From: Lachnospiraceae bacterium
GTDB taxonomy: Bacteria; Bacillota; Clostridia; Lachnospirales; Lachnospiraceae
NCBI GenBank assembly: GCA_017962825.1
Contig: JAGCUO010000109.1
Span: forward strand, 1 to 37,819
Reading direction: 5' to 3'
Length of the DNA stretch: 37,819 nucleotides
Of the stretch, positions 1-37,819 are shown piece by piece. The position numbers and the translations under genes were made by a program. The notes under the pieces were generated by a model, which was given only the letters and a program-made list of their open reading frames with translations, searched no databases and was not told the origin of the DNA. Positions within the stretch are counted from its first letter, which is position 1. Each line of letters opens with the position of its first letter.

Positions 1-7
1 ATGAAGC

Positions 8-22
8 GTCCCCACTGTCACC
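8..22. repeat. possible end of a third palindromic repeat copy
   Basis: The bases GTCCCCACTGTCA just inside the window edge match the outer end of the two complete palindromic repeats at 2985-3049 and 12333-12400 (GTCCCCATTGTCA) with one difference. If real, this is the right arm of another copy lying between an upstream gene outside the window and ispH. The rest of the element is cut off, so it stays a suggestion. Confidence 0.35.
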
Positions 23-40
23 ACAACCGAGAATATACAT

Positions 41-898
41 ATGGAAGTAAGATTAGCTGACCCCTGCGGTTTTTGCTTCGGCGTAAAAAGAGCCGTGGAC
101 GGGGTATATGAACAATTAAAGAGCGGACGGCCGATTTATACCTACGGACCCGTAGTTCATAACGAGACCGTCGTATCCGATCTTGAGAGTAAGGGTGTAA
201 AGGTGATTCCGGATAAAGAGTCACTTGTGTCATTAACTCTCGAACCCGATGCGGTCGTTGTGATCAGAGCGCACGGAATCGGAAGGGATGTCTATAAGAT
301 CCTTGAAGAAAAAGGCTGTGAGACTGCCGATTTTACCTGTCCATTTGTTCAGAGGATACATGACATAGTCCTGAAAGAGGGCAGGGAAGGCAAGTATATC
401 GTAATTGTCGGAAATCCTTCGCATCCGGAGATCATAGGAATATGCGGATGGTGCGACGGACCTTACCAAGTCGTCAAGACCGATGAGGAAGCCGAGAAGC
501 TTGAAATAGATGGCGATATCACAGTTGTCGCACAAACAACATTTCAGCACAGAAAATTTTCACAAATTGTTGAAATAATTAGCAAAAAAGGTTATAATGC
601 TAACGTTGTGAACACTATATGTTCTGCAACGAAGGACAGGCAGGATGCAGCCGAAGTCCTTTCCAAAACGGCAGACGCGATGATAGTCATAGGGGGGAGC
701 GCGAGTTCCAACACTCGAAGACTTTATGAAATAGCATCTGAAAACTGTCCGAATACGGTCTGTATACAGAAACCGGATGATCTTGTAACTTTTAAACTAC
801 CTGAATCTGTAAATCTGATCGGCATCACCGCGGGGGCTTCCACTCCGCAAAATATTATCGAGGAGGTTCAAAAATATGTCAGAGGAAATGACTTTTGA
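41..898 (+). CDS. ispH: 4-hydroxy-3-methylbut-2-enyl diphosphate reductase (IspH/LytB)
   Basis: This is the last enzyme of the MEP isoprenoid pathway; it reduces HMBPP to IPP and DMAPP with a [4Fe-4S] cluster in the cytoplasm. The 285 residues are a normal bacterial length. Visible family landmarks are the N-terminal GFCFGVKRA with cluster ligand Cys12, His40 (VVHNET), His77 (RAHG), Cys100 (TCPFV), the substrate-binding His128/Glu130 (HPE), Cys194 (NTICSAT), Ser222/Asn224 (SSN) and Ser268 (STPQ). The start at 41 follows an in-frame stop at 2-4 and has only a weak ribosome site. Its 3' end overlaps the S1 gene by 23 bases in another frame. In many Clostridia IspH and S1 are one fused protein; here they are two genes. 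Confidence 0.96.
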   Translation: MEVRLADPCGFCFGVKRAVDGVYEQLKSGRPIYTYGPVVHNETVVSDLESKGVKVIPDKESLVSLTLEPDAVVVIRAHGIGRDVYKILEEKGCETADFTCPFVQRIHDIVLKEGREGKYIVIVGNPSHPEIIGICGWCDGPYQVVKTDEEAEKLEIDGDITVVAQTTFQHRKFSQIVEIISKKGYNANVVNTICSATKDRQDAAEVLSKTADAMIVIGGSASSNTRRLYEIASENCPNTVCIQKPDDLVTFKLPESVNLIGITAGASTPQNIIEEVQKYVRGNDF

Positions 899-2006
899 AC
901 AGTTACTGGAAGAGCAGGAATCAAAGAAGATCATATTACATACAGGAGAGGTAGTCGAAGGCACAGTATTTGATGTTAAGCCCGAAGAGATCATTCTTGA
1001 TCTTGGCTGCAAGTCAGACGGTATCTTAAGCAAGTACGAATATACCAACGATAACAGTGTCGACCTTACACAGGCTGTAAAGCCCGGAGATAAGCTTGAG
1101 GTTAAGGTTCTCAAGGTTGACGATCGTGAAGGCCAGGTTATCGTATCCTATAAGAGAGTTCAGCAGGAGAAGGCAAACCAGCGTATCGAAGAAGCTTTCA
1201 ATAATCAGGAAGTTCTTACCGCTAAGGTTACCGCTATCCTTAAGGGCGGAATCACCGTTGAAGTTGACGGAACCAGAATCTTCATCCCTGCAAGCCTTGT
1301 ATCCGACAGCTATGAGAAAGATCTCAGCAAGTATCTCGGACAGGAAATCGACTTCGTTGTAGTTGAGTACAACCCTCACAAGAGAAAATGCATCGGTGAC
1401 CGCAAGCAGCTTCTTGCAGCTAAGAAGGAAGAGATGCAGAAGGCACTCCTTGGCAAGATCAAGGTTGGCGATATCGTAGACGGTGTTGTTAAGAACGTTA
1501 CCGATTTCGGTGCATTCGTAGATCTCGGAGGAGCAGACGGACTTCTTCACATCTCAGAGATGAGCTGGGGAAGAGTTGAGAATCCCAAGAAGAACTTCCA
1601 CATCGGAGATAATCTCAAGGTTCTCGTTAAGGATATCAACGGAACCAAGATCGCACTTTCACTTAAGTTCGATGATGAGAATCCCTGGAAGGATGCTAAC
1701 GACAAGTTCGCAATCGGAAAGATCGTAACCGGTAAGGTTGCTCGTATGACCGATTTCGGCGCATTCGTAGAGATCGAGAACGGTGTTGATGCACTTCTTC
1801 ATGTTTCTCAGATTTCCAAGGATCGTGTTGAGAAGCCTTCAGACGTTCTTAAGGTTGGTGACGAAGTTACCGCTAAGATCGTTGATTTCAACGAAGCAGA
1901 TCACAAGATCTCACTTTCAGTAAAGGCTCTTACCGCTCCCGATGCTGACGAGAACGCAGATGAGGTTCCCGTTGATATCGAGGCAGCAATCAGCGAAGAG
2001 CAGTAA
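876..2006 (+). CDS. rpsA: S1 RNA-binding domain protein (ribosomal protein S1-like)
   Basis: An RNA-binding protein of the ribosomal S1 family, 376 residues, expected to bind mRNA or the 30S subunit. Four S1 (OB-fold) repeats can be traced at about residues 20-92, 108-178, 195-265 and 280-350. The last two carry the classic TDFGAFV and G-x-LH-x-S signatures. The C-terminus is a short acidic tail. The ATG at 876 is preceded by GAGGAGG at 861-867, inside ispH, so the start is well supported and the two genes are translationally linked. Codon use is strongly biased (AAG, CTT, GTT), as expected for a highly expressed protein. The four-domain form is the short Gram-positive type, and its exact role on the ribosome is less certain than for six-domain S1. 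Confidence 0.93.
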   Translation: MSEEMTFEQLLEEQESKKIILHTGEVVEGTVFDVKPEEIILDLGCKSDGILSKYEYTNDNSVDLTQAVKPGDKLEVKVLKVDDREGQVIVSYKRVQQEKANQRIEEAFNNQEVLTAKVTAILKGGITVEVDGTRIFIPASLVSDSYEKDLSKYLGQEIDFVVVEYNPHKRKCIGDRKQLLAAKKEEMQKALLGKIKVGDIVDGVVKNVTDFGAFVDLGGADGLLHISEMSWGRVENPKKNFHIGDNLKVLVKDINGTKIALSLKFDDENPWKDANDKFAIGKIVTGKVARMTDFGAFVEIENGVDALLHVSQISKDRVEKPSDVLKVGDEVTAKIVDFNEADHKISLSVKALTAPDADENADEVPVDIEAAISEEQ

Positions 2007-2049
2007 TCAGAAGAAAAAATTGGGTGTATTTCCAAATGGAGATAAGAAG

Positions 2050-2082
2050 ACCGGGTAGGCGACGAGCCTGCCCGGTTCTTTG
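2050..2082 (+). terminator. rho-independent terminator after the ispH-S1 pair
   Basis: An 11-bp GC-rich stem (2050-2060 with 2066-2076, one G-U pair, 5-base loop) is followed by a T-rich stretch (TTCTTTGTT). It sits 43 bases after the S1 stop codon. Confidence 0.85.
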
Positions 2083-2207
2083 TTATTTATGAAATCTTAT
2101 GACAAAAAATGAAAATAACCTTTTACGTGTCGCCCTAAAATCTTTTTCATGATATGATTAATTATATTATATGAAAGGGGAAGCTTTTGCTTCGAAGGTT
2201 TTGAAGT

Positions 2208-2984
2208 ATGGCTGTCGATTACGAATATTTTAAAAAAGAAATTCTTAAGATGACCTCCATTGATCTGAATTCCTACAAGGAAAAGCAGATGAAGAGAAGG
2301 ATCGACAATCTTATCATGAAAAACAAGATCGTCGGATATGATAATTATGTCGCCGCTCTCAAGTCTCAAAAACCTCTTTTTGATGAATTCATTAATTACA
2401 TTACCATTAATGTATCAGAGTTCTACCGTAATCCCGATCAGTGGGAATATATGGATAAAACAGTTATCCCTGCACTGGTCAAAAAGTTCGGAAACAGATT
2501 GAAGATATGGAGCGCGGCCTGTTCAACGGGAGATGAGCCCTATTCACTCGTTATGGCTCTTTCCAAGCATGTTCCGCTATCCAATATAATGATAACCGCT
2601 ACGGATCTTGATAAGACGGTTATAGCCAAGGCTAAGGTCGGTCTCTACGATGCAAAGTCCATCGCAAACGTTCCCGATGAGTTTAAGAAGAAGTATTTTA
2701 CTCAGGTGGGACCTTCCTATAAGATATCCGATGAAATCAAGGCTCATGTAAAATTCAGTGAGCATAATCTTCTCAAAGACAGATACGATACCAATTACGA
2801 TATGATCGTTTGCAGAAACGTTCTTATCTACTTCACCGATGAAGCTAAGGATGAGGTATTCAGAAAATTCTTTACCTCCATCAAGCCCGGCGGATTCTTG
2901 TTTATCGGATCAACCGAGCAGATCGTCAACTACAAAGATATAGGCTATACCAGAGAAAATTCCTTCTACTATGGCAAGCCTTAA
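2208..2984 (+). CDS. cheR: CheR-type chemoreceptor glutamate methyltransferase
   Basis: An S-adenosylmethionine-dependent methyltransferase that methylates glutamates on chemoreceptors in the cytoplasm. The 258 residues hold an N-terminal all-alpha CheR domain (about 1-75, with the basic KEKQMKRRID helix) and a Rossmann SAM-binding domain. Landmarks are NVSEFYRNP near residue 70, the SAM motif with STGDEPYSL near residue 105, TATDLD near 128, and CRNVLIYF near 205. This matches family length and order. The start is preceded by GAAGGT about nine bases upstream. No other chemotaxis gene is in the window, so it is a stand-alone copy whose receptors lie elsewhere. The TAA stop directly abuts the palindromic repeat. 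Confidence 0.92.
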   Translation: MAVDYEYFKKEILKMTSIDLNSYKEKQMKRRIDNLIMKNKIVGYDNYVAALKSQKPLFDEFINYITINVSEFYRNPDQWEYMDKTVIPALVKKFGNRLKIWSAACSTGDEPYSLVMALSKHVPLSNIMITATDLDKTVIAKAKVGLYDAKSIANVPDEFKKKYFTQVGPSYKISDEIKAHVKFSEHNLLKDRYDTNYDMIVCRNVLIYFTDEAKDEVFRKFFTSIKPGGFLFIGSTEQIVNYKDIGYTRENSFYYGKP

Positions 2985-3049
2985 ATGACAATGGGGACGT
3001 ACACCTTTGTCAGGTTCACCTGACAAAGCGTGTACGTCCCCATTGTCAT
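2985..3049. repeat. long palindromic (REP-like) repeat, copy 1
   Basis: Two arms of about 31 bases (2985-3015 and 3018-3049) form a near-perfect hairpin with one bulged base. The outer ends read ATGACAATGGGGACGTAC and its complement. The same outer core occurs at 12333-12400, while the inner part differs but stays self-complementary. Elements of this layout resemble the palindromes mobilised by IS200/Y1-family (RAYT-like) transposases in Firmicutes; no such transposase is in the window. The repeat starts on the base after the cheR stop codon. Confidence 0.9.
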
Positions 3050-3057
3050 ATGGAACT

Positions 3058-3085
3058 TTGCAAAAGTATTTGATATGGATATAAT
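3058..3085 (+). promoter_or_regulatory. predicted sigma-70/SigA promoter for hicBA
   Basis: TTGCAA at 3058-3063 and TATAAT at 3080-3085 are separated by 16 bases, close to the SigA consensus. The start of transcription would lie near 3092, leaving a leader of about 140 bases before hicB. Confidence 0.55.
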
Positions 3086-3162
3086 GAAAGGGAGATTAGG
3101 ATTATTTTTGGCAGTGCAATAATCATAGATAAGCCCTCGGCGTGAACGCGTCAAGGGAAGAG

Positions 3163-3207
3163 AACCTTTTATATATAGGTTTCCTTTCCGAAAAATACAG
3201 GAAAGGA
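3163..3207 (+). other. structured leader upstream of hicB
   Basis: Two small inverted repeats lie in the predicted leader of the toxin-antitoxin pair: AACCT/AGGTT at 3163-3181 and TCCTTTCC/GGAAAGGA at 3182-3207. The second arm of the latter is a strong Shine-Dalgarno-like sequence followed by a two-codon ATG-TTT-TAG at 3215. The structure could serve control of expression, but no known riboswitch class is recognisable. Confidence 0.3.
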
Positions 3208-3233
3208 GAAAGCCATGTTTTAGAGGTGAAATA

Positions 3234-3452
3234 ATGAATTATACCGTTCTTTTTACATGGGATGAAGATGCTAATGTGTGGATTGCAACGAGCCCTGATA
3301 TCAAAGGCCTTGTGCTGGAATCTGAATCATTGGATAATCTGATGGAAAGAGCAAAAAATGCAATCCCTGAATTACTTGAACTTAATTCTCAAAAGCCTGC
3401 AAAGGTTATCAGCTATATATGTAATCGTACACAGACCGTGGCGTATGCTTAA
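3234..3452 (+). CDS. hicB: HicB-like antitoxin (DUF1902-type)
   Basis: A 72-residue protein with the partial RNase H-like fold of HicB antitoxins; MNYTVLFTWDEDANVWIA at the start and the central ESLDNLMERAKNAI helix are typical of the small DUF1902/HicB group. It should bind and block the HicA toxin. It lacks the C-terminal DNA-binding domain that full-length HicB proteins carry, so self-regulation would need another mechanism. GAGGTGA at 3223-3229 is a good ribosome site. The stop codon overlaps the hicA start (TAATG), so the two are translationally coupled, antitoxin first. Confidence 0.8.
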   Translation: MNYTVLFTWDEDANVWIATSPDIKGLVLESESLDNLMERAKNAIPELLELNSQKPAKVISYICNRTQTVAYA

Positions 3453-3646
3453 TGGCTGAATATGAGAAGAAAGTCAGGAAGGTTTTAAAAGAATTCGGAT
3501 GCCGGTTTGAACATCATGGCAAAGGGGACCATGATATATGGTATAATCCCTCGAATGGCGTGTCAGTGTCAGTTGATGGTAAGATTAAGTCCAGACATAC
3601 AGCTAATGCAATCATGAAAGAGATTGGCATAGATTATCATTTCTAA
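3452..3646 (+). CDS. hicA: HicA-type mRNA interferase toxin
   Basis: A 64-residue dsRBD-fold protein of the HicA/YcfA family, expected to cleave mRNA and slow growth when free of antitoxin. The conserved core is visible: KVLKEFGCRF, then GKGDHDIWYNP with the probable catalytic His27, and the C-terminal KSRHTANAIMKEIGI. The length is typical for the family. The start codon shares one base with the hicB stop. A bidirectional terminator follows five bases after the stop. Confidence 0.87.
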   Translation: MAEYEKKVRKVLKEFGCRFEHHGKGDHDIWYNPSNGVSVSVDGKIKSRHTANAIMKEIGIDYHF

Positions 3647-3651
3647 GTATT

Positions 3652-3679
3652 AAGGAGCGGTTCAGATGAACCGCTCCTT
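3652..3679. terminator. bidirectional terminator between hicA and the nuclease gene
   Basis: A perfect 13-bp stem (3652-3664 with 3667-3679) with a 2-base loop lies between two convergent genes. The short A-run before and T-run after the stem allow it to work on both strands. Confidence 0.8.
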
Positions 3680-3686
3680 TCGAATT

Positions 3687-4796
3687 CTAATATGTTGACG
3701 CCAGCATTGCGATGATATGTGCCGCATATTTGTTAAATGCGTTTCTGTCACGCTTAAGATCGTCCGTAAGTTCAAAGAACTGATCCGTGCTGTGGTATTC
3801 TCTTCTGAAGAGGGGCTCAAAAAGGTTATCCCACTGAGGCAGGTAGCTGGAAGTCTTTCTGGTATAGCAGGTAGCTGCGGTTGCCTGAGTTCTGTGATCT
3901 TTATCTACGAATGATGCTACGGATTTGTGAAGCGCCGTATCTTCTTCGGGAAGATAGTAATAATCCTGATATCCCGCATAGAAGTATTTCATCTCTTCGT
4001 TATAGAGAGGAACCTTTATCTGAGCGTCTTCACCGTCAGCTTTGATATAGCATCCGTGAGCAAAAGAAGCGATGGCTCTGGGAATAGGAGATTCCAGCTT
4101 GACGCTCATGATGATCTCACTTTGTGTCTGTCCGTTGTAATCGGTGTAGGTATCGGCATGAACCTTGCTTACCCTGATCTTGCCTGATACCATATCGCAA
4201 TATGACAGCATCGGAAGAATCCTGATCATTCCCTTTAAATCATCCTCATTGTGGAGGAGAAGAGAATTGCAAGCAAAATCGGAAGGGTTATTTACATAGT
4301 CGTGATAGATTCCTATCAGGTCTCCTCCGGAAAATACATCGGCTCTGTCTATACCTAAGAATTTCTCGATGGATTTTTGCTTGAGGGAAGTCAGTCCCAG
4401 CAAATGCTTTAAGGGGCTTATTCTCTTATACAGATCGATCCCGTTAAATGAATCGATCGAAAGTTCTAGTTCCAGTGCTGTGATCTTCTGAATCAGATAA
4501 GGAAGATCAAACTGATTTCCGTTGAAATGAATGAAGGTATCATATCCACCCTCTGTTGCAAAATCGAAGAAGGCTTCGATGATATCTTTTTCTTCTTCAT
4601 ACTTTTCGGCAAACCACTGCTTGGTGCACCATTTATTATCCGATCTGTATGCACAGCCTATCAGATACAGGTAAGAAGTTCTTGCTGTAAAACCTGTAGT
4701 CTCTATATCGATAAAAAGAAGGGAATCGGGATCGGTGAGTTTTCCGATATCATAAGATGACTTAAATTCTTCAAGAGTCTGAGTTGTTTCCTTCAT
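3687..4796 (-). CDS. ribonuclease H-like (YprB/RNase_H_2) DEDD exonuclease-fold protein
   Basis: A 369-residue protein with an N-terminal DEDD-type 3'-5' exonuclease fold (residues about 24-200). The metal-binding motifs are visible: DIETTG at 30-35, HFNGNQFDLPYL near 91, and HNEDDL near 182. This is the YprB/PF13482 pattern, a family of predicted nucleases with no settled substrate. The C-terminal half (about 210-369) has no motif I recognise. The start has an AGAGG ribosome site. It is monocistronic, convergent with hicA and in line with the secreted-protein gene upstream but separated from it by a terminator. Nuclease activity is likely from the intact acidic residues; the role (repair or RNA turnover) is open. 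Confidence 0.82.
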   Translation of the reverse strand: MKETTQTLEEFKSSYDIGKLTDPDSLLFIDIETTGFTARTSYLYLIGCAYRSDNKWCTKQWFAEKYEEEKDIIEAFFDFATEGGYDTFIHFNGNQFDLPYLIQKITALELELSIDSFNGIDLYKRISPLKHLLGLTSLKQKSIEKFLGIDRADVFSGGDLIGIYHDYVNNPSDFACNSLLLHNEDDLKGMIRILPMLSYCDMVSGKIRVSKVHADTYTDYNGQTQSEIIMSVKLESPIPRAIASFAHGCYIKADGEDAQIKVPLYNEEMKYFYAGYQDYYYLPEEDTALHKSVASFVDKDHRTQATAATCYTRKTSSYLPQWDNLFEPLFRREYHSTDQFFELTDDLKRDRNAFNKYAAHIIAMLASTY

Positions 4797-4872
4797 GATC
4801 GCCTCTTAATGAAAATAGTGATTAAACCAAGTAAAATCATACCAAAAATCGCTTTATTTATCAATTCTGCGC

Positions 4873-4912
4873 AAAAGAAAACTGCCTTCTCCTTATAGCG
4901 GAAAAGGCAGTT
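4873..4912 (-). terminator. terminator of the secreted-protein gene
   Basis: Read on the minus strand, AACTGCCTT (4912-4904) pairs with AAGGCAGTT (4888-4880), with further pairing inside, and is followed by a T-rich run (plus-strand A-run at 4873-4880). It lies about 20 bases after the stop of the gene at 4933-5766. Confidence 0.8.
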
Positions 4913-4932
4913 GATCAGACGGTTTTAATAAA

Positions 4933-5766
4933 TTACAGAGCAACACCTACAAGAGCGGTAGGGCAGTACTTGGCGATGTAGCAAGGTCCGTACCAATCCT
5001 CACCCTCGATGAAGATCTGGGCGGCCAATTCCGAAGTGATAGCTGAAGTGAATACATATCCTTTATACTCGAAGGTATATAAAAGAGTAACACCCTGGGT
5101 ATTTGCAAGAGCCTTGATAATCCGATAGTTGATCGCACCGTTGTAGTCATAGAAAACTACCTTCTGAGGATTTTCACTTCCGTCATGGTTGATTTCCTGT
5201 GCGGCTTTTATGATGTCATCAGTGGTGGTTTTTATGCTGTCATAAAAGTCATCAGTTTCTTTATCGGTAAGATTTTCCAATGGATTTTCCACAGCGGATC
5301 CTGAATATGTAATATCAAAATATGCATCAAAATATCCTTCATAAGTTGTTCCACTGACAGAGATTATATTGCCGTTAGCCGAATATGAAGCAATGGGACC
5401 GCTTTGACGACCATTATAATAGTAGGTAAAGGATAAATCGGCAACATTGTATGGAATAGTAAATCTCACAGTGAAATTCTCCGATGGATGATTTGCTGAT
5501 TCGAAGTAAATATTTGCTTCAGAGAGTTGAGTGGTTCCATCGGAAGTAAAATACAAATAATCCAAATCCATCGAAGTTTCATAGTTTGTACTTGTATCAC
5601 TTAAATCTGAAATGATATCTCCGTTATCATCGCGTATGGTAATGATACGGTTATTATCGCCTGTTATAGTTCCCGCATTTACAGCTTTTGCGGGTACAAA
5701 ACTAAGAACACCGGCGACCGTTATAGCCGATAAGCCTGTAAGAATTTTGAAAAATTTTTTATTCAT
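4933..5766 (-). CDS. secreted protein of unknown function
   Basis: A 277-residue protein with a clear Sec signal peptide: MNKKFFK, a hydrophobic core at about 9-25, and a likely cleavage after AKA near residue 28. The mature part is rich in Asp, Ser, Thr and Tyr and looks like a beta-sandwich (about 35-155), then a helical linker (about 165-195). The C-terminal module (about 200-277) includes GVTLLYTFEYKG and EDWYGPCYIAKY. I recall related C-terminal modules (a hydrophobic TLLYTY-like strand, then a WYGPLY-like motif) at the end of many Lachnospiraceae surface proteins; that is memory, not a search. There is no LPxTG sorting signal. It has its own promoter and terminator. Confidence 0.72.
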   Translation of the reverse strand: MNKKFFKILTGLSAITVAGVLSFVPAKAVNAGTITGDNNRIITIRDDNGDIISDLSDTSTNYETSMDLDYLYFTSDGTTQLSEANIYFESANHPSENFTVRFTIPYNVADLSFTYYYNGRQSGPIASYSANGNIISVSGTTYEGYFDAYFDITYSGSAVENPLENLTDKETDDFYDSIKTTTDDIIKAAQEINHDGSENPQKVVFYDYNGAINYRIIKALANTQGVTLLYTFEYKGYVFTSAITSELAAQIFIEGEDWYGPCYIAKYCPTALVGVAL

Positions 5767-5798
5767 TTTCCCCCCCCTAAATATAAATAATTTATAAA

Positions 5799-5827
5799 AT
5801 AATAATATAATTTCTATAAAATCTCAA
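5799..5827 (-). promoter_or_regulatory. predicted SigA promoter for the secreted-protein gene
   Basis: On the minus strand TTGAGA (plus 5822-5827) and TATTAT (plus 5799-5804) are 17 bases apart. They stand about 33 bases upstream of the start codon, in a very A+T-rich region; a long G-run (5770-5778 on the plus strand as C) provides the ribosome site. Confidence 0.55.
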
Positions 5828-5928
5828 GTTTAATAATCTGTCAATTTAACTACTGAAGTATGGAAAAAAGGCACGTATTAAGGTATATTATTAATTGTGT
5901 GTAAAAATACCTAATCAGGTGGGTTGAA

Positions 5929-7245
5929 ATGGCAAAATTTACTTTTAAGGGCGGTATTCACCCTTATGACGGCAAGGATCTCTCCAAGGACAAACCGATA
6001 ATAGATGCGGTACCCGGCGATGAGATGATATTTCCTTTAAGCCAGCATATAGGAGCTCCCGCTAAACCCCTTGTGAAAAAAGGGGATCTTGTCTTAAGGG
6101 GCCAGATGATCGCCGAAGCAGGCGGTTTTGTTTCTGCTCCCGTCTATTCGTCCGTTTCCGGAATAGTCAAAAATATCGAAAAAAGAAGAGTCGCAACAGG
6201 CGATATGGTAGAGAGCATCATTATTGAAAATGATGGTCTCTTTAATGAAGTTGATTATGAAACTGCCGATAATTGGGAGAAATTATCCCGCGATGAAATA
6301 ATCGCAAAGATTGCCAAGGCAGGTATTGTAGGTATGGGTGGTGCGGGCTTCCCTACAAGCGTTAAGCTGTCACCCAAAGAACCGGATAAGATCGACTACA
6401 TTATCGCCAATTGTGCGGAGTGTGAGCCTTATCTTACTTCCGATTATCGCAGGATCATTGAAGAAGGAGAGAAGGTTGTAGAGGGACTTCGTATCATGCT
6501 CTCTCTTTTCCCGGATGCGCACGGTATCATCGGTGTCGAGGACAATAAGCCTGAGTGCATCGGACATCTGACTAAACTTACGAAAAAAGATACCATCATC
6601 AGTGTCAAAGAATTAAAAACCAAGTATCCGCAGGGTGCAGAGCGTCAGCTGATCTTTGCTACCACGGGAAGGAAGGTTAACTCCAAGATGCTTCCCGCGG
6701 ATGTTGGCTGCATAGTTAATAACGTAGATACCATCTGCGCTGTTTATAATGCGGTCGTCCTTGGTAAGCCTCTTATGGAAAGGATCGTCACCATAAGCGG
6801 TGATGCGGTTAGAAATCCGGGCAATATGAGAGTTCCCTGCGGAATGACCTATACCGAACTGATCGATCAAAAAGGCGGATTTAAGGTTAAACCCGCAAAG
6901 ATCATCTGCGGCGGTCCTATGATGGGATTTGCGTTGTTTACCACTGATGTTCCGGTTACCAAGACATCGACCGCGCTTCTTGCTTTCAGAGAAGATCAGG
7001 TTGCGGAATCCGAAACCACACCCTGCATTAACTGTTCAAGATGTGTAGAGGCATGTCCCGCCGGTCTTATGCCCGGTAAGCTTTCCGATATGGTCGAAGC
7101 TCACGATAACGAGAATTTCGTAGCAAACGGCGGTATGGAGTGCTGCGAGTGCGGATGCTGTTCTTTTGCATGCCCCGCAAAACAGCCCCTTACACAGAAC
7201 ATCAAGTCCATGAGAAAGATGGAACTTGCCAAGCGCAAAAAATAA
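5929..7245 (+). CDS. rnfC: Rnf complex subunit RnfC (electron input, FeS/FMN/NADH module)
   Basis: Peripheral subunit of the ferredoxin:NAD+ oxidoreductase that couples electron flow to Na+ or H+ export. The 438 residues run: N-terminal RnfC barrel-sandwich (about 1-110), the NADH/FMN-binding Rossmann-like domain with GMGGAGFPTSVKL near 137-150, the SLBB segment (about 285-330), and two [4Fe-4S] sites, C366/C369/C372/C376 and C405/C408/C411/C415. This matches RnfC rather than NqrA because the ferredoxin clusters are present. It has a GGTGGG ribosome site and opens the operon; rnfD starts 21 bases later. The gene order C-D-G-E-A-B is that of acetogenic and clostridial Rnf operons. Confidence 0.96.
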   Translation: MAKFTFKGGIHPYDGKDLSKDKPIIDAVPGDEMIFPLSQHIGAPAKPLVKKGDLVLRGQMIAEAGGFVSAPVYSSVSGIVKNIEKRRVATGDMVESIIIENDGLFNEVDYETADNWEKLSRDEIIAKIAKAGIVGMGGAGFPTSVKLSPKEPDKIDYIIANCAECEPYLTSDYRRIIEEGEKVVEGLRIMLSLFPDAHGIIGVEDNKPECIGHLTKLTKKDTIISVKELKTKYPQGAERQLIFATTGRKVNSKMLPADVGCIVNNVDTICAVYNAVVLGKPLMERIVTISGDAVRNPGNMRVPCGMTYTELIDQKGGFKVKPAKIICGGPMMGFALFTTDVPVTKTSTALLAFREDQVAESETTPCINCSRCVEACPAGLMPGKLSDMVEAHDNENFVANGGMECCECGCCSFACPAKQPLTQNIKSMRKMELAKRKK

Positions 7246-7266
7246 ATTCCAAAGAAGGATACATAT

Positions 7267-8214
7267 ATGAGTCTTCCCAAGGTATCATCTAATCCACATA
7301 TAAGAAGCGCGGCCACAACGCAGCTTATCATGCTGACCGTAATACTGGCTCTTATGCCCGCATTCGGATACGGTATTTATAACTTCGGTATCAGAGCGCT
7401 TTTTGTCTGCATAGTCTGCGTAGCTACCACTGTTATATCGGAGGTGGTATTTGCTCTTATTACTAAAAAGAAGATCAGGGTCGATGACCTGTCTGCTGTT
7501 GTTACAGGTTTGCTTCTTGCACTTAACCTTCCTGTATCGATTCCTTTATGGCAGGCAGCACTCGGTTCTGCTTTTGCCATCATTGTAGTAAAGGAACTTT
7601 TCGGAGGCCTGGGCAAAAACTTCATGAACCCGGCACTTGGAGCAAGATGCTTCTTGCTGATATCGTTCCCCGTAGCGATGACCAATTTTGAAACAGACTG
7701 CTACACGGGAGCAACTCCTCTTGCACTTCTTAAAGCAGGAGAGACTGTTAACGTTAAGAACATGATCTTAGGTTCCATCCCCGGAACCATCGGTGAGACC
7801 AGCATGATAGCCCTTCTCATCGGTGCGGTGATCATGCTTTTATGCGGAGTTATAGATCTTAAGATTCCCGCAAGCTACATCCTTACATTTCTCGTATTTA
7901 TGATCTTTTTCGGCGGACATGGTTTTGACCCCGCATTCCTTGCAGCCCACCTTTCCGGCGGCGGACTCATGCTGGGAGCGTTCTTCATGGCAACGGACTA
8001 TGTTACAAGGCCCACATCCGCAAAGGGACAGATCATCTTCGGTATTTTCCTCGGTATATTAACAGGAATATTCAGAGTCTTCGGACCTTCAGCCGAGGGC
8101 GTTTCCTATGCAATTATATTCGGAAACTGTATTGTACCTCTTATCGATAAATTCACGGTTCCCGTTCCTTTCGGAATAAATCCTTCCGAGTTTAGGAAAG
8201 GAGGTAAGAGCTGA
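7267..8214 (+). CDS. rnfD: Rnf complex subunit RnfD (membrane, covalent FMN)
   Basis: Integral membrane subunit of 315 residues with around nine hydrophobic segments. The flavinylation motif D-x-x-(S/T)-G-A-T is intact as DCYTGAT (144-150), so Thr150 is the expected covalent FMN site. The NxMNPALGAR segment at about 118-127 is also typical of RnfD/NqrB. It starts with a weak ribosome site (AAGAAGGA at about 7251-7258) and its last base overlaps the rnfG start (TGATG). It should form part of the transmembrane electron path between the RnfA/E iron-sulfur site and RnfG. Confidence 0.96.
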   Translation: MSLPKVSSNPHIRSAATTQLIMLTVILALMPAFGYGIYNFGIRALFVCIVCVATTVISEVVFALITKKKIRVDDLSAVVTGLLLALNLPVSIPLWQAALGSAFAIIVVKELFGGLGKNFMNPALGARCFLLISFPVAMTNFETDCYTGATPLALLKAGETVNVKNMILGSIPGTIGETSMIALLIGAVIMLLCGVIDLKIPASYILTFLVFMIFFGGHGFDPAFLAAHLSGGGLMLGAFFMATDYVTRPTSAKGQIIFGIFLGILTGIFRVFGPSAEGVSYAIIFGNCIVPLIDKFTVPVPFGINPSEFRKGGKS

Positions 8215-8846
8215 TGAATAAAGATTATGTTGCTGCGGCGAAAGATGCCCTCGTTCTTATAATCATCACACTTATCGCGGGTCTGTGCCTTGGCGGAGTT
8301 TATGAGCTTACCAAAGAACCCATCGCACATCAAAAAGACCTTGCCGTTACCGAAAGCTGTAAAGCGGTATTTCCCGATGAGGAAGGTTTTGCAAGCGTTG
8401 CAAGTTTTGTTTTGTCGGATGCTGCCGTTTCCGAAGGACTTGCACTTCAGTTAAAACAAAACGGAGTGACTGTCGGAAATATATATACAGCCCTGTCTGC
8501 TGACGGTACCGTTGCAGGCTATGCTGTAGAAGTTACATCAGCCGAAGGTTACGGCGGGGATATCCGTATAATGTGCGGAATATCTTCTGAAGGAATTTTA
8601 AGAGGAATCTCAATCCTGGAGATCGGTGAGACCGCAGGACTGGGTATGAGAGCGGAGAGCGTTATCGTACCTCAGATCCATAACCTTGACGTAACGGAAA
8701 TCACATTTACAAAAACAGGAAAGCAGGCTCCCGATGAGATCGATGCCATCAGCGGAGCTACCATTACTACAAGAGCATTTGTGAACATGATCAACGGAGC
8801 TCTTGAGGTTTGTAATGAAATAAATCCTGTAAAGGGGGACGCTTAA
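8214..8846 (+). CDS. rnfG: Rnf complex subunit RnfG (extracytoplasmic FMN-binding)
   Basis: A 210-residue subunit with one N-terminal membrane anchor (about 11-31) and an outward-facing FMN-binding domain. The motif DAISGAT at 177-183 marks Thr183 as the covalent FMN site that a flavin transferase (ApbE/Ftp) would modify. GYGGDI and ETAGLGMRAE near 112-147 are further family marks. The start overlaps the rnfD stop by one base, and GGAAAGGAGG just upstream is a strong ribosome site. No apbE gene is in the window, so flavin attachment depends on one elsewhere. Confidence 0.95.
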   Translation: MNKDYVAAAKDALVLIIITLIAGLCLGGVYELTKEPIAHQKDLAVTESCKAVFPDEEGFASVASFVLSDAAVSEGLALQLKQNGVTVGNIYTALSADGTVAGYAVEVTSAEGYGGDIRIMCGISSEGILRGISILEIGETAGLGMRAESVIVPQIHNLDVTEITFTKTGKQAPDEIDAISGATITTRAFVNMINGALEVCNEINPVKGDA

Positions 8847-9815
8847 ATGAAACGTATAGCTGAGCGCCTTTATAACGGAATAATCAAAGAAAACCCCACT
8901 TTTGTCCTGACACTCGGAATGTGTCCCACGCTTGCGGTTACAACATCTGCGATAAACGGACTTGGAATGGGACTTACGACATGCGCCGTTCTTGCCTTGA
9001 GTAATCTTTTTATCTCGATCCTTAGAAAAGTACTACCCGATAAGGTAAGAATTCCCGCATTCATAGTGATCGTTGCATCATTTGTAACCATGGTTCAGCT
9101 CCTTTTGGAAGCTTACCTGCCCTCACTTAATCAGTCACTTGGAATATACATTCCGCTGATAGTGGTTAACTGTATCATCCTCGGACGTGCGGAGAGCTAC
9201 GCATATAAGAATCCGCCCATCCCTTCACTCTTTGACGGTATCGGAATGGGCCTCGGATTTACATTCGCTCTTACTATTCTCGGTATTTTCAGAGAGTTTA
9301 TCGGAAGCGGAACATTCTTCGGAAACAGAGTATTTCCCGAGGAGTACGGCGTGACGATCTTCGTTCTTGCCCCCGGTGCATTCTTCGTTCTTGCGATGCT
9401 TGTTGCTATCCAGAATTACATCAAGGATAAAATGGAAGCCAAGGGTAAAGATACTTCCAAGATCGGTTCCGGATGCGGAATGAACTGTATGGGATGTCCC
9501 GAAGCAAAGGGATGCTCAAAAGCAGAGAAGATAAAAGAAGCGGAAGATAACGATGAATCCGAAGAAGAGGAAAAGCCTTCTGAGGATAAGGAGAAAAAGG
9601 CTTCCGCTGCAGAAGAAAAAGAAGAGGTTAAATCTGAAACTTCCTCAGATGAACCTGAAAAAGAGCCTGCAGAGGAAGAAGATACGGAAGCTGAAGACGA
9701 TAAAGAGTCTGATGAAGAGAAGGAAGAATCTTCCGAGTCCGATTCGGATGATAAGAAACCTGCTCAGAACAAGCCCTCAAATAACAAGAAGAAAAAAGGC
9801 AAAAGGAGGAAATGA
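8847..9815 (+). CDS. rnfE: Rnf complex subunit RnfE with long charged C-terminal tail
   Basis: The first 195 residues are a normal RnfE: six membrane segments and the two half-membrane cysteines, Cys26 (GMCPTLAVT) and Cys109 (VNCIILGRAE), that share an iron-sulfur site with RnfA. The protein then goes on to 322 residues, about 100 more than usual. Right after the last helix comes a cysteine patch (C210, C214, C217, C223), followed by about 95 residues almost only of Glu, Lys, Asp and Ser, ending in a Lys/Arg cluster. The tail is low-complexity and probably disordered on the cytoplasmic side. RnfE starts directly after the rnfG stop (GGGGGA ribosome site) and its stop overlaps the reading start area of rnfA. 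Confidence 0.93.
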   Translation: MKRIAERLYNGIIKENPTFVLTLGMCPTLAVTTSAINGLGMGLTTCAVLALSNLFISILRKVLPDKVRIPAFIVIVASFVTMVQLLLEAYLPSLNQSLGIYIPLIVVNCIILGRAESYAYKNPPIPSLFDGIGMGLGFTFALTILGIFREFIGSGTFFGNRVFPEEYGVTIFVLAPGAFFVLAMLVAIQNYIKDKMEAKGKDTSKIGSGCGMNCMGCPEAKGCSKAEKIKEAEDNDESEEEEKPSEDKEKKASAAEEKEEVKSETSSDEPEKEPAEEEDTEAEDDKESDEEKEESSESDSDDKKPAQNKPSNNKKKKGKRRK

Positions 9816-9817
9816 AT

Positions 9818-10402
9818 ATGAACGGATTAAAAGAAATGCTCCTTTTGCTGGTGGGTTCGTCACTGGTATCAAATGTTGTGCTCAGTCAGTTCCTCGGCCT
9901 TTGTCCCTTCCTTGGTGTATCCAAGAAGATCAAGACAGCTGCGGGAATGGGTACGGCGGTTATTTTCGTAATAACCCTTGCAAGCTTTGTTGCCGGAGCG
10001 CTTTATAAGCTTATTTTAGTGCCTCTGCACATCACATATCTGCAGACCATCGTATTCATACTTGTCATTGCGGCTCTGGTACAGTTCGTTGAAATGTTCC
10101 TTAAGAAGATGATCCCTTCGCTTTATAAAGCTCTCGGAGTTTATCTTCCTCTCATTACAACCAATTGTGCGGTTCTCGGTGTTGCTGTAAGCAATGTTCA
10201 GAAAAACTACGGTGTGCTTAAAGGTGTTGTTAACGGATTCGGAACCGCTGTGGGATTCACTATCGCTATCGTGATCCTTGCAGGTATCAGGGAAAAAATG
10301 GAATACACCAAAGTTCCGGGGCCCTTCAAAGGAATGCCTATCGTGCTTCTGACAGCAGGCCTTATGGCAATTGCCTTCTGGGGATTTTCCGGACTTCTGT
10401 AA
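9818..10402 (+). CDS. rnfA: Rnf complex subunit RnfA
   Basis: Integral membrane subunit of 194 residues with six hydrophobic helices, homologous to RnfE and inserted in opposite orientation. Cys29 (LGLCPFLGV) and Cys117 (TNCAVLGVA) are the ligands expected to hold the intramembrane iron-sulfur cluster together with RnfE. I place the start at 9818 rather than at the in-frame ATG 9812, because GGAGGA at 9805-9810 leaves 7 bases to 9818 but only 1 to 9812. The rnfE stop (9813-9815) lies between the two candidate starts. Confidence 0.94.
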   Translation: MNGLKEMLLLLVGSSLVSNVVLSQFLGLCPFLGVSKKIKTAAGMGTAVIFVITLASFVAGALYKLILVPLHITYLQTIVFILVIAALVQFVEMFLKKMIPSLYKALGVYLPLITTNCAVLGVAVSNVQKNYGVLKGVVNGFGTAVGFTIAIVILAGIREKMEYTKVPGPFKGMPIVLLTAGLMAIAFWGFSGLL

Positions 10403-10418
10403 ATAAAAGGGGAAAGAA

Positions 10419-11204
10419 ATGGCAGGAGTATTAACAGCTGCATTATGTACGGCTTGTGTGGGAATATTTGTAGGACTTTTCCTTGGCGCAGCCGGTATTA
10501 TTTTCAAAGTAAAAGTTGATGAAAGAGAAGAGAAGGTTCTTGACGCTCTTCCCGGAAATAACTGCGGAGGATGCGGATATCCCGGATGTTCGGGACTTGC
10601 CGCTGCCATCGTAAAAGGAGAAGCTCCCGTAAACGGATGTCCCGTAGGCGGAAGCGAAGTTGCGGACAAAGTTGCTAAGATCATGGGAACCGAATCCGGT
10701 GCAAGCGTTAAGCAGGTTGCGTTTGTTGCCTGCATGGGTGACTGCGAAAAAGCACAGGAAAATTACGATTATGTAGGCCCAAAGGACTGCAGAGTCGTAG
10801 ATTTTACACCGGGAGGCGGACCCAAGGCTTGCAGGGAAGGATGCCTGGGAGGCGGTACATGCGTTGATGTATGTCCCTTTGATGCGATCCATGTAGTTAA
10901 CGGTATTGCCGTTGTAGATAAGGATGCATGTAAGGCATGCGGAAAGTGCGTAGCAGCATGTCCCAGAAAGCTTATCAGTCTTGTTCCTTATGATGCTCCT
11001 CACATGGTAGCATGCTCATCTCACGCAAAAGGACCTGAAGTAATGAAGGTTTGTTCTGCGGGCTGTATCGGATGCGGACTTTGCGTAAGGAATTGTCCTC
11101 AGGCCGCAGTTGCGGTTACTGATAACCTTGCAAGAATTGATTACGATAAATGTACCGGATGCGGAATCTGTACAGAGAAGTGTCCCAAGAAGGTAATAGT
11201 CTGA
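10419..11204 (+). CDS. rnfB: Rnf complex subunit RnfB (multi-cluster ferredoxin-accepting subunit)
   Basis: Subunit that takes electrons from reduced ferredoxin. The 261 residues have an N-terminal membrane anchor (about 5-28), a first four-cysteine cluster site C49/C52/C57/C74, and four ferredoxin-like sites: C138/C142/C148/C152, C171/C174/C177/C181, C212(or C216)/C219/C222/C226 and C245/C248/C251/C255. A further CMGDC pair lies at 105-109. This multi-cluster form is the clostridial RnfB. It closes the operon, 16 bases after rnfA, with an AAAGGGGAAAG ribosome site. Confidence 0.95.
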   Translation: MAGVLTAALCTACVGIFVGLFLGAAGIIFKVKVDEREEKVLDALPGNNCGGCGYPGCSGLAAAIVKGEAPVNGCPVGGSEVADKVAKIMGTESGASVKQVAFVACMGDCEKAQENYDYVGPKDCRVVDFTPGGGPKACREGCLGGGTCVDVCPFDAIHVVNGIAVVDKDACKACGKCVAACPRKLISLVPYDAPHMVACSSHAKGPEVMKVCSAGCIGCGLCVRNCPQAAVAVTDNLARIDYDKCTGCGICTEKCPKKVIV

Positions 11205-11211
11205 ATTAATT

Positions 11212-12336
11212 ATGGCCGGAAAAATGAATCTACCCGATGACAATGACAGAAGAGATATCACGCCACAGCAGACAGCCGCTATGGTGATGAGTGCTTTTAT
11301 CATTCTTTTGATCATCGTGATAGTTCTTATAGCTAACAGAAAACCGTCACATCATCAAAATCCTCCGGCTTTGGATCCCATCCTTGCGGAGAATGAAAGC
11401 CCTGTTGTAAAGCCCGATACTCCCGTATCAAGCGAGGTAAAGCCCGGAGATCTTGATTTCTGGGATATGTATCCCACAGATGCCGGTAATGATGAAGAGG
11501 ATGATACTCTTCAGGGCACTGCAGATAAGGATGATAAGGAAGAGGACGGTGAAGAGGAAGTTCCTACGGAAGCGACTGACGGAAAGCATACTCTCGTAGT
11601 AAACCGTGACGGCTCGGAGGAATGGGTTTTGATAACTCCCTATCTTCCCAAGAATGATTACGATTATACAAACCTTGTTTCCCAGTCCGGAAGAATGGCA
11701 TATTATACGGACAGCAGGGTTACGTCCTACCTTGGAGTTTCCATTGATAAATATGATGATTACGTTGATTTCGGGCTTTTAAGGGATGACGGCATCGATT
11801 ATGTAATGGTAAGGGTCGGAGTAAGAGGCTACGGCACCGGTACCATAACACTTGATGACTATTACACGGACAATATTTCCAGAGCCAATCAGGCCGGACT
11901 TGATGTCGGTATCTATTTCTCGTCACAGGCCATAACCCCGGAAGAAGCCATGGAAGAAGCAGTTGCTCTTATAGCGGTTGCTCAGGAGAATAAGGTCACA
12001 TATCCTCTTGCCATCGATATCGGTTTTATATTAAATGATACCTCCAGGATTGAGGGACTTACCAAGACTGAGAAGACCGCAATCATCAGAACCTTTGCTG
12101 ATACCATCAAAGAAGCGGGATTTAACTGCGTTATCCATGCGGATAAGGAATTTCTGATAAAAGAGATCGATCTGAGCAAATTCTCGGATGTTGATATATG
12201 GCTTGATAATAATGGGGATCTTCCGGATTATCCTTACGCGTTTACCATGTGGGAGTATGCTTCCAACGGAAGCGTGAACGGAATCAGCGGTCCCGCGGAT
12301 ATGAGTATATCGTTTATAGATTATACACAGAAATGA
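11212..12336 (+). CDS. membrane-anchored GH25-like protein, probably catalytically inactive
   Basis: A 374-residue protein with a cytoplasmic N-terminus, one membrane helix (about 22-41), an acidic Pro/Asp/Glu-rich extracellular stalk (about 50-125) and a C-terminal GH25 muramidase-like TIM barrel (about 172-372). The barrel fits the family: GVSIDKYDDYVDF, YVMVRVGVRGYG, NISRANQAGLDVGIYFSSQA, EEAMEEA and FTMWEYAS. But the key acids seem lost: the usual GIDVS opening reads GVSID (175-179), and the D-x-E pair is D269-I-G271. It may thus bind peptidoglycan without cutting it. It begins 7 bases after rnfB with a poor ribosome site; ATG at 11224 is an alternative start. Its stop codon lies inside the palindromic repeat. 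Confidence 0.8.
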   Translation: MAGKMNLPDDNDRRDITPQQTAAMVMSAFIILLIIVIVLIANRKPSHHQNPPALDPILAENESPVVKPDTPVSSEVKPGDLDFWDMYPTDAGNDEEDDTLQGTADKDDKEEDGEEEVPTEATDGKHTLVVNRDGSEEWVLITPYLPKNDYDYTNLVSQSGRMAYYTDSRVTSYLGVSIDKYDDYVDFGLLRDDGIDYVMVRVGVRGYGTGTITLDDYYTDNISRANQAGLDVGIYFSSQAITPEEAMEEAVALIAVAQENKVTYPLAIDIGFILNDTSRIEGLTKTEKTAIIRTFADTIKEAGFNCVIHADKEFLIKEIDLSKFSDVDIWLDNNGDLPDYPYAFTMWEYASNGSVNGISGPADMSISFIDYTQK

Positions 12337-12400
12337 CAATGGGGACGTACCCCTCTGTCAGGAAGAACCTCCTGACAGAGGGGTACGTCCCCATTGTCAT
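12333..12400. repeat. long palindromic (REP-like) repeat, copy 2
   Basis: A perfect inverted repeat of 31-base arms (12333-12363 and 12370-12400) with a 6-base loop. The outer 18 bases, ATGACAATGGGGACGTAC, are identical to copy 1 at 2985. The TGA inside each arm is the stop codon of the flanking gene: 12334-12336 for the GH25-like gene and 12397-12399 (minus strand) for the AP2/HNH-like gene. Such a hairpin between convergent genes may also work as a terminator, though no T-run follows. Confidence 0.93.
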
Positions 12401-13179
12401 AGATCTAGTTTAATTGAGTTATAGATCTCGGCATACACCTTACCCGAAACCTCATCTATATAATTCTCGGGATAATTCTTATTTTCCTTCTTATTAAGGA
12501 TATCTGCGGCTTTATTATAGGCTATGGCAGCCTCCAGGGCCGACTCGTAGAATCCTATCTTGGTATATCCCGATGTGTGGATCCTGGCTATATACCCCTT
12601 TTGGTCCGGGGAAACTATAACTCCGTGATATGTATTCAGCACCTCCAGATTGGACCTTCTGTAGTCGTAAGGGTCCCCGTTTATGAATCTGCAGTCCCTT
12701 CCTTCTACGGAGTATGGCTTAAGCCCGAATCTGGACCCTATTGAGACCTGGGAGCCGTAATCTGCCACAAAGAAATGTCCGCCCCTCTTGGATATTTTAT
12801 GTGAGGAGAAGTAGAAAAGGTCCTCCAGATCGAATGTAAAAACGATTTCCGGGGTCAGATGATAGTTGAAATAGTCCTTGCGGAGATATATGGGGGTACC
12901 GAAATAAATGCCGTTATCGCGCAAATTCATGAGAATTACGGCTTTTTCATATTTAAGAGCCTTAAAATCTTGAAAATCATCCAATGAAATGCTATTGTTT
13001 TCAAGTACTTTTAAAGCGGTAAGATATGCTTTGTGAGCTTTTTTTTCATCGGGATACGATCCCAGGGAGATATGACGTGACGCCTTGGTTACAGACGCAC
13101 GGTATAATGTCTTGCCGGCAGCTGTCCGGGTAATATAGACTCCCTTTGGGGTTTTTGCGTTGTTTTCCGATTTGCTCAT
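12397..13179 (-). CDS. AP2-domain protein with degenerate HNH-like core
   Basis: A 260-residue predicted DNA-binding protein. Two AP2-like segments flank the protein: about 13-60 (GVYITRTAAGKTLYRASV, then SLGSYPDEKKAHKAY) and about 183-230 (GYIARIHTSGYTKIGFYESALEAAIAYNKA). Between them, about 150-175, is a piece shaped like an HNH endonuclease tail (INGDPYDYRRSNLEVLN), with the final Asn kept but the expected His-His start replaced. This arrangement is known from homing-endonuclease-like and phage-linked AP2/HNH proteins. It is divergent from thrC (32 bases) and shares its 3' end with the palindromic repeat, which suggests an inserted or formerly mobile gene. Nuclease activity is doubtful; DNA binding is likely. 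Confidence 0.68.
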   Translation of the reverse strand: MSKSENNAKTPKGVYITRTAAGKTLYRASVTKASRHISLGSYPDEKKAHKAYLTALKVLENNSISLDDFQDFKALKYEKAVILMNLRDNGIYFGTPIYLRKDYFNYHLTPEIVFTFDLEDLFYFSSHKISKRGGHFFVADYGSQVSIGSRFGLKPYSVEGRDCRFINGDPYDYRRSNLEVLNTYHGVIVSPDQKGYIARIHTSGYTKIGFYESALEAAIAYNKAADILNKKENKNYPENYIDEVSGKVYAEIYNSIKLDL

Positions 13180-13211
13180 GGAAATATTGTAACACAGGAA
13201 GGATCAATATT

Positions 13212-14699
13212 ATGAAAGAAGTTACTTATTCAAGTACAAGAGGAGAGGGTAAGAAATATACTGCCTCTATGGCAGTATTAAAGGGACTTGCTTCCGACGG
13301 AGGCCTTTTTGTTCCCGATTCCATTCCTACTCTTGATAAGTCCTTAAAAGAGCTGGCCGAAATGGATTATAAGGGCCTTGCATATGAAGTAATGAAGCTT
13401 TTCCTCACAGACTATACCGAGGATGAGCTTAAAAAGTGCATTGCTGCGGCTTATGATTCCAAGTTCGATACTGAAGAGATCGCTCCTCTTTCTGAGAGCT
13501 GCGGATCTTATTATCTTGAACTTTTCCATGGTGCCACCATTGCGTTCAAGGATATGGCTCTTTCACTCCTTCCTCATCTTATGACCACAGCGGCCAAAAA
13601 GAACGGTCTTGAAAAAGAGATCGTAATCCTGACCGCTACCAGCGGAGATACCGGAAAGGCAGCTCTTGCCGGATTTGCCGATGTACCCGGAACAAGGATC
13701 GTTGTATTTTATCCCAAGAGCGGTGTTTCTCCCATTCAGGAGAAGCAGATGGTTACCCAGAAGGGTGCCAATACCATGGTAGTCGGAATTCACGGTAATT
13801 TCGATGATGCTCAGACCGGTGTAAAGAAGATCTTCGGAGACAAGGAATTTGCCAAGGAGCTTGACGAGAAGGGATTTGTATTCTCATCTGCCAACTCCAT
13901 CAATATCGGAAGACTTGTTCCTCAGGTTTGCTACTATGTATGGGCTTATACCAGGCTTCTTAAAGAGGAGAGGATAGGGGACGGAGATCAGATCAATGTC
14001 TGCGTTCCTACCGGAAACTTCGGAAACATCCTCGCTGCATTTTATGCCAAGAATATGGGACTTCCCATTAAGAAGCTTATCTGTGCTTCGAATACCAATA
14101 AGGTTCTTTTCGATTTCTTCGAGTCTGGAACCTATGACAGAAACAGAGATTTCCATGTAACCTCATCACCTTCCATGGATATTCTTATTTCCAGCAATCT
14201 CGAGAGACTTATTTACATGATCGCAGGAAATGATACAAACAGATGTGCCGAGCTTATGGGTGAACTTTCCGGAGACGGTAAGTATTCCATCAGCGATTCC
14301 GAGAAGAAGGGCCTTGCCGATTTCTATGGCGGATATGCCGATGAAAAGGAGACCTCCGAGCAGATCGCCAAGATCTACAAGACCAGCGGATATGTGATCG
14401 ATACTCATACAGCGGTTGCTTCGTTTGTATGTGAAAAGTATAAGGCTGAGACCGGAGACGATACTCCCGTAGTCATCGCTTCTACCGCAAGCCCTTATAA
14501 GTTCACCAGAAGCGTAATGAATTCAATCGATCCCGAATATGACAAGAAGACCGATTTCGAACTCATTGATGACCTTTGCAAGATCTCAAATGTAGAGATC
14601 CCTCAGGCTATCGAAGATATCAGAACCGCTCCCGTTCTTCACAAGACCGAGTGCGATATCGATGAAATGAAAAATGTTATTGCGGGATTCCTGAAATGA
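13212..14699 (+). CDS. thrC: threonine synthase
   Basis: PLP-dependent enzyme that turns O-phosphohomoserine into threonine. The 495 residues fit the long (fungal/E. coli-type) family. The opening YSSTRGEG, the PLP lysine in HGATIAFKD (Lys113), TATSGDTGKAAL, and VPTGNFGN with SNTNKVL are all present. I start at ATG 13212, which has AGGAAGG about ten bases upstream; a longer reading from 13146 would run into the divergent gene's start and has no family match. It heads the long run of genes leading to the Pel cluster. Its stop overlaps the next start (ATGA). A possible -10 (TATTGT, 13182-13187) lies in the 32-base gap. Confidence 0.95.
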   Translation: MKEVTYSSTRGEGKKYTASMAVLKGLASDGGLFVPDSIPTLDKSLKELAEMDYKGLAYEVMKLFLTDYTEDELKKCIAAAYDSKFDTEEIAPLSESCGSYYLELFHGATIAFKDMALSLLPHLMTTAAKKNGLEKEIVILTATSGDTGKAALAGFADVPGTRIVVFYPKSGVSPIQEKQMVTQKGANTMVVGIHGNFDDAQTGVKKIFGDKEFAKELDEKGFVFSSANSINIGRLVPQVCYYVWAYTRLLKEERIGDGDQINVCVPTGNFGNILAAFYAKNMGLPIKKLICASNTNKVLFDFFESGTYDRNRDFHVTSSPSMDILISSNLERLIYMIAGNDTNRCAELMGELSGDGKYSISDSEKKGLADFYGGYADEKETSEQIAKIYKTSGYVIDTHTAVASFVCEKYKAETGDDTPVVIASTASPYKFTRSVMNSIDPEYDKKTDFELIDDLCKISNVEIPQAIEDIRTAPVLHKTECDIDEMKNVIAGFLK

Positions 14700-16519
14700 A
14701 AAGAACTACTTCAGAAGAATATGTAAAGAGGCTTGATGCCTTAAGAAACGAAATGCTCGCCGCCGGGACAGACGTATACTATGTCCCGGGCGGTGATTTT
14801 CATATGTCCGAATACATTTCGGACTATTTTAAATGCAGAGAGTACCTGTCCGGTTTTGACGGATCCAACGGCGAGATGGTCATAACAAAGGACGGTGCGT
14901 ATCTCTGGACCGACGGAAGATACTTCCTGCAGGCTGACGAGCAGCTTCAGGGAACGGGCATCACTCTTATGAAAATGGGCGAGCCCGGTGTTCCCAAGCT
15001 TTCGGATTTTATAAAGGATGCTCTTCATGACGGAGAGTCACTGGGATTTGACGGCCGCCTTGTTCCCGCATATTTCTATGACATTATCAAAAAGAAAGTA
15101 GACGGTAATGATATTGCCTTTATTACCGATATAGACCTTGTGGGAAATATCTGGCAGGACAGACCTGCGCTTCCTTCCGGTAAAGCATGGATCCTTGATG
15201 ATTCTTACACAGGTCTTACTTTGGATGAGAAACTGTCCAAAGTCAGGGAGAAGCTTTCGGAAGATGATTGTGACATGCTTGTTTTATCATCTCTCGATGA
15301 TATCGCATGGCTCTTCGGATTCCGCGGAAATGATATCGATTATAATCCGGTTGCCCTTTCATATGCCGTTATTACATCCGATAAGAGCGTACTATACATG
15401 GATGAAGAGAAGGCTGCGGATATTAAAGATGTGCTTACATCCAAAGGTGTTGAGATCAAGGGCTATGAAGAGATCTTCTGCGATCTTAAGGCAATGGATC
15501 ATACTCTGAAAGTATGTCTTGACAGGTCCTGCACTAATCTGAAGCTTACATCATCACTTCCCGGTAATGTAAAAACCTTTGATAAGCCTTCACCTACCGT
15601 GCTTCTCAAGGCATGCAAGACCGAAACCGAAGTGGAGAATGAGAGAAAAGCGCATATCTCCGACGGCGCCGCGCTTACAAGGATCCTTTATTACCTTAAG
15701 AAGATACAGGGAACCGATGAGCTTTTAGATGGTAAGATCACCGAGCTTGATGTAGCGGAAAAGCTTCTTTCATACAGAGCGGAGGCTGATGATTTTAAGG
15801 GCGAGAGCTTTGCTCCCATAGTTGCTACAGGTGCACACGGAGCGATCATTCACTATGAGCCCACACCCGAGACCAATGTTCCTGTTGAAAATGATACGCT
15901 TATCCTTCTTGATACCGGCGGTCATTATATGAGAGGAACTACCGATGTTACAAGAACTGTTTCAATCGGTAACCCCTCTGAGAAGATGAGAAAGCTTTAT
16001 ACCGCGGTTCTTAAAGGAAACGTCGCTCTTTCAAATACGGTTTTCAAAAAAGGAACTGTCGGAAGTACACTCGATATCCTTGCAAGAAAGCCTCTTTGGG
16101 ACCTTGGATATGATTACAATCACGGAACCGGTCACGGTGTCGGATACCTTCTCAATGTGCATGAAGGTCCTCAGAATATTTCTACCGGAGTCCGCACAAA
16201 CGGAGGAACACCCTTTGAGATCGGAATGATCACATCGGACGAGCCCGGAGTATATCTGCCCGGAGAGTTCGGTATCAGGACTGAAAACATGATGGTATGT
16301 GTTCCCAGGATGAAGAACGAATTCGGAGAGTTCTACGGATTTGAGACTCTCACGATGGCGCCCTTTGACAGAGATCTTATAGATGTATCCATGCTTACCA
16401 ATGACGAATTGGAAGCAGTAAACAGGTATCATAAAGCAGTTTATGAGACTATATCGGATCTTCTTCCTGAGGAAGTCAAAAATTGGCTGTTTGAAGTTAC
16501 GAGACCATTGACCAGATGA
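14696..16519 (+). CDS. pepP: M24 family aminopeptidase P (Xaa-Pro aminopeptidase)
   Basis: Cytoplasmic dinuclear-metal peptidase that removes the first residue from peptides with proline in second place. The 607 residues show the long three-part form: two creatinase-type N-terminal domains (about 10-160 and 165-310), the pita-bread catalytic domain (about 320-545) and a C-terminal cap with ELEAVNRYHKAVYE (about 565-607). All metal ligands are seen: Asp406, Asp417, His480, Glu516 and Glu550. It overlaps thrC by 4 bases and the next gene by 4 bases (ATGA). A proline peptidase in a Pel operon is unexpected; it may simply be a housekeeping gene upstream. Confidence 0.94.
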   Translation: MKRTTSEEYVKRLDALRNEMLAAGTDVYYVPGGDFHMSEYISDYFKCREYLSGFDGSNGEMVITKDGAYLWTDGRYFLQADEQLQGTGITLMKMGEPGVPKLSDFIKDALHDGESLGFDGRLVPAYFYDIIKKKVDGNDIAFITDIDLVGNIWQDRPALPSGKAWILDDSYTGLTLDEKLSKVREKLSEDDCDMLVLSSLDDIAWLFGFRGNDIDYNPVALSYAVITSDKSVLYMDEEKAADIKDVLTSKGVEIKGYEEIFCDLKAMDHTLKVCLDRSCTNLKLTSSLPGNVKTFDKPSPTVLLKACKTETEVENERKAHISDGAALTRILYYLKKIQGTDELLDGKITELDVAEKLLSYRAEADDFKGESFAPIVATGAHGAIIHYEPTPETNVPVENDTLILLDTGGHYMRGTTDVTRTVSIGNPSEKMRKLYTAVLKGNVALSNTVFKKGTVGSTLDILARKPLWDLGYDYNHGTGHGVGYLLNVHEGPQNISTGVRTNGGTPFEIGMITSDEPGVYLPGEFGIRTENMMVCVPRMKNEFGEFYGFETLTMAPFDRDLIDVSMLTNDELEAVNRYHKAVYETISDLLPEEVKNWLFEVTRPLTR

Positions 16520-16785
16520 ATAACCAAATAAACAATATCAGCAATTATCGTATCACGGAAGCTGCGGGGAGATATTTTCTCTATGACATCACGGAACGCG
16601 GCCCTCTTCACAAGAAGCCGCTTCCCATGAACCGTACCGGATACGATATTGCCACGCTATGGCTAAAAGATTTAACCGAAGAAGCAATCATCAAGAAGCT
16701 TTCTTCACAATATGACATTGATCCCGACAAGATCGGAGAAGATGTTCGATCCTTTTTTTCCGACCTTCACAGAATGGGATATTGA
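16516..16785 (+). CDS. stand-alone PqqD-like (RRE) protein
   Basis: An 89-residue protein of the PqqD family, the fold that serves as RiPP recognition element and binds leader peptides. The pattern is clear in the second half: LPMNRTGYDIATLWL, then LTEEAIIKKLSSQYDID and DVRSFFSDLHRMGY, i.e. the helix-turn-helix-like part that follows a beta hairpin (RYFLYDIT). There is no radical SAM, lasso B2 or cyclase gene next to it. It starts on the pepP stop (ATGA) with no clear ribosome site, so it probably depends on translation coupling, and it ends 23 bases before pelD. Together with the PqqD-HPr-kinase fusion at 35480-36682 it hints that the far end of this region handles a peptide. Confidence 0.82.
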   Translation: MNNQINNISNYRITEAAGRYFLYDITERGPLHKKPLPMNRTGYDIATLWLKDLTEEAIIKKLSSQYDIDPDKIGEDVRSFFSDLHRMGY

Positions 16786-16808
16786 GTATTACAGTTTTGA
16801 GGTGAAAA

Positions 16809-18986
16809 ATGAACGTCCTACTCATCGGAGGTGCAAGTACATTTCTGAACAATCTGATAATCAAGATGAAGAAAGAAGGCCACAGGGTCTATCTTCTGAC
16901 CGGTTCCAGATATGATAACAGACCTTACCAGAAGGTTTTTGAAAAATATAATTTCAGTTACGACAGCACATGCCTTAACGAGATATTCGAGAGCATAAGA
17001 CCCGATCTGACCATTTATATGGGTGCTTATGATACCAATTTCAACTGGGATAAATCCGATGAAGAAGCCGTAAAATATTCATCAAGAATGATGAATATCC
17101 TTATGTCATATGTAATGGCCGGAAGCGGAAGATTTGTCTACCTGTCTTCAAGTGAGGTCTATTCGGGTAATTATGACGAAGAGATAACGGAAGAGGTAGT
17201 TCCTTCACCTTCGGGATATAAGGGAATGGTACTTGCGCAGGCTGAAGAGATGTGCACCAGCTATCGTAAGAGTACCGACAAGGATATCCTTATCCTCAGA
17301 CTTGATAATGTATTTGTGATCCCCGAGCATGTGGAAGATACAACGGATCCCTGCTCAAGGATGATCATTGAGGGACTTCACAAATATGTGATCCCTATTG
17401 AGAACAACCGTAAGATCGCACTTACCTATGTTACTGATGCAATAGAATGCATCTATAAGGTTTCCGTGGCCGAAAACCATACGAAACCTTTGTATAATAT
17501 ATCTTCATCCGAGCCTGTATCCGAGCAGTATATTGCGGAGCAGATAATAAAGCATATGGGATTTAAGGTTGAGACTGCAAGCACCGGTCTTAATTCTTCT
17601 CTGCTTGTGCTCTCTAATGAGGCTTTTTCATGGGAGTTCGGATATGTATCACTGTGTGATTTCACCAGGATAATCTCCAAGGTCGTATCCCAGATGAAGA
17701 GATACAGACGTACCTTCGTATTCGGCGAAGCCATGAAGAGAAGCTTTAAGGAAAGACTTCTCGAAAAAGCCGGCACCGCCATCAAAGTTCTTATCCCATT
17801 TCTGGAAAACGTCATCGCTTTCGGAATCGTTTCCCTGATCGTATCTTCGATGGGCTCCAGCACCTTTTTTGCAAAAATGGATTTCTATTTACTGTATGTC
17901 CTTCTCTTTGCCGTATTTTACGGTCAGCAGCAGGCTACGGTTTCTGCAACTCTTTCCGTTCTCGGTTATCTTTTCAGTAAGGTAACGGGACAGACGGGAG
18001 TGTCGATCCTTGTGGACAGCGGTACATACCTGTGGATCGCACAGCTCTTTATCATCGGTCTGGTTGTGGGATACATGCGTGATACCATCACCAAGATGAA
18101 AAGAGAACATGAGGAAGATCACAATTACCTTACCCTTCAGCTTCGCGACATCAAGGACATCAACGACAGTAACGTTCGCGTAAAGGATGCACTAGAAACT
18201 CAGATAATCAACCAAAACGACAGTGTCGGTAAGATCTATGCCATAACTTCACGCCTTGATCTGTACAATCAGGAAGAGGTTTTATTCCATGCTGCCGAGA
18301 TAGTATCCGACATCATGAAGAGTAAGGATGTATCGGTATATACCGTCGGCGCATCCGAATATGCAAGACTATTTTCCTATACTTCCGAAAAAGCAAAGAT
18401 CCTCGGCAATTCCGTAAGATGCCGTGATCTCGGTGAGATGTGGGATGCATTTGCGCAGAAAAAGGTATTTATCAACAGACAGCTGTCGGAAGAACTTCCC
18501 GTTATGGCGTCCGCTATTTACGGAGATGACGGTGAAGTAGAGATAATCATTATGATCTGGTCACTTCCCTGGGAGAGCATGACACTCGGACAGGCAAATC
18601 AGCTTGTGGTTATCGGAGCTCTTATCAGAAGCGCTGTTGTAAGAGCGGGTAAGTATCTTGCGGCTCTTGAAGATGAGATGTATGTGGGAGAAAGCCACCT
18701 GCTTGAAGCAGATGCATTTAAGAATCTGATCACCGCATATATCCATGCCATGAAAGCGGGACTCACGGAATGTGTTGTCATAAAGCTTCATTATGAGGGA
18801 GAAGATTCGGAAGGCTACAGCGAAAGGCTTTATTCCAAACTCAGGGATCATGACTATGTAGGATTCCTCGAAGACGGAAGCCTGGGATTGCTGCTGGCAA
18901 ATTCCGGTGCGGATGATGCTGAGAAGGTAATGGAGAGACTTAAAGCCTTCGGATATGTGGGTGAGATAATGGAGGATACCCTGTGA
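16809..18986 (+). CDS. pelD: PelD-like c-di-GMP receptor fused to an N-terminal SDR domain
   Basis: A 725-residue fusion. Residues 1-300 are an extended-SDR (NAD-dependent epimerase) fold with VYLSSSEVYSG near 110-120, but the Gly-rich loop is degenerate (LIGGASTFLNN) and the YxxxK pair is Y137 with Val141 in place of Lys. About 320-440 holds four membrane helices, then a coiled coil (about 440-475), a GAF domain (about 480-605) and a degenerate GGDEF domain (about 615-720). There the signature is EDGSL, while the inhibitory c-di-GMP site RxxD is kept as R679-DH-D682. PelD regulates Pel polymerisation by binding c-di-GMP. A GAGG ribosome site precedes the start. It overlaps pelE by 4 bases. 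Confidence 0.88.
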   Translation: MNVLLIGGASTFLNNLIIKMKKEGHRVYLLTGSRYDNRPYQKVFEKYNFSYDSTCLNEIFESIRPDLTIYMGAYDTNFNWDKSDEEAVKYSSRMMNILMSYVMAGSGRFVYLSSSEVYSGNYDEEITEEVVPSPSGYKGMVLAQAEEMCTSYRKSTDKDILILRLDNVFVIPEHVEDTTDPCSRMIIEGLHKYVIPIENNRKIALTYVTDAIECIYKVSVAENHTKPLYNISSSEPVSEQYIAEQIIKHMGFKVETASTGLNSSLLVLSNEAFSWEFGYVSLCDFTRIISKVVSQMKRYRRTFVFGEAMKRSFKERLLEKAGTAIKVLIPFLENVIAFGIVSLIVSSMGSSTFFAKMDFYLLYVLLFAVFYGQQQATVSATLSVLGYLFSKVTGQTGVSILVDSGTYLWIAQLFIIGLVVGYMRDTITKMKREHEEDHNYLTLQLRDIKDINDSNVRVKDALETQIINQNDSVGKIYAITSRLDLYNQEEVLFHAAEIVSDIMKSKDVSVYTVGASEYARLFSYTSEKAKILGNSVRCRDLGEMWDAFAQKKVFINRQLSEELPVMASAIYGDDGEVEIIIMIWSLPWESMTLGQANQLVVIGALIRSAVVRAGKYLAALEDEMYVGESHLLEADAFKNLITAYIHAMKAGLTECVVIKLHYEGEDSEGYSERLYSKLRDHDYVGFLEDGSLGLLLANSGADDAEKVMERLKAFGYVGEIMEDTL

Positions 18987-19885
18987 TGAAGTCTCATCTT
19001 ACGATTCTTCTTATCGTATTCATAATCAATTTTATTATATCTGTCATTTATCTGTTGACAGGTCTTAGCCGTAAACATAAGTCTGTCGTTCTTAAGTTCA
19101 CGGTAATGGCTTTATGTCCTGTTCTCGGACCTATGTTTTTCGGACTATCCTTCTTGTTTTATAAATTCTTTTTCTCTGAGCCCGTTGATCTCGAGGACGT
19201 AATATTCAGTAAGGATAAGGTTAAATCGACCTTCCGTGCGGAAGAAGACAGGGAGAGAAATCTTGTTTCCATCGAGGAAGCGATCGCTGTCACCAATGAG
19301 ACCGACCTTCGTACTCTTATGATGAATGTGGTAAGGGGTGATGTTCGTAAAACTCTAACCTCTATTTCCCTTGCCCTTGAAAGCGATGATTCCGAAACTG
19401 CTCATTATGCGGCTTCCGTGCTGCAGGATGCTCTCGGTGAATTCAGAGCAAATGTAGAAAAGTATCGTAAGATGATGGGGGAGGATAAAGAGACAAGGAT
19501 CTACGCTACGGAAGCTGCAGTCACATATATGGACGGAGTTTTGAAGCAGAATGTTTTTACTCCCATCGAGCAAAAAGCTTATGTAAAGATCATGGAAAAC
19601 ATATGCGGGATCATTTATGAAGAATCCCCCGAATCCATGGAGCTGTCATATCTTGAAGCAATCTGCATGAGACTCCTTGAAATAGAAGATTACGGTGCAT
19701 GTGAAAAGTGGTGTGACAGACTTGTGGAGATGTTCCCGGATACACTTCCTTCTTTTACATGCCGTCTGAAATTGTATTTTAACAGTCATGACAGAGAAAA
19801 ATTCTTTAATGTTATAAATGAACTCAAGGCTTCATCCGTTGTGGTCGACAGGGAGACGTTGGAGCTTATAAGGGTTTTTATGTAA
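18983..19885 (+). CDS. pelE: PelE-like membrane protein
   Basis: A 300-residue protein with two N-terminal membrane helices (about 6-27 and 36-63) and a cytoplasmic helical domain with TPR-like character. HYAASVLQDALGEFR (about 137-151) is a hallmark stretch of PelE. It should work with PelD and PelG in the inner complex for Pel synthesis. The start overlaps the pelD stop (ATGATG area), and the stop is 10 bases before the next gene, in the pelD-E-A-F-G order known for Gram-positive Pel loci. Confidence 0.87.
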   Translation: MMKSHLTILLIVFIINFIISVIYLLTGLSRKHKSVVLKFTVMALCPVLGPMFFGLSFLFYKFFFSEPVDLEDVIFSKDKVKSTFRAEEDRERNLVSIEEAIAVTNETDLRTLMMNVVRGDVRKTLTSISLALESDDSETAHYAASVLQDALGEFRANVEKYRKMMGEDKETRIYATEAAVTYMDGVLKQNVFTPIEQKAYVKIMENICGIIYEESPESMELSYLEAICMRLLEIEDYGACEKWCDRLVEMFPDTLPSFTCRLKLYFNSHDREKFFNVINELKASSVVVDRETLELIRVFM

Positions 19886-19895
19886 GGTAAAGGTA

Positions 19896-21767
19896 ATGGT
19901 TTCCAGAAGGAATTTTTTTGCGATATTTCTGATGATGTTTGTCGTATTGTTCCTGTGTCAGTTCTCACAGGCAATGCATGAGAATATATCGCATTCCGAC
20001 AATGATAAATATGAGAGTATGGATATCCCAACATCGTCCGATGTGTGGGTAGCGGGAAAGCCTTTTGAAGTTCCCGAGGGCATTGATCTGACAGGGGCTG
20101 ATACGTTTAAGAAAACTGTTCTTTTTGTGGCAGCAGATGGCAGCGAGGCCTTAAATACGGTATCTGCGTGGTGTGAGCTTACCAAGCAGGAGCTGGAAGT
20201 CACGAGAAAGCTTCCTCTTTACAGTTTTCTGGATCAGGGTAAAGAGTACATGGTCCTTATCGATGCGGCTTCGATTCCTTCTATCGATTACATGCCCTAT
20301 ATACGTAATTACATAATTCGCGGTATTACCGTAGTTTTCTGTACCCTTCCTGAGCCGGACGACTTAAAGGAGGACACGGAACTTCGTAACTTCCTCGGGA
20401 TTACTGAGATACCTTCCGATACGGTTACCGTGGACGGTATCAGAATATTTGACGGAGCTTTTGTGGGGGGAGAAGCGGTTTATAAAGCTGTTTACCCCGA
20501 AGATGAGAAGTATCAGGATCTGGATCTTGAAATGCCCTGGTATATAACAGCCGAAGGCTCCAAGTCTTACATCGTAGGAATGATGGATGAGGATGAATAC
20601 GACAGAGAAAGATTTCCCAGAATCGTATGGCGATACAGCGGCGGAAATACCAAGGTGTTTGCCGTAAACGGAGATTACATGAAGGGGCTTGAAGGCCTCG
20701 GACTTTTGAACCTGTTCGTCTATGAAAGTTCCGATTATGCGCTTTATCCCGTAGTAAATGCAGGAAGTACCGTTCTTGCTGATATGCCGGGATTTACGGA
20801 TGAAAACAGTGCAGCATTAAATGAAGCATACAGCAGAGACGGGGTTTCTGCGGCAAGGGATATTTTCCTGCCGGGAATAATTTCTTCGGCCTCCAGAAAC
20901 GGCTTTGTACCTACATTTATGATGGTCACCAAATATGATCTCGGAAGTGATGCTGAAACGGATATGAGCCCTCTGGATTTCTATCTTCAGCAGATCAATG
21001 AGATAAACGGTGAAGCGGGATTGTCCTTAAGATCCGCACCCGGATGCATTTTGGAAGATAAGATCACATACAATGCACAGGCTCTTGCAGGCGCCGGAAA
21101 TCCTTACCGTTTCAGAACCCTTTACTATGACAGTGCGGATGAGCTTGCTGAAAGCCCTGAACTTATAAGCGGTTATTCAACGGTTGCATGTGCTGGTGCT
21201 GATGATCTTTTCTCTTATATAAGCGATGACATTACCTGTCAGATGATCACACAGGATGCTGCCGATTATACATACAGCGGTGACTTCCTTGCAAGGAGTC
21301 TTAATACCTCTGTCGGTTATTCGTCCCTTTTGATGGATCTTCATCCCACTCTCTGGCCGGAGAGTTCATCGGATTACTGGGAGAATTATTTTACGGTACT
21401 GGACAGCAATGTCTCCACATATTGGAGTAGGCTTACTCTATATGAAAAGACCACACTTTCCGAAAGTGATCTGAGAGTCAGGAGAATGCTCAGCCTTGAT
21501 TATGATTCTTTTGCGGAAGATATCACTAACGGAAAACTTATCACGCTGATGGTTTCCGGTGGAGGAGAGGAAAGTTATTTCCTTCTCAGGATCCATGACA
21601 GCAAGATCAGTGAGATCACGGGCGGAGAATATACAAGGATCGATGATGATTCCTATCTTATATGTGCACGTGAAAACACGGTAAAGATACGTATTACGGA
21701 TTCAGATGATGTACTGAGGTATTATAACCCCTTCAGAATTCCCAGGTTTATGCAGGATCAGTTATGA
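19896..21767 (+). CDS. pelA: PelA-deacetylase-like (DUF2194) protein
   Basis: A 623-residue membrane-anchored, mostly extracellular protein: N-terminal anchor at about 6-25, a Rossmann-like first domain (about 65-275) and a second domain (about 280-530) in the place of the CE4-like deacetylase of Gram-positive PelA. It also ends in a beta-rich part (about 530-623). Its place between pelE and pelF and the general layout support the call. However, at the position where active PelA-type enzymes carry an Asp-rich H-x-DGD motif, this protein reads YPVVNAGSTVLADMPGF from Tyr284, without that motif. So deacetylation activity is doubtful. The ribosome site is AAAGGT; the stop overlaps pelF (ATGA). 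Confidence 0.75.
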   Translation: MVSRRNFFAIFLMMFVVLFLCQFSQAMHENISHSDNDKYESMDIPTSSDVWVAGKPFEVPEGIDLTGADTFKKTVLFVAADGSEALNTVSAWCELTKQELEVTRKLPLYSFLDQGKEYMVLIDAASIPSIDYMPYIRNYIIRGITVVFCTLPEPDDLKEDTELRNFLGITEIPSDTVTVDGIRIFDGAFVGGEAVYKAVYPEDEKYQDLDLEMPWYITAEGSKSYIVGMMDEDEYDRERFPRIVWRYSGGNTKVFAVNGDYMKGLEGLGLLNLFVYESSDYALYPVVNAGSTVLADMPGFTDENSAALNEAYSRDGVSAARDIFLPGIISSASRNGFVPTFMMVTKYDLGSDAETDMSPLDFYLQQINEINGEAGLSLRSAPGCILEDKITYNAQALAGAGNPYRFRTLYYDSADELAESPELISGYSTVACAGADDLFSYISDDITCQMITQDAADYTYSGDFLARSLNTSVGYSSLLMDLHPTLWPESSSDYWENYFTVLDSNVSTYWSRLTLYEKTTLSESDLRVRRMLSLDYDSFAEDITNGKLITLMVSGGGEESYFLLRIHDSKISEITGGEYTRIDDDSYLICARENTVKIRITDSDDVLRYYNPFRIPRFMQDQL

Positions 21768-23203
21768 AGATTTGTATAGTAGCGGAAGGCTGTTACCCTT
21801 ATGTGGTCGGAGGCGTCTCCGGCTGGATAAACAGCATGATATGTTCATTTCCTGATATCGAATTTGAAATACTAGCGATCATTTCAAATCGTGAGGGAAG
21901 CGGAAAATTTGCATATGATCTGCCGGACAACGTAACTGCGGTATACGAGGCATATCTGGATGATTATGATTTCAAATCGGATCATCGCAGATTTGAAAAG
22001 AGAAAACTCAGCCGCAGCGAATACAATGCTCTCAGAAGTGTTGTCATGGGTCAGAACACCGAGTGGAATGTTCTTTTCGATCTTTTTAACAAAAAGAAGA
22101 TCTCGGTGGATTCACTCCTTATGGGTGAGGATTTCCTGCGAATAGTAGAAGAGTGCTATGAAGAAGGTTTTTCGCAGATTGTTTTCTCGGACTTTTTATG
22201 GACCATGAGATCCATATATCTTCCCCTTTTCCTGATGCTGGGAACCAAGATTCCCAAGGCGGACATTTATCACTGCGTAGCTACGGGATATGCGGGAGTG
22301 CTGGGAGGGATGGCCAAGCATCTCTACGGTTGTCCTCTGATGGTATCCGAGCACGGTATATATACAAGAGAAAGAGAAGAAGAGATTCTCAAGGCCACAT
22401 GGGTGGGCGGTGTGTATAAGAGCATCTGGATAGATCAGTTCAGAAAAATGTCCAAGCTTGCCTATGACAGTGCGGATATCGTAACTTCCCTTTATGCTCA
22501 TGCAGGAAAACTTCAGGCTCAGATCGGTTGCCCTAAGAATAAAATAGTTATCACCCCCAACGGTATAACCGTTGAGAATTTTGAAAACATACCTCTTAAG
22601 AGTGAGGATGAGAAAAAATATATCCAGATAGGAGCCGTGCTCAGGGTGGCACCCATCAAGGATGTTAAGACAATGATCCAGGCATTTTCATATGCCAAGG
22701 AAAAGGTTCCTGCTCTTAAGCTGTTTATCATGGGCCCCGTGGATGAAGATCCCGAATATGTCCATGAATGCTATGACCTTGTAAGAGATTTAAGGGTTAA
22801 AGATGTTGTTTTCACCGGAAGGATAAGCACCAAAGATTATCTCGGAAGAATGGACTTTACCATCCTTACCAGTATATCCGAGGGCCAGCCTCTTACGATC
22901 CTTGAGAGCTTTGCTGCTCATAAACCTGTCATTGCTACCGATGTTGGCAACTGCAAAGGTCTTGTGTACGGAGAAGAAGGCGATAACTTCGGAGATGCGG
23001 GTATCATTACGCATATCATGAATACCCAGGAAATATCCGACGCGATCATAAAGCTTGCGGAATCCGAAAAGCTCAGAACTGAAATGGGTGAAACGGGATA
23101 CAAGAGGGTATGCGAATATTTCAGAGTCGAATACATGAAAGACAGGTACAAGGATCTTTATGAGCGTCTTCGTCTGATGAAAGTTGAAAGGAGTCTTACT
23201 TAA
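21764..23203 (+). CDS. pelF: PelF glycosyltransferase (GT4 family)
   Basis: Cytoplasmic retaining glycosyltransferase that builds the Pel chain from UDP-sugars. The 479 residues show the GT-B fold: the PelF opening EGCYPYVVGGVSGWI (about 8-22), the YHCVATGYAGVLG stretch near 168, ISEHGIYTRERE-like SEHGIYTREREEEIL near 195, GAVLRVAPIKDVKTMI near 290, and the E-x7-E motif with Glu373 and Glu381 (SEGQPLTILES). The length is typical. It overlaps the previous gene by 4 bases and is followed at once by pelG. Confidence 0.94.
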   Translation: MKICIVAEGCYPYVVGGVSGWINSMICSFPDIEFEILAIISNREGSGKFAYDLPDNVTAVYEAYLDDYDFKSDHRRFEKRKLSRSEYNALRSVVMGQNTEWNVLFDLFNKKKISVDSLLMGEDFLRIVEECYEEGFSQIVFSDFLWTMRSIYLPLFLMLGTKIPKADIYHCVATGYAGVLGGMAKHLYGCPLMVSEHGIYTREREEEILKATWVGGVYKSIWIDQFRKMSKLAYDSADIVTSLYAHAGKLQAQIGCPKNKIVITPNGITVENFENIPLKSEDEKKYIQIGAVLRVAPIKDVKTMIQAFSYAKEKVPALKLFIMGPVDEDPEYVHECYDLVRDLRVKDVVFTGRISTKDYLGRMDFTILTSISEGQPLTILESFAAHKPVIATDVGNCKGLVYGEEGDNFGDAGIITHIMNTQEISDAIIKLAESEKLRTEMGETGYKRVCEYFRVEYMKDRYKDLYERLRLMKVERSLT

Positions 23204-23204
23204 G

Positions 23205-24641
23205 TTGGCAGGTATTGGTGTAAAACTTAATAAGATATACAGTAAGAGAACAATCGCCACAGGTATATGGGGTGCGGGCTACAGTACCGTTATTTCCATT
23301 GCGCCCATGGTAGTTGTTATCCTTGCCGTTTATCTGATGCAGAGATTCCTCGGCTATTCAAAACTCAGCTACGCTTCAAGGGAATTATATTCCTGCACGG
23401 TTCTTTATATTTTTATCTTTGGATTGCTGACCGCTTCACCTTTCAATGCGGTGCTCTCCAAGTATATGTCGGATATTATTTACTATGATGAGTACGACAA
23501 TATTATTCCCTGCTATTATGTGGGGCTGTTCATGAATACGATCCTGAGTTTTATCGTGGGCGTCCCTTTCTGCATCAGGGAATACATTGTGGGGAAGGTT
23601 GATCCTTATTTTATCTTTCTCGGATTCTTCGGATATATGTGCCTGATGATGGTATTTTATTCGATGCTGTATCTTTCCATCTGCAAGTCATATAAAAGGA
23701 TCTCGTTGTTTTTCCTCGCCGGTATGACATTTACGGTACTTATATCTCTTCTGTTCGTATATGTGCTTAAGATGGAAGTTACCTATGCAATGCTTCTTTC
23801 TCTTGATCTCGGTTTTATGCTCATCGGTTCTCTTGAGTATGCCCAGATAAGAAGTTATTTCAGGGAAAACAGCGGACGCTATAAAGAAGTTCTCAGATAT
23901 TTCAAAAAATACTGGAAGCTTGTTGCTACCAACTTTCTGTATATCCTTGGACTTTATGTACACAACTTCGTATTTTGGACTACAGATATGAAACTGGTTG
24001 TTGCAAACAGTTTTGTATGTATGCCCTCGTATGACATGGCTACATGCCTTGCAATGTTTACCAACATCTCGGCAAGCGTAATTTTCATATCCCAGGTTGA
24101 GATGTATTTCCATGAAAGATACAGGAAGTATTCCGAGGCAGTAACCGGCGGAAGAGGAATGGATATCAGAAATACCAAATCCAGAATGTTCGAGCAGTTG
24201 TCCGATGAGATCATGAACCTGGTAAGGATCCAGTTCATCGTCACTGTTGTAATCTTTTTCCTGGCGGTGATGATACTTCCCAGATTCGGATTCGGAGGAC
24301 TTGTACTTGATATTTATCCCTGCCTTACTTCCGGATACTTTATCCTGTTCATAATGTATTCAGCCATCATCTTCCTGTACTATTTTAACGATCTGAACGG
24401 AGCCCTTCTTACTGCGGTTTGTTTTGCCGCATTTACATTCGCGGGCTCAATGATGTCCAAAGAGCTTACGCCTCTCTGGTACGGACTCGGACTTATACTC
24501 GGAAGTTTTGCCGGATGGATTACGGCATATTACAGACTTCGTAAGATGGAGAAAACTCTGGATGTACATGTCTTCTGCAGCGGACATCTTATGAAACGCA
24601 GGGAAGGAAAGATGCCTTCCAACAAAGTTTACTCCAGGTGA
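23205..24641 (+). CDS. pelG: PelG Wzx-like membrane transporter
   Basis: A polytopic membrane protein of about 478 residues with around twelve hydrophobic segments, the MATE/Wzx-like partner that moves the growing Pel chain across the membrane. The opening RTIATGIWGAGYSTVISIAPM and the LYSCTVLYIFIFGLLTASPFNAVLSKYMSD-type segment (about 60-90) fit PelG. No ATG fits the N-terminus. A TTG at 23205 lies 11 bases after GAAAGGAG (23186-23193), so I choose it; an in-frame TTG at 23184 has no ribosome site upstream and would lie across that site. It begins two bases after the pelF stop, so translational coupling is likely. Confidence 0.9.
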   Translation: MAGIGVKLNKIYSKRTIATGIWGAGYSTVISIAPMVVVILAVYLMQRFLGYSKLSYASRELYSCTVLYIFIFGLLTASPFNAVLSKYMSDIIYYDEYDNIIPCYYVGLFMNTILSFIVGVPFCIREYIVGKVDPYFIFLGFFGYMCLMMVFYSMLYLSICKSYKRISLFFLAGMTFTVLISLLFVYVLKMEVTYAMLLSLDLGFMLIGSLEYAQIRSYFRENSGRYKEVLRYFKKYWKLVATNFLYILGLYVHNFVFWTTDMKLVVANSFVCMPSYDMATCLAMFTNISASVIFISQVEMYFHERYRKYSEAVTGGRGMDIRNTKSRMFEQLSDEIMNLVRIQFIVTVVIFFLAVMILPRFGFGGLVLDIYPCLTSGYFILFIMYSAIIFLYYFNDLNGALLTAVCFAAFTFAGSMMSKELTPLWYGLGLILGSFAGWITAYYRLRKMEKTLDVHVFCSGHLMKRREGKMPSNKVYSR

Positions 24642-24654
24642 AAGGAGAACGAAT

Positions 24655-25029
24655 ATGAATGCAATGGGCCTTATACTAAAGATAGTCATAATACTTCTCG
24701 GAGCATTTCTTCTCGGAGATGCGATCTTTTCTCTTGCCAAGAGAAGGATGACGGAATCTTTTTGCCTTATGTGGGGACTCATATCGGTTATTACCATAAT
24801 CGTAGGCATTATCATACAGCCCTCGAAGCTATCGGATTTCCTTTCTCCCATGAGCTTTGCGCTCATACTGATGACGCTTTATCCGCTTCTTCATATCGCT
24901 TTGTTTTTCTCGCATACAATATCGGATCTTGTCCGTAAAAATAATGAGCTTGCGATCAACGTATCCCTGCTTATAAGTGAAAACGAAGAGCTGAAGAAGA
25001 TGATCGAAGAGATCAAAGATGGAAAATAA
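24655..25029 (+). CDS. DUF2304 small membrane protein
   Basis: A 124-residue protein with three membrane helices (about 5-25, 38-55 and 66-88) and a C-terminal coiled coil rich in Glu, Asn and Lys (about 92-124). This is the DUF2304 pattern, a family found beside dolichol-phosphate-type GT2 enzymes in glycan loci. It starts 13 bases after pelG with a GAAAGGAG ribosome site and overlaps the next gene by 11 bases. Role probably accessory to lipid-linked sugar transfer (see the GT2 at 26263); not shown. Confidence 0.78.
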   Translation: MNAMGLILKIVIILLGAFLLGDAIFSLAKRRMTESFCLMWGLISVITIIVGIIIQPSKLSDFLSPMSFALILMTLYPLLHIALFFSHTISDLVRKNNELAINVSLLISENEELKKMIEEIKDGK

Positions 25030-26248
25030 AAAGATCCTGTTTGTGATCAACACTCTCGGAAGAGCGGGTGCGGAAAATGCTCTTATTTCTCTTCTGAGCA
25101 GACTGGTCAAAACAGACAGATACGGACAATTAAAGATATATCTGTATGTTATTACGGGGCAGGGAGAACTCTTCTCCGAAGTGCCCGAAGGCGTTACGCT
25201 GCTGAATAAGACATTCAGTACACAGTCTGTGCTTGATAAATGCGGCAGGAGAAAACTTCGGAAAACCTGTTTGTGCGCTCTTGTGAAAAGGCTGAATGGG
25301 ATAAGAAATTTTCCATACATTATCTCTAATCTCATCACTATGATATGCCGCGGAAATTTGATGCCGGATAAGCTTATGTGGAGGATACTTTCCGACGGAT
25401 GCGAAAGGTTTACGGATCATTTTGATCTGGCGGTTGCATTTCTTGAGGGCGGATCCACATATTATGTGGCGGATCATGTGGATGCGGATAAGAAGTTCGC
25501 GTTTGTGCATGTGGATTACACTCAGGCCGGGTATTCCAAAAAGCTGGACAGGGATTGTTACGAAAAGTTCGATAAGATATTTTCCGTATCGGATCAGGTT
25601 AAAGAATCATTTCTGAATGTTTATCCTTGCTTTAGGGATAAAGCGGAAGTTTTCAATAACATTATCGATTCGGAAAAGATTGAGTTACTTGCAAGGGACG
25701 GGAAAGGTTTTGATGACGGCTTTACAGGAAAGAGAATAGTTACCCTATGCCGTCTTACCATGCAAAAATCCCTTGAGATTTCCGCCGAAGCAATGAGACT
25801 TATCAAGAGCCGCAGAAAGCCGGAAGATCTGCCTGTCAGATGGTTTATTCTGGGCGAGGGTGACCGCAGAAAGAATCTTGAAAGATATATAAAAAAGCTG
25901 GGCATTGAAGAGGATTTCGTTTTGTGCGGATCATTTGATAATCCTTATCCTTATATGGCGGATGCGGATATTTATGTTCATGCCACGAAATACGAAGGAA
26001 GAAGCATCGCCATAAGAGAAGCAATGCTTTTGGGAAAAGCGGTTATCGCAAGTGATACACGTGATAACAGAGATCTGATAGATGACGGATGCGATGGCCT
26101 TTTGTGCAAGCTTGATGCTGCCGCACTGGCAGATATGATCATTGATACGATAGATAACAAAGAACTGACAGACCGCCTTGGTCATGCAGCTTCAGTAAAA
26201 GAAAAGTCCGTTCCTGATGATACGGACAAACTTATGTCACTTATCTGA
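25019..26248 (+). CDS. GT4 family glycosyltransferase
   Basis: A 409-residue GT-B fold glycosyltransferase, probably cytoplasmic. Seen are FVINTLGRAGAENAL near the N-terminus (about 8-22), the second-domain LCRLTMQKSLEI (about 243-254), FILGEGDRRKNLE (about 280), and the E-x7-E pair Glu326/Glu334 (EGRSIAIRE). It most resembles capsule and exopolysaccharide GT4 enzymes; the sugar cannot be read from sequence. It overlaps the DUF2304 gene by 11 bases, so they are translated together. The ribosome site is GAAGAG. Confidence 0.88.
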   Translation: MENKKILFVINTLGRAGAENALISLLSRLVKTDRYGQLKIYLYVITGQGELFSEVPEGVTLLNKTFSTQSVLDKCGRRKLRKTCLCALVKRLNGIRNFPYIISNLITMICRGNLMPDKLMWRILSDGCERFTDHFDLAVAFLEGGSTYYVADHVDADKKFAFVHVDYTQAGYSKKLDRDCYEKFDKIFSVSDQVKESFLNVYPCFRDKAEVFNNIIDSEKIELLARDGKGFDDGFTGKRIVTLCRLTMQKSLEISAEAMRLIKSRRKPEDLPVRWFILGEGDRRKNLERYIKKLGIEEDFVLCGSFDNPYPYMADADIYVHATKYEGRSIAIREAMLLGKAVIASDTRDNRDLIDDGCDGLLCKLDAAALADMIIDTIDNKELTDRLGHAASVKEKSVPDDTDKLMSLI

Positions 26249-26262
26249 CAACGTGAAAGATT

Positions 26263-27039
26263 ATGGATAACGTAAATCAGAAAAATAAAAAAGCTTTGAT
26301 AATAATACCTGCATATAACGAAGGAGAGACCATCGGCGTTCTTTTGGACAGACTCAAAGAACCGGATATTTCAAGTATTGCCGATATCCTTGTTATGAAT
26401 GACGCATCACGGGATAATACCGAGGAAGTCGTAAGAAGCAGGGGAGTTAAGACCGTAAGACATATATATAATCTTGGATACGGAAGTGGCCTGCAGCTGG
26501 GATATAAATATGCTTATTATCACGGATATGATTATGTAATACAGATGGATGCGGACGGCCAGCATGATGTAAGTAACCTTGCATCGATATATGCGGCTCT
26601 TACCACGCCGGATGATAAAGGGAAGTACCCTGACATTATCCTGGGTTCGAGATTCACAAACGGATTTAAAGATTATCCCACTTCATTTGTGAAAAAGATC
26701 GCCTATAAACTGTTTTCATTTCTCATAAAATGCGGAACGGGATTTAAAGTTACCGATCCTACCACGGGACTTCAGGGACTCAGTAAAAGAGCCTTCTCAC
26801 ACTATATGAAGTACGGACAGTTTGATGATAAATATCCGGATGCGAACATGCTGATGCAGATGCTGCTTCTCGGATTTAATGTCCGTGAGATACATGCGGT
26901 GATGCATACGAGAAAAACAGGTGAGAGTATGCACTCGGGTTTAAAGCCCGTCATTTATATGTTCAGAATGTCCGTTTCGATAATTGCGGTTTGGATAAGG
27001 ATCACACTGTTTAAGGAGAAATCCGAAAGCTTGGGATAA
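26263..27039 (+). CDS. GT2 family glycosyltransferase (dolichol/polyprenyl-phosphate sugar transferase-like)
   Basis: A 258-residue GT-A fold enzyme. Seen are IIIPAYNEGETIG (about 13-25), the nucleotide-binding MNDASRDNT near 44-52, YNLGYGSGLQLGYKYA (about 68-84) and the metal-binding D96-A-D98 in MDADGQHD. The order matches dolichyl-phosphate mannose/glucose synthase-like enzymes, which load a sugar onto a polyprenyl phosphate. A single amphipathic C-terminal segment (about 228-248) may touch the membrane. Together with DUF2304 and the GT-C-like protein at 28233 it suggests a lipid-phosphate sugar route. The stop overlaps the next start by one base (TAATG). Confidence 0.9.
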   Translation: MDNVNQKNKKALIIIPAYNEGETIGVLLDRLKEPDISSIADILVMNDASRDNTEEVVRSRGVKTVRHIYNLGYGSGLQLGYKYAYYHGYDYVIQMDADGQHDVSNLASIYAALTTPDDKGKYPDIILGSRFTNGFKDYPTSFVKKIAYKLFSFLIKCGTGFKVTDPTTGLQGLSKRAFSHYMKYGQFDDKYPDANMLMQMLLLGFNVREIHAVMHTRKTGESMHSGLKPVIYMFRMSVSIIAVWIRITLFKEKSESLG

Positions 27040-28232
27040 TGGCATTTTTAAAACTGTTCAAAAATGCATATACCTTTAAGGCGGCACGCTTTAAGGAAGA
27101 AGATATCGATCCCGTTAATCCTGACAGGGGTTGGTTTCATTTATATACATTTAATGTCAGTTCTGAAAAAACAGAACCCGGACTTGAGACAGTGGTTACG
27201 GATCCGAAGCAGCCGATTGTGCTGATACTTATCGGTATCGGTAAAAAAGTCACTTCCGAAACGTCAGAAAAGATCAAAGAGATAATCGATCATTTCAGTG
27301 CGGAAGGTAAGGATATCGTATTAAGAATAGCCTATGATACCAACGGTCATGCTCTTGAGAAAGAACCGGAATATATCGAGGATGTTCTTGAATGTGCGGA
27401 AAAGATCGGTAAGCTTGTTTCTGATCTCGGAGACAAGATCTTTGTTTATCAGGGACTCCTTGTAGGTGCCTGGGGTGAGATGCATACAACAAGATATGAC
27501 GATCTTGAATCACTTCGAATGATCTATGAAAAGCTCATGGCGTCTGATCCCGGATGTTACTATACGGTAAGACGTCCCGATATACACAGGTATCTGACTG
27601 AGAAGGGAGACAGGCTCGGACTTTTTAACGATGCATTATTTGCATCCGAAGATGAGCTTGGAACCTTTGCTGATCCGAAATCTGATTCGGAATATGTAAG
27701 CAATGTATCTTTAACCGTTCCTTACGGCGGGGAGACGGTATTAGGAAACGGATACATAAAGACTCTTTCGGATAAAGAGATCATCGAACGTTTCGAAAAA
27801 AAGCGGATCACTTATCTGAACTCAGATCATGATCTGAAACTGCTGGATCATTTGAAAGCAAATGATGAGCTCTACGGATACATACAAAAACATTTGGGAT
27901 ACAGATTACATGTATCCGGTGTCAGCTTTTCGCAAGGGACTAAGATGTTTTGCGTAAGAGTAGTCAATTCGGGATTTGCTCCTGTTTACAGAAGCACTAA
28001 AAGCACTCTTTGCTATACCGACAGTGAAGGATATGTGTTTGAACAGGAGACGGAACTTGACCTTTCAAAGTCTTTGGAATTAAAAATCTTAATTCCCGAG
28101 AAGATTTTTAATGGATTTAAAATGCCTGTACGAGTATCTCTTAAAACAGTAAGGAGATATGACGGCAGAGAAATACATTTTGTAAACACTCCTTGCGAAG
28201 AAGGCGGAGTGTACCTGGGAGAATTGTTTTAA
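27039..28232 (+). CDS. DUF4874/DUF4832 domain protein
   Basis: A 397-residue protein matching the DUF4874 (N-terminal, about 18-180) plus DUF4832 (about 200-390) pair. Visible marks are NPDRGWFHLY near 27, YQGLLVGAWGEMHTTRYD (about 143-160) and the HLGYRLHVSG region (about 288). The first part looks like a glycoside-hydrolase-type TIM barrel and the second like a beta sandwich. Family proteins are usually secreted, but I see no signal peptide or anchor here, and the first residues are MAFLKLFKNAYTFKAARF. The activity is unknown; polysaccharide modification is a guess from context. Confidence 0.77.
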   Translation: MAFLKLFKNAYTFKAARFKEEDIDPVNPDRGWFHLYTFNVSSEKTEPGLETVVTDPKQPIVLILIGIGKKVTSETSEKIKEIIDHFSAEGKDIVLRIAYDTNGHALEKEPEYIEDVLECAEKIGKLVSDLGDKIFVYQGLLVGAWGEMHTTRYDDLESLRMIYEKLMASDPGCYYTVRRPDIHRYLTEKGDRLGLFNDALFASEDELGTFADPKSDSEYVSNVSLTVPYGGETVLGNGYIKTLSDKEIIERFEKKRITYLNSDHDLKLLDHLKANDELYGYIQKHLGYRLHVSGVSFSQGTKMFCVRVVNSGFAPVYRSTKSTLCYTDSEGYVFEQETELDLSKSLELKILIPEKIFNGFKMPVRVSLKTVRRYDGREIHFVNTPCEEGGVYLGELF

Positions 28233-30731
28233 ATGGAACTGTTTTACTGGATATTGGAATACTGCAAGGTAAACATCGCATATATGATGCTGATGTTTGT
28301 TTGGCCTTCGATCGTTTTTTATAAGTTCCTGAAGGGAAGATCATTTTCTTTCAGATTTATGTTCTGCTGTGTGAGCAGCGTTATCTCATATAATCTTACC
28401 GTTATGATACTGGGACTGTTGCATATACTTTCTATCCCCATGTTTAATCTGCTTTTTTACGGAAGTGTTGTTGTAAGTCTTATATCAAGGATCCCCGATA
28501 AAAGAGGTAAGGTGAGAGAGTTCGGAAGAGTTCTTGCGGGAAGCTACGGTGTTAAGCAGCTTTTCTATAACCTCTTCAGAAATACAATTAATACTTATCA
28601 CAGGAACAGAAGAGAATTATCCGAAAAGCTTCGCGGGCATAAAATTGAATACGCATTGCTGTCAATCGTTCTGATCTTCGGAATGATCTATTTTACATAC
28701 GGAACCATCCAGAACCATTCCTTCGGTTTCGGAGACATGTACGTACACAGTTCCTGGATCTACGGACTTGTTGACGGAAAGATTTTTTCATCAGGAATCT
28801 ATCCCGAAGGAATGCACTGTTTTATATATGCAATGCATGTTGCTTTCGGTATCAGTCTGTTCAGTTCCGTTCTTTATACAGGCCCCGTTCACTCTCTGAT
28901 CATCATGGTGAGCGTATATATATTCCTCAGAAGGATGTTCAGATCAAGGTTTACTCCGATCTTTTCCCTGGCACTTTTCCTTACACTTGATGTTTTGTGT
29001 ATAGATGAAGTCTACGGTATGTCCAGATTCCAGTGGACCATTCCCATGGAGTTCGGGCTATCCTATGCTTTTATATGTGTCACCGCACTTTTCGAATATC
29101 TGGAAGAGGGAGGGAAAGAAGGCGGATTTCCTGTTTTGTTTAAAAGAAAAAAGAAAAGATCCGCTCTCTCCGAAAAGCTTATTTACAACGATAAACTGAT
29201 CATTTTTATCGGTGCGCTTATCTGTACCATTATTTCCCATTTCTATGCAACAGGAATGGCGTTTTTTCTGTGCCTGTCCATCTGTCCTTTTATGCTTCAT
29301 AAGCTGCTGAATTACAAAAGGTTTATTCCTATTTTTGCATCCATTCTGGTAGTGCTTTTTGTTGCAATCACTCCCATGGCATTGGCATATGCATCCGGTA
29401 TCGAATTCGAGAAGTCCATCGGATGGGCCGTGAGCGTTATCGAGGGAGAAGAAAAGGATGCGGATGAAAACGGAAATATGGTAAGCGTGGGACAAAACCA
29501 GAATTCCGGTTACGAGCAGGCAGAGGATCCTTCACAGGAATCTTCACAAGAGCATGCAGAGGACTATTCATCCGAAGAGGTTGAAAATACACCGGGTAAT
29601 GAAACGGAAGAGTCCGGAGCAGTATATGAACCTGTTAAGGTAAGCCTTACAGACCGTATCAGATCTTTTGCAAGAACCTTCATAAATGCAGGATATGAAA
29701 CTCTTTATCTGAAAGACAGGGGGTCTGTAGTAATAGGATTTACCGTGCTTGCTTTTGCGCTTTTTGCAATCTGTAAGGCAGCCAATATAATCTATGTACT
29801 GGTCAGGAAATCCGATGACGTGAACATGCGGTTATTTGACGGATACTTCGTCCTTGCTTTTGCCTCCGTACTGTTTATGCTTTTGTACAGTTCCTATGCA
29901 CTTAACCTTCCCAGCCTGTTTTCACCCAGCAGACTCTGCGGAATAGAAAGATTTCTTCTCTGTGCGGTTTGCTTCATCCCTGTTGATATTATCTTCATGC
30001 TTTTTGAAAAGTATATGGCGGGTGCGGTTGTAAGTATCTTAAGTATAGTCGTAATCGCAGGTATCTATATCGGATGCAAAGGGACCGGTAATTTCAGAGG
30101 ATATCTGTATTGTGAATTTACAAGGTATAATTCTGTTGTAAATGTAACCGAATCAATTGTCGCAAATATGGATCCGAAGACCTTTACAATAGTTTCTCCC
30201 GTTGATGATCTGTATCATTCCATAGAATACGGATTCCACGAAGAGCTGGTTCAGTTTGCCAATGACTGCGTTGAGAAGGATTACACCCTTCCCACGGAAT
30301 ATGTATTTATATTCTATGAGAAGAGACCTCTTAAGTATGCTCAGTTTAATTTCTTCATGGGCCCATCATGGATTGCGGAAGATAAATATTGTGATTTCTA
30401 TGACACCGATCTTGGAAGCAGATATCCCAATTATATCCGTTCCACCGCATCGCCCGAGATCGCGGTAGGACCTTTCTATAAGTTCCCGGTATCTTCCAAG
30501 TCATATAAGGACTGGCTTACAAGAACCGTACTTGAATCCAGAATGCTCAAATGGGTCGATGATTTTAACAATCTTTACCCCAACGAGCTTCATGTATATT
30601 ACGAAGATGAGAATTTTATCTGTTACTATTTCAGACAAAATCCCGCATGTCTGTATCAGCTGGGATTTGAGATAGATGACTCCAGATTAAGAACGGAAGA
30701 TGCGATAAGCGGAACCGCCAAAGATGAATAA
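28233..30731 (+). CDS. large membrane protein, GT-C glycosyltransferase-like (DUF6541-type)
   Basis: An 832-residue membrane protein with about a dozen hydrophobic helices in residues 5-400 and 490-620. After the fourth helix comes an outer loop with FGFGDMYVHSSWI (Asp168, His172) and then YPEGMHCFIYAMH, the sort of acidic/His loop found in GT-C enzymes that use polyprenyl-phosphate sugars. An acidic low-complexity insert (about 405-470, rich in Glu, Ser, Gln and Asn) lies between two helix blocks. A soluble C-terminal domain (about 635-832) has many Tyr and Phe. Starts directly after the previous stop (no gap) and overlaps the next gene by 8 bases. A donor for it could be made by the GT2 at 26263. 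Confidence 0.7.
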   Translation: MELFYWILEYCKVNIAYMMLMFVWPSIVFYKFLKGRSFSFRFMFCCVSSVISYNLTVMILGLLHILSIPMFNLLFYGSVVVSLISRIPDKRGKVREFGRVLAGSYGVKQLFYNLFRNTINTYHRNRRELSEKLRGHKIEYALLSIVLIFGMIYFTYGTIQNHSFGFGDMYVHSSWIYGLVDGKIFSSGIYPEGMHCFIYAMHVAFGISLFSSVLYTGPVHSLIIMVSVYIFLRRMFRSRFTPIFSLALFLTLDVLCIDEVYGMSRFQWTIPMEFGLSYAFICVTALFEYLEEGGKEGGFPVLFKRKKKRSALSEKLIYNDKLIIFIGALICTIISHFYATGMAFFLCLSICPFMLHKLLNYKRFIPIFASILVVLFVAITPMALAYASGIEFEKSIGWAVSVIEGEEKDADENGNMVSVGQNQNSGYEQAEDPSQESSQEHAEDYSSEEVENTPGNETEESGAVYEPVKVSLTDRIRSFARTFINAGYETLYLKDRGSVVIGFTVLAFALFAICKAANIIYVLVRKSDDVNMRLFDGYFVLAFASVLFMLLYSSYALNLPSLFSPSRLCGIERFLLCAVCFIPVDIIFMLFEKYMAGAVVSILSIVVIAGIYIGCKGTGNFRGYLYCEFTRYNSVVNVTESIVANMDPKTFTIVSPVDDLYHSIEYGFHEELVQFANDCVEKDYTLPTEYVFIFYEKRPLKYAQFNFFMGPSWIAEDKYCDFYDTDLGSRYPNYIRSTASPEIAVGPFYKFPVSSKSYKDWLTRTVLESRMLKWVDDFNNLYPNELHVYYEDENFICYYFRQNPACLYQLGFEIDDSRLRTEDAISGTAKDE

Positions 30732-31761
30732 AATGGATATTGATATTGTAGTGCCCTGGGTGGATTCATCCGATCCCGAGTGGCAGGCAGAGAAAAGTAA
30801 ATATTCATCGGACAATTCTTACGGCGATCGCCCCGAGAGATTCAGAGAAAGGGGTCTGTTAAAGTACTTTTTCAGATGTATTGATAAGAACATGCCCTGG
30901 GTGAGAAATATATATTTTATTACTCGTAAGAACGTACCCGAATGGCTTAATGTATCAAATCCCAAGCTTCGTATAGTTAAGCATGAGGATTTTATACCTG
31001 CAAATGCACTTCCATGTTTTAACAGCTCCCTTATTGAAAGATACCTTCATCTGATCCCCGGTCTTTCGGAGCACTTTATATATTTCAATGATGATTGCTA
31101 TGTTCTTTCACCCGTAAGAAGCGATTTCTTTTTTCATAATGATCTTCCAAGGGACATGCTTGCATTTCAGCCTGTGGTGGCCAATCCCAATGATCCGGGA
31201 ATGTCGCATCTGTTTCTTAACGATGCGCTGGTTTTATCGAGACATTTTGATAAGAGAAAGACTGTAAAAGAAAACTTTGGCAAGTTCTTTCATATCGGAT
31301 ATCCTTTGTTTTATTTTATCTACAATGCACTTGAGATGTGCTTTCCCAAATTCACCGGTCTGTATTCGGTGCACAGTGCGGCTCCTCTTTTAAAAAGCAA
31401 TTTTGAAGAGCTTTGGGCTGAAGAAAGAGAGTATCTTGAATCCCTTGCGGGTAACAGATTCAGAAGCGATTCTGATGTTAACCAGTACCTTTTCAGGGAA
31501 TGGGGAAAGCTTAAGGGAAGGTTTTATCCTTCGAATATTACGCGACATGTTATGTATTCCGAGATATCGGATGATAACAGCAAGGTGATCAGGGTGATCG
31601 AGGCTAAAGGAAAGAGATACTTATTCCCTGCTGTAAAGATACTCTGCATTAATGACACTGTAAGTTCTCCTGAAGATTTATCTGTATCTAAACAACTGAT
31701 CGATGCTTTTGAATCAGTTTTCAGCGAAGCATCATCTTATGAAAAGAGATCGAATGAATAA
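30724..31761 (+). CDS. Stealth-family sugar-phosphotransferase
   Basis: A 345-residue protein of the Stealth family, which transfers a sugar-1-phosphate from a nucleotide sugar to a hydroxyl acceptor (as in capsule polymerases and the animal GlcNAc-1-phosphotransferase). All conserved regions can be followed: CR1 IDIVVPWVDSSDPEW (about 6-20); CR2 with RFRERGLLKYFFRC (about 40-53), MPWVRNIYFIT (about 58-68), LPCFNSSLIERYLH (about 97-110) and FIYFNDDCY (about 118-126); CR3 near 210-230 with GLYSVHSAAPLLKS; and a CR4-like end. It overlaps both neighbours by 8 bases. The acceptor is unknown. Confidence 0.88.
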   Translation: MNKMDIDIVVPWVDSSDPEWQAEKSKYSSDNSYGDRPERFRERGLLKYFFRCIDKNMPWVRNIYFITRKNVPEWLNVSNPKLRIVKHEDFIPANALPCFNSSLIERYLHLIPGLSEHFIYFNDDCYVLSPVRSDFFFHNDLPRDMLAFQPVVANPNDPGMSHLFLNDALVLSRHFDKRKTVKENFGKFFHIGYPLFYFIYNALEMCFPKFTGLYSVHSAAPLLKSNFEELWAEEREYLESLAGNRFRSDSDVNQYLFREWGKLKGRFYPSNITRHVMYSEISDDNSKVIRVIEAKGKRYLFPAVKILCINDTVSSPEDLSVSKQLIDAFESVFSEASSYEKRSNE

Positions 31762-32983
31762 AGTTCAGAATGTATTTGCTCAGATTGTAAAAAATTCTCT
31801 TGCGGATAATAAAAATCTCTGCGCTTCTTATGCGGATGATCTGCCGGGAGCCGAATATGCAGAGCTTGTTCGTCTTGCCAGAATCCATAAACTTTCTGCT
31901 CTGGTATATGATGAATTCCAACGGTTAAGTCTCTGCCCTCCTGCGCTTAGGCGGTGGATTGAACACATGGCTTTGAGTACGGTTAATACTTCATTTGACC
32001 TCCTCTATACTTCCAAAGATATTTCTGAGTGTTTTTCCCAAAACGGAATTCCGTCAGTGATCATCAAGGGAATCACTGCGGCTTCGTATTATACCCAGCC
32101 TTTATACAGAAAAAGCGGGGATATTGATCTTCTGATACCTCAAAGTATTCTGTATGATGCTGTTAACGTTTGCAAAGGAATTGGATATGAGGTAAAAGAA
32201 ATTCAAAGAGCTCATCACCATGTCGTAATGGCTAAGGAAGGTAATCCTGATATCGAACTTCATACCATGCTTGCCGAACCTTTTGATGATGAGAGCGTAA
32301 ATGCACTTATCGCAGGGCAGTTGTCCGAGTTGTTTAAAGATTACGAAAGTGAAAAGAAATGTTTTCAAAGTAAAGATATTCTTGGGTTTTCTTTTGAAAT
32401 GCTCTCAGATGCATATATGGCTTATGAGTTGCTTCTCCATATGCTGCAGCATTATCTGAGGTCGGGGTTCGGGATAAGACTTCTATGCGACTGGGTGGTT
32501 CTTTGGAACAATCCCCAATGTGAGAGTGCGGCGGATGAATATTTGTCACTTGTTGACGAATGCGGTATCAAGGGATTTTCTGATATGATCACGTGCGTAT
32601 GTATCAGATATCTTGGCCTTGATGAGAAGGTTGCAGAGTTATTGAATGTAAGTACCGACTTCACAGATCCGGAGCTTGAGACCTTTTTCGAAGAGTTCAT
32701 GAATGCGGGTGAATTCGGAAAGACATCAAAAGACCGTATGGTTTCGCTCAGAGGAAACAGACCATTAGATTATTTCAGGGAATTTCACCATCAGATGAAG
32801 CTGAATTTTCCGAAAGCGTCAAGATATTACCTCATCTGGCCGATACTTTGGATAGTGACTTTTTCCCGCTTTATGATCAATAATAAAAAGGTAAGAAATG
32901 TGAAATTGTCATCCGTGATTTCGAAAGCCGGAGAGAGGGGAAAACTGAATGCTAAATTAAGCCTGTTTTCGCTGAAAAAATAG
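31754..32983 (+). CDS. NTP_transf_5 nucleotidyltransferase-fold protein
   Basis: A 409-residue protein of the uncharacterised nucleotidyltransferase family PF14907. The core reads VIIKGITAASYY then LYRKSGDIDLLIP, giving Lys105, Gly106 and the metal-binding-like GDID at 122-125, followed by the usual His-rich stretch HHHVVMAKEG and IELHTMLAEPF (about 170-192). Family members are often next to PqqD, HPr-kinase-like and lasso or other RiPP genes, and they are thought to move a nucleotide or nucleotide-sugar onto a peptide; no activity was read from sequence. I start at 31754, which overlaps the Stealth stop (ATGAATAA) and has an AAGAGA site; ATG 31703 and 31739 are earlier alternatives. It is the last gene of the long co-directional run. 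Confidence 0.85.
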   Translation: MNKVQNVFAQIVKNSLADNKNLCASYADDLPGAEYAELVRLARIHKLSALVYDEFQRLSLCPPALRRWIEHMALSTVNTSFDLLYTSKDISECFSQNGIPSVIIKGITAASYYTQPLYRKSGDIDLLIPQSILYDAVNVCKGIGYEVKEIQRAHHHVVMAKEGNPDIELHTMLAEPFDDESVNALIAGQLSELFKDYESEKKCFQSKDILGFSFEMLSDAYMAYELLLHMLQHYLRSGFGIRLLCDWVVLWNNPQCESAADEYLSLVDECGIKGFSDMITCVCIRYLGLDEKVAELLNVSTDFTDPELETFFEEFMNAGEFGKTSKDRMVSLRGNRPLDYFREFHHQMKLNFPKASRYYLIWPILWIVTFSRFMINNKKVRNVKLSSVISKAGERGKLNAKLSLFSLKK

Positions 32984-32994
32984 CAATTTTTAAA

Positions 32995-33023
32995 TTGACA
33001 AAACAGGTGTCACGGAATAGACT
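32995..33023 (+). promoter_or_regulatory. predicted SigA promoter for the precursor-like gene
   Basis: A perfect TTGACA (32995-33000) and TAGACT (33018-33023) are 17 bases apart, about 70 bases upstream of the gene at 33101. This separates the peptide cassette from the long upstream run. Confidence 0.6.
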
Positions 33024-33053
33024 TGAGAAAGTTAAAAGTGTTTTCACGGGATA
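33010..33053 (+). promoter_or_regulatory. direct repeat TCACGG(A/G)ATA around the promoter
   Basis: TCACGGAATA at 33010-33019 is repeated as TCACGGGATA at 33044-33053, 34 bases apart, about three helical turns. The first copy lies within the promoter spacer and touches the -10 box, the second lies about 15 bases beyond the expected start of transcription. This looks like a pair of operator half-sites, but no regulator gene sits next to it. Confidence 0.35.
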
Positions 33054-33100
33054 TGAAAGTTCGAATTTAGGCGGTTTAATCCCGAGAGTAGGAAATGAAG

Positions 33101-33658
33101 ATGTTTAAGTACGAAAAGCCCATAGTTCTTGAGTTAGAAGATGTTGCAGAAGGAATCTACGCTGCCAGCGGAGATGAAGAAACAGGCGGTGAGACCGGAG
33201 GAGAAACCGGTGGAGGAGAGACCGGCGGTGGTGAATCCGGCGGCGAAAGCGGAGGAGAAGAGCCTGTAGTTGATTATGAAAATGATGCGGATTGCTGGGT
33301 GCCCAGTTTCTGGGAAGTTCAGAGAGTATCTTCCAATCCTTCCGATTCATTTGTTATCTACACAGTAAAAGGTGTACACAAGACCAATCTTAAGCATATT
33401 TCGTCTAAACAGAGAGTATCTGTTCAGCTTAGTTCGGCAGGATATACGGATGCAATCTGTCAGGAGTATCCCGTTACAGCAAATGGTACTACAGTAGAGT
33501 TTACCAGAGAAAAACTCGGTGATGCATATCACTCCGGAGATGAGTTTACCGTTAATATCAGGTTCAGCTGTCCTCCTGAGGTTGCAGCAGAACTCAGAGT
33601 TCTTGGTGTTACCATTTATTGTACCCACGCAGAAAATGTTCAGGGCGGATGGGACTGA
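33101..33658 (+). CDS. RiPP-like precursor or small exported protein with Gly/Glu/Ser/Thr repeats
   Basis: A 185-residue protein with three parts. Residues 1-23 resemble a RiPP leader (MFKYEKPIVLELEDVAEGIY), ending in AASG at 21-24, a candidate cleavage site; it has no hydrophobic core, so it is no Sec signal. Residues 28-53 are six tandem (T/S)GG(G)E units. Residues 57-185 form a probable beta-sandwich domain with four cysteines (65, 120, 157, 174), ending in QGGWD. I start at 33101 because TAGGA at 33089-33093 leaves 7 bases; ATG 33095 is too close. It has its own promoter and is followed by a hairpin and an ABC exporter. No family match comes to mind; it could also be an ordinary surface protein carried by the exporter. 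Confidence 0.65.
   Translation: MFKYEKPIVLELEDVAEGIYAASGDEETGGETGGETGGGETGGGESGGESGGEEPVVDYENDADCWVPSFWEVQRVSSNPSDSFVIYTVKGVHKTNLKHISSKQRVSVQLSSAGYTDAICQEYPVTANGTTVEFTREKLGDAYHSGDEFTVNIRFSCPPEVAAELRVLGVTIYCTHAENVQGGWD
33182..33259 (+). repeat. in-frame minisatellite coding six (T/S)GG(G)E units
   Basis: The stretch codes six tandem units TGGE, TGGE, TGGGE, TGGGE, SGGE, SGGE. The bases vary among units (codons GGC, GGT and GGA are mixed), so the repeat is kept at protein level more than at DNA level. Each unit gives one hydroxyl residue next to glycine and glutamate. Confidence 0.9.
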
Positions 33659-33680
33659 TCCGTCTTGCATCTGATCTATG

Positions 33681-33717
33681 ATGCACTGTTTGCTATTGCA
33701 GACAGTGCATTTTACTT
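33681..33717 (+). terminator. terminator-like hairpin between precursor and exporter
   Basis: ATGCACTGT (33681-33689) pairs with ACAGTGCAT (33702-33710), extended inside by TGC/GCA, and is followed by TTTACTTTT. It starts 23 bases after the precursor stop and stands 28 bases before the exporter. Partial read-through would keep the precursor mRNA more abundant than the exporter mRNA. Confidence 0.75.
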
Positions 33718-33744
33718 TTCTCTTCATAGAATTAGTATGGTGTT

Positions 33745-35493
33745 ATGCGTTTACTGAATAAGATTAATAAAAAGATAAAATGGCCGAGTTTGAAGGATCG
33801 CCTGTGGTGGATCTTCGGTTTTGCACGCAGATACTGGAAGGAAATGGTCCTTTATGTTCTGCTCGGACTTTCGGGAACGGCACTTACATTTATCAGTGCA
33901 CTTGTTTCAAAGAATCTGGTCGATATAGTAACGGGACATGATACAGGTCAGGTAGTATCAACATTCATTACGATGATCTGTATGACTCTTGCTACGACTC
34001 TTATAGGGCAGATATCTTCATATTTTTCTACCATGGTAAGTTTGAAGGTGGAAAACAATATCAAGGCTCAGATTTTTGAGAAGATCATGGTTTCAGACTG
34101 GGAGGAACTCAGCAGGTTCCGTACCGGTGATCTGTTGGTACGCTGGAGCGGTGATACATCCGGTCTTGCAAGCGGACTTCTCAACTATATCCCGAATATG
34201 ATCGTTTTTTTCGTAAGATTCGTCATCGCATTTTGCATGATGGCTTATTACGATGTTTCTTTTGCCGTAATCTCTCTTGTGGGTATTCCTTTTACATTTC
34301 TTATATCTCGTAAGCTTACGAAGAGACTGAAGAAGAGCAATGCCCGCAGCATGACAATGAATTCCAGGATAAGCTCATTTAACCAGGAAGCTTTTTCAAA
34401 CATTCAGACCATAAAGGCATTCGACCTGATCAAGTCTTACATCGATGAATTAAAAGTGATCCAGGAAGACCAGGTTAAGATCAGACTGAGTTATCAGAGG
34501 ATATCTATCATCACTTCGATCCTGATGGTAACCGTAGGTCTTTTGATTTCATATACTTCCTATGGATGGGGAATTTACAGAGTATGGAGCGGAGTGATCA
34601 CCTACGGAACCATGACCATGTTCCTGACATTGTCATCAACTTTAAGCGGTTCCCTCAATAATCTGTTTACTCTAATTCCCTCCGGTATTCCTCTGGCAGG
34701 TGCCGCATCCAGACTTATGGAAATCGAGAATTTGCGGGAAGAGGATTTTTCGGGACGCGAAGAGGTAAAGAAGTATTTTGAAGAGCACGGTAAAGACGGC
34801 ATTGGTATCAAGATTGATGATGTAAAATATTCCTACAATAACGGAAATGAAGTTTATGACGGAGTCTCCCTTTATGCGGATCCCAATGAGGTTGTTGCTC
34901 TCATCGGACCTTCCGGAGAGGGTAAGACAACCATGCTCAGACTCCTTCTGGCACTTATAAGACCGGCAGAAGGAAGTGCTGTTGTGTACGGTAAGGATGC
35001 GGATCCCATTCCGCTGACTTCTTCAGTTCGTCAGCTTATTTCATATGTTCCCCAGGGAAATACCATGTTTTCCGGAACCATCGCTGATAATATGCGCAAG
35101 GTCAAAGAAGATGCAACGGATGATGAGATCATAGATGCACTTAAGACAGCCTGTGCATGGAAATTTGTTGAGAAATTACCGAAGGGTATTAACAGCGAGA
35201 TCAAAGAAAGAGGCGGAGGATTCTCTGAAGGACAGGCTCAGAGACTGTCCATCGCCAGAGCGATACTCAGAAGGTCTCCCATACTTTTGCTTGACGAAGC
35301 AACCTCGGCACTTGACCCGGAAACTTCCAAGCAACTGCTCAAAAACATTACCGAGGATAAATATCCCAGAACATGCATCCTGACTACCCACAGACCCGCA
35401 ATGCTTAAAGGATGCGACAGAGTTTACAGGATCGCTGACAGGCACTGTCATGAGCTTAGCAAAGAGGAGATCCGGGAAGTCATAAATTCGTGA
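33745..35493 (+). CDS. ABC exporter, fused membrane and ATPase domains
   Basis: A 582-residue half-transporter: six membrane helices (about 30-310) and an ATP-binding domain (about 350-575). The ATPase motifs are complete: Walker A 388-395 (GPSGEGKT), signature FSEGQAQRLSIARAIL near 493-508, Walker B ILLLDEATS with Asp517/Glu518, and the H-loop His at TTHRPAM near 550. It should work as a homodimer. There is no N-terminal C39 peptidase domain, so leader removal would need another enzyme, such as the S26B-like peptidase at 36736. The ribosome site is weak. Its last 14 bases overlap the convergent PqqD-kinase gene. Cargo by neighbourhood: the protein at 33101, not proven. Confidence 0.9.
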   Translation: MRLLNKINKKIKWPSLKDRLWWIFGFARRYWKEMVLYVLLGLSGTALTFISALVSKNLVDIVTGHDTGQVVSTFITMICMTLATTLIGQISSYFSTMVSLKVENNIKAQIFEKIMVSDWEELSRFRTGDLLVRWSGDTSGLASGLLNYIPNMIVFFVRFVIAFCMMAYYDVSFAVISLVGIPFTFLISRKLTKRLKKSNARSMTMNSRISSFNQEAFSNIQTIKAFDLIKSYIDELKVIQEDQVKIRLSYQRISIITSILMVTVGLLISYTSYGWGIYRVWSGVITYGTMTMFLTLSSTLSGSLNNLFTLIPSGIPLAGAASRLMEIENLREEDFSGREEVKKYFEEHGKDGIGIKIDDVKYSYNNGNEVYDGVSLYADPNEVVALIGPSGEGKTTMLRLLLALIRPAEGSAVVYGKDADPIPLTSSVRQLISYVPQGNTMFSGTIADNMRKVKEDATDDEIIDALKTACAWKFVEKLPKGINSEIKERGGGFSEGQAQRLSIARAILRRSPILLLDEATSALDPETSKQLLKNITEDKYPRTCILTTHRPAMLKGCDRVYRIADRHCHELSKEEIREVINS

Positions 35494-36682
35494 TGAAATC
35501 CTGTAAAAGCTTCTGAGCCTCGGGCTCTTTGGTGCAATAAAGCCGTAAAGAAGTGATGCAGGAAGAAACCGGCTCAAGGTCCTGAATCATTTTTTCTAAG
35601 GATGCAGCATTCCAGAGAGGAGAGATGGTTCTCCTGCTCAGTGTCACCAAAGCCTTTTCGTGATCAAGTGATTCAATTCTGTTTTCGGGAGCCTGTTTGA
35701 GGAAAATAACACCGCCCAAGGGGAAATCCCCACAGGTGTAAACTTCTGAAGTTCCGCACCAGGGAATTCCGTAGGTGAAAGGGACTCCTTCCTTCATACC
35801 AATCAGGTTCAGGTCTCCGTTGATATCCTTGGCATCAGAATAAGTAGTCCAAAGACGGGCATGAGTTGATTTTCCGGTTCCTGCGGGAGCGGAGAACAGC
35901 CATGCTTTTTCTCTATAGTAAACGGAAGCGGAGTGGATGGCATACATTCCCCTGCCTTTTGCAAGCAGCAGGAAGGGAATCCTTATTGCGTGGAAGATTT
36001 CTTCCGAAGCCGTTTTGTTATCGTATCCGGGAGTCAAACATATCAGAACATCCAAATTTTTTTTACGGATATACATGCTCTTTACGGCAGCATTTTTTTT
36101 GTATCCGATGATATGGAAGCTGTCGGATTCGGAAATTGTCATTTCGTCTGCGTCAACGAGGATTGTTTCTTTTTCCAAAACTGTGATATTTTTTTCGGTG
36201 GTATGTATCCGTATATTTGGCTCAATCGGATCGTTCGTTTTAAAAGAAGCAAGTTTTGCATCAATAAGAGTTTTGTCTAGCGATAAGTTGATACAAATGC
36301 CTGCGATGAGAACTTTAAAAATCCCACCGTCCGTTTCTGATTTTTCAAAGACTTCATTAAAAGAAGCTTCGCCGGGGCGAATAAATGCTGCAGGAGCCTT
36401 CGGCTTATTGTTTAAGATGATCCCGAGTTTTTCCAGGTGATCAAGGAAATAACCCATATCGCTTATTACCTGTCCTTCACCTGCTTCCGGAATATTTTCT
36501 TTTGAAATAAAAGCCTGTATCAGATCATCATCGGAGGTGTGATCTTCGAGCATATTCCAAAGATCTGCTCCGGAACGGCTTATTTTGATACCGCGTCTAT
36601 GATCGCTGATACTTTGGCCGTAGGGAAGCAGATAACAGCTTTTTCCGATATTTATCAATGTAAAATAAGGATTTTTGAACAT
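35480..36682 (-). CDS. PqqD domain fused to an HPr-kinase-like domain
   Basis: A 400-residue fusion. Residues 1-95 are a PqqD-like domain (SCYLLPYG, ISRSGADLWNMLEDHTSDDDLIQAF, DMGYFLDHLEKLGIIL). Residues about 105-400 are an HPrK-related domain: AIHSASV (248-254), a Walker A SAPAGTGKST at 264-273, the acidic NGDLNLI at 288-294 (Asp290), TYGIPWCGTSEVY (303-315) and GGVIFLKQ near 323. HPrK-related kinases in lasso clusters phosphorylate the precursor peptide; here the PqqD part could hold the leader for the kinase. It is convergent with the ABC exporter and has its own extended -10 promoter and GAGGT ribosome site. It cannot be true HprK/P: the N-terminal domain differs and the genome's real hprK would be longer-range. 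Confidence 0.85.
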   Translation of the reverse strand: MFKNPYFTLINIGKSCYLLPYGQSISDHRRGIKISRSGADLWNMLEDHTSDDDLIQAFISKENIPEAGEGQVISDMGYFLDHLEKLGIILNNKPKAPAAFIRPGEASFNEVFEKSETDGGIFKVLIAGICINLSLDKTLIDAKLASFKTNDPIEPNIRIHTTEKNITVLEKETILVDADEMTISESDSFHIIGYKKNAAVKSMYIRKKNLDVLICLTPGYDNKTASEEIFHAIRIPFLLLAKGRGMYAIHSASVYYREKAWLFSAPAGTGKSTHARLWTTYSDAKDINGDLNLIGMKEGVPFTYGIPWCGTSEVYTCGDFPLGGVIFLKQAPENRIESLDHEKALVTLSRRTISPLWNAASLEKMIQDLEPVSSCITSLRLYCTKEPEAQKLLQDFITNL

Positions 36683-36702
36683 ATGAACCTCACTGCCGGT
36701 TT

Positions 36703-36711
36703 ATTATATCA
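36703..36711 (-). promoter_or_regulatory. extended -10 promoter of the PqqD-kinase gene
   Basis: Read on the minus strand, TGATATAAT (plus 36711-36703) is a perfect extended -10 box. It lies 21 bases from the start codon, so the leader is short. No good -35 box is seen at the usual distance, which extended -10 promoters do not need. Confidence 0.5.
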
Positions 36712-36735
36712 TTCAAGGGGTTAAAACTTCCATTT

Positions 36736-37194
36736 ATGACGGATAAAGATACTTCAAAACTAAATCCAGAAACCTTACTCAGGGAGGGGAGGACGGTCAG
36801 TATATCACCTAGGGGCTACAGTATGTATCCTCTTTTGATACCGGGCACTGACAGAGTGATAATAGAGCCTTTGAGCGGAATCAGGCTTAAAAAGCGCGAT
36901 ATTGCGCTTTTCAGGAGAAAGGGCAGCAAGCTCGTGCTTCACAGGATCGTAATGATTAAAAAGGATGAAGCCGGGCGGCGCCTGTATTATTTTTGCGGAG
37001 ACAATCAAAAGGAGATCGAGGGCCCCGTATACGAGGAGGACATCTGCGGAGTCGTGACCCGTATCGAGAAGCGGAAATTGAAATTTTCGGTCCGGAATCC
37101 GCTCTATATTTTGTCCGTTTTCATCTGGATGAAACTCAGACCCATAAGACCTAATATTTCAAGGGTTTTAGCACGTTTTAAGAAGGCGTTTTAG
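36736..37194 (+). CDS. S24/S26 family peptidase, Ser/His (S26B-like) type
   Basis: A 152-residue peptidase-fold protein. The nucleophile segment is SISPRGYSMYPLL with Ser29, and the partner base is His69 in KLVLHRIVMI, the Ser-His pair of the SipW/Sec11 (S26B) class rather than the Ser-Lys of SipS or LexA. The GD-like turn reads KKRDIALFRR. A weak membrane-touching segment lies at about 122-135, but there is no N-terminal anchor as in SipW. It diverges from the PqqD-kinase gene across a 53-base gap. Small S24/S26 proteins of this type are known next to HPrK-related and NTP_transf_5 genes; the natural substrate could be the leader of the protein at 33101. The ribosome site is poor. Confidence 0.8.
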   Translation: MTDKDTSKLNPETLLREGRTVSISPRGYSMYPLLIPGTDRVIIEPLSGIRLKKRDIALFRRKGSKLVLHRIVMIKKDEAGRRLYYFCGDNQKEIEGPVYEEDICGVVTRIEKRKLKFSVRNPLYILSVFIWMKLRPIRPNISRVLARFKKAF

Positions 37195-37195
37195 A

Positions 37196-37224
37196 TTGAC
37201 TTTTAACCCCGTATTTGAGATAAT
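37196..37224 (+). promoter_or_regulatory. predicted SigA promoter for pckA
   Basis: TTGACT (37196-37201) and GATAAT (37219-37224), 17 bases apart, lie 62 bases before the pckA start codon and just after the stop of the peptidase gene. Confidence 0.7.
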
Positions 37225-37285
37225 GTCTTCAAATTCGGTTACATGCAAAACCGTAAATAAAATTTAAAGAAAAGAGGAAATCAGC

Positions 37286-37819
37286 ATGGCAAACATCGAT
37301 CTTTCCAAGTATGGAATCACAGGTGCAACAGAGATCGTCTACAATCCCGATTTCGATACTCTGTACAAAGAAGAATTAAGAGATGACCTCACCGGTTATG
37401 ACAAGGGACAGCTCACCGAGCTCGGTGCCGTTAACGTTATGACAGGTGTTTACACCGGTCGTTCTCCCAAAGATAAGTTTATCGTAATGGATGATCAGTC
37501 CAAGGATACCGTTTGGTGGACCACTCCCGAGTATCCCAACGACAACCATCCCGCTACCCAGGAAGCTTGGGCAGCTTGTAAGAAGCTCGCAGTAGAGGAG
37601 CTTTCCGGAAAGAGACTTTTCGTTGTAGATGCTTTCTGCGGCGCAAACAAGGACACCCGTCTTGCAGTCCGTTTCATCGTTGAGGTTGCTTGGCAGGCTC
37701 ACTTCATCAAGAACATGTTCATCCAGCCTTCCAAGGAAGAAGAGGCTGCTTTCGAGCCCGATTTCATCGTTTACAACGCTTCCAAGGCAAAGGTTGAGAA
37801 TTACAAGGAGCTCGGACTC
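37286..37819 (+). CDS. pckA: phosphoenolpyruvate carboxykinase (ATP), 5' part
   Basis: The first 178 codons of an ATP-dependent PEP carboxykinase; the reading frame runs off the window edge without a stop. It interconverts oxaloacetate and PEP with ATP, and in rumen and gut anaerobes often runs in the CO2-fixing direction. Landmarks are [16 protein letters not shown] (about 52-67, substrate-binding Arg in GRSP), VDAFCGAN (about 114-121) and [18 protein letters not shown] (about 128-145). AAGAGGA at 37270-37277 is the ribosome site. The biased codon use (AAG, CTT/CTC, GTT) points to high expression. It has its own promoter, so it is not part of the peptide cassette. Confidence 0.95.

Follow-up and report, generated by a model that had tools for sequence, protein, structure and literature searches.

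What is made by a gene cassette that joins a kinase to a leader-binding domain and places it beside a nucleotidyltransferase, an exporter and a peptidase? The question is raised by one end of the stretch of DNA analysed here (the window, 37,819 nucleotides of contig JAGCUO010000109.1 from a Lachnospiraceae bacterium), where an NTP_transf_5 protein, a precursor, an ABC exporter, a PqqD-kinase fusion and a SipW-type S26 peptidase lie together at 31754-37194, all five reading frames being open (Table 1). An earlier note on this DNA had read the group as a peptide-modification cassette lacking radical SAM, YcaO and lasso enzymes, and that description stands: the grouping recurs across the family, and none of these enzyme families, nor a B2 protease or Asn-synthetase-like cyclase, was found by Pfam among 18 window proteins that include every cassette gene. 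The gene set, the leader with its serine, and the residues of RRE, kinase and peptidase are seen directly, and all of the chemistry ascribed to them below is predicted from sequence. By analogy with the linear polyphosphorylated peptides (LPP), we propose that the cassette is a leader-guided phospho-tagging and export system, LPP-like in its working, and give this reading a probability of roughly 0.6.

Table 1. Features of the cassette and related elements in the window
Feature	Positions	Strand	Basis or remark
NTP_transf_5 nucleotidyltransferase-fold enzyme (LppN/PsmN-like)	31754..32983	+	Pfam PF14907, E 9.6e-32
Precursor: leader, Gly-rich linker, C-terminal domain	33095 or 33101..33658	+	leader profile match
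Leader MFKYEKPIVLELEDVAEGIYAASG with YxxP RRE-binding motif	33101..33172	+	
Codon of conserved Ser, predicted phospho-acceptor	33167..33169	+	
Acidic Gly-rich linker	33173..33292	+	
C-terminal domain with conserved Cys and His	33293..33655	+	
Terminator-like hairpin, 14 pairs, T-rich tail	33680..33711	+	between precursor and exporter
MsbA-like ABC exporter	33745..35493	+	ABC_membrane and ABC_tran matches
RRE (PqqD) fused to HprK-like kinase	35480..36682	-	
SipW/archaeal-type S26 signal-peptidase-like leader peptidase (LppS-like)	36736..37194	+	
Separate small PqqD/RRE protein, head of Pel-like operon	16516..16785	+	PqqD 33.6 bits, over cut-off

The enzymes and the exporter

The fusion had been labelled PqqD-HPr-kinase, and the first half of that label holds. 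The window protein scored 23.2 bits against PqqD in one scan (cut-off 23.4) and 26.8 bits, over the cut-off, in another, and a profile built from 17 fusions finds the RRE structures of TbiB1 (5v1u, E 0.00058), LppB (9x8z, E 0.014), PbaB1 (9x90, E 0.022) and TfuB1 (6jx3, E 0.22). The second half is weaker than was claimed: no HprK family of Pfam or NCBIfam matches the window kinase, whose sole related match is ScmC (E 0.011), and HprK families match its relatives below cut-off. Among 100 distinct fusions (108 proteins less six repeats and two split kinases), the P-loop G-x-G-K and N-G-D are kept in at least 97%, and the RRE residue equivalent to D70 of LppB, by which the leader Tyr is held (PMC13381572), is Asp in 93.

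The S26 peptidase finds its best NCBIfam match in sigpep_I_arch (E 1.9e-7; 31.1 bits, cut-off 51.85) and also matches SipW (E 2.6e-4); its Ser29, His69 and Asp89 are invariant in ten of ten aligned sequences, the catalytic residues of LppS being S29, H68 and D93 (PMC13381572). A 10-member alignment of NTP_transf_5 proteins has K105-G106, G122-D123, D125, E168 and H170 invariant. Neither the peptidase profile nor the NTP_transf_5 profile matched a solved structure. No C39 peptidase domain appears among the Pfam and NCBIfam matches of the exporter. Scored against it, among the loci compared, exporters from fusion loci reach 619-744 bits, and those next to unfused kinases at most 503. The suggestion that the precursor has a promoter of its own was not borne out by comparison with shuffled DNA, since one 10-of-12 match lies at 32995 and the region total of 12 stands against 12.6 expected. 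The scan that gave the terminator-like hairpin had a total of 5, not above shuffles (4.5).

The leader, its serine and the cores behind it

The precursor more likely starts at 33101, the start common to it and its nearest relative L114, than at 33095. It matches the leader profile at 56.1 bits (E 1.4e-14), the window sequence being itself a row of that profile, and the leader pattern is YxxP-x9-EG[VI][YF]xxSG. Of 119 distinct leader proteins 116 were parsed; L048 has no YxxP, in L154 the parser was misled by an upstream Pro, and the ORF of L164|18 starts within the leader. Parsing required P, [VITLMA] and [YFWL] and gave preference to Y, E, G and A, which means that counts of these residues are partly built in: the Tyr of YxxP and the spacing of exactly nine residues from Pro to Glu are each found in 113 of the 116, and the residue at Pro+2 is V, I or L in 110.

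The Ser and last Gly of the pattern went unscored, and the Ser of SG is present in 115 of the 116 leaders. ORFs rescued from outside the greedy set had been required to contain xxSG, a bias toward Ser that is addressed by a six-frame search with a profile stopping before AASG; of the 105 distinct hits that extended to the end of this profile, 104 had the Ser, and the other, in L120, reads AAGSG. The conserved Ser lies at Pro+16, and Ser3 of LppA at Pro+15 by the LPP consensus. Because it is near-invariant and so close to the position phosphorylated in LppA, this Ser is the predicted phospho-acceptor, and it offers a single testable site of modification.

Comparison of the precursors indicates that the leader is their conserved part and that the Gly repeat, by which the earlier note had described the precursor-like protein, is a linker. 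The leaders of the window and L114 differ at two of 24 positions and their cores diverge. A Gly-rich linker (at least three GG in the first 45 core residues) occurs in two of the 116 precursors. The GET/GES units of the window repeat could suggest that the kinase modifies Thr or Ser there, giving a polyphosphorylated or nucleotidylated repeat peptide, but the Gly-rich part of L114 contains neither residue and the leader-end Ser is all but universal; this reading is quite improbable, and the repeat was rejected as the modified part on its rarity and on the composition of L114.

The cores are 53-161 residues long and form 13 sequence clusters, one of them CBM2-like and one ubiquitin-like; two or more Cys are found in 94 of the 116. 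The window core belongs to a single-linkage cluster of 80, and among the 48 members aligned one His is invariant and a Cys, a Gly, a second His, a Phe and an Asp are nearly so. Neither Pfam nor NCBIfam matches the window precursor at E values up to 0.1, and the 48 members, scanned singly against Pfam, revealed no convincing family: CBM_X2 was commonest (3 of 48, best E 0.012), and the lowest E, 0.00068, was for ribosomal S11 in one member. Nor did these 48 members match the PDB (best E 0.36), or the profile of another core type any solved structure. With the leaders taken off, the five largest clusters showed no convincing relation to one another in pairwise hhalign (best E 0.003, probability 10), and one comparison of two core types at E 1.3e-23 was disregarded because its alignment contained the leader.

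These cores also bear on whether the product might be a lasso- or paeninodin-like peptide, with its B2 protease and cyclase encoded elsewhere in the genome. Paeninodin-type clusters also have a YxxP leader, an RRE, a kinase and a nucleotidyltransferase, but a median core of 113.5 residues (116 precursors), with three or four Cys in 71 of them, is far above lasso size, and 17 of 25 fusion genomes have a SipW-type peptidase adjoining the kinase, which makes a lasso product very improbable.

Recurrence across Lachnospiraceae

The earlier note had staked its cassette on precursor, kinase and peptidase occurring together, and together they are found. Among 397 Lachnospiraceae genomes the leader (E <1e-5) is present in 23, the full-length fusion in 25 and both in 22 (Fisher p 7e-32, genome relatedness uncorrected); in the 380 genomes outside profile building the counts are seven, eight and six (p 4.9e-11, likewise uncorrected). 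Among the 25 fusion genomes, 22 have the peptidase, which in 17 lies at most 0.6 kb from the kinase, and 22 have NTP_transf_5 at E <1e-75. That the five are chance neighbours, separate genes gathered in a polysaccharide locus, might be argued from the wealth of glycosyltransferases in the window locus and from G116, a genome of the same genus that has no leader, fusion, peptidase or NTP_transf_5. The co-occurrence of leader and fusion makes this hardly credible, and chance clustering was rejected on those statistics.

Several genomes depart from the rule. G023 (60% complete) and G049 have the fusion and no leader, peptidase or NTP_transf_5, nor any such exporter in the locus; G096 has it without the peptidase and with weak NTP_transf_5 relatives; the peptidase match of G389 is weak and lies on a different contig from the fusion; and G146 (68% complete) encodes three leader proteins without a full-length fusion, peptidase or NTP_transf_5. 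A further set, the named loci, comprises 80 of 168 relatives, drawn from a contig scan with one peptide pattern. A strong exporter match is missing from 10 of the 80 and the leader from 14, the counts of genes present being lower bounds because the ORF filter hides genes; that filter missed a kinase-adjacent peptidase in G076, G158, G012 and G337. A six-frame search of the five leaderless named loci of at least 18 kb found no leader. Six of the 80 duplicate genomes already counted, and with these removed there are 41 loci of at least 18 kb, of which, by subtraction, 39 have the exporter and 36 the leader.

Sixteen control loci of the same family (L052-L067) contain sister kinases that are unfused or split, or in L064 the PqqD piece alone. 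Some of these also have relatives of the S26 peptidase and NTP_transf_5 (for example L055 and L061), but the EGVYAASG leader occurs in none of the 16, and 10 contain a CxxxCxxC ORF of more than 250 aa, taken as radical-SAM-like. Such an ORF is found in three of the 25 fusion loci (the window, L042 and L050). The CxxxCxxC ORFs of the window, at 8847 and 10419, are more than 20 kb from the cassette and look like electron-transport proteins.

Relation to known systems and a proposed route

LPP are a Bacilli class reported in May 2026 from the lpp cluster of Paenibacillus alginolyticus (PMC13381572). Their kinase phosphorylates one Ser of the core (Ser3 in LppA) and a SipW-like peptidase removes the leader; gene deletion and in vitro cleavage established the roles of kinase, peptidase and RRE, and no effect of LppN could be detected in the heterologous system (PMC13381572). 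The peptides were first found inside capsular polysaccharide loci, as precursors 35-200 aa long whose C termini vary, and their biological role was stated as unknown by the discoverers (PMC13381572). The cassette resembles this system in its YxxPx[V/L] leader, RRE, putatively HprK-like kinase (P-loop and N-G-D kept, HprK families matching below cut-off), SipW-like S26 peptidase, MsbA-like exporter and NTP transferase, and in a core gene set without cyclase or B2 among the proteins scanned. The gene set matches LPP part for part, and the product class, which the earlier note had called unknown, is no longer wholly so. There are also differences: the RRE is discrete in LPP and fused to the kinase here; the LPP leader reads P-x9-F-x-[T/A], whereas ours reads P-x9-E-G-V-Y-A-A-S-G, with Glu in place of Phe; the LPP core that was studied is linear and of 45 residues, unlike the longer and mostly Cys-containing cores described above; and the cassette comes from Lachnospiraceae rather than Bacilli. 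Since the first two of these concern defining features of the class, the cassette is not filed as LPP.

We picture the system as follows. The YxxP leader would dock on the RRE part of the fusion protein and so bring the kinase to the precursor, as homology and the conserved contact residues suggest, and the kinase would then phosphorylate the xxSG Ser, perhaps repeatedly. NTP_transf_5 may next place a sugar on the phospho-Ser, as PsmN does for pseudomycoidin; this is the better-precedented role by analogy, and nucleotidylation is possible. The SipW-like peptidase would cut just before the Ser, most likely at VYA|ASG, neighbouring bonds being less probable sites, and the MsbA-like exporter would secrete a domain of ~53-161 residues that bears the modified Ser close to its N terminus. 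Because the leader lacks Px9Fx[T/A], cleavage may occur at another site than in LPP.

It could instead be that the leader serves mainly as a tag for secretion, phosphorylation being only a transient licence for cleavage and export, and that the mature protein is unmodified. Unphosphorylated LppA is poorly cleaved in vivo (PMC13381572), and many unrelated cargo domains here have only the leader in common; but after the predicted cut the Ser would remain on the mature protein, and 22 of the 25 fusion genomes retain NTP_transf_5, so that this alternative is rather unlikely. Under the phospho-tagging reading, the cassette would bring gut Lachnospiraceae into a class reported in 2026 from Bacilli; here the kinase has a leader-reading domain of its own, and the substrates resemble whole domains.

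Other kinase-containing systems share fewer parts. In paeninodin- and pseudomycoidin-type lasso peptides an HprK-like kinase and a nucleotidyltransferase phosphorylate and glycosylate a Ser, as a review describes (PMC9266682), and the paeninodin-type leader [Y/W]xxP is read by an RRE (PMC13381572). The cassette shares these elements and differs in having a SipW-type peptidase, no short core, and no B2 or cyclase among the proteins scanned. In HPr-rel-A (TIGR04352 HprK_rel_A, TIGR04353 PqqD_rel_X) and SynChlorMet (ScmC/ScmD) an HprK-related kinase is likewise paired with a PqqD chaperone, but as separate proteins rather than fused; the fusions match these models weakly, all far under curated cut-offs. 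Both systems have partners other than those of the cassette.

Literature searches found no paper on the leader string AEGVYAASG and none joining HprK, PqqD and Lachnospiraceae; a single paper treats linear polyphosphorylated peptides, and the one that joins PelF and PelG with Lachnospiraceae was judged unrelated. By term search, 'kinase' is absent from RRE-Finder (PMC7470986) and its 2025 successor (PMC12710340). The main text of the LPP paper contains neither 'Lachnospir' nor 'Clostridi' (its supplements may list Lachnospiraceae members), and the passages with 'fused' or 'fusion' covered, 12 of 14 places, concern assay tags (PMC13381572).

The surroundings of the cassette suggest, speculatively, where the product might go. 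Polysaccharide-locus markers are found in 17 of 25 fusion loci vs 28 of 74 named loci, and Pel genes in eight of 25 vs four of 74 (the 74 coming from the 80 of 168 relatives); the link to the matrix is weak because the markers are proportionally rarer among the named loci. Carriers of the cassette include the cultured commensals Blautia luti MSK.16.34 (L164) and Eubacterium plexicaudatum ASF492 (L177), the second with a PelF/PelG match. The probable place of action of the product is the cell surface or a polysaccharide matrix. We tentatively raise a broader possibility, which we consider doubtful as it stands: a general tag-and-export route in which one leader is set on many unrelated domains, to be joined through a phospho- or phospho-sugar Ser near the N terminus to the Pel-like or other exopolysaccharide of the locus, with the large Cys/His family and the Cys-rich, CBM2-like and ubiquitin-like domains as candidate cargo. 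If this were true, RiPP machinery would have been turned into a means of anchoring matrix proteins post-translationally, the role of LPP would become directly testable, and gut commensals would have a route by which to build their surface. The window also encodes a separate small PqqD protein, ~19 kb away from the fusion.

Co-occurrence of the leader and the fusion

The five genes that an earlier note had grouped as a peptide-modification cassette proved to be real, by domain matches and open reading frames (ORFs) in the window. They run in the order NTP_transf_5, precursor, ABC exporter, PqqD-kinase fusion (opposite strand) and S26 peptidase, on contig 8 of a 3.03 Mb genome that is 81% complete. 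A search for the fusion across 299 of the family's genomes gave some match in 73; the family is taken to be Lachnospiraceae because named records are identical to six of the fetched loci. Neighborhoods were taken, and profiles of the kinase and of the precursor leader (YxxP-x9-EG[VI][YF]xxSG) were then run over one set of 397 genomes. The leader was found in 27 of the 397 at E <=0.01 (23 at <1e-5) and the kinase in 92 at E <=1e-10, and rows read by eye placed PqqD and kinase within one open frame in 25 genomes. Leader and fusion occurred together in 22 genomes, with one more (G096) whose leader match is weak. The kinase profile had been built from 17 of these genomes, and the leader profile drew on most of the same 17, so the fair test of co-occurrence lies in the remaining 380, where the leader was present in 7, the fusion in 8 and both in 6 (p 4.9e-11, uncorrected for the genomes' relatedness).

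The S26 peptidase was present in 22 of the 25 fusion genomes (by coordinates, within 0.6 kb of the kinase in 17, within 5 kb in one more and elsewhere in 4), as was NTP_transf_5 at E <1e-75. In this sample, which includes incomplete genomes and genes lost in ORF calling, leader, peptidase and NTP_transf_5 were all absent from G023 and G049, whose fusions are the lowest-scoring of the 25, and a same-genus genome (G116) was without these three and the fusion as well. Among L052-L067, 16 loci in which the kinase is unfused or split or there is a PqqD piece alone, none had the leader.

A single peptide pattern run over GTDB species genomes gave 168 relatives. Titles among the best 80 of the 168 are mostly Lachnospiraceae, Roseburia, Acetatifactor, Blautia and Eubacterium, with a few from Oscillospiraceae, Erysipelotrichaceae and Candidatus Gastranaerophilales. 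The 46 loci of at least 18 kb from these best 80, five of which repeat genomes already among those searched, contain the exporter in at least 44 cases, the leader in at least 41, the peptidase in at least 30, NTP_transf_5 in at least 29 and all four in at least 23, all of these counts being lower bounds.

Leader genes also occur in fetched stretches without the kinase (L100, L103, L106, L107, L108-L110, L111, L112 and L113). Except for L108-L110, the source genomes do have the fusion, in some cases on the same contig (L107, L113). The three leader genes of L108-L110 come from G146, a 68% complete genome in which no full-length fusion was found. The genes with the EGVYAASG leader in L100, L103, L111, L112, L113 and L108-L110 possibly encode substrates in trans. 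Two ORFs, in L052 and L038, were seen by eye to carry a YxxPx[L/V] motif near the start (e.g. KYQKPQLTYDELAAAL); they adjoin response-regulator-like ORFs near PqqD-like ORFs, and are possibly signalling proteins read by an RRE.

The predicted acceptor serine and the cargo

Of 127 leader proteins, 119 remained once those with the same last 60 residues were counted once, and 116 were parsed. Conservation among the 116 was as follows: Tyr 113, a spacing of exactly nine residues between Pro and Glu 113, Glu 116, Gly 108, V/I 116, Y/F 116, the next two Ala 95 and 105, Ser 115 and the last Gly 114; the parser favored some of the counted letters, Ser not among them. A six-frame control over the window and 124 loci used a profile ending before AASG. 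Of the 105 distinct hits that spanned this profile to its last position, 104 had Ser three residues further on, and the remaining one read AAGSG.

In the linear polyphosphorylated peptides (LPP) of Bacilli, the kinase acts on core Ser3 of the precursor LppA (PMC13381572). Ser3 is at Pro+15 by the LPP consensus published there, and the conserved leader Ser of the cassette precursors is at Pro+16. The latter Ser is predicted to be the acceptor because it is conserved and near the Ser3 position, none of the 12 positions after it is conserved as Ser or Thr, and the Gly-rich part of the window's nearest relative, L114, contains neither Thr nor Ser. The window and L114 differ at 2 of 24 leader positions, and their linkers and cores diverge. 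Signal peptidases favor a small residue at -1; leader cleavage is predicted between VYA and ASG, which fits such a residue and the [T/A] at -1 in LPP. An ungapped match to LPP would shift the predicted cut two residues earlier.

The 116 cores are 53-161 residues long (median 113.5), and single-linkage clustering divides them into 13 clusters (80, 16, 4, 3, 2, 2, 2, 2 and five single). The window core, with conserved Cys and His, belongs to the cluster of 80, of which the 48 members scanned gave no convincing database match. At least two Cys are present in 94 of the 116 cores and a strongly hydrophobic stretch in one. The cores are presumably folded proteins. The third cluster has four members: one exceeds the cut-off of Pfam CBM_2 (E 4.7e-6), another two match it below that level (9.8e-5, 0.0011) and the last is without a match. 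In a different cluster, the L108 ubiquitin-like domain matches Pfam ubiquitin at E 2.2e-4, below cut-off; L109 likewise has a leader followed by a putative ubiquitin-like domain, the Pfam match being from the L108 member. The 16-member cluster is Cys-rich, with the motifs C-x-S, G-C-x-G-C, C-G-L and P-x-W-E in 8 aligned members and no Pfam or NCBIfam match in the one member scanned. A shorter Cys-rich cluster of 53-58 residues (L043, L101, L112) is separate from it.

Coordinates of features in the window and in fetched loci
Sequence	Positions	Feature
Window	16516-16785	Small PqqD/RRE protein
Window	~16.8 to 24.6 kb	Pel-like operon
Window	37286-37819	Gene after cassette, broken off by contig end
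L003	1468-2850	460-aa protein
L038	13125-13937	ORF with YxxPx[L/V] motif
L043	8591-8836	Member of shorter Cys-rich cluster
L043	12109-12453	Member of 16-member cluster
L046	12333-12707	Member of 16-member cluster
L052	6883-7689	ORF with YxxPx[L/V] motif
L108	9874-10356	Leader, then ubiquitin-like domain

The enzymes and their likeness to LPP

Four RREs of solved structure, from lasso and LPP systems, match the N-terminal part of the fusion at E values from 0.00058 to 0.22. The LPP RRE protein LppB binds the leader Tyr and Pro through D70, N33 and F74 (PMC13381572). At the corresponding positions, assigned through a partial alignment, 93 of 100 distinct fusions carry Asp, 90 carry Asn and 87 carry Phe. 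In the kinase half, G-x-G-K, N-G-D-x-N, P-W-x-G-x-S and other residues are kept in at least 97 of the 100. HprK family models match the fusions below cut-off only, and this half is therefore graded, from its sequence, as probably HprK-like. Ser29, His69 and Asp89 of the S26 peptidase are invariant in the 10 sequences aligned; the S29A, H68A and D93A mutants of the LPP peptidase LppS gave no cleavage (PMC13381572). All 10 aligned NTP_transf_5 sequences share G-D-x-D and other residues. For pseudomycoidin, a review reports PsmN adding hexoses to phospho-Ser, or alternatively PsmN may nucleotidylate before a host glycosyltransferase acts (PMC9266682).

LPP (PMC13381572) is the closest known system to the cassette, agreeing in inferred function, parts and setting. 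The cassette differs in two defining LPP features, namely the discrete RRE and the Px9Fx[T/A] leader motif. Because it lacks both, the cassette, which by analogy appears to work like LPP, is set down as a variant and not a member.

The polysaccharide setting and neighboring genes

The Pel-like operon of the window includes DUF2194, PelG (E 1.3e-142) and a DUF3492 glycosyltransferase that we take to be of the PelF type. Further glycosyltransferases are found elsewhere in the window, and DUF4874/DUF4832 and Stealth proteins lie between the operon and the cassette. Of the 25 fusion loci, 17 have polysaccharide-locus markers (PelF, PelG, DUF4832 or Stealth relatives), as do 28 of the 74 non-repeated named loci from the best 80 of 168. 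The Pel setting is not general, since Pel genes alone were present in only 8 of the 25 and 4 of the 74.

The small PqqD/RRE protein is first in the Pel-like operon, directly 5' of an epimerase-domain gene, a polysaccharide setting without an obvious RiPP enzyme; L036, L042 and L044 have ORFs of 87-90 aa at the matching place, alike by place and length. The truncated gene after the cassette is read as PEP carboxykinase (PEPCK); HprK and PEPCK have a common fold. It is most likely a bystander, because a relative was found in L035 only, among 50 fetched loci compared. The L003 protein, from contig 107 of the window's genome, combines a sub-threshold PqqD match with the radical-SAM-like motif CNLNCSYC and is probably a separate maturase of the ordinary kind.
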